From: Dictyobacter arantiisoli
GTDB taxonomy: Bacteria; Chloroflexota; Ktedonobacteria; Ktedonobacterales; Ktedonobacteraceae
Assembly: GCF_008326305.1 (NCBI RefSeq)
Contig: NZ_BIXY01000010.1
Location: 1 to 51,136 of the forward strand
Direction: 5' to 3'
Length of the DNA stretch: 51,136 nt
Shown: in pieces, positions 1-51,136 of the stretch
How the letters are laid out: each line of letters opens with the position of its first letter
How positions within the stretch are numbered: the first letter of the stretch is position 1
The notes under the pieces: generated by a model
The model's input: the letters and a program-made list of their open reading frames with translations, nothing else
Databases searched by the model: none
Told to the model about the DNA's origin: nothing
Translations under genes and position numbers: made by a program

Positions 1-38
1 AATTGGTCACTGACTTCCCACGGTTTGGTTCGGGCCAT
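1..38 (-). CDS. Transposase, N-terminal 12 codons only (runs off the window)
   Basis: On the minus strand an ATG at 36-38 opens a frame reading MARTKPWEVSDQ before the window ends. A good ribosome-binding site, AAAGGAG, lies 8 bases upstream. A short basic start followed by KPWEVSD is the usual beginning of IS5-type DDE transposases, which continue with a Trp and Pro-rich stretch. The catalytic domain is outside the window, so the family call rests on 12 residues. The element's end would lie somewhere in 39-282, but no terminal inverted repeat can be identified with only one end visible. Confidence 0.55.
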   Translation of the reverse strand, partial: MARTKPWEVSDQ

Positions 39-285
39 CTTGGTTTCTCCTTTGCTTGGGGGATTCGTGTTCCTTTCCTTGTTCTTGATTCTATCATCTC
101 CTTCCACGTTTTCGGATAAGTTCTAAAGGGTGGCTCCTACTAAAAGTCCGAGAGTTCTATCCTCGGCCCATACTCAAGCGTATGAATTAAGAGAACAATA
201 AAAATAATAGCAGTGTCATGTTTTTATAACATGCTTTCTATCAGGCCTGTTATAGTACAAAAAAAAGGGCGAAAGAGGCTCATTG
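39..285. other. Intergenic region between divergent transposase start and ubiB-like gene
   Basis: The region is non-coding. The left part, to about 150, probably belongs to the insertion sequence. The right part (roughly 190-260) is AT-rich, as expected for a promoter, but no clear -35/-10 pair was found. A purine-rich GAAAGAGG at 271-278 is the ribosome-binding site of the next gene. Confidence 0.4.
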
Positions 286-1983
286 ATGCATACCAAAAGA
301 ACCCGAATCAATAGATTTTCGCAATTCATGCGCTCATTCCGAGTGATCCGGCTGCTCCTATGGACGCTCTGGGTAATTTATCGCGAGCGACGTCGAGTTG
401 TCCGAGCCCGCGAACAAGGTAATTACGAGGTTCAACCAAATGTTGATGTATTGATTGAAGTATTAGTAGCATTCCGTCAGACAGCAATCAAGCTGGGCGT
501 ATTGATGATCAAACTCGGTCAATTCCTCAGTACGCGTGCCGATCTGCTGCCTGAACGTGCCCTGGCAGTGTTGACCTCCTTGCAAGATGAGGTGCCAGCA
601 GAGCCTTTTGAGCACGTGGTGAGCGTGCTTGAACAAGAATATAAAAAGCCCATTATGGAGCTTTTTACGAGCATTGAGACTGACTGCACGGCGGCAGCTT
701 CACTGGGACAGGTGCATAAAGCAGTGCTGGCTACCACCGGAGATACCGTCGCGGTCAAAGTTCAGCGACCAAATATTGATCAGCTTGTGCGAATGGACTT
801 AAATAGTTTGAGATTTGTCATCTGGGTTATTACGAAATTTTTTCACTCCGATTTCATCGATATGTGGGGATTCTATCGCGAATTCCGCCGTACGGTAATC
901 GAAGAGACGGATTTTGTTACCGAGGCAACCAACGCAAAACGCTTTCAGGAGATGTTTAAAGATAACCATGCTGTCTATATCCCCAAAGTCTATGAGGATT
1001 ATATTACCCGCCGTGTACTGATTCTGGAGTGGATTGATGGTATCAAATTAAATGATTACGCGGCGCTTGATGCCGCCCATATGAACCGTTTAGAGATTGC
1101 CAATCGCACTGTCAGTGCCTATTTTTATCAATTCTTTGAAGCTGGCTTTTTCCATGCAGACCCTCATCCAGGGAACATCTTCGTGAAAAAAGATTCAAGC
1201 CCTGATAATCCTATTGTGACCTTTCTGGACTTTGGTATGGTTGGCTCAATCACCAGGGGCATGAAACGTTCCATGCGCGATATCTTCCTGGGCTTTATCA
1301 CACGCGACGCTCATGCGATTGTTGTTGCGCTCACGCAATTAGGCTTTATTGGTGCGGGGGCCAATGCTGTCTCAATTGAGAAGGCAATTGTGCTGATTCT
1401 GGAACAATATCATGGGGTAACGCTGGGACAAATGCGCAATCTTGAGATGGGTGAGGTGACGCGAGATATTGTGAATCTGCTCTATGGACAACCCTTCCAG
1501 ATTCCAGCCCAATTTGCCTTTACTGGCCGCGCGATTGGCACCCTGGTTGGCGTCGCGACCGGGCTGGCCCCTGATTTCAATTTCATTGAGGTTGCGATTC
1601 CTTATGCCCGTAACTTCCTGGGCATGGATACCAATTCAACCCGCGAAACAATCCAGGAGTTAACTACGAAATTACTTGAGAATGGGAAAGTTCTTTTGAG
1701 CTTACCACGCTCAGTAGAAAGTCTGATCACACGTATCGATGCGGGACAAATGGAAGTCAAACTTGCAAACCTTCCACAAATGAGAGGTCGCCGTGGGCGA
1801 AATGGTGGCAGTGGAGGAGTGCCAATTACGATTGGTGGTAATGGCCGTACCTCGCTGGTCTTGATGTTCCTGGCCTCAATGGGAGGGGGTATCTATCTTT
1901 CCAATATCCATCTCGCCGGTCCTGGCTGGTTCTGCCTGGGATTGGCTGGTATAACCGCCCTCGGAGCGCTTCTCAGACGCTAA
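286..1983 (+). CDS. ABC1/UbiB (AarF) family atypical kinase, membrane-anchored
   Basis: This 565-residue protein carries the hallmarks of the UbiB/ADCK atypical kinase family. It has the KxGQ motif (IKLGQFLSTRADLLPE), the Ala-rich loop that replaces the Gly-rich loop (CTAAASLGQVHKA), the invariant lysine in VAVKVQRP, the catalytic stretch HADPHPGNI, and the metal-binding DFG. The C-terminus ends in two hydrophobic segments separated by a short loop, typical of the membrane anchor. Family members support isoprenoid quinone biosynthesis or lipid homeostasis, and the exact substrate cannot be told. The ATG at 286 was preferred to the TTG at 283 because GAAAGAGG lies 7 bases before it. The gene stands alone between an insertion-sequence start and a convergent hydrolase gene. 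Confidence 0.9.
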   Translation: MHTKRTRINRFSQFMRSFRVIRLLLWTLWVIYRERRRVVRAREQGNYEVQPNVDVLIEVLVAFRQTAIKLGVLMIKLGQFLSTRADLLPERALAVLTSLQDEVPAEPFEHVVSVLEQEYKKPIMELFTSIETDCTAAASLGQVHKAVLATTGDTVAVKVQRPNIDQLVRMDLNSLRFVIWVITKFFHSDFIDMWGFYREFRRTVIEETDFVTEATNAKRFQEMFKDNHAVYIPKVYEDYITRRVLILEWIDGIKLNDYAALDAAHMNRLEIANRTVSAYFYQFFEAGFFHADPHPGNIFVKKDSSPDNPIVTFLDFGMVGSITRGMKRSMRDIFLGFITRDAHAIVVALTQLGFIGAGANAVSIEKAIVLILEQYHGVTLGQMRNLEMGEVTRDIVNLLYGQPFQIPAQFAFTGRAIGTLVGVATGLAPDFNFIEVAIPYARNFLGMDTNSTRETIQELTTKLLENGKVLLSLPRSVESLITRIDAGQMEVKLANLPQMRGRRGRNGGSGGVPITIGGNGRTSLVLMFLASMGGGIYLSNIHLAGPGWFCLGLAGITALGALLRR

Positions 1984-2017
1984 AAGACACGTCTCCCCAT
2001 AACATCTGGAAACTGGG

Positions 2018-2147
2018 GCTCGCTTGTAAGCTGACGCACACGAGCCTGCAACCGTTTTTAGTATGTCTTGCAGAAAAAAGTTCTGTGGAATTTTTTCTGC
2101 AAGACATACTAAAAACATTTTTAAGCACCTCAGGTGCAAAAACTCAT
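2018..2147 (-). repeat. Dispersed palindromic element, copy 1
   Basis: Read on the minus strand, the element has three parts. The head (2147-2116) begins ATGAGTTTTTGCACCTGAGG. The central palindrome has 25-bp arms at 2055-2079 and 2091-2115, perfectly complementary, with an 11-base loop. The GC-rich tail (2054-2018) contains CAGGCTCGTGTGCGTCAGC and AGCGAGC. The same head-palindrome-tail order occurs at 5092-5219 and 38679-38890. The first bases of the head (aTGAG) supply the stop codon of the hydrolase gene. The hairpin could also terminate transcription from both sides, since it is flanked by A and T runs. Confidence 0.8.
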
Positions 2148-2983
2148 ACGCGAAGATCACGAAGGCCATGGGGATCTGGCACAATTGTCCAATGTTCATC
2201 ATCTGGACTATGAGCTTTGCCTTCGCGTGCTAGTTTGAGGAGATGGGCTTTGACAGATTGTGCAGCCATAACATGCAAGCGAGGATCGATATCGGTGTAG
2301 ATTTGCTGCACAATTGAGGAAAGATCATCTCCCTGGGGATGTGCCTGTAGGACGGCGATGATTTGTTGCTCACGTTGCTGACGGTGTTCGATATAGGTCC
2401 GCAGGCGCTGCTGAGGATCAGTGATGATGGGGCCGTGCGCGGGGACGATTTCTTTGATGGGTAATTGCTGGAAGCGCCGCAGCGAGTCAAGATAGTCCAG
2501 CATGTCTCCTTCGGGCGGTATGATGACGACAGTGCCACTGCCAGCAAGCAGGTCACCAGCAAAGAGGATGTGGCGTTGCTCAAGCCAGAAGCTGAGATGA
2601 TCAAAACGATGGCCGGGCGTATGGATGGCGCGTAATTGGTCATTTCCGGCTGGAAAGATCGTGCCATCAGCGATCTCTCTGTCAGCGCAAGGGACTCCCT
2701 GTCGGCTAAAGGCAGAGATAGGCACAGCTAGCCTTTGTCGTAACTCCTCGGCACCGCCCAGATGATCAGGATGTCCATGCGTGATGAGGATATGCCGGAT
2801 ACCCCCACGTTGCTCGCCGGCGCGTATAATCGCAGCCAGATGCTCCTCTTGCTCATCCCCTGGATCAATTACTAGTGCCCCCGCTTCACCACCTCCCAGG
2901 ACGATCGTGTTGGTGCCTGCGCCAGTCATTATCGAGGCATTGGGTGCCAGAATGAATGTATAAGCTGTTCCATTTTCAGACAT
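2144..2983 (-). CDS. Metallo-beta-lactamase-fold hydrolase (LACTB2/glyoxalase II-like)
   Basis: This 279-residue protein has the complete metal site of the MBL fold. HGHPDH sits at residues 69-74 (H69, H71, D73, H74), then H125 in HTPGH, D144 in FAGDLL and H183 in PAHGP. Residues after about 215 look like a small winged-helix tail, the arrangement seen in LACTB2-type hydrolases and endoribonucleases. The start at 2983 (MSENGTAYTF) was chosen because AGAAGGAG lies 7 bases upstream. An upstream in-frame ATG at 3025 has no such site. The stop codon lies inside the head of the palindromic repeat, so the last residues (about RDLRV) may have been altered by the insertion. The substrate is unknown, with thioesters, nucleic acid and small esters all possible. 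Confidence 0.85.
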   Translation of the reverse strand: MSENGTAYTFILAPNASIMTGAGTNTIVLGGGEAGALVIDPGDEQEEHLAAIIRAGEQRGGIRHILITHGHPDHLGGAEELRQRLAVPISAFSRQGVPCADREIADGTIFPAGNDQLRAIHTPGHRFDHLSFWLEQRHILFAGDLLAGSGTVVIIPPEGDMLDYLDSLRRFQQLPIKEIVPAHGPIITDPQQRLRTYIEHRQQREQQIIAVLQAHPQGDDLSSIVQQIYTDIDPRLHVMAAQSVKAHLLKLAREGKAHSPDDEHWTIVPDPHGLRDLRV

Positions 2984-3439
2984 ATCTTTACTCCTTCTGA
3001 ATGAGCAATCGAGTTCTTGCATCAAATCTCATACGACTTATGCCGATTCTTCTGGCAAGACAAAATTGGATCGTCTGACCATAAAAATCTCAAATCCAGC
3101 GGCGCTATCCCATAACAACATCACCGCCGCCGAGGGCCGGGGCTGCACCAACATCCTTAAACCTTCTGCCTATCCCTCTCTGCTTTACGGCAGAGAGATA
3201 TCCACAAAAACGCTTCACACACCTGTATATTACAATAGCTAACAATTTACAGGAGTGCCAGGAAATACCAATCCCTCTTCTCTCTCCCCTGCCACAGGCG
3301 GTATAAAAAAGATATGGAAAGCTCTGAAGCTACCACCGTTTCTGTGTTACAAAGAAATGTTTTCTGTTATAATTTGGAAGAAATATTAGTCGGGCGAATA
3401 CAAGATCGCCTTCAACATACGATAGAAATTGGTGTATTA
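2984..3439. other. Divergent intergenic region, MBL hydrolase / aroE
   Basis: About 450 bases without a supported gene. It holds a small perfect hairpin (arms CTCTCTGC at 3176-3183 and GCAGAGAG at 3190-3197, no T run) and the aroE promoter listed separately. A GC-rich stretch at 3121-3150 shows no coding features. Confidence 0.4.
3346..3373 (+). promoter_or_regulatory. Predicted sigma-A promoter of aroE
   Basis: GTTACA at 3346-3351 and TATAAT at 3368-3373 are separated by 16 bases. The -10 box is a perfect match. It lies inside the longer open frame that could begin at 3314, which argues that translation starts downstream at 3440. Confidence 0.55.
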
Positions 3440-4321
3440 ATGTCTATTGAGATACAGACAGGAAGGCAACCCTCACCGCAATTGCGTGTCGGACTGATCG
3501 GCGATCCGGTAGGGCATTCCTTTTCACCACGTTTTCAACAGCCAGCCTTTGATGCATTAGGAATTCCGGCTCGCTACGAACTCTGGCACACACCGGCGAA
3601 ACAACTCATTGAACGTATTCGCTCGCTCTGTGAGCCAGATTGCCTTGGCGCAAATGTGACAATTCCGCATAAAGAGGCTGTGTTACCATTGCTCGATAAG
3701 ATTGATCCGCTGGCGACCCGTATCGGCGCGGTCAATACAATTGTCCATCACGATGATTATTTGTACGGATATAATACTGATGCCATGGGACTCCTGCACG
3801 CGTTACATGAGCAGGGATTGGGCACAAAAGAGCAGAACAAGATCTCACTGCGAGGCTATAATGCTCTTTTATTAGGCGCTGGTGGCGCGGCCCGCGCTGC
3901 CGCATTCGCACTGGTGGACGCCGGCGTTGAGCAACTTATCATCCTCAATCGCCATCTAGAACGTGCTCAACACCTTGCAACAGATATTCAACAACATTAT
4001 GATCGCCCCGTCTTTAGCTTAAATGATCCCTCGTTCTTAATCCCACGCGCCTCATCACTCATTATCAATGCCACATCGGTGGGTCTGCACGAGGATATCA
4101 GCCCGTTGCCAGCCAAAATATTAGCCCATTATGATCCTGATACCTTTGTATATGATATGATTTATAATCCGACACAGACCTATCTTCTGTGTCAGGCACG
4201 CCTGATGAACTTCCGGACAGCTAACGGCCTTTCAATGCTGCTCCATCAGGGCGCGCAATCCTTTAGTCTGTGGACGAACCAACCCGCTCCAATCGAGATT
4301 ATGCGTAGATCATTAATGTAG
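3440..4321 (+). CDS. aroE: Shikimate dehydrogenase
   Basis: This 293-residue enzyme reduces 3-dehydroshikimate to shikimate with NADPH in the aromatic amino acid pathway. The substrate-binding motif GDPVGHSFSP is at 21-30. The catalytic lysine is K78 in NVTIPHKE and the paired aspartate D114 in YNTDAMG. The Rossmann nucleotide loop GAGGAARAA is at about 147-155. The C-terminal NGLSMLLHQGAQSF matches the family's closing helix. An open frame extends upstream to 3314, but that extension contains a predicted promoter and lies before the conserved domain, so the ATG at 3440 is preferred. Its ribosome-binding site is weak. The ACT-domain gene follows after 226 bases. Confidence 0.92.
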   Translation: MSIEIQTGRQPSPQLRVGLIGDPVGHSFSPRFQQPAFDALGIPARYELWHTPAKQLIERIRSLCEPDCLGANVTIPHKEAVLPLLDKIDPLATRIGAVNTIVHHDDYLYGYNTDAMGLLHALHEQGLGTKEQNKISLRGYNALLLGAGGAARAAAFALVDAGVEQLIILNRHLERAQHLATDIQQHYDRPVFSLNDPSFLIPRASSLIINATSVGLHEDISPLPAKILAHYDPDTFVYDMIYNPTQTYLLCQARLMNFRTANGLSMLLHQGAQSFSLWTNQPAPIEIMRRSLM

Positions 4322-4547
4322 TTTGATCAAACAAGATTTCGGCATTTCTCCATACAGATGTGATAAAATGGGTACGCAAGAAGTATCCCCGCTATCTTTT
4401 GTGCTCACTATTTTTTAATGCCGTGTTGAATTTCATCGCTGCACCGGGAGTGTTGCATACAGAGTTGTTCGCAACCGTTCTACACGCAATGTACTTCTTG
4501 TTCATCCAATAGCTTGTATACGAGCACTATAGGAGAAAGGAAGAATC

Positions 4548-4937
4548 GTGCGTCTATTGACACTGTTCGTGCTGCCAAGCAGTTATGCTTTCTGCCGTCT
4601 CCATCCCGACGGACACATTCCACACTGGGCTTTGTTAGGCAATGAGTTTATCTCTTTAACACGTACCGATGAAGAACTTTCCGTTGTTTGTTTAGAAGAA
4701 AATGTACCGGAAGACGCACAAGCGGAACGTGGTTGGCGCTGCATTAAAGTCGAGGGACCATTTGATTTTTCTGTTTCAGGGGTACATGCCTCGCTGGCAC
4801 TTCCATTAGCTGAAGCCAATATTAGCGTGATGGGCATCGCTACCTATCAGACCGACTATTTATTGATGAAAGAACAAGATCTCGAGCCAGCTATTGCAGT
4901 CCTGAGCAAGGCAGGTCATACGATACGCCGTAGCTAA
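4548..4937 (+). CDS. ACT-domain protein (CASTOR/ACT-like)
   Basis: This 129-residue protein begins at a GTG with an AGGAGAAAGGAAG site just upstream. Its second half (about 65-125) has the pattern of the ACT-like domain of small amino-acid-sensing proteins: VEGPFDFSVSGVHASLALPLAEANISV, shown here as the two pieces VEGPFDFSVSGVHASL and ALPLAEANISV. This is followed by ISVMGIATYQTDYLLMKE and a final helix. Proteins of this type bind amino acids and act as sensors. Lying downstream of aroE, it could relate to aromatic amino acids, but that is guesswork. No catalytic motif is present. Confidence 0.75.
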   Translation: MRLLTLFVLPSSYAFCRLHPDGHIPHWALLGNEFISLTRTDEELSVVCLEENVPEDAQAERGWRCIKVEGPFDFSVSGVHASLALPLAEANISVMGIATYQTDYLLMKEQDLEPAIAVLSKAGHTIRRS

Positions 4938-4991
4938 CCAGACTTCCCTGAACGCATTCAATTGCAAACATTTCCATACAAGGCAGATTTT

Positions 4992-5040
4992 GTAAGTTGA
5001 GGGTAGAGGCACACTATGTATGCCTCTACCCTCAACTTAC
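4992..5040. terminator. Perfect 20-bp hairpin after the ACT gene
   Basis: The arms GTAAGTTGAGGGTAGAGGCA (4992-5011) and its exact complement (5021-5040) enclose a 9-base loop. It lies 55 bases after the ACT-domain stop codon. There is no T run on the plus strand, so a terminator role is plausible but not proven. It precedes palindromic element copy 2 by about 50 bases. A comparable hairpin precedes copy 3 at 38610-38669. Confidence 0.5.
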
Positions 5041-5091
5041 CTCTGTCCCTAACAAAGCGTTTGTTTCCCATGCTCTCGACGGTCTCTGTGC

Positions 5092-5219
5092 ATGAGTTTT
5101 CGCACCTGCGGTGCTCAAACATCTTTTTAGTGTGTGGTGCAGGAAAGGTGCACAGCACCTTTCCTGCACCACACACTAAAAAGGGCGCAGGCGCGCACGC
5201 GCCTGTCAGCAGGTGAGCA
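5092..5219 (+). repeat. Dispersed palindromic element, copy 2
   Basis: The head (5092-5122) begins ATGAGTTTTCGCACCTGCGG. The central palindrome has arms at 5123-5151 and 5155-5183, a perfect 29-bp stem around a 3-base loop. The tail (5184-5219) contains GGCGCAGGCGCG and GCGCCTGTCAGCAGGTGAGC, which can form a second small hairpin. It shares head and tail with copies 1 and 3. The palindrome differs from theirs in sequence but is equally perfect. Confidence 0.85.
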
Positions 5220-5319
5220 GCAAGATCCCGCTGGTGATGGGAATCAAACACTTTGTAAAAAGACCGAGCCGGAATATTGTAAGATAGATGTATCGCTTTC
5301 ACAAAGGAGAGATATTCAC

Positions 5320-6234
5320 GTGAAACTCGTTAGTTTTTTCAATCAAGCCGATACAAATATCCGACCCGGACTCGTACAACACGATACAGTTATTGACATT
5401 GGCCAGGCTGGCGCACTGCTATCACTTGCCATGCCAACTTCAATCCAGCAGATCATCGAAAACTATGCAACCATCAAGCTCCCCCTGCAAGACATTGCGA
5501 CAGCCAGTGAACAGGGCAAGCTCGCCGCAGCCAGCTATCCTCTCAAGCAGGTTACTCTGGTTGCTCCTATCCCCCAACCTCGCAAAAACATTATGTGCCT
5601 GGCCGTCAACTATAGCGAACATGCACAAGAGACTGCAGCCCATCGCGAACATGGTGGAAAGCCACCCACACAGCCCATTATATTCACCAAAGCTCCTACC
5701 ACGGTTAATGCACCCAATGGAAAAATTGTGATTGATCCCGCTGTGTCGAGCGAGATGGATTGGGAAGTGGAACTGGGTGTTATCATCGGCACGGCCGGGA
5801 AAAATATTCATGAGACTGACGCCATGCAACATGTCTTCGGCTATACCATCCTCAACGATGTCACGGCACGTGATCTACAATCTCGTCATAAACAGTTCTT
5901 CAAGGGAAAAAGTCTGGATGGTTCCTGTCCAATTGGACCCTGGATTGTGACTGCCGATGAGATCAGCGATCCACATCATTTATCACTGCAATTGCGCGTC
6001 AATGGGACAATCAAGCAGTCAGGGAACACCCGACAGATGATTTTCTCGATTCCCGATATGATCGCAGTTCTTTCACAGGGCATGACCCTGGAGGCTGGTG
6101 ATATCATCGCAACTGGCACTCCAAGTGGGGTCGGTTTCACCCGTCAACCACCTGAGTTCCTCAAACCGGGCGATATCATGGAATCTGAGATCGAGCAGAT
6201 TGGCACCTTGCGTAATCCTATTGTCGGTGTCTAA
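5320..6234 (+). CDS. Fumarylacetoacetate hydrolase (FAH) family protein
   Basis: This 304-residue protein has the FAH fold used by fumarylpyruvate and 2-hydroxymuconate-type hydrolases, isomerases and decarboxylases. The metal ligands are E149 and E151 in DWEVELGVIIG and D180 in NDVTARDLQ. The flanking GKSLDGSCPIGPWIV, ATGTPSGVG and closing GDIMESEIEQIGTLRNP are standard for the family. The GTG start at 5320 has AAAGGAGAGA upstream. A longer frame from 5134 reads through the palindromic repeat and is not believed. It faces an extradiol dioxygenase gene, suggesting catabolism of an aromatic ring by meta cleavage. The exact substrate is not determined. Confidence 0.88.
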   Translation: MKLVSFFNQADTNIRPGLVQHDTVIDIGQAGALLSLAMPTSIQQIIENYATIKLPLQDIATASEQGKLAAASYPLKQVTLVAPIPQPRKNIMCLAVNYSEHAQETAAHREHGGKPPTQPIIFTKAPTTVNAPNGKIVIDPAVSSEMDWEVELGVIIGTAGKNIHETDAMQHVFGYTILNDVTARDLQSRHKQFFKGKSLDGSCPIGPWIVTADEISDPHHLSLQLRVNGTIKQSGNTRQMIFSIPDMIAVLSQGMTLEAGDIIATGTPSGVGFTRQPPEFLKPGDIMESEIEQIGTLRNPIVGV

Positions 6235-6249
6235 GACGAAATCACCGCA

Positions 6250-6300
6250 CGAAAACGGGCCCGTGTATGCTTTGCAATTCATACATGGTGCCCGCTTTCG
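6250..6300. terminator. Bidirectional terminator-like hairpin between convergent genes
   Basis: An imperfect stem of about 20 bp (6250-6269 with 6280-6300) lies between the FAH gene and the oppositely oriented dioxygenase gene. It carries an A run on the left arm side and a T run (CTTTCG) on the right. Confidence 0.5.
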
Positions 6301-6366
6301 GTTAGATACTTTGTCGTGTCTGTCTTTTCGTTATAAGCCACCGGGAGGAGAGAACGCGCTCTCTGG

Positions 6367-7308
6367 CTATACCTGCACGCCCTCGCGTATCCAGGCAGGC
6401 AAGGGACCCCAGAGGTTGAGCGCCGTCGCTCGCGTATGCCAGAGGCGAGGAGGAGCTGTCACATCATGATCATAATATTGTTGGATGCCCGCTGATAGCT
6501 CAACATGAATACCATCTGGATCAGCAAAGCGCAGGAAGAGATCGCCGCTTGCTCCGTGGCGACCCGGTCCCCATACTAATGGTACCTGATGCTGGCTTAA
6601 ATGGTCAGCCCAATGGAACAATTCAGGTCCATCGGCGATACCAAACCCGAGATGATCAATTCCGGCCTGACCTTGAATAAACATGATCGTATGATGATTC
6701 TGGTTGCAGCGCAGCCAGGCGCGCTCACGCAAAAGCCAATCAGAGATATCAAAGCCCAGGGCTTCAGTATAAAACTCGACCATAGCTTCCAGATGCGGCG
6801 TATACAGAGCAATATGTTGAAGTGTCTGAGGATGCCAGAGGGAGCGCCGTCCGCGCGGTGTTATCAGCAGATCATCAGCTCTGGCAGAAATCTCAATGCG
6901 ATTGCCATCTGGATCATTAAACCAGAGCGTATCCCCCATATCAGGATCGCCATCGCGTGCTTCAAGCATGAGATCAATGCCCGCCATTTTGAGGCGAGCC
7001 GCCAGAGCAGCTAGCTCGGCATCCGAATCAACCTCAAAAGACAAGTGGTGGAGAGGAGACCGCTGCACTGGACGTCGTCCATTGGTTGCCACCAGACGCG
7101 TATCCTCAAACAAGCCTACACTATGAGACACTTCATCCAGGGCCAGGAATATATTAGCCTCATCATCATCCACATTCCCAACTGCCGCGCGCGCATCTAA
7201 CCCAAGGACCTGATGGTAGAAATGTGCTTGCGCCGACACATCAGTCGTCCATAAACCAACATGTGCCAGGCGCTTAACCTTGACCTTCTGTATCTGCTGG
7301 TTGCTCAT
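6367..7308 (-). CDS. Two-domain extradiol (catechol 2,3-) dioxygenase, VOC superfamily
   Basis: This 313-residue protein contains two tandem glyoxalase/VOC modules (about 12-142 and 160-275), the architecture of type I extradiol dioxygenases. The iron ligands are expected in the second module and are present: H165 in LQHIALYTPH, H219 in IDHLGFGI and E270 in IHVELSAG. Such enzymes insert O2 next to the catechol hydroxyls, and FAH-family enzymes act later in the same pathways. The ATG start has GAGGAGG just upstream. The gene converges on the FAH gene with 132 bases between the stops. A ring-cleaving role is well supported by the residues; the natural catechol is unknown. Confidence 0.85.
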   Translation of the reverse strand: MSNQQIQKVKVKRLAHVGLWTTDVSAQAHFYHQVLGLDARAAVGNVDDDEANIFLALDEVSHSVGLFEDTRLVATNGRRPVQRSPLHHLSFEVDSDAELAALAARLKMAGIDLMLEARDGDPDMGDTLWFNDPDGNRIEISARADDLLITPRGRRSLWHPQTLQHIALYTPHLEAMVEFYTEALGFDISDWLLRERAWLRCNQNHHTIMFIQGQAGIDHLGFGIADGPELFHWADHLSQHQVPLVWGPGRHGASGDLFLRFADPDGIHVELSAGIQQYYDHDVTAPPRLWHTRATALNLWGPLPAWIREGVQV

Positions 7309-7421
7309 TGGAGCCTCCTCAATTACCTATCTGCTGCTATGTGCATGAAACCTGCCTGTTATCATACGTCTCTCGCACAATCAGGTCAACAAATCACCCG
7401 AAGGTCATAGAGCAGGTGCGC

Positions 7422-8195
7422 TTATTCAGGACGTATCATGTTTTGACGCCGCTCACGCTTTACAATATCCCTGCTAATCGTCAACGAAGCATGAGGTTTG
7501 GTATCCAAAAAATGCTTGATATTAGTAGATGACAAATCAATGGTTTCCAGGACACGTATTAAAGGTGTTGCGGGAACAGGCATCGGCGTTTCAGGAAAAG
7601 GAAATGTCGCCGGTATCTGCGTCTGTGGCACGAAAGATTGCTCTAACTCCTGCGTGGCGGACACCGCTCGAGTTGCGGTCTGAGATATATAGATGCTACG
7701 GGCGACCTGTCCCAGATGCGATACGGGAATACCGGCAAATGAGGTTGGCCCGGGCTGCAGGATATGCTGCCGCTCAACCTGCTCACGCTTACTATCAGAC
7801 CAGAGATGCCTGATGATCACTGCCATCAAAGCAGCCAGGATCACAAGAAGCAAGATCGTCAACCAGTGATGCAGCACTATTCCTCCATCATACAGGGTAG
7901 CCAGAACAAACGCAGTCCCGATGATTAACAGGGCGAAACTGACCTGTATTATGCGCTGCAAGGATAGATATCGCGCGAAAAGTTGCCGACTATAGAGACG
8001 CCACACACCCAGTGTTGCGATCCATCTGCAGCTTTTCATAATGAAAAGCCGCCGTTGCTGTGCCGCCAGATTGGTATGGACACAACAGCGCATGTCAGTC
8101 GGCCAGATGGCCTTACTCGCACCAGACAACACCTGTTTACGCAGGACCTGTTGCATGCGAAGCTGTTTAGGATTTTGAATATCCCTACTCACCAC
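7422..8195 (-). CDS. Unknown two-span membrane protein
   Basis: No family was recognised. From a GTG at 8195, preceded by GAGG at 6 bases, the frame gives 257 residues. An N-terminal stretch of about 75 residues, rich in Arg, Gln and Cys, comes first. It is followed by two adjacent hydrophobic segments, one around FALLIIGTAFVLATLY and the other around WLTILLLVILAALMAVII, then a charged linker and a Pro/Thr-rich region. The last 40 residues are predicted soluble. The frame can be extended upstream to a TTG at 8246, but without a usable ribosome-binding site. The protein would sit in the membrane with both tails on the same side. It could be a poorly conserved lineage-specific protein. Confidence 0.55.
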   Translation of the reverse strand: MVSRDIQNPKQLRMQQVLRKQVLSGASKAIWPTDMRCCVHTNLAAQQRRLFIMKSCRWIATLGVWRLYSRQLFARYLSLQRIIQVSFALLIIGTAFVLATLYDGGIVLHHWLTILLLVILAALMAVIIRHLWSDSKREQVERQHILQPGPTSFAGIPVSHLGQVARSIYISQTATRAVSATQELEQSFVPQTQIPATFPFPETPMPVPATPLIRVLETIDLSSTNIKHFLDTKPHASLTISRDIVKRERRQNMIRPE

Positions 8196-8246
8196 CGTAT
8201 ACCTCGATAAAAAATGACTGAAGCATAATACTGTTCTCCCCCACAA

Positions 8247-8708
8247 TCCTCAAACCCACAGAAACAGAAATCGTAGGTGCACTTCTACTATACCCCGTTC
8301 ATACCAGTTTACCGCACTTTCTGGCTTCCGTATGGGATGAAGTTCCTACTTCCTTAGCACGATCACAATTTCAGCGCTTTAAACGCTCTCTTTTTGCGAC
8401 TCGCAAGAAAGAAATCACCCATGTTATAGCACACAACGCACAACAAAAGATAGAAAGCAACGGTAAAGCACTCAATCAGATACGCTGTTTAACAATATGG
8501 TATCTATTATATACTAATAGCAAATTTAATAAAGCAAAAAGTATAAAAATACCATTAAGAAATCATAAATAGCCATGAAACACACAGAACAGTAAAAAAG
8601 CCACAAAAGAATAGAACAGCTAAAAACAGAGGATAGCTAGCGGAGAGAGCAAGACGTGGAGCATCCCATAGAGAGCTGCTTCCACGTAGCTATTGCAGTA
8701 CAAAACGG
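8247..8708. other. AT-rich gap between the unknown membrane gene and minE
   Basis: About 460 bases, strongly AT-rich between 8490 and 8640. No gene, long hairpin or repeat was found. It contains the promoter region of the minus-strand membrane-protein gene and the 3' side of minE. Confidence 0.4.
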
Positions 8709-9056
8709 TTATCCCAGATCATCAATGCTGTCGTCAACGTGTACAGTCCCATGGATTACGTTGTTATTCGGGGTATACGCAGGTGGGTCCCATTCAAAGG
8801 TCACCTTCTCGCGTCGAATAGGCATATTAGCCAGCAGCTTTTCAGCGCCACCTTCATGTGACAGATTCACCTGGACTTGATTTTCATCAATGGCAAGACG
8901 ACGCGAGACAACCGAAAGAATTTCTTCTCGAATAATTTCAAGCAATTCTGGATTCAGTTTCAAACGATCATGTGCCAGTACGACCTTCAAACGCTCCTTG
9001 GCAACCTCGCCAGGAGTTGGTTTTTTCTTTCCGGCCATAAATTCAAAAACACCCAT
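8709..9056 (-). CDS. minE: Cell division topological specificity factor MinE
   Basis: This 115-residue protein stimulates MinD ATPase and drives Min oscillation or positioning. The MinD-binding segment is AKERLKVVLAHDR near residues 19-31. It is followed by the dimerisation region PELLEIIREEILSVVSR and QVQVNLS. It is longer than typical MinE (about 90) by an acidic C-terminal tail ending in DDSIDDLG. It lies 12 bases downstream of minD, in one operon with minC. Confidence 0.9.
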   Translation of the reverse strand: MGVFEFMAGKKKPTPGEVAKERLKVVLAHDRLKLNPELLEIIREEILSVVSRRLAIDENQVQVNLSHEGGAEKLLANMPIRREKVTFEWDPPAYTPNNNVIHGTVHVDDSIDDLG

Positions 9057-9068
9057 TAGAGCCCCCTC

Positions 9069-9908
9069 TTAGGAAGTTTGAGAGCGCACAGGCGGCTTCT
9101 CATTCAATGCAGAGCCAAATCCCATCAAGCGGCGTAATCGTTCGAGCAGGGAGGTAGATTCTACAACATCTTCGAGCGGTATATTTTCACCCAGGATTCG
9201 TTGAGATGCATGCATAAATCCGCGCCCCGAGCGCGTGCGCCGATCATAGACAGCGGGCTCGCCACGATTGGTGGCGACGATAATGGCTTCATCTTCAGGA
9301 ATCACGCCCAGCAACTCGATTCCCAGTACCTCCAACACATCCGTGACATCCATCATATCACCACGCTTGACCATTTCGGGACGGAGACGATTAAGGATCA
9401 AACGTGGTTCCGGCTTGCCAGCAGCTTCAACCAATCCTATAATGCGATCCGCATCACGCACCGAAGCCATTTCTGGATTAGCCACAATCACAATTTCATT
9501 CGCTCCCACAATGGCATTGCGGAATCCTTGCTCAATACCAGCCGGTGAATCGATCAACACAAAATCGAATTCCTGCCGTAGCTGTTGACAAAGCTGCTCC
9601 ATTTGTATACTATTGACGGCATTTTTATCTCGTGTCTGAGCTGCTGGTAACAAATAAAGCTCTGGCTGACGTTTATCCTTAATAAGCGCCTGGCGCAAGC
9701 GGCATTGTCCTTCAACGACATCAACCAGATCATAAACGATCCGATTCTCTAACCCCAGCACGGCATCAAGATTGCGCAAACCAATATCCCCATCTAGAAC
9801 CACGACCTTCTTACCCTGCATTGCCAGCGCTGTGCCAAGGTTGGCGGTTGTTGTCGTCTTTCCCACACCACCCTTTCCTGACGTAATGGTGATTACCCGG
9901 CTATCCAT
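9069..9908 (-). CDS. minD: Septum site-determining ATPase MinD
   Basis: This 279-residue ParA/MinD-type ATPase dimerises on the membrane with ATP and recruits MinC. The deviant Walker A motif GKGGVGKTT is at about 11-19 and ends with two threonines. The switch regions VVLDGDIGLRNLD and FVLIDSPAG follow. The C-terminal LLERLRRLMGFG is an amphipathic membrane-targeting helix. After it comes a short unstructured tail that is not usual in E. coli MinD. It sits between minC (139 bases upstream) and minE (12 bases downstream). Confidence 0.95.
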   Translation of the reverse strand: MDSRVITITSGKGGVGKTTTTANLGTALAMQGKKVVVLDGDIGLRNLDAVLGLENRIVYDLVDVVEGQCRLRQALIKDKRQPELYLLPAAQTRDKNAVNSIQMEQLCQQLRQEFDFVLIDSPAGIEQGFRNAIVGANEIVIVANPEMASVRDADRIIGLVEAAGKPEPRLILNRLRPEMVKRGDMMDVTDVLEVLGIELLGVIPEDEAIIVATNRGEPAVYDRRTRSGRGFMHASQRILGENIPLEDVVESTSLLERLRRLMGFGSALNEKPPVRSQTS

Positions 9909-10047
9909 GCTATACTCCCTCTGAAGATTTTTTCAGGCTGCTGTAGGAGAACATTCTGTTCCTGATCCATACAGTCTTCCAGTATATCACGAACGTTTCG
10001 TCGTAATAGATCTGCATTATCCAAGTTTACCAATGCAGGAACGCTCG

Positions 10048-10851
10048 TTATTTGCGGGGTGATCGCCCACTCACCCAGGTCTCAACAATAATTTGACCCT
10101 GGCGAATGGTAGCAACTTCGGGACGGGGTTGCGCTTCAAAACCTTCGGGAGGACGAGAGAGTAAATGTGCAATGCGCAACTGGACGGGTGCTAATTGTAA
10201 CGAACAGACCATGGCATTATCATTATCTGGATATCCCGCATGGACCATACCCCGTAAGACACCCCAGACGATAATATCCCCACCGGCGACAATTTCGGCG
10301 CCAGGATTGACATCACCGAGCACCACAATATTGCTCTTGTGGTGGATGGCCTGCCCCGACCGAATGGTGCGACGCAGAAAGAGCGTATCTTCTGAATCTC
10401 TGACATCTCGCTGTGCTGGCCCGTTTTCGTTAGCCGGTGAGCCGCTCTCTACCATAACGCTCTCTGGCAACGCCAGGTTGATAGTTTTAGCCACACGACG
10501 CTTCTCAAGCGCGGACTCAACTGACGTGACAGACATATGATACTGTGTCAGCAAGTCTTCGAGTTGTCCGCGCTCATTGTTTAACAATGAACGACGCGTC
10601 GTATCCACCGTCAGCGAGGCTCCACGAAAAAAAGAAGGCGATTCCGCCAGACGGTCAGCTAATGCCGTCAATAATTCACTAAAGGCAGTTTCTGGTTCTA
10701 ATGTGAGCAGTAATCCGTTGCGAGTCCCTTTAATAGCAATGTGTCCTGTCACAGACTGATGCTCCTCCCTATGCAGTCCGTCTGTATCTATATATGACCG
10801 TGCCGTCGACGCTTCTTTACCCGAATTATTTCCCATACCTTTTGTCCCCAT
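10048..10851 (-). CDS. minC: Septum formation inhibitor MinC
   Basis: This 267-residue inhibitor of FtsZ assembly has two domains. Residues about 35-125 form the N-terminal FtsZ-inhibiting domain (IAIKGTRNGLLLTLEPE, then FFRGASLTVD). Residues about 155-250 form the beta-helix MinD-binding domain with the diagnostic RSGQ and NIVVLGDVNPGAEIVAGGDI. A linker of roughly 30 residues joins them. The assigned ATG has no strong ribosome-binding site, and an ATG five codons later is an alternative. It is the first gene of a minC-minD-minE unit. Confidence 0.93.
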   Translation of the reverse strand: MGTKGMGNNSGKEASTARSYIDTDGLHREEHQSVTGHIAIKGTRNGLLLTLEPETAFSELLTALADRLAESPSFFRGASLTVDTTRRSLLNNERGQLEDLLTQYHMSVTSVESALEKRRVAKTINLALPESVMVESGSPANENGPAQRDVRDSEDTLFLRRTIRSGQAIHHKSNIVVLGDVNPGAEIVAGGDIIVWGVLRGMVHAGYPDNDNAMVCSLQLAPVQLRIAHLLSRPPEGFEAQPRPEVATIRQGQIIVETWVSGRSPRK

Positions 10852-10934
10852 ATATTCCCGGAAGCTGGACGTATCTCTTGATACAGTAATAACGATGAAT
10901 GTTGTACATATGTGTGCATAGATAAGTACCTAAT

Positions 10935-10963
10935 ATCATACAGTATAAACACATGACCTTCAA
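10935..10963 (-). promoter_or_regulatory. Predicted sigma-A promoter of the min operon
   Basis: On the minus strand TTGAAG (10963-10958) and TATGAT (10940-10935) are separated by 17 bases, 84 bases before the minC start. The leader contains no recognised riboswitch. Confidence 0.55.
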
Positions 10964-11331
10964 AACACAATAGGTCCTACTCCACAATAACCAGAACTTT
11001 TCATAACGGGAATAATAAACAATTACAGGAATACAAAGATCTAAAAATTCTAGAGAAAGTCTCTTGATTTATATAGCGATAGCCATCTACCATGCTGAGA
11101 AACTGCCTGGCCACCTGCGGTGGAGGGGGAGAAGAAGGAAGATGGGGACTGCTGTCTTCTTGCATCCTCGGCTGCTGATTGGGGAAGCTCTGACTTCGAA
11201 CATGGATGACTTGCGGTTATCTCTGGATGTGCGTACAATGCCAGCGTAGTAACCGTTTCGTATTTACGTTGCCAGCCAATTATTATTCTATACATTTGAC
11301 TGGCGATGTTTTCATAGTGGAGACTCGTAGT
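10964..11331. other. Divergent gap minC / aldose epimerase
   Basis: About 370 bases. An open frame reaching back from the epimerase start to 11206 is not supported by conservation or a ribosome-binding site. Apart from promoter-like AT-rich DNA near 11040-11090 and 11280-11300, nothing was recognised. Confidence 0.35.
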
Positions 11332-12147
11332 ATGACTTCAACACAATTTCCTATGCAGGGCGAAATCGTGCTTACGCATGGAAAGACAACTATTGGCGTA
11401 CGGCCAGATGGCAATCTGGTTTCTCATTTTCAGGTTGAGAACTGGCCCGTGTTGTATCGTGCCGTCACCGGTAATTTAAAGCGCTGGGGCATGCCATTGA
11501 TGATTCCGAACTTTTCACAACTCAAAGGTGGGATATTTCAGGAAAAAGGAACAACCTTATCCTCTCACGGCTTCGGTCGCGATCTTCCCTGGTCTATCCT
11601 GCAACAGGATCAAGCCAGCATTACGCTTCAGCTCACCAGCAATGAACAGACACGTCCGCATTATCCTTATGAGTTTGTGTTTACCGCACACATCGAGGCT
11701 GGCGACGGAACACTGGCCTATACCCTGACCATCGAGAATCCTAACGATGTTACACTGCCGATTGCCCCTGGCTTTCATCCCTATTTTACGGTCGCGCAAC
11801 AGGATAAAGCGGATATCACAGTTGAGGGATTACCAGAAGTAGATCCTAAAGCAATTCAATGGGACAGTCAGCCACCCAATAATCCATATTCCTTTCCCCA
11901 TCGGGTGACGCTACAGATCCCACAGGGCGGCGTATTGACCATTGCGGAAGAACCATGGGAAGGGCAGTATTCGCTGGCAACTATGCAGGTCTGGAGCGAA
12001 CCAGCCATTGCAGATGATCACAATTTTGTCTGCTTTGAGCCAGTCGTCACCAGCGAAGATGGACTCAATCGGCCCGCCGACCGCCTGAACATTCCCGCCC
12101 ATAGTAGCCATCAGATCATTCTGCGCTTAAGCGCCAAACCATTTTAA
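11332..12147 (+). CDS. Aldose 1-epimerase family protein
   Basis: This 271-residue protein has the beta-sandwich signature of galactose mutarotase-like sugar epimerases. HGFGRDLPW follows the SSHG motif. The catalytic histidine is expected in APGFHPYF and the catalytic glutamate near FVCFEPVVT. The start at 11332 has GGAG 9 bases upstream. An upstream extension of 42 codons carries Cys-rich, non-conserved sequence. It interconverts anomers of a hexose or hexose phosphate. A terminator-like hairpin follows at 12164-12200. Confidence 0.85.
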   Translation: MTSTQFPMQGEIVLTHGKTTIGVRPDGNLVSHFQVENWPVLYRAVTGNLKRWGMPLMIPNFSQLKGGIFQEKGTTLSSHGFGRDLPWSILQQDQASITLQLTSNEQTRPHYPYEFVFTAHIEAGDGTLAYTLTIENPNDVTLPIAPGFHPYFTVAQQDKADITVEGLPEVDPKAIQWDSQPPNNPYSFPHRVTLQIPQGGVLTIAEEPWEGQYSLATMQVWSEPAIADDHNFVCFEPVVTSEDGLNRPADRLNIPAHSSHQIILRLSAKPF

Positions 12148-12163
12148 AGCCCCTTTCGAACCT

Positions 12164-12200
12164 GCCCATAGTATGGAGACCGCATCTTCATGCTATGGGC
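12164..12200 (+). terminator. Hairpin after the aldose epimerase gene
   Basis: GCCCATAGTATG (12164-12175) pairs with CATGCTATGGGC (12189-12200), with one mismatch and a 13-base loop. No T run follows, so it may only protect the transcript end. Confidence 0.4.
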
Positions 12201-12204
12201 GAGA

Positions 12205-12455
12205 TGCTCATAATCGAAGAACGAGAATCATGAACAAAAACGTAGAGGCTGTGCCAGGGCCGCAGCCGAGGTGCGCTTTCCTCTTCATCGTACGATCTGC
12301 TCGCCCGTAGGCCCATCCGTACCGTAACCTCCATGCCAGGAGACGTCATAGAGCGTTGGGAGCGGGATGGTGGTACGTGAACGGGAAAGCGCACCTCAGT
12401 TGCGACCTCGGCACGCACCTACACTTCTCCATCATCATTTTCGTTCTTTGAGCAG
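12205..12455. mobile_element. MITE-like foldback element with long imperfect inverted repeats
   Basis: The two ends (about 12205-12302 and 12355-12455) are inverted copies of one another at roughly 70-75% identity by eye. The best-conserved core is GAGGTGCGCTTTCC (12268-12281) and its complement GGAAAGCGCACCTC (12384-12397). The outer ends read GCTCATAATCGAAGAACGA and, inverted, GCTCAAAGAACGAAAATGA. No protein is encoded. A single arm of the same family is at 26118-26192. No clear target-site duplication was seen, so MITE is a structural description, not proof of mobility. Confidence 0.6.
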
Positions 12456-12660
12456 TATTGCACGTCAAGGATGGCTGCTACAGGGCTGTCATATATAGAC
12501 GCATACTATTGCGCACAGAATAGTATTATACTAGTATAGCGCAGACGTACCGTTATCCTGGCATTGCTTGACGAAGAACGTGCCTTTCGCTACTATAAAA
12601 CTATGATACGACACAAGTGTAGCGGGGTCTGGGAAATAGGTGAGGAGGGGTTGGACTACG

Positions 12661-15036
12661 ATGATACCATCAGAACATCAAGCAGCACCACATGGACAAT
12701 TTGTCGGGCGGATATTACATGATGGTGAATATCAGGTGAAACAGCTATTTGCGCAGGGGCCAGCCCACACTATCTATCTGGCAACCCATACGACCCTGTC
12801 GCTCTCACTGATGCTCAAGCAGATTCGGGCCGATCAACCATTACCGGAAAGTGTGGTTGCAGAACTCGACTATATGCTGCATGGCGGCGATATGACCCGA
12901 CGTACCTCCCATAAACAGACGCAAGACACAGTATTTCCTTCCAGCGGTGGCGCTTACACAGATCGATTCTTACGGGAAGCCCTCTTATTGGTACGCCTGC
13001 AACATCCAGTCTTACCAACCCTCTACGATTATTTTTCGGAAGATGGCTACTGGTATCTAGTCATCAACTATATTCCAGGCACAACCTTGCGTCATCAAAT
13101 GCAACAATATGGCTATCTTTCTCCACATACAGCCCTGGGCTATGCCATCCAGATCTGTGATGTGCTTGACTATCTGCACCGTCAGCAGCCAGCAGTAATC
13201 TTTGGTGCATTACAGCCAGACACAGTGATGGTGACACCTAGTAGCTCGATTCTCTTGATCGATTTTGGCTGTGCTCACCATCTGGATGGCAAGGAGCTTC
13301 CTCCAGAGCTCTGTGCTGAAAGCTCCCCCTATACAGCACCTGAAGAGGCCGGGGGACAGGTAGATATACGCACGGATTTATATAGTCTGGGTGTTCTGGT
13401 GCGGGAAATGATCCATGAGCCGCTTCAGCAAGAGGCTGGACCAGCCATCCATCCATCCTCATCCATCATGCTCAGAGGAATACTCAATCTTGCCACCCAG
13501 GCAGAAAAAGAAGAGCGCTTTCAATCCGCGCATACCTTTTTTCTGGCACTTGAACGGGCCTATCGAATTGAAGAACGTCTCAGTTATCAACGTTTGCTGC
13601 TCAATGAAGCTCATACACAAGCCAGAGTACATCAGACAGCACCCCGGGCTATCATGTTCGCCAATAATCCTACCGAGGAACATCCCAGTGTTCTGGATCT
13701 GGAGCAACGTCATCTGGCACGTGAGTCATTGCAGCGCATACGCCTTGAACGCATGGAGCAAGAACAAATAGAACAACAACTGGCCTCCTTTGATGCTAAT
13801 CTGCAAAGGCGGTCCAGTATGTCATTATCACAACTCTCGCTATATTCACCAGAAATGCCGTCTGCATCTGTGAACAATCCCACCCCACGACCTGCATATC
13901 TATTTCACCGCTTTATTCAAATAAGCTTTATTCTGGCTCTAACGCTCTTTATTGTGATGGCGTCATTACTCATCAATGCACGTGTTATTCAACCAGAGAG
14001 CCAGCGCGAACGCAATCATCTTACATCCGAGTCCCTTACCAGAACAGCCAGCGCATCCTCAAACGCACCACCCGCCAATAGCTGGCTCAAATTGAATTCG
14101 TTGCCTGAGGCAGAAGCGGATCATGCCAGCGTCTATGTAGAGATCCAGGGACGCGCCTATATCTATATGAATGGTGGCTATCGAGGAGGAAGTGGACATC
14201 GTTCCTATGATCATCATCTCTATCGCTATGATATCGCCGCGACGCGCTGGGAGACAGTGGCTGGCAATCAATTTCCGGGCATGGTCAATGATACGGTCGT
14301 GGTTACAGAAAAGCAAACTCTCTTTTTTAATGCTGGCTATTCATCCGATAGCTATAATCTGCCCTCGTTACTCTACAGCTATCAACCAGCTACAGAGCAA
14401 CTCACAAAAATTGTACCTCCTGCGCCATTTCGGCTCGGTTTCGCGGGTGCGCTTTTCGCTGATCAGCAGGGACATCTCTATCTAACGCAGGGCTTTCTAC
14501 ACGCGGGCAAGCCAGATACGTATGCGGGAAGCGACTGGTATCGCTATGACATCGCCACCAATCGCTGGCAACGCCTGGCAGATCTCCCTCGCAGGCTTGG
14601 CTACGTCGTACTTTCCAATGATGAGCAGGGACATATCTTGCTCTTTGGCGGTTCTGCGGACGCCGGACAAAAACGACAAAGCGCGGCCATTTATCGCTAT
14701 GACATTGCTACTAACCACTGGTCAACGCTGGCGCAGCATCTACCGCAAACAATCAGTGGCGCTTCTGGCTGTCTGATCACACCCACAAAGCTAGTCATCG
14801 TCGGCGGTTATGAGCAATCCCGTCATGCCGGTAAGGACACCGCCTGGCTTACCGATCTATCCACCCTGCACATTCAATCCCTTAATCCTTTTCCTGCTGG
14901 GGGATCAGTGCTCGGAGCGATTGCCTGCGATGGGCAAGGCCATGCCTACATGGCACGCGGAGCAGACAATCCAGGCAACCCCACACGGGATTTCTGGGAA
15001 CTGTCACTACCAGCAACCAGTGCTCCATCTTCATGA
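12661..15036 (+). CDS. Membrane protein with N-terminal pseudokinase and C-terminal kelch-type propeller
   Basis: This 791-residue protein has three parts. Residues about 15-305 form a Ser/Thr-kinase-like fold, with K53 in LMLKQI, a helix-C glutamate near E106 and DFG at 201-203. The catalytic loop, normally HRDLKPxN, reads FGALQPDT at 181-188, so the HRD aspartate, lysine and asparagine are all lost. The fold is therefore predicted inactive. A basic, Gln-rich, coiled-coil-like region (about 325-400) precedes one membrane span (FILALTLFIVMASLLI). The extracytoplasmic part (about 480-785) contains kelch-like repeats, for example YRYDIATNHWSTL and ILLFGGSADAG. The start at 12661 uses GAGGAGGGG about 10 bases upstream. 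An outer propeller signalling to an inner pseudokinase scaffold is an inference. Confidence 0.85.
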   Translation: MIPSEHQAAPHGQFVGRILHDGEYQVKQLFAQGPAHTIYLATHTTLSLSLMLKQIRADQPLPESVVAELDYMLHGGDMTRRTSHKQTQDTVFPSSGGAYTDRFLREALLLVRLQHPVLPTLYDYFSEDGYWYLVINYIPGTTLRHQMQQYGYLSPHTALGYAIQICDVLDYLHRQQPAVIFGALQPDTVMVTPSSSILLIDFGCAHHLDGKELPPELCAESSPYTAPEEAGGQVDIRTDLYSLGVLVREMIHEPLQQEAGPAIHPSSSIMLRGILNLATQAEKEERFQSAHTFFLALERAYRIEERLSYQRLLLNEAHTQARVHQTAPRAIMFANNPTEEHPSVLDLEQRHLARESLQRIRLERMEQEQIEQQLASFDANLQRRSSMSLSQLSLYSPEMPSASVNNPTPRPAYLFHRFIQISFILALTLFIVMASLLINARVIQPESQRERNHLTSESLTRTASASSNAPPANSWLKLNSLPEAEADHASVYVEIQGRAYIYMNGGYRGGSGHRSYDHHLYRYDIAATRWETVAGNQFPGMVNDTVVVTEKQTLFFNAGYSSDSYNLPSLLYSYQPATEQLTKIVPPAPFRLGFAGALFADQQGHLYLTQGFLHAGKPDTYAGSDWYRYDIATNRWQRLADLPRRLGYVVLSNDEQGHILLFGGSADAGQKRQSAAIYRYDIATNHWSTLAQHLPQTISGASGCLITPTKLVIVGGYEQSRHAGKDTAWLTDLSTLHIQSLNPFPAGGSVLGAIACDGQGHAYMARGADNPGNPTRDFWELSLPATSAPSS

Positions 15037-15296
15037 TACTTGAGCGCGATCAGGAAAGAGGGCTCAGGTGTTATGTTCCTCAAAAACCAGGACATTCAGA
15101 GTGTTCAATCCGATACGGCGAGAGAGTGCGTTTATCAGCAGCAACAGAAAAAGGCATACGCTGGCGTTCACTAAAGGTAAACACTACCTGCGCCAGTTAC
15201 GTGTAGCCATCCTCCATGCCAAAGATGATATACTTAGGATATGTTTGGGCAATGAAGTAGCCTCAAACCATCTATTCTAAATGGGTAGGAGTTCTC

Positions 15297-16043
15297 ATGA
15301 CTGACACTGTAGCACTACAGTTATATACTGTACGAGATGAAACTGCGAAAGATTTTAAAGGGACGCTGCGTGCTGTAGCAGAGATTGGTTATAAGGGAGT
15401 CGAGTTCGCAGGGTATGGCAATTTTACAGCTCAGGAACTTGCAAGTGTGCTGGCTGAGTATAAATTACATACGGTCGGTAGCCACGTAAGTCTGGTCGCA
15501 CTCGAAAAAGACGTAAAGCACGAAATCGCCTATTGCCAGGAAATCGGTAGCCCTTATGTGATTGTTCCACATCTCAATAAAGAGATTCTACGACAGCCAG
15601 ATTCATTTAAAAAGTTCGCGGAACAACTCAATGAATATGGACGACTTTGTCAGGCTCAGGGTTTAACTCTGGCCTATCATAATCATGATTTTGAGTTTGA
15701 AAAGATTGGTGAAGAGACCTTACTGGATCGTCTGGTTGCGGCTACCGATCCTGCACTGGTCAAATTTGAGTTGGATACCTATTGGGCAGCATTTGCTGGT
15801 ATTGATCCTATCGCATTTCTACATAAATATCGCGGACGGATCGCGACAATCCATCTTAAAGATATGACACCTGAACGGACCTTTACAGAGGTGGGTGAGG
15901 GTACGCTCGATATTGCTGGTTACATTGAGGCTGGACAGGCCGCCGGTGCGACTGCGTATATTGTCGAGAACGATCAGCCAACCATTCCATCGCTGGAGAG
16001 TGCTCGTATTTCATTGCAGAATTTGCATCGCAGCTTAACCTAA
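15297..16043 (+). CDS. Sugar phosphate isomerase/epimerase (xylose isomerase-like TIM barrel)
   Basis: This 248-residue protein starts TDTVALQLYTVRDE, the typical first strand of the AP-endonuclease-2/xylose-isomerase-like barrel. Metal ligands are suggested by LAYHNHDFEFEK, FELDTYWAAFAG and IHLKDMTPE, with a final IVENDQP. Such proteins isomerise or epimerise sugars or inositol derivatives; the substrate here is unknown. TAGGAG precedes the ATG. The 260 bases before it hold no supported gene. A G-U-containing 14-bp hairpin follows. Confidence 0.87.
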   Translation: MTDTVALQLYTVRDETAKDFKGTLRAVAEIGYKGVEFAGYGNFTAQELASVLAEYKLHTVGSHVSLVALEKDVKHEIAYCQEIGSPYVIVPHLNKEILRQPDSFKKFAEQLNEYGRLCQAQGLTLAYHNHDFEFEKIGEETLLDRLVAATDPALVKFELDTYWAAFAGIDPIAFLHKYRGRIATIHLKDMTPERTFTEVGEGTLDIAGYIEAGQAAGATAYIVENDQPTIPSLESARISLQNLHRSLT

Positions 16044-16068
16044 CAATCCCTATCAGATCAGGGAACAG

Positions 16069-16110
16069 GGATAAGGTAACATTTTCTATACGTATTATGT
16101 TGCCTTATCC
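16069..16110 (+). terminator. 14-bp hairpin after the sugar isomerase gene
   Basis: GGATAAGGTAACAT (16069-16082) pairs with ATGTTGCCTTATCC (16097-16110), with one G-U pair and a 14-base loop. A pyrimidine-rich TCTCCCTTAT follows instead of a clean T run. Confidence 0.5.
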
Positions 16111-16235
16111 TCTCCCTTATCGAGCGAGAAGAGCGCCATACTTACAGGCTACGGCTGACTTATAGGGATGATTGGTGCGATAGGGATGTCACGCTGATTC
16201 AGATATGTCTACACCCATGAGGAGGAGAGCTTAGC

Positions 16236-16577
16236 ATGACTGATCTGACATCTGTGCCTGAGTTTGATGAAGTCACGGCCTTTATCAAAGCACGTGTTGA
16301 AGCGATGCATACACCTGCCAGTCAATGGGCCGATCTCGCCAGACTGGCTATCCAGGGCCTACCCCACGATGCCTATCGCCTGGCAGAACTGGAAGCTCGC
16401 ATCAATGCTATCCGTACCGAGTTACGTCGTGTCGTACTGGCCGCCTCAGAACATTTTTCAGAAGAACAACTGAACGATCTCCGTAAACGTGTTGGGATGA
16501 GTAAAACAGCCTGGCGCGCCGCCAAAACCAAACGTGCAGTCACGCTTAAGCATGGCTTTTCCCTGGTCATTTATTAG
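16236..16577 (+). CDS. Small helical protein of unknown function
   Basis: This 113-residue protein was not recognised. It is almost entirely helical by composition, with alternating charged and aliphatic residues (for example YRLAELEARINAIRTELRRVV) and no Cys or membrane span. The C-terminus is basic (WRAAKTKRAV) and could bind nucleic acid. A strong GAGGAGGAG site precedes the ATG. The M48 peptidase gene follows 53 bases after the stop on the same strand, so the two may be co-transcribed. Confidence 0.65.
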   Translation: MTDLTSVPEFDEVTAFIKARVEAMHTPASQWADLARLAIQGLPHDAYRLAELEARINAIRTELRRVVLAASEHFSEEQLNDLRKRVGMSKTAWRAAKTKRAVTLKHGFSLVIY

Positions 16578-16630
16578 CGCAAACTATCTTCATAGCATTG
16601 AAAGCGCCGCTGGCGCGAGGAAACAACGGC

Positions 16631-17842
16631 ATGGAAATCGATGTCGAACGACAACAAAAGGCCCGCGAGTATGCACGCGTGAGCCGCCGCTTCTCCTATA
16701 TCAACATGGGTATCGGAGTGCTGATGATCTTGATTGTGCTGGGTGCTCGTCTGGATGTCTGGTTCCGCAACATACTCCAGGCCGCTGCAAAGACGCTGCC
16801 TTTTCTAAACTGGCAACCGCACGCTGGCTGGTTTCCCTGGCAAATCGTCGCTTACAGTATCCTGGCCTTTTTGCTCTATGAAATTATTACTTTCCCACTT
16901 TCCTACTATACAGGTTTTGTGCTGCCACATCGCTACGGCATTGCAGTCCAAAATCTGAAGGTCTGGTATCGCGATCTGGGAATTAGCCTGCTCTTGAATC
17001 TGATTCTGGAAGCTGTCTTTATCTCGCTCATCTTCGCCTTGCTGGCCTTTCAACCGCAATGGTGGTGGCTGTGGACCGCCTTGCTGATCCTCTTCTTTTC
17101 CGTGGTGATGGCAAATCTTGCCCCGATCCTACTCTATCCCATTTTCTATAAATTCACTCCCCTACCGGAAGGCGAGTTAACACAACGCCTGTTGGCCCTG
17201 GTGGAGCGGGCTCATACCAGAGTACGCGGTGTCTACTCGATGAAAATGAGTAATAAGACGACTGGCACTAATGCCGCCCTGATGGGATTAGGCAATACGC
17301 GTCGCATTGTATTAGGTGATACGATGACAGACCGTTTTACCGTGGATGAGATTGAGGTGGTACTGGCTCATGAGTTGGGACACCATGTCCATCATGATAT
17401 CTGGAAGTTAATCGTCAGTCAGAGCATCATCATGCTGATAGGACTCTATCTTGTGAATCTTGTGCTCCATTGGGCGGTTGATCAACAGCAATATTATCGT
17501 GCCCTGACTGATCCGGCGATCCTGCCCTTCTTCTTTGCGCTCCTTGGTCTTTTCAGCTTTATCATCATGCCACTCAGCAATGGCTATACCCGTATCATTG
17601 AATATCAAGCAGACGAATATGCCTTACAATCCACGGGCAAGATAGAAGATTTTAAGAGTGCCATGCGGCGGCTGGCCAACCAGAATCTGGCCGAGATTGA
17701 GCCAGCGCCGCTGATAGAGTTTCTCTTCCACTCCCATCCATCCATCAAAAAACGTCTTCTGCATGCCGACGAGTTTGCGGCCCGTCAGCAACATACACCG
17801 TTAGATTATCCTTCCAGCGCCTCTTTGAGCGCGGATAACTGA
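16631..17842 (+). CDS. M48 family integral-membrane zinc peptidase (Ste24/CAAX protease-like)
   Basis: This 403-residue protein has several membrane spans surrounding a zinc-peptidase core. HELGH at 247-251 gives two histidine ligands and the catalytic glutamate E248. The third ligand is E324 in EYQADEYAL. The long N-terminal membrane region and VLPHRYGIAVQ, SNKTTGTNAALMGLG and FHSHPSIKKRL match Ste24-type peptidases rather than the shorter HtpX. They cleave membrane-associated proteins. The start at 16631 (MEIDVERQQ) has GCGAGG about 10 bases upstream. The last 37 bases overlap the 3' end of the convergent oxidoreductase gene. Confidence 0.9.
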   Translation: MEIDVERQQKAREYARVSRRFSYINMGIGVLMILIVLGARLDVWFRNILQAAAKTLPFLNWQPHAGWFPWQIVAYSILAFLLYEIITFPLSYYTGFVLPHRYGIAVQNLKVWYRDLGISLLLNLILEAVFISLIFALLAFQPQWWWLWTALLILFFSVVMANLAPILLYPIFYKFTPLPEGELTQRLLALVERAHTRVRGVYSMKMSNKTTGTNAALMGLGNTRRIVLGDTMTDRFTVDEIEVVLAHELGHHVHHDIWKLIVSQSIIMLIGLYLVNLVLHWAVDQQQYYRALTDPAILPFFFALLGLFSFIIMPLSNGYTRIIEYQADEYALQSTGKIEDFKSAMRRLANQNLAEIEPAPLIEFLFHSHPSIKKRLLHADEFAARQQHTPLDYPSSASLSADN

Positions 17843-18885
17843 GCCGCCGTTTCATCCAGTGAGCCTGCGGGCATGGTGAGCAATGGTTCATCAACGCCCG
17901 CAGCGACCCAGCGTTTGATTTTAGCCGCACACTCCTGAGCCGTTCCGATAATCGCCGTATCCTCTAGCAAACGGGGACTGACTGACGCAAGAGCTGTTTT
18001 CATGCCCTGCTCCCAACCATGCAGTACCGCCTGCACATCCTCGCCATAGCCGTTGCGCGTCAACATCTGCGCATAGTACACGCCCATCTTTCCGATGTAA
18101 TAGGCCAGGGGTGAGGCTGCCTGTAGCTCAGCGGCACGTATCACTTCAGGACTGGCATCCTCGGATAGGATCACGGTAGTGATATAGGGAGCAATCACAG
18201 CACTATGGGGAGGACGGTTGGCACTCTGCAAACCAGCATCTAATTGTGAACGCAGTGCATCCCATTTCGTCGCGGGCCAGTAGACCGGCAACACGCCATC
18301 GGCAATCGCGCCCGTCTGCTGGATATTTTTCGGTCCCATGGCCGCCACATAAATGGGTAGATCAGCACGAAGCGGTTTAAAGCGCAATTTGAAGCCGCGT
18401 TCCAGTTGAAAAAATTCTCCCTGATACAGCAATTTATCGCCACGCAGGATCATACGAATGATATCGATATACTCGCGTGTCCGCTGCAGCGGCTTCTCAA
18501 AAGGAACGCCATGCCAATGCTCAATCACCTGCGCCGCCGAAGGACCCAGACCCAATTGGATGCGTCCACCGGAACGTTCATCCAGCGTGGCTACCGTACT
18601 GGCAAGCAATGCAGGCGTACGCGAATAGATATTTGCGATACCCGCGCCAATCTTAATGCGTTTTGTAGCTCGCACCAGATCAGACATTGACGTAAACAAC
18701 TCATAACCCCAGGATTCCCCGAGCCAGACCGCATCAAAACCCAGCTCATCCGCCAGGCGTACCTTTTCCAGCACCAGATCCCAGGCCGCAGGAAAGTTCG
18801 GCGCATCCGCGACCAGACCAACACGGACCTCCCGGGTGAAGGATTTCTGTTCGGCATCATTGCCTGTATCACCAGTCATCGTCAT
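17806..18885 (-). CDS. LLM-class (luciferase-like) flavin/F420-dependent oxidoreductase
   Basis: This 359-residue protein is a bacterial-luciferase-fold oxidoreductase. Recognisable segments are ADELGFDAVWLGESW, IKIGAGIANIYSRTP, TLDERSGGRIQLGLG, REYIDIIRMIL and IYVAAMGPKNIQQTGAIADG. The late IIGTAQECAAKIKRWVAAGVDEP is also typical. This branch often uses coenzyme F420 instead of FMN, but the cofactor cannot be read with certainty. The ATG has AAGGA about 11 bases upstream. The gene overlaps the M48 gene by 37 bases tail to tail. Confidence 0.88.
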   Translation of the reverse strand: MTMTGDTGNDAEQKSFTREVRVGLVADAPNFPAAWDLVLEKVRLADELGFDAVWLGESWGYELFTSMSDLVRATKRIKIGAGIANIYSRTPALLASTVATLDERSGGRIQLGLGPSAAQVIEHWHGVPFEKPLQRTREYIDIIRMILRGDKLLYQGEFFQLERGFKLRFKPLRADLPIYVAAMGPKNIQQTGAIADGVLPVYWPATKWDALRSQLDAGLQSANRPPHSAVIAPYITTVILSEDASPEVIRAAELQAASPLAYYIGKMGVYYAQMLTRNGYGEDVQAVLHGWEQGMKTALASVSPRLLEDTAIIGTAQECAAKIKRWVAAGVDEPLLTMPAGSLDETAAQLSALKEALEG

Positions 18886-19567
18886 ATGCAGCGTCCGTCC
18901 TTTTTTATTGTCTCCATTTACATATAAAACACATATATCGTTGTTTATTATAACCTATTCATTAAACCTGTTTGAAGGGAAGAAAGTTGCACCTATCCTA
19001 TCAGAGACTGGCATAAATGATGACTCTGGAGATATACTCTTTAAGGAGAAATTAAGCGAGCAATCAACTATGGATAGTAGCCAGGCTAGTAATTGCCAGC
19101 TACGTTAGTCTACAAATGGTTCTATCTGAATAGATAGAAATCCATATATAAAAGCAGTACGAGACGGGAATAGAGACAGCGATGTAGCTCATTAGCGCCA
19201 TCACAAGCTACACAATAAAAAGTAAATTGACACTTAAAATGTCTGGAAATCAACGCTATTGATGAGGCTTAAAGAAAAACTATATGCTATACTGGCTTGT
19301 AGAAAACAGTTGGTTATGGACAACGTGCTATACTGCAAGTAGAAGCATTTAATGTCTATCTGGCAAACAGATAGTAGACACAGTACCGATAGTAACGAAC
19401 AACGGACAGGCATCGCAGCGGTGGTGATTTCCCAGTTGGGATCTGCACATCCTGCCAACACATAGCTCAGTGTTCCAGACATTGCGTTCTGCTGGCCTAC
19501 ATGTTCAACAAAAGTGTCTATGTTTCCCTTCTCAAGAATTACTAATAAAGAATGAGGATGACTGATC
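18886..19567. other. 680-base AT-rich gap before the GT4/GH57 pair
   Basis: No gene is supported; a minus-strand frame at 19234-19569 is Cys-rich and resembles no family. Several small hairpins occur: TTCTATCT/AGATAGAA near 19120, TGTAGCT/AGCTACA near 19183-19211, and GTCTATCTG/CAGATAG near 19354-19380. They could belong to a non-coding RNA or leader, but no known RNA family was recognised. Confidence 0.35.
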
Positions 19568-20971
19568 ATGATGAAATTGGACGGAGCAATTTCCCCGGCG
19601 AATACACTATTTGTCCTGCTCTGTTTTGAGGGGCCTGATGTCTACTCTACAGCGGGTGGTCTGGGCACTCGCGTTTCCGAACTTAGTGAAGCGCTCGCAA
19701 CACAGGGATACACGACACACCTTATTTATATCGGCGACCCCTATAAACCCGCTGTTGAGCACCGCGTCGAAGGGCGCCTGATCCTCAAACGCTGGTCACA
19801 ATGGGTGAGTAAATATTATCCAAATGGCGTCTATGACGGCGAGGAACAGAAGCTCTACGATTATAATGAGAGCGTTCCTTATCATATCTACCATGAGATT
19901 GTGCAGCCTGCGGTAGCAGAAGGCAAGACGGTGGTAATTCTAGGGGAAGATTGGCATACAGCAGAGGTGATGTGCCGTACATCTGATCTATTGAACTGGT
20001 TTGGCGTGCGTCAGAAGACGTTGTTACTGTGGAATCTGAACAGTTTGATGTCCCTTAACCGCATCAATTGGGAACGTTTGAATTTTGTGACCACCCTTTG
20101 TACAGTAAGCAAGTACATGAAACATAAGATGTGGGAACTGGGAGTTAATCCTCTGGTGATTCCAAATGGCATTCCAACACGTCATCTCAATCCAGTGGAT
20201 GCGGATGCTGTCCAACGCCTGCGTAGTATCGCACGCCAGGGTAATCCAAATCGTTTGTTCCTGTTTAAGATCGGACGCTTCGATCCAGATAAACGCTGGA
20301 TTATGGCTATTGAGGCTGCGGCACGTTTGAAGGACGCAGGCCATCCTGTCACGCTCTTTGTACGCGGTGGCATTGAACCCCATGGCGCTGATGTCTTCGG
20401 ACATGCGTATCGGCGTGGTTTGAAGATTCAGGATGTGGTGGCACAGCGCCCAAATCTTGAGCAATGTCTGGATGCGATCGAAAACGCAGGACCTGCAGAT
20501 ATTTATAATCTGCGTTTCTTTTTGCCCGAAGAGTTTGTGCGCACAACATACGCCGCTGCCGACGCAACCCTGGCGAATAGCGGACATGAGCCATTTGGTC
20601 TGGTCGCGCTCGAAGTGATGGCGGCTGAAGGTATTGCCGTCACGGGTTCCACCGGTGAGGATTATGCGGTCTCCTTCGAAAATGCGATTGTGACCGAAAC
20701 CGATGATCCAGATGAGATTGTGGGCTATCTGCTCTATCTGCGCCGCCATCCTGAAGAACAGAAGCGTATGCGTATTGCCAGCCAGTATACCGCCCGCCAG
20801 TTTTTGTGGGACCGCGTTATCGAAAATATGGTTGGGAAACTAGAATTTCTCGCACGCAAACAAAATATCGTCTTGCCTTCTAGTTCCATTGATGTGGTGG
20901 CTGACGCTCCTGTACGCGCCGATATTGCGCAAGAGGTGGGCGTCACAATGAAGGCCACGAGTACCAAGTAA
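19568..20971 (+). CDS. GT4-family glycosyltransferase (glycogen-synthase-like)
   Basis: This 467-residue GT-B glycosyltransferase begins its first Rossmann domain with FEGPDVYSTAGGLGTRVSEL, whose Gly-rich loop resembles starch/glycogen synthases. The second domain has LFKIGRFDPDKRW and the sugar-nucleotide EX7E motif in EPFGLVALE. It probably transfers glucose from a nucleotide sugar to a growing glucan or related acceptor. It lies 270 bases upstream of a GH57 glucan enzyme on the same strand, which supports a role in alpha-glucan metabolism. GAGG lies 10 bases before the ATG; a second ATG follows directly. Confidence 0.87.
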   Translation: MMKLDGAISPANTLFVLLCFEGPDVYSTAGGLGTRVSELSEALATQGYTTHLIYIGDPYKPAVEHRVEGRLILKRWSQWVSKYYPNGVYDGEEQKLYDYNESVPYHIYHEIVQPAVAEGKTVVILGEDWHTAEVMCRTSDLLNWFGVRQKTLLLWNLNSLMSLNRINWERLNFVTTLCTVSKYMKHKMWELGVNPLVIPNGIPTRHLNPVDADAVQRLRSIARQGNPNRLFLFKIGRFDPDKRWIMAIEAAARLKDAGHPVTLFVRGGIEPHGADVFGHAYRRGLKIQDVVAQRPNLEQCLDAIENAGPADIYNLRFFLPEEFVRTTYAAADATLANSGHEPFGLVALEVMAAEGIAVTGSTGEDYAVSFENAIVTETDDPDEIVGYLLYLRRHPEEQKRMRIASQYTARQFLWDRVIENMVGKLEFLARKQNIVLPSSSIDVVADAPVRADIAQEVGVTMKATSTK

Positions 20972-21039
20972 AACAGTATTGTCTGGTATAGCACTACATT
21001 TTCCAGGCATTCACTATCTCACTATAAAATGAATGCTTG

Positions 21040-21095
21040 CTCGCTCTTTTATTCTTCTGCCGCACTGTGCTTTGTCAGGAAGAATAAAAGGCGAG
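21040..21095 (+). other. 18-bp hairpin between glycosyltransferase and GH57 genes
   Basis: CTCGCTCTTTTATTCTTCT (21040-21058) pairs with AGGAAGAATAAAAGGCGAG (21077-21095) with a single bulge. No T run follows, so it looks like a transcript-stabilising or attenuating structure between two co-directional genes. Confidence 0.4.
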
Positions 21096-21241
21096 GTGGG
21101 TGTGTATTGCCAAAACACAGGTCGGTTGCATATGCGTCATATGCCAACTGGCGACAAAACGTTTGGAATAGCACCGTATTCCCCTTTACTTGACGCGCTG
21201 AAGATGGACTGTATGCCAATAGGATGAGAGGATGACGAAGT

Positions 21242-22627
21242 ATGGTTAAGGATCTGGCAGTCTACACTGTTGTTCACCAACCTCGGCGCTTGAAACTGCC
21301 TGCACAACCCATTCCCCGTGGCGCGACTCCGGAGGAGATTGCGCATTGTCTCTTCGACGAGCGCATGAATGAGCGCTATTTTCGAAAAGTTGCACAGTAT
21401 AGCTATTATCCCGCTACCCAGATGTTTTTAGATCTGGTACGCAAGGGAATGAAACTATCGATTGGCTTCTCGCTTTCGTTTATACGGCAGGCGGCGGCCT
21501 GGGATGAGACGTTACTGGATTTGTTCCGTGAATTGGTGGCCCATGAAAACGTTGAGCTGATTGGCGTTGAACCCTATCATAGCTTCCTCTTTCTCTTTGA
21601 TATGCCAGCCTTTGTCACCTGGATGCAGGAGATGGCGAGTGATCTCGAATTGATCTTTGGGAAGCGGCCCGTGGTGACCGATACCACGGAAATGTGTATG
21701 TCCGCGACGCTCTACAATGCGCTGGATCAGGCTGGCTTTCAAGGCGCGGTGATGGATGGCCGTCCCTGGGTGATGGGCTGGCGTGAGAGCACCCATCTCT
21801 ATCACAATGGCGATGAGGCTCCCTATGCCTTACCACTCGAAGTCAAACGCCGCCGCCCAACGCGTAAAGATGGCCTGGAAATGCCCTCTCATAGTCCTTA
21901 CTTGCTGACACGCCATCTGGAATTAAGCGATGATGTTGGCTACCGCTTCTCTAATCAAAGCTGGGATAGCTATCCTCTTTACGCTGATACCTATGCGAAC
22001 TGGATTTCCCAGGCCAGAGGGGAGATGCTCTTGCTGGGATGGGATTTTGAGACCTTTGGAGAACATCATCGCCAGGATAGCGGTATCTTTGATTTTATGC
22101 GGTCCTTACCTGATGAACTGCGACATCGTGGCGTGGACACCTATACCGCCAGTCAACTGATCGCACGCCATCAACAGCAATCTCATTATCTCCCCCTGCC
22201 TGTTTATCCCACGACATGGGCGGGCAGCGGTGGCATGGAATTTTTCCTGGGCAATGATGCACAAAAAACAATTCTGCAATTGATGGGGTACGTCTATGGC
22301 ATGGCTCAGCTTTCAAACCATGAGGATTTGATCGATCTCGCGATCTGGCTTACCCAATCAGATAATCTTCATTTAATTCAATGGTATGGCCGTAGCGGCC
22401 CCGAAGCAGAAGTTTCAGCCTACTTCACTCCTTCGGAATGGTGGGCATTGGGTCCCAATCGGGTCATTTATGAGCAGCAACAGGTCTATATCAATGCGCT
22501 CCGCGCAATGGAATCCTACTTACCGGCCCGTCAATGGCGACAGCCTGAGCGTAAAGGGACCCGGCGCAGTCGAGAATTCATGGCAGAACGCCTACCAGAA
22601 CTTAGCTACGTTGCACGTCGCGCCTGA
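21242..22627 (+). CDS. Glycoside hydrolase family 57 protein (alpha-glucan-active)
   Basis: This 461-residue protein carries the GH57 conserved regions. HQP at 12-14 is region 1, ELIGVEPYH at 105-113 is region 2, and DTTEMCMS holds the likely nucleophile E150. LLLGWDFETFGEHH holds the likely acid/base D268. GH57 enzymes cleave or transfer alpha-1,4 or alpha-1,6 glucans (amylase, 4-alpha-glucanotransferase, branching enzyme, amylopullulanase). Which of these it is cannot be told, and no signal peptide is present, so it acts inside the cell. It follows the glycosyltransferase gene, and AGAGGATG lies upstream of the ATG. Confidence 0.88.
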   Translation: MVKDLAVYTVVHQPRRLKLPAQPIPRGATPEEIAHCLFDERMNERYFRKVAQYSYYPATQMFLDLVRKGMKLSIGFSLSFIRQAAAWDETLLDLFRELVAHENVELIGVEPYHSFLFLFDMPAFVTWMQEMASDLELIFGKRPVVTDTTEMCMSATLYNALDQAGFQGAVMDGRPWVMGWRESTHLYHNGDEAPYALPLEVKRRRPTRKDGLEMPSHSPYLLTRHLELSDDVGYRFSNQSWDSYPLYADTYANWISQARGEMLLLGWDFETFGEHHRQDSGIFDFMRSLPDELRHRGVDTYTASQLIARHQQQSHYLPLPVYPTTWAGSGGMEFFLGNDAQKTILQLMGYVYGMAQLSNHEDLIDLAIWLTQSDNLHLIQWYGRSGPEAEVSAYFTPSEWWALGPNRVIYEQQQVYINALRAMESYLPARQWRQPERKGTRRSREFMAERLPELSYVARRA

Positions 22628-22662
22628 TACTACCAGTTCCAGAATACTTCCTCATACATAAA

Positions 22663-22698
22663 AAAACGGTCAGAAGGTCTTAATCTTCTGGCCGTTTT
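22663..22698 (+). terminator. Rho-independent terminator after GH57
   Basis: AAAACGGTCAGAAG (22663-22676) pairs with CTTCTGGCCGTTTT (22685-22698), with one G-U pair, an 8-base loop and the T run within the descending arm. Confidence 0.8.
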
Positions 22699-22849
22699 CT
22701 GCATTCCAGGTTAAGACTTCATAAATCTTCTTCTATGACTTTTGGCCTACGTCGTGCGTAATGCATTGACGCCCCTCTGTTTATTTAGTTAGACTCAAAG
22801 CTAGTGAGAATAGTACAGTATACAAAAACTTGGAATATGAGGTAGGCGC

Positions 22850-23869
22850 ATGCCACAGCTTAACCGTCCACGGTCGCTCAATAGACAGGACGCACCATTT
22901 ACTGGAGAGCATAATTTTAACCCGGCAGATATAGATGCCGTAATGGGCACGGAGGCCCCTCCCGTAGGGCAAACTGATCCCATACCTAGGTTCTCGAATA
23001 CAGCCTATTCACGAGCAGTGCAGGTCAAACAAACCGAGGGGCACCAACCTGTTGTGTTCCAGAATGCTCAGACAACTCAGTCGCTGATCTTAGCACTACA
23101 CTCAACAATGCAGCCACCAGCTAAAGGGGTACGTGCACCAATTATCATTCCAGGGGATCGCAATCGACAACGTCAGCGTCAGACTGCTGCATTATCACTG
23201 CAAGGAGGCCGTCCTGGACTTCATCCCCATGTACGCCATGGTCTGGTAATCCTGGCCTCTTTCTGCGTACTCTTATTTACGATGTTTTCCTTGACCCCTG
23301 TCGGTAGTGGTCAGAGCGGCATTCCGATCTTCGATGGTGCCGTAAAATGGGTACAAACACAGCCACTGGCCTGGAATATCGTTGGAAGGATGGATCCAGC
23401 GCCGCAAACAAAAGCACCGGCACAAACGAACGCACCGGCACAAACCACAACGACTACTACAACAGCGAACGATACGAATTTGCCGCAGAGTCAATATGTA
23501 GCGATAGCGCAGGCCGATGCTACCAAATATGGAATCAGCCCGGTCTATTTTGTACGCCAGATCCAACAGGAAAGCGGCTTTAATCCCTACGCATACTCGC
23601 CCGTAGGTGCGGTCGGCATTGCACAATTCTTGCCCTCAACTGCGGCCGGTCTGGGTGTCAATCCTTATGATCCCATCAGTGCATTAGACGGCGCTGCCCG
23701 TATGATGGCAAATCTTTCAAACCAGTATGGTGGCAATTATGCCAAAGCGCTGGCCGGTTATAACGCTGGTTCTGGCGCGGTCGATAATGCTGTTGCCATT
23801 GGGGGTGCTAACTGGCTCTCTTATATGCCTGCTGAAACGCAAAACTACGTCGCCATTATTATGGGCTAA
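22850..23869 (+). CDS. Membrane-anchored lytic transglycosylase (SLT domain)
   Basis: This 339-residue protein has a cytoplasmic N-terminus of 130 residues with no recognised domain and one membrane span at about 131-150. A Thr/Ala/Pro/Gln-rich linker follows (about 183-207, including APAQT repeats), then an extracytoplasmic SLT lysozyme-like domain. The catalytic glutamate is E241 in QQESGFNPYAYSPVGAVG, followed by GIAQFLPSTA, AGYNAGSGAV and the closing ETQNYV. It should cut peptidoglycan glycan strands to anhydro-muropeptides. GAGGTAGG precedes the ATG. The long N-terminal tail is unusual for this family. Confidence 0.9.
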   Translation: MPQLNRPRSLNRQDAPFTGEHNFNPADIDAVMGTEAPPVGQTDPIPRFSNTAYSRAVQVKQTEGHQPVVFQNAQTTQSLILALHSTMQPPAKGVRAPIIIPGDRNRQRQRQTAALSLQGGRPGLHPHVRHGLVILASFCVLLFTMFSLTPVGSGQSGIPIFDGAVKWVQTQPLAWNIVGRMDPAPQTKAPAQTNAPAQTTTTTTTANDTNLPQSQYVAIAQADATKYGISPVYFVRQIQQESGFNPYAYSPVGAVGIAQFLPSTAAGLGVNPYDPISALDGAARMMANLSNQYGGNYAKALAGYNAGSGAVDNAVAIGGANWLSYMPAETQNYVAIIMG

Positions 23870-23917
23870 TATCCTGGCGGTCATCGCCCCTTGATCCCAC
23901 TCGTACTCTTCCCACTA

Positions 23918-23955
23918 CGAGGCTGTGAAATTGTTTAGAACACAGCCTCGTTTTT
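23918..23955 (+). terminator. Rho-independent terminator after the transglycosylase gene
   Basis: CGAGGCTGTG (23918-23927) pairs perfectly with CACAGCCTCG (23941-23950), followed directly by TTTTTG. Confidence 0.88.
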
Positions 23956-24145
23956 GTGTGCGCACCCAAAGAATGAATGTACCATGAGTTATGCTTGAAT
24001 TTATTCCAATATACGGCTATACTTACCTATATTCAGTAGTTGTTCTGAACGCTGTTGAACGAATCTGAGTGAGAATTGCCCTCTTTTTTATCTTTGCGCT
24101 ATTGCAAAACAGGGTGGCAAATTCATGTGAAGGATAACATACTCC

Positions 24146-24736
24146 ATGCCGGATCTTCATGTCCGTCAACGCAATGGCATACTCTGGCTCATTCTTGATA
24201 CACACCCACGCAATCACTTAACCACTGCCATGCTTGAACAACTCTCAACATCCCTACACAAAGCATGCCAGAAGCCTCCTCGTCTGATCGTTCTTACGGG
24301 AACAGGCGAAGAAGCCTTCGCAACTGGTATCGATCAAGACTCTACCTCTGAACAGCAACACCAGCATATTGTCGAGGCTGCACATCAGATCGAAGAGTCA
24401 TTGGCAACCCTGCGTGCGCAGAACATCCCTACCGTCGCCGTCATCAAGGGACTGGCCCAGGGGGCGGGTTGCGAATTGGCGGTACTTTGCGAGACGATCT
24501 TTGCACGTGAAGATGCTGTGTTACGCTTGCCTTCGGCCAGTGATAGTATCTTTCCCGGTACTTTACTCAGGATACTACCCGCACTGCCAGGGAAGGGAAC
24601 TATGGAACGCCTCGTAGAAAGCGCTGAGACGCTCAATGCGCGGCAAGCGCTACAACTTGGTCTGGTACACCAGGTTCTGCCAACCAGGCGCTTTCTACAG
24701 GATACAGAGGAGCTATTGACGATGCTCGTTGCATAG
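24146..24736 (+). CDS. Short enoyl-CoA hydratase/isomerase (crotonase) family protein
   Basis: This 196-residue protein has the crotonase core: a first strand GILWLILDTHPRNHLT, an oxyanion-hole region LIVLTGTGEEAFATGIDQDS, and IPTVAVIKGLAQGAGCELAVLC. A late AETLNARQALQLGLVHQVLP is also present. It is about 60 residues shorter than typical (about 260), lacking most of the C-terminal helices used in trimerisation. The usual acidic catalytic residues are not obvious (the region reads LRLPSASDSIFPG), so activity is uncertain. A putative lipoprotein gene overlaps it on the other strand. Confidence 0.75.
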   Translation: MPDLHVRQRNGILWLILDTHPRNHLTTAMLEQLSTSLHKACQKPPRLIVLTGTGEEAFATGIDQDSTSEQQHQHIVEAAHQIEESLATLRAQNIPTVAVIKGLAQGAGCELAVLCETIFAREDAVLRLPSASDSIFPGTLLRILPALPGKGTMERLVESAETLNARQALQLGLVHQVLPTRRFLQDTEELLTMLVA

Positions 24737-24969
24737 ACGAGGAACGCCCCAACTGGAACGCTCCTGTCGTTTCTATTGCTTTGCGCTTGCTTGAAATTGC
24801 TGAAGAAGTTGAATGAATAGTCCCTGCCGCTATAAATATCCTGCGTGTTTCCATCAACTGTACAGCCAGCCAGTAATACAGTCATAGTTAATAATATGCC
24901 CATACAGATAGACAGCCATACCACGTGTTTTCGCTGCCGTTGAGCAGGAATAGCCAAACCCCATCTCAT
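24385..24969 (-). CDS. Possible lipoprotein gene, 3' part antisense to the crotonase gene
   Basis: From an ATG at 24969, preceded by AAAGGA 10 bases upstream, the frame begins with a convincing lipoprotein signal peptide: a basic n-region (RQRKHVVWLS), a hydrophobic core, and the lipobox LLAGC with C36. About 30 residues later the sequence turns Ser/Arg/Cys-rich and runs through the antisense of the crotonase gene to 24385. Only the first 70 or so residues look like real protein. Either the gene is truncated or frameshifted at the crotonase 3' end, or a short lipoprotein is made with an accidental read-through tail. Confidence 0.35.
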   Translation of the reverse strand: MRWGLAIPAQRQRKHVVWLSICMGILLTMTVLLAGCTVDGNTQDIYSGRDYSFNFFSNFKQAQSNRNDRSVPVGAFLVYATSIVNSSSVSCRKRLVGRTWCTRPSCSACRALSVSALSTRRSIVPFPGSAGSILSKVPGKILSLAEGKRNTASSRAKIVSQSTANSQPAPWASPLMTATVGMFCARRVANDSSI

Positions 24970-25277
24970 AAAGACCATCCTTTGGACAATTTTCTCTTCC
25001 CCAGCGTATTGTGGAACTTACAGCAATAAAAAAACCTATAGTACCTCACGTCGATTATGGCACGGCTTTTTTAAATTTATGTTATAGATTGATTAAATAT
25101 TTGCTACTATCTATTAAAAAGACACAATGATTAACAGTGGAATAGCAAGTCAATAATTTTACCGCTGGCTGCTTTTCTGGCATGAGTTTACGATGGGAAC
25201 TTTTTAGGGATAAAGGGCGTCCTAGTAGGGAGTAGTGATTACTATGGGCTCGGTTGATGACTGAAAAGGAGTTCAAG
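24970..25277. other. AT-rich divergent gap
   Basis: About 300 bases with AT-rich DNA at 25020-25130. It presumably contains the promoters of the two lipoprotein genes. No confident -35/-10 pair or hairpin was identified. Confidence 0.3.
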
Positions 25278-25823
25278 ATGAAGAAAATTCGGATCTTTTT
25301 CGCAAAAATATATATGATGTTGCCTATGACAATTCTGATGGTAATGTTAGCCGGTTGTGGGTTTCATAATGGCACGAGTACTACGACGAATGCTGGCAGT
25401 CCAGCACCGACCACAACAGCTACTACGGCGGTCAGTACGACAAAACCGGGTGGTACTGCCAGCATAATGACAGCCCAGGGTTGCCCTAGCAATACAATTA
25501 TGGGCAATGCACCCAGGGCCAATGTCACCGTACGATTATCTGGGAACAGAGACCAAACTGTTTCTGCTACTAATGGCGACATCATAGAGTTACGTTTCCC
25601 ATTCGGCAAGAAATGGAGCGGGCCGACCACTACAAGCGGTCCTTTACAACTACAAACACCTGCTGGTTATGCGCTCCAGAGCGATAAATCCTGTGTCTGG
25701 CGCTTTAATACCAGAGGAACAGGGACAACAGAGCTTCATTTTTCCGCTCGCCCGCTGTGTAAGATGGGACAGATGTGCGCGCTGTTTATCCAGGATGTTC
25801 CGGTTACCGTTATCGTGAAATAA
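25278..25823 (+). CDS. Secreted lipoprotein, unknown (possible chagasin-like fold)
   Basis: This 181-residue protein has a Lys-rich start and hydrophobic segment ending in the lipobox MLAGC (C27). A Thr/Ser/Ala/Pro linker of about 45 residues follows, then a C-terminal domain from about residue 75. The pattern TVSATNGDIIELRF, TPAGYALQSD and ELHFSARPL loosely resembles the beta-sandwich of I42/chagasin cysteine-protease inhibitors. The diagnostic NPTTGY motif is missing, so this is only a suggestion. Start choice is firm, with AAAAGGAG 6 bases before the ATG. A large terminator follows. Confidence 0.7.
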   Translation: MKKIRIFFAKIYMMLPMTILMVMLAGCGFHNGTSTTTNAGSPAPTTTATTAVSTTKPGGTASIMTAQGCPSNTIMGNAPRANVTVRLSGNRDQTVSATNGDIIELRFPFGKKWSGPTTTSGPLQLQTPAGYALQSDKSCVWRFNTRGTGTTELHFSARPLCKMGQMCALFIQDVPVTVIVK

Positions 25824-25841
25824 AACATACTCCTTCTTCCG

Positions 25842-25922
25842 GGCTCATAAGAGGTTGTGTCCGCAGCTTCCTCGCCGTTTTCCCCCGAACGGTGTGTGAG
25901 ACCTCTCTTATGAGCCTTTTTA
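25842..25922 (+). terminator. Long terminator after the lipoprotein gene
   Basis: GGCTCATAAGAGGT (25842-25855) pairs with ACCTCTCTTATGAGCC (25901-25916) with a 2-base bulge. The loop contains a small inner hairpin around GCCGTT/GAACGG. A T run at 25917-25922 follows. Confidence 0.75.
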
Positions 25923-25971
25923 TCATTCCTCACTACTTTCTGAAAGTGCGCTGCCCCTCCTGATCTCCACC

Positions 25972-26002
25972 ATGAATTTTCGCAACTCTGACGCTCAAAA
26001 AG
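25972..26002 (+). repeat. Degenerate, solitary head of the palindromic element family
   Basis: ATGAATTTTCGCA followed by GCTCAAAAA aligns without gaps to the 31-base head of copy 2, with about 23 of 31 positions identical. No palindrome or tail follows, so it may be a decayed or headed fragment. It lies 116 bases from the solitary arm of the foldback element family. Confidence 0.4.
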
Positions 26003-26117
26003 GTTGTTATGTAGCGCAAAGAGAGTAGGCGCATCAGCACCGGTATACAAGCGAGCAATAAGATTACTATAGACAAAACAACTACTGTTTTATGGTAAAT
26101 ATCGCTATGCTGGAGCG

Positions 26118-26192
26118 AAATGGTGGTACGTGAACGGGAAAGCGCACCTCGGTTGTGACCTTGACAGTGCACTACGTTTTTCATCATCATTC
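26118..26192 (-). mobile_element. Solitary arm of the foldback/MITE-like element family
   Basis: The segment containing GGTGGTACGTGAACGGGAAA, GCGCACCTC, GTTG-GACCT-like sequence and ATCATCATT matches the right arm of the 12.2-12.45 kb element (12366-12438) closely over about 75 bases. The identical core is about 30 bases around GGTGGTACGTGAACGGGAAA. No second arm is found within 300 bases on either side. Confidence 0.6.
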
Positions 26193-26323
26193 CTTTTACT
26201 GGTATAGTCTATACTTTTCCACTTTTTCTATCCAACGCATATCCTTATCACCCATTTGGGAAGGTAAAGAGGGACTTCTAGTGGGCGGTTAGAAAAACCA
26301 TCTCATTATAGTGATCACAACTA

Positions 26324-26352
26324 TTGACAGCTAACTTCCTTGTGGCTACAAT
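26324..26352 (+). promoter_or_regulatory. Near-consensus sigma-A promoter
   Basis: TTGACA (26324-26329, perfect) and TACAAT (26347-26352, 5 of 6) are separated by exactly 17 bases. It is the best promoter seen in the window and points to a 47-codon frame 69 bases downstream, not to any large gene. Confidence 0.7.
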
Positions 26353-26420
26353 CATTCGTAACTACAGTTACTTATTCGTAAACAACAACAGTAACGCATT
26401 GATTTGGGAGTTAGAAAACG

Positions 26421-26564
26421 ATGAACACAACACACCATCATTCCGGGCAGCCACCCACGCACAAGGCATCCTTATGCCCCGGCATATCTATTTCCAGTAC
26501 ACCTCTTCTCTTCAACATCCTCATCCCCATGCCCATGTCAATGTGTTGTCCTCACTGTCGATAA
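26421..26564 (+). CDS. Possible 47-residue His/Cys/Met-rich peptide gene
   Basis: The ATG at 26421 is preceded by GGGAG at 10 bases and by a near-consensus promoter. The peptide starts MNTTHHHSGQPPTH, has a middle with Ser/Thr and one Cys (SLCPGISISSTP), then a hydrophobic LLFNILIPMPMSM and ends CCPHCR. His, Met and Cys clustering suggests metal binding. The Cys and Ser/Thr-rich second half would also fit a modified peptide precursor, but no modification enzyme gene lies nearby. Nothing similar was recognised, and a chance frame cannot be excluded. Confidence 0.35.
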   Translation: MNTTHHHSGQPPTHKASLCPGISISSTPLLFNILIPMPMSMCCPHCR

Positions 26565-26682
26565 AATTCGCTGCACGCCACAGATAAAAATCACACTCGC
26601 ACCGCTATAGAAGCGTACCGCAGTCTCCCTTCACCTGGATACGATCAACGCGCCAGTTGAAGTAGATGAATAAAAAAACAGG

Positions 26683-26742
26683 CAGACTGCCCTATCTATA
26701 AGAAAATGTGCTTCACATAATGATGGAGAGACAGTCTCTTTT
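26683..26742 (+). terminator. Weak terminator-like structure
   Basis: CAGACTG (26683-26689) can pair with CAGTCT (26732-26737) across a loop of about 45 bases, followed by CTTTTTAT. The local palindrome AGAGACAGTCTCT overlaps the right arm. It would close the short transcription unit starting at 26324. Confidence 0.3.
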
Positions 26743-26872
26743 TATCCATAAAAAGCGCTTGCTTGCTTAATTTTCTGTGTCGTAAATCTCAGCGCTACCT
26801 CATACAGTTTTATGCCACGAGCTTTTTAAATCTGATCAATCCGCCCTTGAGTGAGAATGGAGCATGTATCCA

Positions 26873-27538
26873 ATGTTACAACATACCTTACCAGTAGCTG
26901 CACAGAAATTAACATCACTGACACACAACCATACCATCAAAGCAGGGATTGATTTGATGGTACTTCGACACATGGCTCGCCAGCTCCGCCTGCACCTGTT
27001 AACAATGGAGTCTGTAGATAAGCTTCAGCAACCGGTTATTTATGAGTTGGCTGAACGTCATAATAGCATCCATCGTATCGTCTTCTACCGGCCAGAAGCA
27101 CTGTTTACCAACGAGACACTCTCGTTTGTTGGCTTTGTCAGTGGTCGTCAGGCCACGCTCGACGATGCCATCGATGCCGAATTAGGCCAGGCAGACAAAA
27201 ATATGCTGGTCGAATTGATGAATATTCCTGGTTTGTTAACCTACTCCTCCATGGAACTACGCCCCAAACACTGGTATAATCTGGTCATGTTACACGATTT
27301 AGAGACAAAATCTGATCTCAAACAGATCCAGTTACACCAGCATGCCGCCTATAAACTGGCACCACGGGCATATGACTGGATACGTATTCATAGTGGCATT
27401 TTCCCCGGTGGTCTGGCGCAGAATGTGCCTCAGATAGTACGCACCAAACATTATTCGTTTGCGACAGAACAATATAACTTCCAGATGCATGAGGTTGTGC
27501 ATCCACAACCCATCACACAAGGAGCGCCCCATTCATGA
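26873..27538 (+). CDS. Unknown soluble protein, translationally coupled to PhnD-like gene
   Basis: No family was recognised in this 221-residue protein. It has no signal peptide or membrane span. It is rich in His, with HWYNLVMLHDLETKSDL and LAPRAYDWIRIHSGIFPGGL as its most structured-looking segments, and conserved-looking Trp and Tyr. The ATG at 26873 is preferred to the one at 26864 because GGAG lies 10 bases before the former and only 1 before the latter. Its last bases overlap the next start as ATGA, so the two proteins are probably made together and may interact. Confidence 0.65.
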   Translation: MLQHTLPVAAQKLTSLTHNHTIKAGIDLMVLRHMARQLRLHLLTMESVDKLQQPVIYELAERHNSIHRIVFYRPEALFTNETLSFVGFVSGRQATLDDAIDAELGQADKNMLVELMNIPGLLTYSSMELRPKHWYNLVMLHDLETKSDLKQIQLHQHAAYKLAPRAYDWIRIHSGIFPGGLAQNVPQIVRTKHYSFATEQYNFQMHEVVHPQPITQGAPHS

Positions 27539-28359
27539 AAGCAGTTGAGCCACCAGTGATCCACTTTGCTAATTTCCTTTCGCCGCTACTCCAGGAAACC
27601 TATGATGAACTGGCGACTTATGTGGGCAATAAGCTTACCCTTCCGGTTACATCAGGGGTCAGCGCCAATCTGGCTGAGTTGCAGAGCGGTCAGGCCGATA
27701 TCGGTTTCCTCTGTGGTCTGTTATATACCAGAATACAGGCCACAGGAGAGCATCCTGTGGAATTGTTGGCGGCCCCTGTGCTGCAAGGAGCACGCTATCA
27801 AGAGCGTCCTATCTACTTTTCTGATGTCATCGTGAACCGCACCAGCCCATTCAAAAACTGGGCAGACCTGCGCAGAAGCACCTGGGCCTACAACGAAGAA
27901 GCCTCACATTCCGGCTATAATCTGGTGCAATATAGTTTGCTTGAGCGACAAGAAGATAATCATTACTTTGGCAAAACTATCAAATCGGGCGCACATCTGC
28001 AATCCTTGCAGATGGTTCTCACCGGACAGGCCGATGCCACCGCAATTGACTCCCACATCCTGGACGTAGTTCTGCACCGCGATCCACAAATAGCGGCACA
28101 GATCCGCATCATCGACCAATTCGGACCATCCTCTATCCCTCCGGTCGTCGCGGCGCGCCATCTACCACTGGAAATCAAACAGGCCATCCAGAATCTGCTC
28201 AGCACTGCCCATGAAGAGCCACGATTAGCGCAAAGTTTACAGGCAGCCAACATCCAACGCTTTGTCCCGGTGCGGGATAGCCAATATGACGATATCCGGC
28301 ATATGTATGCGCGTGTCCAGGGCAGCGGACACCCTGACCACGCCATCCAAACGATCTGA
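27535..28359 (+). CDS. PhnD-like phosphonate/phosphite-type binding protein without signal peptide
   Basis: This 274-residue protein has the type II periplasmic-binding-protein layout of the PhnD/PtxB family. IHFANFLSPLLQETYDELATYV opens the first lobe (shown as IHFANFLSPLLQE and TYDELATYV). SGQADIGFLCGLLY, YFSDVIVNRTSPFKNWADLR, TWAYNEEASHSGYNLV, LTGQADATAIDSHILD and FGPSSIPPVVAARHLP follow at the expected spacing. Unlike transport members it has no signal peptide or lipobox, and no permease or ATPase is nearby. It therefore probably acts in the cytoplasm as a ligand sensor or enzyme partner. It overlaps the preceding gene by 4 bases and is followed by a strong terminator. Confidence 0.82.
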   Translation: MKAVEPPVIHFANFLSPLLQETYDELATYVGNKLTLPVTSGVSANLAELQSGQADIGFLCGLLYTRIQATGEHPVELLAAPVLQGARYQERPIYFSDVIVNRTSPFKNWADLRRSTWAYNEEASHSGYNLVQYSLLERQEDNHYFGKTIKSGAHLQSLQMVLTGQADATAIDSHILDVVLHRDPQIAAQIRIIDQFGPSSIPPVVAARHLPLEIKQAIQNLLSTAHEEPRLAQSLQAANIQRFVPVRDSQYDDIRHMYARVQGSGHPDHAIQTI

Positions 28360-28423
28360 AGAGACAAAACAACGCGAGAGCCAGGAGATCATGGAATAAG
28401 CCAGTAAGTATAAATAGAACATG

Positions 28424-28474
28424 TAGAAAAGGAAAACGCGTCCTTAATTGTTAAGGACGCGTTTTCCTTTTCTA
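28424..28474. terminator. Perfect 24-bp bidirectional terminator
   Basis: Arms 28424-28447 and 28451-28474 are exactly complementary around a 3-base loop (core AACGCGTCCTTAA). AAAAGG on the left and CCTTTT on the right provide T runs for both strands. It separates the convergent PhnD-like and kinase genes. Confidence 0.88.
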
Positions 28475-28499
28475 GAGCCGATGAATCCAGATATGGCGA

Positions 28500-30500
28500 T
28501 TAACCGCTGGTCGTAATTGGAATACCTCCACTGCCATTGCCAGTCACACCACCGGTTGTCTTTATAGATGTCGATGTAGATGTCGCTTGCGGCGTGGGGG
28601 ATGGTGTCGACGTGGGGGATGGCGTCGGCGTGGGTGTCGGTGCTGGCTGCGTCGGTGTTGCTGTTGGCACCAATGGTTTGCTAGTTGGCGTTGTTGCTGG
28701 CGTATTTTGAGCCGCTGGTGTCGAGTTCGTTCCTGGAGTTGAGCCAACAGGAGGAGTCGTTCCCAGATTCGTCACATACAGAGTAATGGTCTGGTTAGGG
28801 CCCACCTTCGCATTCGCAGCCGGGTCTGTACGCGTCACAGTATTGGCATCGTAGTTACTATCAATAACATCTTTATCATTTTGCCGAATTTTATATTTGA
28901 TGCCCAGATTATTCAGGTCGGCTGTAGCCGTATCCAACGTATCGCCGATCAGATTTGGCATATTCAAGCTTTTGTCAGACGTCGTCAGAACCACATGAAT
29001 GGTGGTACCAGGGCTGGCATAGCTCGTGGCATCAGGAGTTTGTCCCTTCACTATACCTGTCGTATCAGCGCCGTCGGTAGTGATCCTGAAGCCTTTACCC
29101 TCGGCGATTCGTTTTGCCTGCAGATAAGGCATATTCTTCAGATCAGGTACCTGCACAACCTGGGGGGTCGGAGTAGAAACTGGAGTATTGTCACCGAATG
29201 AGAACGGTAAGAATTTTAGTTCGCTGGCAAGATAAATACTAAAAATAAGCAATAATACCGTAGCGACCAATATGAGCACAGTGACAATACCAGTAACACG
29301 CGACGTGCGTCGTTCAGGAACAACACCTGCACGTCCCAGGGAATCACGTTGAAATGGACGAGTTGCGCCAGCTTCCATCTCCCCCATCGTGCTATAGGGC
29401 ACAGGGCGTGGTTGATCCATTGCGGTAGTGACATTATTCATTGGATCAGCAGAGACAGGAGCAAAAGGTTGCTCAGAGCGCAGAGCAGTTGCCGCACCAT
29501 TATCTGGTGAGCTGGTAGGACCCAACGTGGACGGTCCCATCTGATGATTTGCACCAGAGGTAGTTATCCCGGGTTGCCCTCCACTATTGGAGAAAGCATT
29601 CTCTGTCGGGAAAGCTGCTACAGGAGCCGACCCATTGCCAGGCGCAATATTGGCCGCCTGCACGGTGACACTATCTTCCTCCCCAAGCAGTTCAAGGGCG
29701 CGCGCCAGCGTACTACCATCCCGGAAACGCATTTCTGGAATTTTTTCCAGACAGCGCAAGATGATTTCTTCGAGGGCTGGTGGAATATTGGGATTCAACT
29801 GACTGGGAGGTATGGGAGCATCTTGAATATGCTGCATGGCTACCGCAACTGGAGTGTCGCCATCAAAGGGAGGTCGTCCTGTCAGCATTTCATACATGAC
29901 AATGCCCAGAGCATAAACATCAGCGGCGGGATTCACAATCTCACCCTGCGCTTGCTCTGGCGCATAGTATTGCACAGTACCCAGTGTCATGCCGGTTGTC
30001 GTGAGACGTTCGGCATTAATATCTTTATACACACTGGCGATACCAAAATCAACTAATTTGATAGACCCATCACGACCAACCAGAATATTCTGCGGCTTCA
30101 CATCACGATGCACGATACTTCGACGATGGGCTGCTCCTAATCCAAGGGCAACGTCATGCGCAATAATGACAGCCCGGTCTATCGCGAGGACACCCCGTGA
30201 GCGCAAATAGCGACGTAAGTCAGTGCCTTCGATTAGCTCCATGACGATGAAATAATTACCATCGCTCTGACCGTAATCATAGACCTGCACAATATTGGGA
30301 TGCTGCAATGCAGATGCAGCCTTCGCCTCTCGCTGAAAGCGCGTCACAAACTTTGGGTCGGTGCTATAAACTTCGCGCAGAACCTTAATAGCTACCGTTC
30401 GGTCCATCCGCATATCACGGCCCCGATAAATTGTAGCCATACCACCGCGGCCAATGGGATCTTGTAATTGATATCGCTCACCCAAAACTTCGATTTGCAT
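28500..30500 (-). CDS. PASTA-domain Ser/Thr protein kinase (PknB/StkP type)
   Basis: This 666-residue kinase is complete. It has a Gly loop GRGGMATIY at 17-25, K39 in VAIKVL, catalytic D133 in HRDVKPQN, DFG at 151-153, and an activation loop with TTTGMTLGT before YYAPEQ. A linker of about 120 residues leads to one membrane span at about 403-425. Two PASTA domains follow (about 449-507 and 511-577) and then a Pro/Thr/Ser-rich tail of about 85 residues. PASTA domains bind muropeptides, so it likely couples cell-wall state to phosphorylation. The ATG at 30500 has GGAG 4 bases upstream. A TTG at 30557 is an alternative start. Confidence 0.92.
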   Translation of the reverse strand: MQIEVLGERYQLQDPIGRGGMATIYRGRDMRMDRTVAIKVLREVYSTDPKFVTRFQREAKAASALQHPNIVQVYDYGQSDGNYFIVMELIEGTDLRRYLRSRGVLAIDRAVIIAHDVALGLGAAHRRSIVHRDVKPQNILVGRDGSIKLVDFGIASVYKDINAERLTTTGMTLGTVQYYAPEQAQGEIVNPAADVYALGIVMYEMLTGRPPFDGDTPVAVAMQHIQDAPIPPSQLNPNIPPALEEIILRCLEKIPEMRFRDGSTLARALELLGEEDSVTVQAANIAPGNGSAPVAAFPTENAFSNSGGQPGITTSGANHQMGPSTLGPTSSPDNGAATALRSEQPFAPVSADPMNNVTTAMDQPRPVPYSTMGEMEAGATRPFQRDSLGRAGVVPERRTSRVTGIVTVLILVATVLLLIFSIYLASELKFLPFSFGDNTPVSTPTPQVVQVPDLKNMPYLQAKRIAEGKGFRITTDGADTTGIVKGQTPDATSYASPGTTIHVVLTTSDKSLNMPNLIGDTLDTATADLNNLGIKYKIRQNDKDVIDSNYDANTVTRTDPAANAKVGPNQTITLYVTNLGTTPPVGSTPGTNSTPAAQNTPATTPTSKPLVPTATPTQPAPTPTPTPSPTSTPSPTPQATSTSTSIKTTGGVTGNGSGGIPITTSG

Positions 30501-30965
30501 AGCACTCCGCACTGTTGGGCGACTGTTGACAGTGCCCTTTCCTTGCCTGTTAGACAATCATTGTCACAGCATCTCGTCTATGGCCTGATCAGCTTACAGG
30601 ATACCATACATAGATGCAGACTCAATTTCACCCCTGTCACAGTAACAAGCAAAGATCTTCTACGTCTATCTTTTGCCGAGACGCAACGTGACTCGCCAGC
30701 ACTAGATTTATAGTAAATCTTCATGAGCAGAAGAGTGAGGGCAAAACGCATTGCGCCACTATTGTAACTTATTCTGTCTTAGAATGGAACACTCTACTGG
30801 AAAGTAGGAGTTCTTGTAACCGATACAAGCGTTTTGCCTCTACTTTCTATTTTCTACTCTCTACACTCGACCAACCTGCATAAAAGGATGACCTTGCTGC
30901 AAAGTTTGCCGCTTCCCTCTATGCATAACGTTGCGCCATGTTTGTGTTGAGTTGTACTGGATATA
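30501..30965. other. Gap between selB and the PASTA kinase gene
   Basis: About 460 bases with no supported gene. It was checked by eye for a selenocysteine tRNA and none was recognised. A small hairpin CTTGTaaccgATACAAG near 30812 is the only structure seen. Repeated pyrimidine-rich CTCTACTTTCTATTTTCTAC lies at about 30837-30860. Confidence 0.35.
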
Positions 30966-32918
30966 TTAATGATGTACTAATGTACGTTCATCGCCCGAAC
31001 GCCGAGTGATGTGCAGCATATCCATATGTTCAAGTAGAGGCACTATATATTTTCGTGTTGTTCCCAAAACATCGCGCGCTTCCGCAGCGGTTATTTTGCC
31101 ATTTTCCTGCAGAAAGGCCACGAGTCTGGCAAGTGCTTCGGTATAAGTAACGCGCAAAAACAGGATACCATCACCCAGTTTCACCAGCGTTCCTTGCTCA
31201 AGCAAGGCATTCACTACTTCAGAACCGGCCACAGCATCAGCTTCACTTAAGACAGGAGGAACATATGGACTGGCTTGAAAAAGCTCTAGTAGCCGCGTCA
31301 CCTGCTGCTGTTGAGCAGCTGTAAATTGCGCTTGGAAACCAGGTATCCGAATCAATCCACCACTGCGCATCTGTCCCGAGCCAGGTACGATTGGTGCCGC
31401 CTCTATTTGCTCCAGTTTACCAGTAGCCTGTAAAACTGAAAACACTTCAGCAGCCAATTTAGGAGTGAGATGCAGGCGTGTGCGCCATTCCTCCTTAGAG
31501 AGTCCACTGCGCAACGGATACAATTGGTGCCAGTCCTGTACCAGACGGAGAGCCTCATCAGCCAGCGTATCCCAGGCGGCCTGTGTAAACCAAAACACCC
31601 CAACCTTACACACCCTTCCTTCTGATAACAACGTCTCTAGTGTCTGTTGCGTCACATCATGAGCCAAATTAGACTGCTTCACTACTTCTTCAAGCGTATA
31701 GCCCACCAGTCCATGCGGCGTTTTCGCACTTCCTGTCCATTTTACCACCTGACGACGATCCAATGCAGCCAGGATAAACTCTTCAGGAGTTCCATGCATC
31801 AGACGCTCTAATGATTCTATTATAGGTTTTTGACGGCGACGATGATAACGTGGAGAAATATCAACCACTTCACCACCGCCGATGGTCAAACTGGGTGAAG
31901 GAATGCGAATAATAAAGCGGTCACGTCGCGTAACCACCGCCGGTTTTTGCAGGCGCAATTGCACCCAGGCACTTTGTCCCGGTTGTACTTCGTCACTCTC
32001 CAGCAAACGGACTTGAGCGGAAATTTCCTGAGAACCACTATAGAAATCCACGAACGTATTATGAGTCAGTGGATTGGTCGCCTCAGCAAGCACTTGTAAA
32101 CGCGCATCAAGCAGCATAGTTGTGTGTAACTGTCCAGGCAAAGCCACAACGTTACCACGCACGAGATCCGAGCGTGCCACATTCGCCAGGTTCAATGCCA
32201 CTCGACTTCCTGGCTGCGAACTGGCAACCTGTTGCTTATGCGTTTGTATGCCACGAATACGCGTCTTGAGTCCCTGCGGCAAAACCTCGACATCCAATCC
32301 TACCTTGAGCACTCCATCCAAGAGCGTCCCGGTCACAATTGTTCCAAAACCAGCCAGAGAAAAAACGCGATCAACTGGTAAACGAGGACGTGCGATATTT
32401 TTTTGTGCAGAGACATGCTGTAACAGATCATCCAGGGCGCTTAACAGTTCGAGAAGTCCCTGTCCCGTATATGCAGAAACCGGCACAATCGGGGCTTCGG
32501 CCAGGGTCGTTGGTTTGAGATATTTCGCGACCTCTTCACGCACCAGATTCAGCCACTCCTCATCCACCAGATCAACCTTGGTCAGGGCAACTACGCCACG
32601 TGACACCCGTAACAGATCCAGAATCGCCAGATGTTCACGGGTTTGAGGCATGATACCCTCATCCGCCGCAATCACCAACAGGGCTGCATCGATGCCCCCG
32701 ACACCAGCCAGCATGTTTTTGATAAAGCTCTCATGCCCGGGGACATCTACCAGACTCACCTCGCGCCCACCCGGCAATGTCAGCCAGGCAAACCCCAGGT
32801 CAATCGTCATGCCGCGCTCTTTTTCTTCTGTCAGGCGATCTGGATCAATCCCGGTGAGCGCCTTCACCAGGGTGGATTTCCCATGATCCACATGCCCTGC
32901 CGTTCCAATGCAACTCAT
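30966..32918 (-). CDS. selB: Selenocysteine-specific elongation factor SelB
   Basis: This 650-residue GTPase delivers Sec-tRNA to UGA codons marked by a SECIS hairpin. G1 is GHVDHGKST at about 7-15, with the SelB-type [11 protein letters not shown] switch and DVPGHE as G3. G4 is TKVD, and beta-barrel domains include [17 protein letters not shown]. The C-terminal third contains winged-helix repeats, ending with [20 protein letters not shown], the SECIS-binding part. The ATG at 32918 lacks a good ribosome-binding site, and a TTG three codons earlier is possible. No selA, selD, selC or UGA-containing selenoprotein gene was seen in the window. Confidence 0.93.
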
Positions 32919-33055
32919 AGTTCTCAATTAATCGCTAAACTTTGTTGGATCACAATACTTTCAGTATACTCTACATCCACGGTTCTGGCTATAAAGAGGG
33001 GATAGCCACAGCAATTATCCTATTCAGAGTAGTGATCGGTTAAACGAATATCCCA

Positions 33056-33084
33056 TCGACATGCACTTCACAAGGCAGTATAAT
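33056..33084 (+). promoter_or_regulatory. Predicted sigma-A promoter of uvrC
   Basis: TCGACA (33056-33061) and a perfect TATAAT (33079-33084) are separated by 17 bases, 58 bases before the uvrC start. Confidence 0.65.
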
Positions 33085-33142
33085 AAAAGCAAAGAACGGC
33101 TCCAGAAGACATATACAGCTTGTTTCGCAAGGTTTTTTATAG

Positions 33143-35197
33143 ATGAATGACAAAATCCAGTCCGTCCTGAACTCTCTCCCACATAAGCCTGGCATCTATC
33201 TGATGAAGGATGCTGAAGGAACGATTATCTATGTCGGGAAAGCTATCTCTCTCTTTAATCGCGTGCGCTCCTACTTCCAGGAATCAACGGATCATAGCCC
33301 GAAAAATCGGAGTATGGTCGCGAAAATTGATGATATCGAGTTCCTCGTGGTGCAAAATGAGGTTGAGGCACTGGTACTGGAAAGTAACTACATCAAACAG
33401 TATCGTCCCAAATATAATGTGCTGCTCCGCGACGATAAAAACTATCCCTATATCAAGGTCGCACTGACCGAGGATTTTCCACGCGTCTATCGCGTGCGCA
33501 GCTTTCATCATGACGGCAATCGCTATTTTGGTCCCTATACAAACTCTGGCGCAGTAGACGCAACGTTGGATGTACTGAATAAGTTGTTTGCGTTCCGCAC
33601 CTGTCGCTATGATGCTAGCGCCTGGGCACCACCAGAGAAGGGCGAAACGCCCGCAAACTGGAAATTGAAGCTTCTATCCCGTCCCTGTACCCAATACTAT
33701 ATTCATCGCTGCACGGCCCCTTGTGTCGCGTATACGACACGCGCGGAATACAATGCCGTCATCCAACAGGTTATTTTGTTTCTCGAAGGCAAACACGATG
33801 AAGTTTTGAAGGGCCTGCAAGCACAAATGGAACAGGCAGCCGAGGAACTGCATTTTGAGGAGGCTGCACGGCTCCGGGACCGCATCCAGGCGGTCGAACG
33901 TATTTTAGAGAAACAACGCATCATCAATACCGAAGGACAGGATGATCAGGATGTGATTGCTCTGGCTCAGGGGGATGATGAGACGTGTGCGCAGGTCTTT
34001 TTCTTCCGCATGGGCAAACTGGTGGGACGCGAGTATTTTATTCTTCAGGGCACCCGCGATAGCAGTCCTGGCGAGATTATGAGCTCGTTTATGCAACAAT
34101 TCTATGAAAGCTCGCCCCTGGTTCCTTCCGAAATCGTGGTAGAGGTTGAACCGGATGATCGCTCAATGCTGCAAAACTGGCTCAAGGAGAAACGCAAAGG
34201 TACGGCAACAATCGGTAATTCGACGGCAGTCACGATTACGGCTCCCAGGCGGGGTGATAAAGTACGTCTGGTTGAAATGGTGAAGCAGAACGCGCAGCAA
34301 GTCCTCGAACAACAACGCATCAAATGGCTTACCGATACTCAGAAAACACAACTGGCCTTGCAGGAAATCCAGGAAGCACTCCATCTGGCAGAATCCCCTA
34401 AACGCATCGAATGCTACGACATTTCTAATACTCAGGGCACCAATTCTGTAGGCGCAATGGTCGTCTTTGAAGGTGGCCGCCCCCAGAATAGCGAATATCG
34501 GCGCTTTCAGATCAAACAGGTAGAGGGTCCCAACGATTACGCCAGCCATCAAGAGGTACTGCGACGACGCTTCCGCAAGGCAGCGGCAGCCAATCAAACC
34601 TCTCTTTCCAGCGCACCTGATGAGGATATCAGCGCCCCCATCGGTGAAAGTGTCGCGGAAATTATGCGGGATGGAGAGATAGAAGAGATAGAAGGGACTG
34701 AAACTACGGCACAGGCTGCGCTGCACCACGATTGGGCCATGCCTGATCTGGTTATTATCGATGGTGGAAAAGGACAACTAAACGCAGCCCTCGCGGTTAT
34801 GCAAGAATTGCGTATCGAGATCCCCACGATTGGTATCTCTAAAGAGGAAGGCTCACACACCAAACTCAGTACCGCCGAAGAAATCTGGCTTCCTGGCGCA
34901 GCGGAGCCGATCATGCTCCCTCGGAACTCACAGGGACTCTATATGCTGCAACGCATCCGGGATGAGGCCCATCGCTTCAGTATCAGCTACCATCGCAAAT
35001 TGCGCTCCAATCGTACCTTCAAATCTGTGCTTGACGAGATCCCAGGAATTGGTCCCAAGCGTAAACAGGCACTTCTTAAACACTTTGGTTCGGTACGCGC
35101 TATCAGTAACGCCAGCCTCGAAGATCTCTCTGCTCTGGAAGGCATGACACGCGATGCCGCAGAAAAGGTGAAAGAATATATCGGCCGCATGGAATAA
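33143..35197 (+). CDS. uvrC: Excinuclease ABC subunit C
   Basis: This 684-residue nuclease makes the two incisions of nucleotide excision repair. It has an N-terminal GIY-YIG domain (KPGIYLMKD, then TIIYVGKAISLFNRVRSYF) and a Cys-containing segment (CTQYYIHRCTAPC). A UVR domain follows (EELHFEEAARLRDRI) and then the RNase-H-like second nuclease domain (IECYDISNTQGTNSVGAMVV, later LVIIDGGKGQLNAA). Tandem helix-hairpin-helix motifs close the protein (IPGIGPKRKQALLKHFGS). An acidic insertion of about 40 residues (around 500-540, including EEIEGTE) interrupts the RNase-H-like domain and is longer than usual. It is divergent from selB. Confidence 0.96.
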   Translation: MNDKIQSVLNSLPHKPGIYLMKDAEGTIIYVGKAISLFNRVRSYFQESTDHSPKNRSMVAKIDDIEFLVVQNEVEALVLESNYIKQYRPKYNVLLRDDKNYPYIKVALTEDFPRVYRVRSFHHDGNRYFGPYTNSGAVDATLDVLNKLFAFRTCRYDASAWAPPEKGETPANWKLKLLSRPCTQYYIHRCTAPCVAYTTRAEYNAVIQQVILFLEGKHDEVLKGLQAQMEQAAEELHFEEAARLRDRIQAVERILEKQRIINTEGQDDQDVIALAQGDDETCAQVFFFRMGKLVGREYFILQGTRDSSPGEIMSSFMQQFYESSPLVPSEIVVEVEPDDRSMLQNWLKEKRKGTATIGNSTAVTITAPRRGDKVRLVEMVKQNAQQVLEQQRIKWLTDTQKTQLALQEIQEALHLAESPKRIECYDISNTQGTNSVGAMVVFEGGRPQNSEYRRFQIKQVEGPNDYASHQEVLRRRFRKAAAANQTSLSSAPDEDISAPIGESVAEIMRDGEIEEIEGTETTAQAALHHDWAMPDLVIIDGGKGQLNAALAVMQELRIEIPTIGISKEEGSHTKLSTAEEIWLPGAAEPIMLPRNSQGLYMLQRIRDEAHRFSISYHRKLRSNRTFKSVLDEIPGIGPKRKQALLKHFGSVRAISNASLEDLSALEGMTRDAAEKVKEYIGRME

Positions 35198-35478
35198 TGT
35201 CCTGGTTACCTTCTGTTTATATCAGTAGAGCATATTTCAAAGTGAGTGCTAGCAGTCTCTCTGTGCGATTGACAACCCAGCAAATTCACGATACTATATT
35301 AACTGAACGGCTGCAATCAGGTCGTTCGGGCTCTATTATGGCTAATTAAAATGTGCATCATAACAAATACGGGCAGCCGTCTGTACCGCGGGTGAGCGGA
35401 AAAGCACCTCACCTGAGCATCTACAAATGTGTTGACCGGGATGATTGCGTTTAACTTAATCTAAGAGGTGATTGGTAT

Positions 35479-35802
35479 ATGCCTACGTACGAGTATCTTT
35501 GTCAAACCTGTAGCCACCGCTTCGAAACGTGGCAGAAAATGACCGATGAGCCTTTGACAGTCTGTCCAGAATGCGGTAACCACATCCGCCGCGTGCTCTT
35601 CCCCGCTGGAGTCGTCTTTAAAGGCTCAGGCTTCTACAAAACCGACCATAGTGGTAGCAGTATGCTTCCTCCCACCAATGGCGAGAAAAAAACCGAAAGC
35701 ACGTCTGAAAGCGCACCAGCCAGTAGCTCATCAGAGAGCAGCAAAGCCGCTGATAGCACAGCTAGCGCAACTTCAACTACAACCCCGGCAGCCAGCAAGT
35801 AA
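35479..35802 (+). CDS. FmdB-type zinc-ribbon protein
   Basis: This 107-residue protein opens with MPTYEYLCQTCSHRFE and continues TVCPECGNHIRR, giving two CxxC knuckles of the FmdB regulatory zinc ribbon. GVVFKGSGFYKTD ends the conserved domain. The last 45 residues are Ser/Ala/Thr-rich low complexity. Members are often annotated as putative regulators, and function is poorly known. AGAGGTGATT lies before the ATG. The next small gene begins 74 bases after the stop on the same strand. Confidence 0.88.
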   Translation: MPTYEYLCQTCSHRFETWQKMTDEPLTVCPECGNHIRRVLFPAGVVFKGSGFYKTDHSGSSMLPPTNGEKKTESTSESAPASSSSESSKAADSTASATSTTTPAASK

Positions 35803-35876
35803 CCCGGGCAGGGATGCAGGGTGATGAAACCTTTAAAAGACAAAACCGTTTCTTTCCCTTCTGGAGAATTGAAATT

Positions 35877-36083
35877 ATGGAAGAGTCAGGCATAGCCGCC
35901 CTGCAACGGCAGCAAATTGAGATTACCATTGGTGAACTCCTGCTCACCTCAGACTATTATATGCGTCAAGAAACCATTGAGCGCATTCGACATCTTATAT
36001 CTCATGCCGACTATTCGCTGGACATCACCCGCTTCAGCGACATGGCACGCGAAGAATTATCAGAGCTCGGTCTCTTGCAATAG
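35877..36083 (+). CDS. Small acidic helical protein of unknown function
   Basis: This 68-residue protein (MEESGIAALQRQQIEITIGE...) has a TGGAG site 10 bases upstream. The composition is helical and charged, with no Cys or membrane span. No family was recognised. It follows the zinc-ribbon gene and ends at a small terminator, so the two probably form one transcript. A longer frame from 35814 has no ribosome-binding site. Confidence 0.6.
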   Translation: MEESGIAALQRQQIEITIGELLLTSDYYMRQETIERIRHLISHADYSLDITRFSDMAREELSELGLLQ

Positions 36084-36108
36084 ACGAAATGATACCCTCA
36101 TAACGAAG

Positions 36109-36134
36109 GCCCGATCCTTGCGGTCGGGCTCTCT
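36109..36134 (+). terminator. Short terminator after the small protein gene
   Basis: GCCCGAT (36109-36115) pairs with GTCGGGC (36123-36129), with one G-U pair, followed by TCTCTTGTT. Confidence 0.6.
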
Positions 36135-36455
36135 TGTTCGTGCCCTCAATTCCCCTTCAACACTCCTTCATTCATTCTCTGATACTGATGCGCAAACAGT
36201 AGTGACAAGTCAGTTGAAAGAAAGGAAAATCCAGCTTTTAAGCAGGGGAGTATCAAAACCTTTGTAAGGATAACAGGCTATTCTACAAAAAGAGGAGCGA
36301 ATACGCATGTATAGCCCCAAAAGTCATAACTAACTTACCCAATATTCCTATCGGCTGGTCATTCGCAGTCATATGCACGTCGTACGAGTGTATACTGGTA
36401 TTACACAATCCCTAAGAATGGCTAGAATTATGCCAGTTGCAAGGAGAATGGGGTC

Positions 36456-37301
36456 ATGCAGCTTCAAAGCAAAAAAGCACAAGAACAGACACAAGAGCAG
36501 ATTATAGAAGAACTACAGCGGCAGGTAGATGATTTAAAGGCGGAAAACCTTCTCTTGCACGATCAGCTGGCACAGAAAGAGCAAGCGACTGCGATGATCG
36601 CTCACGATCTCCGTGGACCACTTTCACCAATTATCAATTATGCGCAGATGATCAATCGACATACACAACCACCAAAAGAGGGTAGTCGCATATCTGGTAA
36701 GCAGGTTATGAAAAAATATACTGCGATTCAGCGCAATACCACTATTATTATCAGTCAGGCCAAACGTCTCAGCCGTCTTGTCAACGACCTGCTGGACTCA
36801 TCCCATCTGGCATCCGGCAAATTCAAAATCCTGCGTGAAGACTGTAATATTACCCGGCTTGTTTGTGAGATGGTAGAACAGCTGCGTCCCGTAGCCCCCT
36901 ACCATACACTGGTCGTCGCGGCTCCTGAGCAGCCTATTATCGGACAATGGGATAATGGACGCCTGCAACAGGCATTGGGAAATCTACTCGACAATGCCAT
37001 CAAATATTCTGATGAGAATACAACGATCACAGTCACCATCAGTACATCCGAAAAAAATGTTCGTGTCAGTGTACACAATGAAGGTGCAGGTATCCCACCG
37101 GCTGAGATCAGTCAACTGTTCCATCCCTACACGCGTCTGGCTGCGGCCAACAACCGCCATGGCTCTGGACTGGGATTATTTATTACCAAATCGATCATTG
37201 AAGCCCATCAAGGTACCTTACAGCTTGAACCACATGGGGAAAACACACAAGAAGAAATCAAAGGGACTACCTTTAGCTTTGAGCTCCCGTTAGCTGCCTG
37301 A
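36456..37301 (+). CDS. Soluble histidine kinase with coiled-coil N-terminus
   Basis: This 281-residue protein has no membrane span or known sensor domain. Residues 5-45 form a coiled coil (EELQRQVDDLKAENLLL). The HisKA dimerisation domain carries H50 in MIAHDLRGPLSPI. The ATPase domain has the N-box QQALGNLLDNAIKYS, a G1 region HNEGAGIPP where the usual Asp is Asn, and a G2 GSGLGLFITKSII. The D-to-N change is found in other active kinases, so activity is still likely. No response regulator is adjacent. AAGGAGAATGGGGTC precedes the ATG. Confidence 0.87.
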   Translation: MQLQSKKAQEQTQEQIIEELQRQVDDLKAENLLLHDQLAQKEQATAMIAHDLRGPLSPIINYAQMINRHTQPPKEGSRISGKQVMKKYTAIQRNTTIIISQAKRLSRLVNDLLDSSHLASGKFKILREDCNITRLVCEMVEQLRPVAPYHTLVVAAPEQPIIGQWDNGRLQQALGNLLDNAIKYSDENTTITVTISTSEKNVRVSVHNEGAGIPPAEISQLFHPYTRLAAANNRHGSGLGLFITKSIIEAHQGTLQLEPHGENTQEEIKGTTFSFELPLAA

Positions 37302-37317
37302 TCCCATCGAGATTATA

Positions 37318-37437
37318 CTGATTGCCCGCAGGCAGGAGCGTCAGCGCCTGCCTGCGGGCAATCAGTCCTTCCGGGTGTCTATGAGGGTGAAAGCGGGATG
37401 CAGGGTCTGCATCCCGCTTTCACCCTCATAGACACCC
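37318..37437. repeat. Doublet of long perfect hairpins between convergent genes
   Basis: Hairpin 1 has 19-bp arms at 37318-37336 and 37347-37365 with a 10-base loop. Hairpin 2 has 31-bp arms at 37373-37403 and 37407-37437 with a 3-base loop. Both are exactly complementary. They fill the gap between the histidine kinase and HAD genes and end one base before the HAD stop codon. Hairpin 1 (GCGCCTGCCTGCGGGC) resembles the tail of palindromic element copy 3 (GCGCCTGCTTGCGAGC). A bidirectional terminator role is possible. Confidence 0.75.
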
Positions 37438-37438
37438 T

Positions 37439-38410
37439 CTAGAACTCTTCTAGAGCCGTCAGAAAGCCCGGTAGAGACTCAACGCTGTGGACAAGTACAT
37501 CCGCACCGCGCTGGCGGTAGATATCGATCTCATCCTCTTTTACCACCATGGCAGCTACAAATATTGGCTCATCCGCGCTTTTGGTAGCTTTATAGCGACG
37601 CACCAGATCCAGATCATCCGCAGTATCCCCAATATAGAGTCCCCCCTGTGCTCCAACCCGGGCAATCGCGTAGCGGAGCGCCTGGGGATCAGGCTTGGTG
37701 TAGAGGGTTGATGACACAACGACATCCCACCAACGACCACCACAATATTTCTCCAGGCGCTCCAGGGCACTATCTACCTCAGGTCCGACGCGCCCGGTGA
37801 TCATCCCCAGGCGCGTGATACCCGCCTGTTGCAGATCTGAGAAGAAATCCGGCTCGAATAACATCTTCTCATTATGGACAAAACCGGTAGCGTCAGGAAG
37901 ATAGCGTGGCTCACGACCAAAGCGCCGCTGCAACTCCTCCACGCCCCAATAGCTCTCATTAAAAATATTCACAATCGTCTCATAATCCGTGCAGGCACTG
38001 GCGGGAAACGTTGCTTCAACCCAGGGCCGACCACCTTGTCCCTGTTCGGCAGCCTCATGTGCCAGTGCTCCCCATTCAACGGTACTGCGTTGAGCCAGCG
38101 AAGTGCCGCGCCATTCGCGCAAACGAGCGGTCTCCAGGGTGCTCAACAAATAACACATATCCCAATCATTATTGAAGCCGCCCGCTTGCTTAAAAATCCC
38201 AATATCCTCTAACGTGACCAGCTGGGCGCGTTCATTCTGACGCCACTCTAACTGATTCAATGTGCCAACTATATATTCAGTTACAGCAATATTTGCCGCA
38301 CGAAACGATTTGCTAGTTTCAATCAAAACGCCATCCACATCAAAAAAAATGGTATCAAATGGATGAGGTAATGAGAGGTCTGGGTGTTGCCAGATTACTG
38401 GACTACGCAT
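37439..38410 (-). CDS. HAD-superfamily hydrolase (family IA-like)
   Basis: This 323-residue phosphatase-like protein has motif I FFDVDGVLIETS, motif II MITGRVG, a motif III lysine in TKPDPQALRYAI, and motif IV YIGDTADDLDLVRR. A long insertion between motifs I and II (about 160 residues) forms a large cap with FNNDWDMCYLL and NESYWGVEELQRRFG. Such caps occur in a poorly studied subfamily linked in places to amino acid biosynthesis. The substrate is unknown. The ATG at 38410 is preferred to 38440, with AAAGG 12 bases upstream. The stop lies beside the hairpin doublet. Confidence 0.85.
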   Translation of the reverse strand: MRSPVIWQHPDLSLPHPFDTIFFDVDGVLIETSKSFRAANIAVTEYIVGTLNQLEWRQNERAQLVTLEDIGIFKQAGGFNNDWDMCYLLSTLETARLREWRGTSLAQRSTVEWGALAHEAAEQGQGGRPWVEATFPASACTDYETIVNIFNESYWGVEELQRRFGREPRYLPDATGFVHNEKMLFEPDFFSDLQQAGITRLGMITGRVGPEVDSALERLEKYCGGRWWDVVVSSTLYTKPDPQALRYAIARVGAQGGLYIGDTADDLDLVRRYKATKSADEPIFVAAMVVKEDEIDIYRQRGADVLVHSVESLPGFLTALEEF

Positions 38411-38609
38411 AAATAGAAAGTGCCTTTCAAAAGCATACAATAATAATCACAAAAGAACAGCTAATTGTTCCTCTGCTATTGTATATCAAAAGCACGCCAT
38501 CTGGAGATCTGAGGGGAGGGGGGAGCGCCAAACATTCGCCAGCTTTTGGGGAACCGCAAATGAAGCCCCCCTCTTACCTACACGTTTAGTACAGACCCAG
38601 AGGAGACCT

Positions 38610-38669
38610 CATATACCCTTTTTATATCTGGCGCAGATAATTTTGCGCCAGATATAAAAAGGGTATATG
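38610..38669. repeat. Perfect 26-bp hairpin preceding element copy 3
   Basis: Arms 38610-38635 and 38644-38669 are exact complements around an 8-base loop. The left arm begins CATATACCCTTTTTATATCT. It sits 9 bases before the head of palindromic element copy 3, just as a perfect hairpin (4992-5040) precedes copy 2. Confidence 0.7.
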
Positions 38670-38678
38670 AGTTTTTTT

Positions 38679-38890
38679 ATGAGTTTTCGCACGCGAGGTG
38701 CTCAAGATATTTTTGTTATGTGGTGCAGACAAGGTGCTGCGCACCTTGTCTGCACCACATAACAAAAAATAATAATAAGGGGCAAAAATAAAAAATAGGT
38801 GCAAGTGCGGGGGGGAAGTGCGCGAGGGAATTAGGATGCGGGGGGGTGAGGAAAAAAGGCGCAGGCGCGTGAGCGCCTGCTTGCGAGCGG
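38679..38890 (+). repeat. Dispersed palindromic element, copy 3 (with inner insertion)
   Basis: The head (38679-38709) begins ATGAGTTTTCGCACGCGAGG. The palindrome has perfect 28-bp arms at 38710-38737 and 38741-38768 with a 3-base loop. An extra A/G-rich stretch (38769-38857) not seen in copies 1 and 2 follows. The tail GGCGCAGGCGCGTGAGCGCC then TGCTTGCGAGCGG runs to 38890. It lies between the HAD gene and the amino acid transporter genes. Confidence 0.8.
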
Positions 38891-38922
38891 ACAGTGGGAT
38901 TGAGATTTCAGTCTGGCACTTG

Positions 38923-39726
38923 CTATAAGACGCGGCTCAAGAAGCTACGGGTACGTTCGTTCTGAGCTTCATTGAAGATCTGTTGTGGCGAGCCCTGTTC
39001 TACGATTTGTGCTTTGTCCATAAAAATGACATGGTCGGCTACGTCGCGTGCAAAGCCCATTTCATGCGTTACGACGACCATAGTCATGCCTTCTTCTGCG
39101 AGCTGACGCATCACTTTCAGGACTTCTCCGACCAGTTCGGGATCAAGGGCTGAAGTGGCTTCATCAAAAAGCATCAATTTGGGATTCATAGCCAGGGCGC
39201 GGGCGATGGCGACGCGTTGCTGTTGTCCACCTGAGAGGCGATGGGGATAGGCATCTTCTTTATTCGCCAAACCAACTTTATCCAGCAGCACGCGGGCACG
39301 CTCGATGACCTCATCTTTCGGCTGTCGCAATACATGTATGGGGGCTTCGATAATATTTTCGAGGGCGGTCATGTGCGCAAAAAGATTGAAGCGCTGGAAG
39401 ACAAATCCTACCTGCGCACGCATACGTGCGATATTCTTCTCGCTGTCCTCGACAATTTTCCCGTTTTGCTCGCGATAGCCAACCATCTGTCCATCGATAA
39501 AGATACGACCGCTATCAATCTTCTCCAGATGGTTGATGCAGCGCAGGAGCGTTGTCTTGCCAGAGCCGCTGGGACCAATGATCACAACCGTCTGGCCGCG
39601 ATCCACCGTGAAATCTACACCATTTAATACCAGATTGGAACCAAAGCGCTTGACCAGTTGCTCGGTACGGACCATGGGACCATTGCTGGCATTCTGAGGA
39701 CTGTTATCTAATTTTTCAAGAGTCAA
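38923..39726 (-). CDS. Polar amino acid ABC transporter, ATPase subunit
   Basis: This 267-residue ATPase has Walker [12 protein letters not shown], signature [15 protein letters not shown], Walker [13 protein letters not shown] and switch [10 protein letters not shown]. Spacing and GlnQ/HisP-like sequence ([20 protein letters not shown]) place it in the polar amino acid uptake family. It energises import together with the permease gene 32 bases upstream on the same strand and the binding lipoprotein beyond it. A short N-terminal extension of about 20 residues precedes the domain. Confidence 0.93.
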
Positions 39727-39758
39727 TTTCTATTCCTCCTCACCATTAACTAGCGGAT

Positions 39759-40499
39759 TTAACCACCAAAGCCAGCTACACGCTGTGAAAAGCTCTTTTG
39801 CATCACTTCATCCACCGCAACATTGGTCCGACCTGGATCAAAACGCCTCTCAATCCAGCGCTGTATAAATTCCCAAATGGTTGTTAACAAGAGATAGTAG
39901 ACTGTCGCGACAATTAATAACTCGAATGTGATAAAAATTTGCGCTCCATACACCTGGGCCGTACCGGCTAACTCCATCAGGCCAATCACTGAAGCAATCG
40001 ATGTTGTCTTCATCATATTATTAAATTCATTGCCCAAGGGTGGAATAATCACACGCATGGCTTGAGGAATGATAATACGACGCATCGCCAGACCATAAGG
40101 CATACCGAGGGCTTTGGCAGCTTCCATCTGTCCAGAATCGACAGAACCCAGGGCGGCGCGGATAATTTCAGACATATAGGCTCCCTCGTTTAAAGAGAAA
40201 GCGATCAACACACAGGCCCATTGTGGTAATAATGCCATGGGAATAACCTTGGGCAATCCTGTCCATAGCAACAGAACCTGCACCAGTAGCGGGCTACCAC
40301 GAAAAAACCATGTATAGGCACCAGCAATCCATCTGAATGGAGAAAACTTCGCGGTACGCATCAGCGCCAGTATGAGTCCCAGAACCACACCAATGGCTTG
40401 CGCCACCACTGAAATCCAGAGTGTAATCCAGGCTGCCTGCAGAAACGTGAAGTTGGGATCTTGAAAAAGATAATACCAGACCTGGTCCCAACGGAACAT
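39759..40499 (-). CDS. Polar amino acid ABC transporter, permease subunit
   Basis: This 246-residue membrane protein has several spans and the HisM/GlnP-type EAA loop (EIIRAALGSVDSGQMEAAKALGMPY, here noted as EIIRAALGSVDSGQ and MEAAKALGMPY). The start at 40499 (MFRWDQVWYY) has a perfect AGGAGG about 7 bases upstream. An extended frame to 40619 has a Cys-rich non-conserved start. It forms the membrane channel with the downstream ATPase. One permease gene suggests a homodimer. Confidence 0.92.
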   Translation of the reverse strand: MFRWDQVWYYLFQDPNFTFLQAAWITLWISVVAQAIGVVLGLILALMRTAKFSPFRWIAGAYTWFFRGSPLLVQVLLLWTGLPKVIPMALLPQWACVLIAFSLNEGAYMSEIIRAALGSVDSGQMEAAKALGMPYGLAMRRIIIPQAMRVIIPPLGNEFNNMMKTTSIASVIGLMELAGTAQVYGAQIFITFELLIVATVYYLLLTTIWEFIQRWIERRFDPGRTNVAVDEVMQKSFSQRVAGFGG

Positions 40500-40662
40500 A
40501 GTCAACCTCCTAATAGTATAAGACATATGCGAGTTGCCCTTGCTCGTCGATAAACAAGGGCAACCCTGCGCGTCATGTCGTACACAGTAACGGCTGGCAC
40601 CGTGGCGCATCCACAGCACAATCTTTACGCTACTGCCTATCCAAAACAGTCAATACTAGAAA

Positions 40663-41556
40663 CTATGACTGCTTTTGCTGTGCTGAGAAATTCCATGTCT
40701 TAAAGAGGTTATCATAAGTACCGTCAGCTTTAACAGCTGCAAATGCTTTCTGCATAGCAGTCAACATCGCCGTATCGCCTTTGCGCACCGCAATACCGTA
40801 GGGTGCGCTGTTCACCACTGAACCACCTACCTCAAACTGTCCGGGATTGATCTTATTGTAGTAGTCGGTAACGGGGGAATCCTGATAGGTTGCCACAACA
40901 CGATTTGTTGCCAATAACTGTACCACATCTGTCTGAGATTGCAAAACTGTCTCGTTGATGGCCGACTTACCAGCGGCTTTACAGGCCTTGCTGCCAGTAT
41001 CCAGGTCGCTTTTTTCCACGGTACCAGTCTGGACACCAACGTTGAGACCACACAGATCGCTCACGCTCTTCAGATTCTTTGGATTGCCCTTCTGTACCAG
41101 CAGAGACTCACCTGCATTAAAATACGGCACGAAGTCTAGAACTTTCTTACGGTCATCATTGATGGTGACAGAAGAGATAACCACATCAAAGCGTTTGTTC
41201 CTCAGGTCATCAAAAATAGTGTCGAAACCCGTCTTCTGGATCTCCGCTTTCAGGCCCATATGCGCTGCCATGGCTGTGATCAAATCAACATCAAAGCCTA
41301 TATAATTGCTGGATTTGGTATCCACAAATTCCATCGGGGTATAGGTGGTGTCGCTACCAATAACCAGAGTTCCAGCTTTCATAATATCGCCAGGGGCTGT
41401 GACATTAGGAGTTGCTTTCGTGGTGGGAATTCCAGTGGATGGGGTGCTAACCGGTGCATTGCCACAGGCAGAGATGAAAAGAGAGAAAAGTGCTGCGATC
41501 AAAAGGCCCTGGAAGGGAAGGCGTTTGATGCGCTCGATAATAAGGGATGTCTTCAA
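40663..41556 (-). CDS. Amino acid ABC transporter substrate-binding lipoprotein 1
   Basis: This 297-residue lipoprotein starts at a TTG with GGAGG upstream. A basic n-region and hydrophobic segment end at the lipobox FISACG (C31). After a Thr/Pro linker comes the family 3 binding fold: YTPMEF, GFDVDLITAMAAHMGL, FDVVISSVTINDDRKKVLDF, GVQTGTVEKSDL and QDSPVTDYYNK. The ligand is a polar or basic amino acid, not defined further. It heads the transporter operon. A paralog with similar sequence is encoded at 44346-45221. Confidence 0.93.
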   Translation of the reverse strand: MKTSLIIERIKRLPFQGLLIAALFSLFISACGNAPVSTPSTGIPTTKATPNVTAPGDIMKAGTLVIGSDTTYTPMEFVDTKSSNYIGFDVDLITAMAAHMGLKAEIQKTGFDTIFDDLRNKRFDVVISSVTINDDRKKVLDFVPYFNAGESLLVQKGNPKNLKSVSDLCGLNVGVQTGTVEKSDLDTGSKACKAAGKSAINETVLQSQTDVVQLLATNRVVATYQDSPVTDYYNKINPGQFEVGGSVVNSAPYGIAVRKGDTAMLTAMQKAFAAVKADGTYDNLFKTWNFSAQQKQS

Positions 41557-41929
41557 CTAGAAACCTCCGTGCTGTAATATGCTTGTGTCACACAAATGCA
41601 ATCTGGACAGTTTCAACCGTTATGCCACACGTCTCGTAGCGGCGCTGCTGGATGAGGAACGAGAGATCTCGCACTATCGAGTGAGAGCCTCAGCAAAAGG
41701 CGAATTTATCCGTATCACTTACTCTACGTCCTATTTCGCTGAAAATCTCACAAACAAGCAAACCATATTTTATTCTGGCATACCTTGAAGCACTATGAAG
41801 CACTCTTGCGACGGAGAAAGAGTGTCAATCCCTCTCATTGACATACACGGTAATTATCGATGTATCATACCCCATAAACTAAGCCATTGCTATACAGGTG
41901 TCCCCCAAATAACAGCATGAGAAGGAAAC
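41557..41929. other. Gap between binding lipoprotein 1 and the C39-like peptidase
   Basis: About 370 bases. It was checked for a T-box leader upstream of the amino acid transporter, and the T-box specifier sequence was not found. A 69-codon plus-strand frame at 41579-41788 has no ribosome-binding site and is doubtful. A small hairpin (CTCgcactatcGAG) lies near 41670. Confidence 0.35.
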
Positions 41930-43312
41930 TTACCAGGAGGCGAGGCGATTGACGGTCGGGATAATCCAGTTTTCGGGATAGATGATGTAAGCGGTACCAG
42001 CGGAGGCGGCGAGCCAGACATGTTGCAGGTTGGCACGCCAATAAATAATCTGGACATCCACATTGTTGGCGGCGGCTGGATCATTGGTAATCACATCGCC
42101 GGTCCTGGTGAAACCGCGAATGACGAGGAGGTGTCCATCTGAGCTTGGAATAGGTGAGTTGAGCAATTCACCACGCCCATAGGCAATACTGATGATGATC
42201 GGCACACCGGCTTTAATCCACGGCTCGATCTGGCTCAATGAATACATTCTGGTCACAAAGGACTTCAAGCCGTAGCTGCCAGCATGGGCAGTATTAAAAG
42301 GCCAGTTGCCTGTCCCCTCATAGGTATAATCGTATGTGCTGCGAGCGGTGTAGGGCACGGTCTGATTGAGCGCGGGGCTCTTGAGAATAGTGGACCAGTA
42401 GTCCATGACCATGCTGGTAGAGGTAGGACTGCACCAGGCTTCACCACCGCCGCCAAATCCCAGACCCCTATAGGCTGGGAGCATCTGTGAGCGTTGTGGC
42501 ACCGCCAGTTGGCTTCCCCAGGCAGCGCGATCAGCTCGGATAACGGGTATATGATCCCCATCAGTATCATAGGATGCAATAGCGCTGAAGCGCTTGAGAT
42601 GGGCGCTGATGCTGGCAGTGGTACTGAAAAGGGTCATACTGAACTGATAGGCGGTGGCTGGCTTGCCCCGGGTGCGAAAGGTATCCGTATCGACGTTGCC
42701 GGTCGCGTCATCCTGTCCCGCGATACTATGGCGAGTAATCGTCTGATTGGAACTGGCCCAGATGGGTAAGGCATACCAGTGTGTCCAGTTCACATCCCGG
42801 CGAACACGGATATGGATCTCCAGCCAGGTGCCGACTGGCGTAGAGGCATTCCAGGAAGCAATCAAAGCCGTGACTGGTCGTTTGGGGATATGAACGGGCG
42901 AGACCAGGGTTCCAAAGTAGAAGGAGCCACCATTGTAGTAATTGAGCTTCCCGTGATACATGTGTGCCTTATAGGGATCTCTGCCAGCACAGAGCCGTAC
43001 CAGGCGCGCATAACTGGCCTCTCCGCCGTCAATATCGGTTACAGAACAGTTTAATTTGTTGGCAGGCTCAAGTTGTACATTCACATGCGTGCCCCAATTT
43101 TGCACCTGTACACCGTTGAGAAACCAGCGCTGAAAATCCTGACGGCTCTGCTGCTGCCAGAATTCATCATATTGCTGACTGGCACTGGCATGCATATGGA
43201 CCGGAGAAGGTTGCGTGTACATGTGGATAAAGAGAAGTGTCAGAATGACAAGACAGCCGGAGGTAACACGCCAGGCACTGGAATGGTGTTGTCTGGAGAA
43301 CAAGCATGTCAT
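41930..43312 (-). CDS. Secreted C39-like cysteine peptidase with N-terminal beta-rich domain
   Basis: This 460-residue protein begins with a signal anchor (about 15-33). A beta-rich region of about 200 residues with many Trp and Tyr follows. The C-terminal half (about 265-435) has papain-like C39 features: nucleophile C294 in EAWCSPTSTSMV, H394 in SDGHLLVIRGF and D411 in VITNDPAA. Such exported peptidases cut peptides or cell-wall proteins. Unlike bacteriocin exporters, it has no ABC domain. GAGGAG lies 7 bases before the ATG. Confidence 0.85.
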   Translation of the reverse strand: MTCLFSRQHHSSAWRVTSGCLVILTLLFIHMYTQPSPVHMHASASQQYDEFWQQQSRQDFQRWFLNGVQVQNWGTHVNVQLEPANKLNCSVTDIDGGEASYARLVRLCAGRDPYKAHMYHGKLNYYNGGSFYFGTLVSPVHIPKRPVTALIASWNASTPVGTWLEIHIRVRRDVNWTHWYALPIWASSNQTITRHSIAGQDDATGNVDTDTFRTRGKPATAYQFSMTLFSTTASISAHLKRFSAIASYDTDGDHIPVIRADRAAWGSQLAVPQRSQMLPAYRGLGFGGGGEAWCSPTSTSMVMDYWSTILKSPALNQTVPYTARSTYDYTYEGTGNWPFNTAHAGSYGLKSFVTRMYSLSQIEPWIKAGVPIIISIAYGRGELLNSPIPSSDGHLLVIRGFTRTGDVITNDPAAANNVDVQIIYWRANLQHVWLAASAGTAYIIYPENWIIPTVNRLASW

Positions 43313-43598
43313 AAAAGGTCTCCTCTTCAGCAGTAAACCCTTGCAATTGAAAACAGTATTTTGAAATAAAAAATAAATATATTATGTAAGCAGCTTAAGA
43401 GATAAAAATCGGACAGAGAAATTTCTTCTGATTTTTCACAATCTCTTACACTAATTATAAAAATAAGGGCAAAATATACTATTCAACAGATGAGTTATTG
43501 GTGCGGGGTGGTAGACTGTGCTTGTTGTCTTGTGAGGATAAGGATATGTTGATGATGGTCCATCAACACTAGCAAGCAAACAAGGGGGTATGTACCAC
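43313..43598. other. AT-rich divergent gap with a hairpin
   Basis: About 280 bases. TAAGAGAT (43396-43403) pairs with ATCTCTTA (43441-43448), and an inner AAATC/GATTT continues the stem, giving a possible terminator or operator between divergent genes. No promoter pair was confidently assigned. Confidence 0.4.
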
Positions 43599-44168
43599 AT
43601 GAAGAATATATCTGCGCACGATGCGCAGCGCATTGTGTTGCCAGAACGAACATTGATTGTACTCTGCGGTCCTGCCGGGGCAGGCAAGAGCACCTTTGCA
43701 CGCACCACAATTGATCAACAAAAACAGCAAGGATATCGCGCTACCGGGATTGTCTCTTCTGATTATTGCCGGGCTTTAGTCTGTGACGATGAGACCAATC
43801 AGCAAGCCAATAAAGACGCCTTTGATCTTTTCTATTACATTATCCATAAACGGATGTTTCAAGGCCGTTTGACGATTGCGGATAGCACGGCCTTGCAGGC
43901 TGATGCCCGCAAAAAACTCCGTGAACTGGCGTCACGCCATCAGTATTTTACCTGCCTGTTCCTCTTCAATATGTCATTAGAAACCTGCTTACGCTATGAT
44001 CAACATCAGGCCCGCGGCCGCATTGTAGGTGAGCAGGTCATCCAATATCATCTCAATCTGTTCCAGTTGGCGATGAAAGATGTGGAGCATGAAGCCTGGA
44101 ACGTTATCCATGTCCTGGATGAGCAACATCCTTATCCTGAGATTACACTCAAAACAACGCCAGCATAA
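43599..44168 (+). CDS. AAA-type P-loop kinase, polynucleotide-kinase-like
   Basis: This 189-residue protein is a small P-loop kinase with Walker A GPAGAGKST at 24-32. A following SSDYCRALVCDDETNQ is typical of the Pnkp/PNK branch, where it precedes helices of the form AFDLFYYIIHKRM. The second acidic motif is TIADSTALQADARKKL. Such proteins act on 5'-OH ends of RNA or DNA or on related small substrates. The partner phosphatase or ligase domains of bacterial Pnkp are absent. The second ATG (43599) is preferred because the GGGGG site is only 2 bases from the first. Confidence 0.78.
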   Translation: MKNISAHDAQRIVLPERTLIVLCGPAGAGKSTFARTTIDQQKQQGYRATGIVSSDYCRALVCDDETNQQANKDAFDLFYYIIHKRMFQGRLTIADSTALQADARKKLRELASRHQYFTCLFLFNMSLETCLRYDQHQARGRIVGEQVIQYHLNLFQLAMKDVEHEAWNVIHVLDEQHPYPEITLKTTPA

Positions 44169-44345
44169 CCTTCTCTCCAGTCACAAACTTATCTATATAT
44201 TTGGATAACTATCTCCTCCAGGCAGGGCCAGATCTATTTCTGAGCCCCTTTTTCAGTTACCATCAGAACTCACTGTGACAAGATGCTCGTGCGCGACGTG
44301 GAAGTAAGCAGACAGTGTCTCGTTTTTAGTGGAGGTCAGTAACGT

Positions 44346-45221
44346 ATGCTCAAGGTACGCGCAAGTAAAATCCGAGGCCGAATCAGTTATCTTTTGTGTA
44401 TAGTAGCCCTGCTTTGTTCGGCTTGTGGTGGTTCAACATCGGATAACAGTGCCAGCACATTGCCAACGCCTGCCGCTACAGTGGCCGCGCCAACCCACTT
44501 GGTCTCCAGCGGTACCCTGACGGTTGGGACCGATCCATCCTATATTCCAATGGAATATGTCAATACTGCGACCAATCACTTCAACGGCTTTGATATTGAT
44601 CTGGCTACGACCCTGGCACAGCACATGGGACTCAAGGTAAATATCCAACGCACCGGCTTTGATACCCTGCTCGATGATCTTGCCAATAAACGCTTTGATA
44701 TTGTACTGGCGGCCGTCACGATTGATGATGCCCGCAAAGCTAAATTTGACTTTGTTCCCTATTTCCGGGCCGGGGAATCCTTACTGGTGCCTAAAGGTAA
44801 TCCACTCAACTTGAAAAGCACCGCCGATCTGTGTGGACGTAGAGTAGGCGTCCAGACCGGGACCGTCGAAAATCAAAGCCTTAATACCGCCAGCGTCACC
44901 TGTCAACAGAATGGCAAGCCAGCGATTATCCAGACTGTCTTACAATCACAAACGGATGTCATTCAATTGCTTGTCAATCGGCGCGTCGATGCCACATTCC
45001 AGGATTCACCAGTCACCGATTACTACAACAAGATTAATCCAGGCCAATTTGAGATTGGTGGTTCAATTACCAATTCTGTCCCTTATGGTATCGTGATCCG
45101 CAAAGGCGATAGCAATACCTTACAAGCCGTCCAGAACGCCTTCCAGGTCATCAAAAGGGATGGGATCTATGACAAGTTGTTCACGAAATGGGGTTTTTCG
45201 AGTCAACAAAAGATATCGTGA
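44346..45221 (+). CDS. Amino acid ABC transporter substrate-binding lipoprotein 2 (orphan paralog)
   Basis: This 291-residue protein resembles the lipoprotein at 40663-41556 nearly throughout: FDTLLDDLANKRFDIVLAAV, GVQTGTVENQSL, VLQSQTDVIQLL, QDSPVTDYYNKINPGQFEIG and PYGIVIRKGD. The lipobox region LCSACGG (C27) is atypical at the -3 position. No permease or ATPase lies next to it, so it probably delivers another amino acid to the transporter at 38923-40499 or acts as a receptor. GTGGAGGTCAG precedes the ATG. Confidence 0.9.
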   Translation: MLKVRASKIRGRISYLLCIVALLCSACGGSTSDNSASTLPTPAATVAAPTHLVSSGTLTVGTDPSYIPMEYVNTATNHFNGFDIDLATTLAQHMGLKVNIQRTGFDTLLDDLANKRFDIVLAAVTIDDARKAKFDFVPYFRAGESLLVPKGNPLNLKSTADLCGRRVGVQTGTVENQSLNTASVTCQQNGKPAIIQTVLQSQTDVIQLLVNRRVDATFQDSPVTDYYNKINPGQFEIGGSITNSVPYGIVIRKGDSNTLQAVQNAFQVIKRDGIYDKLFTKWGFSSQQKIS

Positions 45222-45660
45222 ACACAGATCGTTTCCCTACCACTTGAAAAAAATTAGTCGAACGCATCATAGGCATCCATTAAAGATGATGCAGCGTAAC
45301 GCTCGCCTTTACGATAAGGGAACCCGTGACGCGTACTGCCAGAATATCGCGAGAAAAGTACTGCTTTGCACGCTTTCGTGACTATACGCAACACACGTGC
45401 GTTATTATAAAATGTAGAACATGTGAAACCGCTGCAATACTGTAGACATTTTGGCCCATAAATTGATATACTAGCCTGTGTATAGCGCTCGGAGGATTAC
45501 GCTCAGATGTATCCCCTTTTTTCAGTAAAGATCCATCTATGAACCCGTTCAGCCATCACGGATACAATGCTCATAGAGCGCATAAAAGTATACATAACCT
45601 ATGGAATGCTATCCTTAAACACATTCCATTCATCATATACCCATTACCGAGGAGGATGCT
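45222..45660. other. Leader/gap before alaS
   Basis: About 440 bases with no supported gene. It contains the predicted alaS promoter and a leader of about 180 bases. A weak stem GGAATG/CATTCC is seen near 45601. No T-box anti-terminator motif was found, so alaS is not visibly controlled by a T-box. Confidence 0.4.
45443..45472 (+). promoter_or_regulatory. Predicted sigma-A promoter of alaS
   Basis: TAGACA (45443-45448) and TATACT (45467-45472) are separated by 18 bases; each matches consensus at 5 of 6 positions. Confidence 0.55.
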
Positions 45661-48306
45661 GTGTCTGTTGATACGACCCTGACAGGAACCGAAATACGAG
45701 CGCGTTTCCTGGACTTTTACGCCAGTAAAGGCCATGTGAAGGTACCAAGTTCATCGCTCGTGCCGCATAATGACCCGACTGTATTGTTGACCACCGCTGG
45801 TATGCAGCAGATGATCCCGTACTTCCTGGGTCGTGAGACAGCACCTGCGGCACGCATGACCTCTTCACAAAAATGTTTCCGCACGACGGATATCGATAAA
45901 GTTGGCAATCAGCGCACCCTGACATTCTTTGAGATGTTAGGCAATTTTTCGGTTGGCGATTACTTTAAACGCGAGGCGATTACCTTCGCCTGGGAGTTCC
46001 TGACCAAGGTTGTGAATCTTCCGCCAGAGCGCCTGCATCCGACTGTTCATCCTGAGGATGATGAGGCTCCCCGCTACTGGCAAGAGATTGCTGGTTATGC
46101 CGATGAGGCTATTGTACGTCTGGATGAGAACTGGTGGGGACCTCCGGGAGCCTCTGGCCCTTGCGGTCCTGACTCTGAGATCTACTATGATCGTGGCGTT
46201 GAATATGGCTGCGGTGAGGCTGATTGCAAGCCTGGCTGCGAATGCGAGCGCTTCTTAGAGATCTGGAATCTGGTCTTTATGCAGTTCTTCCAGGATCTCC
46301 AGGGAGTACGTACCCCGCTCCCACGCCGCAATATCGATACCGGCATGGGCCTGGAGCGCCTGACGATGGTGTTGCAGGGCAAAGAGTCTGTCTTTGAGAC
46401 CGATCTGCTACGTACCATCATTGATCGCTTCGCCCTGATTACCAATACGCCCTATGGTCAGAATAACAAAAGCGATACGTCATTGCGCGTGATCGCTGAT
46501 CATGGTCGCGCCCTGGTCTTCCTGGCGGCGGATGGCGTGCTGCCCAGCAATGAAGGTCGTGGCTATATCTTCCGCCGTATCCTGCGTCGGGCAGTTCGCC
46601 ATGGCAAGCTGCTTGGTCTGGACAAACCATTCCTGGCTGAGGCTGCCAATACAGTTATTGATCTGATGGGCGGCTACTATAGCGAACTGGAAACGCAGCG
46701 TGAGCGCATTATTGAAGTGTTGAGCCTGGAAGAGAAGAAGTTCAGTCAGACGCTCGATACTGGTTTGAGCCTGCTGAATGAGTTACTGCTGGATTTAAAA
46801 CAAAAACAACAGACTACCATTCCTGGCGCTGAGGTGTTCCGCCTCTATGATACCCATGGCTTTCCTGTTGAGTTGACGCAAGAGATTGCCAGCGAGCAAG
46901 GCTTTAAGATTGATGACGCCGGGTTTGAGGAAGCGATGCAACGCCAGCAGGAGCGCAGCCGCGCCGGGGCCAGTAACACGTTTGCGCAGGCGGCAGATGA
47001 TGTTGCCCTGACGGAGATTCTGAAGCGCGAGGGCACTACCATGTTCCTGGGCTATAGCGGCCTGACAGGATCTGGTAAGGTGGTCGCGCTGGTGGTAGAT
47101 GGTAATGAAGTGGAGAGCATCAGTGCTCCACAACAGGCCCTGGTTATCCTTGATCAGACACCATTCTATGCCGAGAGTGGCGGTCAGATCGGCGATCATG
47201 GCGATATCATCGGTCCCATGGGAATTTTCCAGGTACAGGATACCCGCAAACCCATCAAGGGACAGTATGTCCACTATGGTCATCTGACCGAGGGACATCT
47301 GCGTGTCGGTGATGCAATTCAGGCGACTGTAATTGAGAATCGCCGTGCCGATACCATGCGTAACCATAGCGCCACCCATCTGCTGCATAAAGCTTTGCGC
47401 GATCTGCTTGGCCCACAGGTTCAACAGCGTGGCTCATTAGTCGAGCCAGAACGCTTGCGTTTCGACTTCGCCAGTCCTCGGCCACTCACCAGCGCGGATC
47501 TGGCACAGATTGATGCCCAGATTAACCGTTGGATTCGTGCGGATTATCCCGTCAAGACAACTCTCATGCCGATTCAGGAGGCGCTGCAAACAGGAGCCAT
47601 GGCTCTGTTCGGCGAGAAATATGATGACACGGTACGGGTAGTTTCCATGGGACAGAGTGTTGAACTTTGTGGTGGTACGCACTGCGCGACCACCGGTCAA
47701 ATTGGTAGCTATATTACGATTCAGGAGACCAGTGTCGCCGCCGGTATTCGCCGTATCGAAGCCCTGACCGGACGCGCCGCTGAAGCATATTTGCGCCAGC
47801 GTCGTGAGGTGGTTGATCGTATTGCCTCGACGCTGCAAGTTCAGACAGACCAGGTCGAGTCCCGCATTGAACAACTGGTTCAGGAACTCGCGGCTGCTCG
47901 GCGCCAAATTGTCCAATATCAGCGCAATGAGGCTCAAGCACAGGTGCAACAACTTGTCCTGGCCGCGGAAGAGATTGCTGGCGTGCCAGTTGTAGCGGCC
48001 AGCGTCCAGGCCCCTGATGCCAAACTCTTACGCGATATGGGCGAGAATATTCGTACCCATTTAAAGCAAGGTGTCGTGGTTCTGGCCAGTGATCTGGGCG
48101 AACGCATCGCCCTCCAGGTCAATATTGACCCGGCATTAACCAAACGTGGGCTGCATGCTGGCAAACTTGCTGGCGCGGTCGGAGAGCGTTTGGGGGGCAA
48201 AGGTGGTGGTCGCCCTGACGCCGCGCAGGGTGGAGGCAAGGACAAAACGGCTATACAACCGGCTCTGGAACTTGCAAAAGCCTTCGTTCGTGATAATCTC
48301 AAGTAG
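45661..48306 (+). CDS. alaS: Alanine-tRNA ligase
   Basis: This 881-residue enzyme attaches alanine to tRNA-Ala and edits mischarged Ser and Gly. Class II core motifs include RARFLDFYASKGHVKVPSS and PSNEGRGYIFRRILRRAVRH. The editing-domain zinc site uses HSATHLLHKAL and CGGTHCATTGQIGSY. The C-terminal C-Ala domain ends in a Gly-rich GGKGGGRPDAAQGGG. Length is typical (about 875). A GTG start with GAGGAGG upstream is used. An acidic Cys-rich segment CGEADCKPGCECERF is characteristic of the bacterial enzyme. It is preceded by a predicted promoter and followed by a perfect hairpin. Confidence 0.97.
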   Translation: MSVDTTLTGTEIRARFLDFYASKGHVKVPSSSLVPHNDPTVLLTTAGMQQMIPYFLGRETAPAARMTSSQKCFRTTDIDKVGNQRTLTFFEMLGNFSVGDYFKREAITFAWEFLTKVVNLPPERLHPTVHPEDDEAPRYWQEIAGYADEAIVRLDENWWGPPGASGPCGPDSEIYYDRGVEYGCGEADCKPGCECERFLEIWNLVFMQFFQDLQGVRTPLPRRNIDTGMGLERLTMVLQGKESVFETDLLRTIIDRFALITNTPYGQNNKSDTSLRVIADHGRALVFLAADGVLPSNEGRGYIFRRILRRAVRHGKLLGLDKPFLAEAANTVIDLMGGYYSELETQRERIIEVLSLEEKKFSQTLDTGLSLLNELLLDLKQKQQTTIPGAEVFRLYDTHGFPVELTQEIASEQGFKIDDAGFEEAMQRQQERSRAGASNTFAQAADDVALTEILKREGTTMFLGYSGLTGSGKVVALVVDGNEVESISAPQQALVILDQTPFYAESGGQIGDHGDIIGPMGIFQVQDTRKPIKGQYVHYGHLTEGHLRVGDAIQATVIENRRADTMRNHSATHLLHKALRDLLGPQVQQRGSLVEPERLRFDFASPRPLTSADLAQIDAQINRWIRADYPVKTTLMPIQEALQTGAMALFGEKYDDTVRVVSMGQSVELCGGTHCATTGQIGSYITIQETSVAAGIRRIEALTGRAAEAYLRQRREVVDRIASTLQVQTDQVESRIEQLVQELAAARRQIVQYQRNEAQAQVQQLVLAAEEIAGVPVVAASVQAPDAKLLRDMGENIRTHLKQGVVVLASDLGERIALQVNIDPALTKRGLHAGKLAGAVGERLGGKGGGRPDAAQGGGKDKTAIQPALELAKAFVRDNLK

Positions 48307-48321
48307 GCTTGCTGCCGCAGC

Positions 48322-48346
48322 GGAGGCGATGGGTGTCATCGCCTCC
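48322..48346 (+). terminator. Hairpin after alaS
   Basis: GGAGGCGATG (48322-48331) pairs perfectly with CATCGCCTCC (48337-48346) around a 5-base loop, followed by CCTCTCGCTCT rather than a strict T run. Confidence 0.6.
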
Positions 48347-48749
48347 CCTCTCGCTCTGAGCGCGACAGGCTTTTCACTGCAAAGTTAAAAGACATTTCTT
48401 TATTCTTAATCTGTCTTATCACTTACATAAAAAATAAGGACGAATTGTACGCAGTTCATCGGAGCGTTCATTATTGACGATTGAGCGGTACTTTGATTTC
48501 CTTCAGGTGACGCGGAATGAGTACGGGCACGCTGCTGTTTCCTGATATGACAGCTTGATGGGCAAGCCGACAATCATTTCCACGGGTTTCTCTACAAAAG
48601 TCGCATCAGTCTATTTTGAAAGAAACCATTTTTGCCAATAATGCAATTTTTGTGCTATAAAATAACAGATGCAGTTGATGGCCCAATACACGAGGAAGCT
48701 GCTCAAGTAGAGCTGGCAGAGAGTGGAGCAATAATTTTGGGATGGATAC
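48347..48749. other. Gap between alaS and the FtsA-like gene
   Basis: About 400 bases with no supported gene. Its right half is AT-rich and contains the predicted promoter at 48632-48661. Nothing else was recognised. Confidence 0.35.
48632..48661 (+). promoter_or_regulatory. Predicted promoter of the FtsA-like gene
   Basis: TTGCCA (48632-48637) and TATAAA (48656-48661) are separated by 18 bases, about 88 bases before the start codon. Confidence 0.5.
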
Positions 48750-50114
48750 ATGAAAAATCTCTTGCAACGTCTGTTTGATCGTTTAAGAGGGTCAAATGCA
48801 GATGGATACTATCCTGACCTGGATCATGGCTATGACTATGAAGATGATGAATACGAAAATGAGAATGAGAATCCAGAGGACATAGACAGCCAGCGTCAGC
48901 TCTTCACCGCACTCGATATTGGTACTGCCTTTGCCAAAGCAATGATTGTTGAAGTGCGCGGCGATCATGCCGAAGTTTTGGGCGTGGGGCGTCATCCGCA
49001 GAGTTATGCGCATATGTCGGATGGCATTGTTACGGATATCCCTGGCGTCATCGCCAATTGCAATGAGGCCCTGCTTAAAGCTGAACAGGCGGCAGGCGGC
49101 GTGATTGCGCCTTCAGCCGTGATTGGTATCGCGGGCGAACTGGTTAAAGGGAGCTCAACCACGGTCAGTAAACAACGCGCACAACCAACCAAACAGATTA
49201 CGGCAGAAGAATTAGAGTCCTTGATTACTGCCGCTCAAGAACGTCTGCTGAAAATGGCGAAAGAGCGCATCGCGGCAGAGACGGGTTATGGCAATATCGA
49301 TGTTCGTTTAACCAACGCCGCCGTGATCTCCGTGCGTATTGATGGACAACTGGTGACGAATCCGATTGGATTTCGAGGCCGCCATTTTGCCCTGACACTC
49401 TTTAGTGCGTTCGCGCCCCTGACACAACTAGGAGCGATTGAGACAGTTGCCCAGGGGCTCGATCTGACCCTGGTGACGATTGTGGCAGAGCCTTATGCGC
49501 TGGCCCGCTGTCTGAGTAGTAATGCCAGCGCCGATAGTGGAGCAATCTTTATCGATGTAGGCGGTGGTACCACCGATATTGCTCTGGTTCGTCAGGGCGG
49601 CATTGAGGAGACACGCGTTTTCGCCCTGGGCGGCCGTGCTTTTACACGCCGCATTGCCACCAGTAAGGGTATCCCGATTAAAGAGGCAGAACGGCTCAAA
49701 ATCAATTATAGTACCGGGGAGCTATCTGGTAGCGCGCAGGATGAGATACAGAGTATTCTGGCTCCCGAGTGCCAGACCTGGATGGATAGCGTTGAATTGC
49801 TCATCGAAGAGCTCTCTAAGGGTGAGTTGTTGCCACCGGCCATCTATATCGTCGGTGGCGGATCGGCCCTGATTGATCTCCATCAACGTCTGGAGGCTTT
49901 TCCCTGGACTGAGCGCCTGCCATTCTCACGCCAACCGATCATTCGCGCCGTCCAACCAGAAATGGTTGGCAGTATCCTGGATACTGAAGGACAACTGGTG
50001 AGTGGGCAAGACATTACTCCTATGGCTCTCGCTTATCAGGCGGTAGAGTTAAATAATGATAATAATGTTTTGGAAAGAGCTCTTGATCGCGTTATTAATG
50101 CTATGCATATTTAA
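48750..50114 (+). CDS. FtsA/PilM-like actin-fold ATPase with N-terminal amphipathic helix
   Basis: This 454-residue protein has the actin/Hsp70-fold nucleotide motifs of the FtsA branch: DIGTAFAKAMIVE at about 56-68, IDVGGGTTDIALV, and IYIVGGGSALIDL. Before the fold are an amphipathic stretch NLLQRLFDRLRG (3-14) and an acidic low-complexity segment (about 17-48, Asp/Glu/Asn/Tyr-rich). FtsA normally has its membrane helix at the C-terminus, so an N-terminal one would be unusual. It is not in an ftsZ cluster here. The next gene encodes a baseplate-J-like N-terminus, suggesting an envelope-associated pair rather than a core division role. Confidence 0.8.
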   Translation: MKNLLQRLFDRLRGSNADGYYPDLDHGYDYEDDEYENENENPEDIDSQRQLFTALDIGTAFAKAMIVEVRGDHAEVLGVGRHPQSYAHMSDGIVTDIPGVIANCNEALLKAEQAAGGVIAPSAVIGIAGELVKGSSTTVSKQRAQPTKQITAEELESLITAAQERLLKMAKERIAAETGYGNIDVRLTNAAVISVRIDGQLVTNPIGFRGRHFALTLFSAFAPLTQLGAIETVAQGLDLTLVTIVAEPYALARCLSSNASADSGAIFIDVGGGTTDIALVRQGGIEETRVFALGGRAFTRRIATSKGIPIKEAERLKINYSTGELSGSAQDEIQSILAPECQTWMDSVELLIEELSKGELLPPAIYIVGGGSALIDLHQRLEAFPWTERLPFSRQPIIRAVQPEMVGSILDTEGQLVSGQDITPMALAYQAVELNNDNNVLERALDRVINAMHI

Positions 50115-50120
50115 AAATCC

Positions 50121-50140
50121 TCTCCGTTTCATAGCGGAGA
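50121..50140 (+). terminator. Small hairpin after the FtsA-like gene
   Basis: TCTCCG (50121-50126) pairs with CGGAGA (50135-50140), with an 8-base loop. CAAAATTT follows, so as a terminator it would be weak. Confidence 0.4.
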
Positions 50141-50256
50141 CAAAATTTGCAGTGCTTTGTTGATTATCTCCAGCAAGCACGAAAAATAGAACCAGGATAA
50201 CACCACACCTGAAAAAAATATACGTTGACCAATACAACAGGCAAGTAAATGGTACA

Positions 50257-50294
50257 CAATCAGTAACGCCGCGCAAACACGCGGCGACTGATTG
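50257..50294. other. Hairpin in the gap before the terminal gene
   Basis: CAATCAGTAACGCCGCG (50257-50273) pairs with CGCGGCGACTGATTG (50280-50294) apart from a small bulge. There is no T run. It lies 84 bases before the next start codon. Confidence 0.45.
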
Positions 50295-50377
50295 TTGATC
50301 AGAATTAACGCGCACAAACTGGCCTGTCAAGCGTCTAACGTGCAAAAGCATGATGCCATGAGGGGGAAACAGGGCTT

Positions 50378-51136
50378 ATGAGTGATGAACAAACAATTTA
50401 TATTAGCCCGGAAGATGATCTGACGACCGTGCGTGAGCGTTTGGAGCAGCTTCAAACACGTAAAGTGACTCTGGTAATACCAGCCCATACACAGCTGCGC
50501 AGTCATGTAGCCTGGAAATTACTCTATGCTCGTGCGCGCGAATTAGGGAAGGACGTCCTGATTGTGAGCTCGGACCCCCAGGTACGTTCTGTGGCCCATG
50601 CCGTAAAATTTAATGTGGCCCATTCACTTGAGTCTTCACAACAGGGACGCTCACGACCAACCGCGCCAGCACGTCCTGCGCGTAGTGTACCCACAAACCG
50701 GCCTCGCTCCACCAATCTCAGTCAACGCAGCACATCGACACGCACAAACACGACCCGTAGCACAAACAACCTGCGTCCACGCCCGCAGGAGATACGCTCC
50801 TGGCAGGGATCATCCGCCGAGGCCAACAAAGAGGCAGACCAACGCGAACAGCATGGTTATCAAGATGCTGACGCTCACATTGACGAAGTGCCCGATAATC
50901 GATTAGCATCAACCTTTCAATTACCGGAACAGGATTACTCGACACGATCCTACGATTACCAGATTAACGCGACGCCACCGATTCGTCCTCTTTCATCCGA
51001 TCAAATTGAAGATCCAGATCTTTTATTTGAGGATTATAATCAGGCTCGCGTTATCCGGCAGGCCGCTGAAGAAAAACCAGAGCCATCCAAACAACAGCCA
51101 GCGCCACCTGCCACGCCACGTATCACGTCCGAAAAG
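50378..51136 (+). CDS. Baseplate-J-like family protein, N-terminal part (runs off the window)
   Basis: From ATG 50378 the frame stays open for 253 codons to the window end. Residues 1-90 (IYISPEDDLTTVRERLEQLQ, TLVIPAHTQLRSHVAWKLLY, ARELGKDVLIVSSDPQVRSV) match the N-terminal domain seen in large Chloroflexota and actinobacterial proteins annotated as baseplate J-like. There it is followed by a membrane span and extracellular domains. Here a long Arg/Thr/Ser/Pro-rich linker follows (about 95-160), then an acidic region. The conserved C-terminal part is outside the window. The preceding FtsA-like gene is on the same strand, 263 bases upstream. Confidence 0.7.
   Translation, partial: MSDEQTIYISPEDDLTTVRERLEQLQTRKVTLVIPAHTQLRSHVAWKLLYARARELGKDVLIVSSDPQVRSVAHAVKFNVAHSLESSQQGRSRPTAPARPARSVPTNRPRSTNLSQRSTSTRTNTTRSTNNLRPRPQEIRSWQGSSAEANKEADQREQHGYQDADAHIDEVPDNRLASTFQLPEQDYSTRSYDYQINATPPIRPLSSDQIEDPDLLFEDYNQARVIRQAAEEKPEPSKQQPAPPATPRITSEK

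Follow-up and report, generated by a model that had tools for sequence, protein, structure and literature searches.

A Dictyobacter family of miniature mobile elements (MITEs) whose near-perfect palindromes are probably kept matched by replication template switching

A gene-less repeat unit of about 203 bp, multicopy and dispersed in the genome of the soil bacterium Dictyobacter arantiisoli, represents a real, new, and lineage-specific MITE family of Dictyobacter (Ktedonobacteraceae). In this genus, the elements show terminal inverted repeats (TIRs), a 3-bp TNA duplication at CTNAG, tandems that share one duplicated site, and an intergenic placement. The combination of TIRs, TNA duplication, and intergenic copies marks the family as a non-autonomous DNA transposon (MITE). 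Taken jointly, the data are best explained, with good though not full confidence, by an element that is moved in trans by a DDE transposase and whose palindrome arms are kept matched by template switching during replication. The papers searched, all from outside subscription journals, contain no description of this family.

The analysis started from a stretch of 51,136 nucleotides (the window; Table 1). The sequence-only reading had described three copies here, each with a head, a palindrome, and a tail, and all three are present where it placed them. These parts are real, but the unit they were taken to form is merely the inside of the larger, ~203-bp element with outer inverted repeats, which were missed because the window has just one well-preserved copy. 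Copies 1, 2, and 3 score 113, 156, and 94 bits against a covariance model of the family (E values of 5e-31 to 1e-43), and copy 2 folded as DNA yields a z-score of -11.3. Copy 3 has lost its left inverted repeat and has ~87 bp between palindrome and tail. The head of copy 1 provides the stop codon TGA (window positions 2144-2147) of a minus-strand gene at 2144-3025, while the stop codon TAA (1981-1983) of a plus-strand gene ending at 1983 adjoins the other end, so that copy 1 fills the gap between two convergent genes. The window also contains other long, near-perfect intergenic palindromes that are unrelated to the MITE in sequence (28424-28474, 4992-5040, 38595-38684, and 37317-37446). Some of these are terminator-like, and 37313-37462 is a weak match to the covariance model.

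Table 1. Copies of the element in the window and their parts
Feature	Position	Strand	Basis or remark
Copy 1, older full-length element, approximate ends	1984-2190	-	Model match and sequence reading
Copy 1, core	2011-2147	-	
Copy 1, palindrome	2054-2116	-	Perfect arms of 26 bp, 2054-2079 and 2091-2116
Copy 2, best-preserved full element	5053-5255	+	203 bp between target duplications; covariance model, flank alignment
Target duplication TAA, left of copy 2	5050-5052	.	Flank table
Target duplication TAA, right of copy 2	5256-5258	.	Flank table
Copy 2, left TIR	5053-5069	+	CAAAGCGTTTGTTTCCC
Copy 2, right TIR	5239-5255	-	Reverse complement CAAAGTGTTTGATTCCC
Copy 2, head	5092-5118	+	ATGAGTTTTCGCACCTGCGGTGCTCAA
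Copy 2, short hairpin within head	5102-5114	+	GCACC-TGC-GGTGC
Copy 2, central perfect palindrome	5123-5183	.	Arms of 29 bp, 5123-5151 and 5155-5183; 3-nt loop
Copy 2, tail hairpin	5188-5205	+	CAGGCGCGCACGCGCCTG, then T5 on the minus strand (terminator-like)
Copy 3, decayed	38679-38890	+	Head and palindrome 38679-38768, tail 38856-38890; perfect arms of 28 bp, 38710-38737 and 38741-38768
Copy 4, decayed, without palindrome	25972-26063	+	Found by covariance model

The ends of the element were defined by aligning the flanks of its copies. A unit consists, in order, of the left repeat, ~20 bp, the head with its short hairpin, the near-perfect central palindrome of ~61 bp, a GC-rich tail hairpin, ~30 bp, and the right repeat. 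The outer TIRs mostly belong to either a CAAAGTGTTTGATTCCC or a GAGAGTGTCAGCCTCCC type, some elements combining the two; these patterns match the genome 210 and 101 times, compared to 4 and 3 times for reversed control patterns. Paired ends have a modal spacing of 205 bp as first measured, equivalent to 203 bp without the duplicated bases. The flanking triplets are identical in 39 of 58 elements (mean of 8.8 and maximum of 18 in 5,000 shuffles), and the variable middle base alone is identical in 44 of 58 (shuffled, 16.5; maximum, 28). The base adjoining the element is the same left and right in 44 of the 58 complete copies. The duplicated triplet is TNA, sometimes TNT. Outside it, a C is found on the left in 36/58 and a G on the right in 35/58, which defines the target as CTNAG. 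Neighboring tandem copies have a single shared target site between them. A second palindromic repeat of 97 bp (GCTCGACTTTGTAC...GTACAAAGTCGAGC) uses the same CTNAG target and is often nested beside the first element, for example at G000:C25:22224-22320 (L023), C14:57866-57962 (L034), and C3:1652-1748 (L055), G000 being this genome.

Queried by BLAST with the core of copy 2 (128 bp), the whole genome gave 92 matches, about half of which are the palindrome read on the opposite strand. The covariance model, built from 38 diverse copies including copy 1, gave at least 150 matches, all of those listed with E < 1e-25. With dozens of copies by BLAST and at least 150 by covariance model, the family is wider than the three window loci. 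The whole-genome profile search proposed in the sequence-only reading thus bore out its suggestion of a dispersed, mostly intergenic mobile family: none of 128 sampled copies lies inside a gene predicted by a simple codon-based gene caller. It did not yield the Y1 transposase partner envisaged there, as the sole Y1 gene (on contig C50) lacks the element ends. On contig C1, whose 320 kb were read irrespective of the repeat, we counted 26 distinct sites in total, ~17 of them strong, from which we extrapolate to perhaps 300 to 600 copies in 7.2 Mb. Many contigs (e.g., C4, C85, C108, C135, C150, and C174) end within an element, ~100 bp from a terminal repeat; the assembly was therefore probably interrupted by the palindromes, leaving the copy number underestimated. 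In codirectional gaps, the elements show no orientation bias toward the neighboring genes (30 versus 33). Convergent gaps account for ~8% of the intergenic length yet contain 26 of 107 classified copies; divergent gaps are underrepresented. These counts come from a sample biased toward repeat-bearing loci and from gaps that the insertion itself lengthens. The convergent excess fits insertion being tolerated at gene ends.

Judging by its TNA duplication and inverted repeats, the MITE is probably moved by a DDE transposase that works in trans. TNA duplications and GAG-type ends are typical of the IS1031 group of the IS5 family, and since the element shows both, an IS1031-like transposase is our best guess. 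A three-base target has been documented for this group (PMC2516522). Four PF13340 and 17 PF01609 loci were checked for an IS5-type transposase, and none of them bears these ends. Likewise, in the part of the genome that was read, sampled IS630, Y1, IS5-type, and DDE_Tnp_1 loci and paired ends up to 3.5 kb apart included no autonomous parent, a partner that MITEs commonly have but do not need. An IS630 parent was rejected, as the IS630 loci lack the element ends and the flank table gives a duplication of TNA, not the TA first suspected. Another candidate, from a Dictyobacter relative (L205), is a 1.7-kb pair of outer repeats holding a 466-amino-acid IS4-like transposase. This gene carries inner repeats of its own (TATGAGTCATCCCGAATTTT). 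In the D. arantiisoli genome, an insertion sequence related to it lies inside a palindrome at C23:81001 and occurs separately where C3 begins; the L205 gene is therefore most likely a passenger insertion sequence within the palindrome. IS4-like insertion sequences inside the element palindrome are seen in two species (L205:1330-2910 and G000:C23 from ~81045 [L041]), which suggests that the palindromes attract them. Plasmids, phages, and viral contigs gave no match to the family.

The behavior of the central palindrome was analyzed in a 0.92-Mb sample, where 108 copies have stems of 18 bp or longer. Although these hairpins have 84 distinct left arms, only 25 mismatches occur in 2,999 base pairs between the arms (8 G-T, 5 A-C, and 12 other), versus the 21.2% mismatch that random assignment of arms to copies would give. 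Covariation scores 0.401, compared to 0.128 for shuffled and 0.050 to 0.085 for slid controls, and 29 of 34 pairs have changed on both sides. G-T pairs are not in excess, based on 13 transition-type mismatches. The 3-nt loops occur in both orientations (GAA/TTC, 21/12; ACA/TGT, 14/7; ATA/TAT, 11/7). In contrast, the outer repeats, which lie ~165 bp apart and have a between-copy diversity similar to that of the arms, are non-complementary at 19.6% of sites and form a perfect pair in 3 of 54 cases. Complementarity therefore depends on the closeness of the arms and not on a likely transposase-binding role, and the contrast between near-perfect arms and poorly matched outer repeats points to arm copying rather than selection on RNA. 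Two elements (G000:C33:42776-42910 [L020] and C4:56245-56364 [L057]) carry the tail, copied in reverse, in place of their head side, which gives a new palindrome, e.g., GCTCACCTGCTGGCAGGCGCCTGCCAGCAGGTGAGC. Such elements possibly capture the birth of palindromes through the same arm copying.

This pattern points to template switching between the arms. In the proposed scheme, a hairpin extruded from the central palindrome at the replication fork would let the polymerase take one arm as the template for the other. A new mutation in one arm would then be either erased or copied onto both, sometimes with inversion of the loop, and each copy would over time acquire a new, still perfect palindrome. 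Palindromes also disappear through deletions between short direct repeats, and insertion sequences strike them. Hairpin formation during replication would explain the dependence on closeness, the lack of visible G-T tolerance, the inverted loops, the paired transversions at fixed sites, and the direct-repeat deletions. In yeast, polymerase template switching at inverted repeats leaves a signature of arm homogenization and spacer inversion (PMC8604942), and in RNA genes template switching can both generate stems and restore them (PMC8794818).

Comparison with related genomes extends these observations to orthologous sites. Among four other Dictyobacter genomes, three have at least 51 model matches each (at least 55 in two of them) and the fourth has 2. 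In another genus of the Ktedonobacteraceae, g8, about 100 matches were found in each of three genomes and one in a fourth, while the other Ktedonobacteraceae genera sampled gave no covariance-model match. The head is recognizable in g8 (TTTTCGC[AG]CCTNCGG[TC]GCTCA), and the palindromes, wholly different in sequence from those of Dictyobacter, are still near-perfect. At orthologous g8 sites with flanks ~93 to 97% identical (L150/L175, L167/L181/L168, L149/L151, L182/L184, L177/L193/L204, L141/L198, and L200/L201), differences in the palindrome are present on both arms, transversions included, and between L150 and L175 the loop is also inverted (AGA versus TCT). Between L166 and L190, the palindrome has been cleanly deleted between direct repeats AAAAAAAT, and several further relatives show partial deletions. 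At L171 and L165, relatives have another palindrome at the same spot. No clean empty site was recovered; in g8, the search turned up just other palindromes and partial deletions.

The Dictyobacter species have visible outer repeats. The g8 copies have head, palindrome, and tail but no recognizable outer repeats, and the MITE reading is established for Dictyobacter only. The core common to both genera, present in g8 at ~100 or more copies per genome, could be an entity of its own, older than the outer repeats, in which fresh perfect palindromes arise or are swapped while head and tail persist, and which possibly serves the cell or moves by another route. We regard this as a minor possibility.

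The main rival to arm copying is selection on hundreds of dispersed copies, with the long hairpin acting as a functional RNA or DNA structure (a bidirectional terminator, mRNA stabilizer, or cruciform signal) whose pairing is maintained copy by copy. The recurrence of head and palindrome in two genera, the excess in convergent gaps with few copies in divergent ones, the T5 3' of the tail hairpin on the minus strand, and the different palindromes at L171 and L165 would agree with such a function. However, the elements show no orientation preference in codirectional gaps, several copies sit between divergent genes, no T-tract follows the palindrome, and palindromes have been deleted in close relatives. 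The missing G-T excess also speaks against it, with few events behind it. In addition, no Rfam family matches the window at gathering score, and ten related loci gave just sub-threshold, chance matches to microRNA hairpins. Selection on a functional hairpin is thereby weakened relative to arm copying, and we consider it unlikely.

The variety of palindromes might also not be made in place, each type having spread as a subfamily by transposition, with new perfect palindromes as rare accidents. Some arm types are common to many copies (e.g., ATTATGTGATGTAGAAAAGGTTC), so subfamilies do exist, and between L139 and L200/L201 in g8 the head is retained but the palindrome is different throughout. Against this, the 108 hairpins have 84 distinct arms, and sister species show compensated differences at one and the same orthologous site, which makes subfamily spread improbable as the source of the variety. 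To our knowledge, Y1/RAYT elements make no target duplication or terminal inverted repeats. A REP/REPIN-like element moved as single-stranded DNA by a Y1 (RAYT/IS200-type) transposase, the kinship suggested by the sequence-only reading, would match the high copy number, the intergenic, hairpin-rich, and often tandem copies, and the one Y1 gene in the genome, but the target duplication largely refutes it in Dictyobacter, and it is very improbable given the TIRs, a Y1 gene with the wrong ends and no head nearby, and stems of ~29 bp, as opposed to 5 to 13 bp in GTAG REPs, where G-T pairing is often seen (PMC3733652).

With arm copying as the preferred explanation, the palindrome behavior is the part of this MITE family that deserves attention, as an unusual MITE variant and a natural experiment in palindrome evolution. 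A single genome offers hundreds of replicate palindromes, and each element has inverted repeats at several distances, making the rate and rules of template switching measurable from sequence alone. The family also carries a warning: perfect covariation is commonly read as proving that an RNA is functional, yet it can come about with no selection acting on an RNA.

RUP, Correia elements, and Nezha are bacterial MITEs derived from insertion sequences, and they duplicate TA. The family resembles them (PMC10969869) in being small, gene-less, intergenic, and present in many copies, with TIRs, a short duplication, and a parent that acts in trans or is lost. It differs in its TNA duplication at CTNAG and its core of head, 61-bp palindrome, and tail; the searched text of that review mentions neither Chloroflexota nor arm homogenization. 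With the IS1031 group of IS5, it has the 3-bp TNA duplication in common, a likeness of target and end type alone. Like REP/REPIN sequences with their RAYTs, the elements are abundant intergenic hairpins that occur in clusters and attract insertion sequences. Unlike these, they have a long perfect stem, inverted-repeat ends, and a target duplication, G-T pairs are rare, none of the units read showed a short stem with a GTAG tag, and there is no Y1 partner. Quasipalindromes that mutate by template switching (PMC8604942, PMC8794818) share the arm homogenization, spacer inversion, and multi-base paired changes; in contrast to the known cases, the palindromes described here belong to a dispersed mobile family, number in the hundreds per genome, and have in their outer repeats a built-in control for distance.
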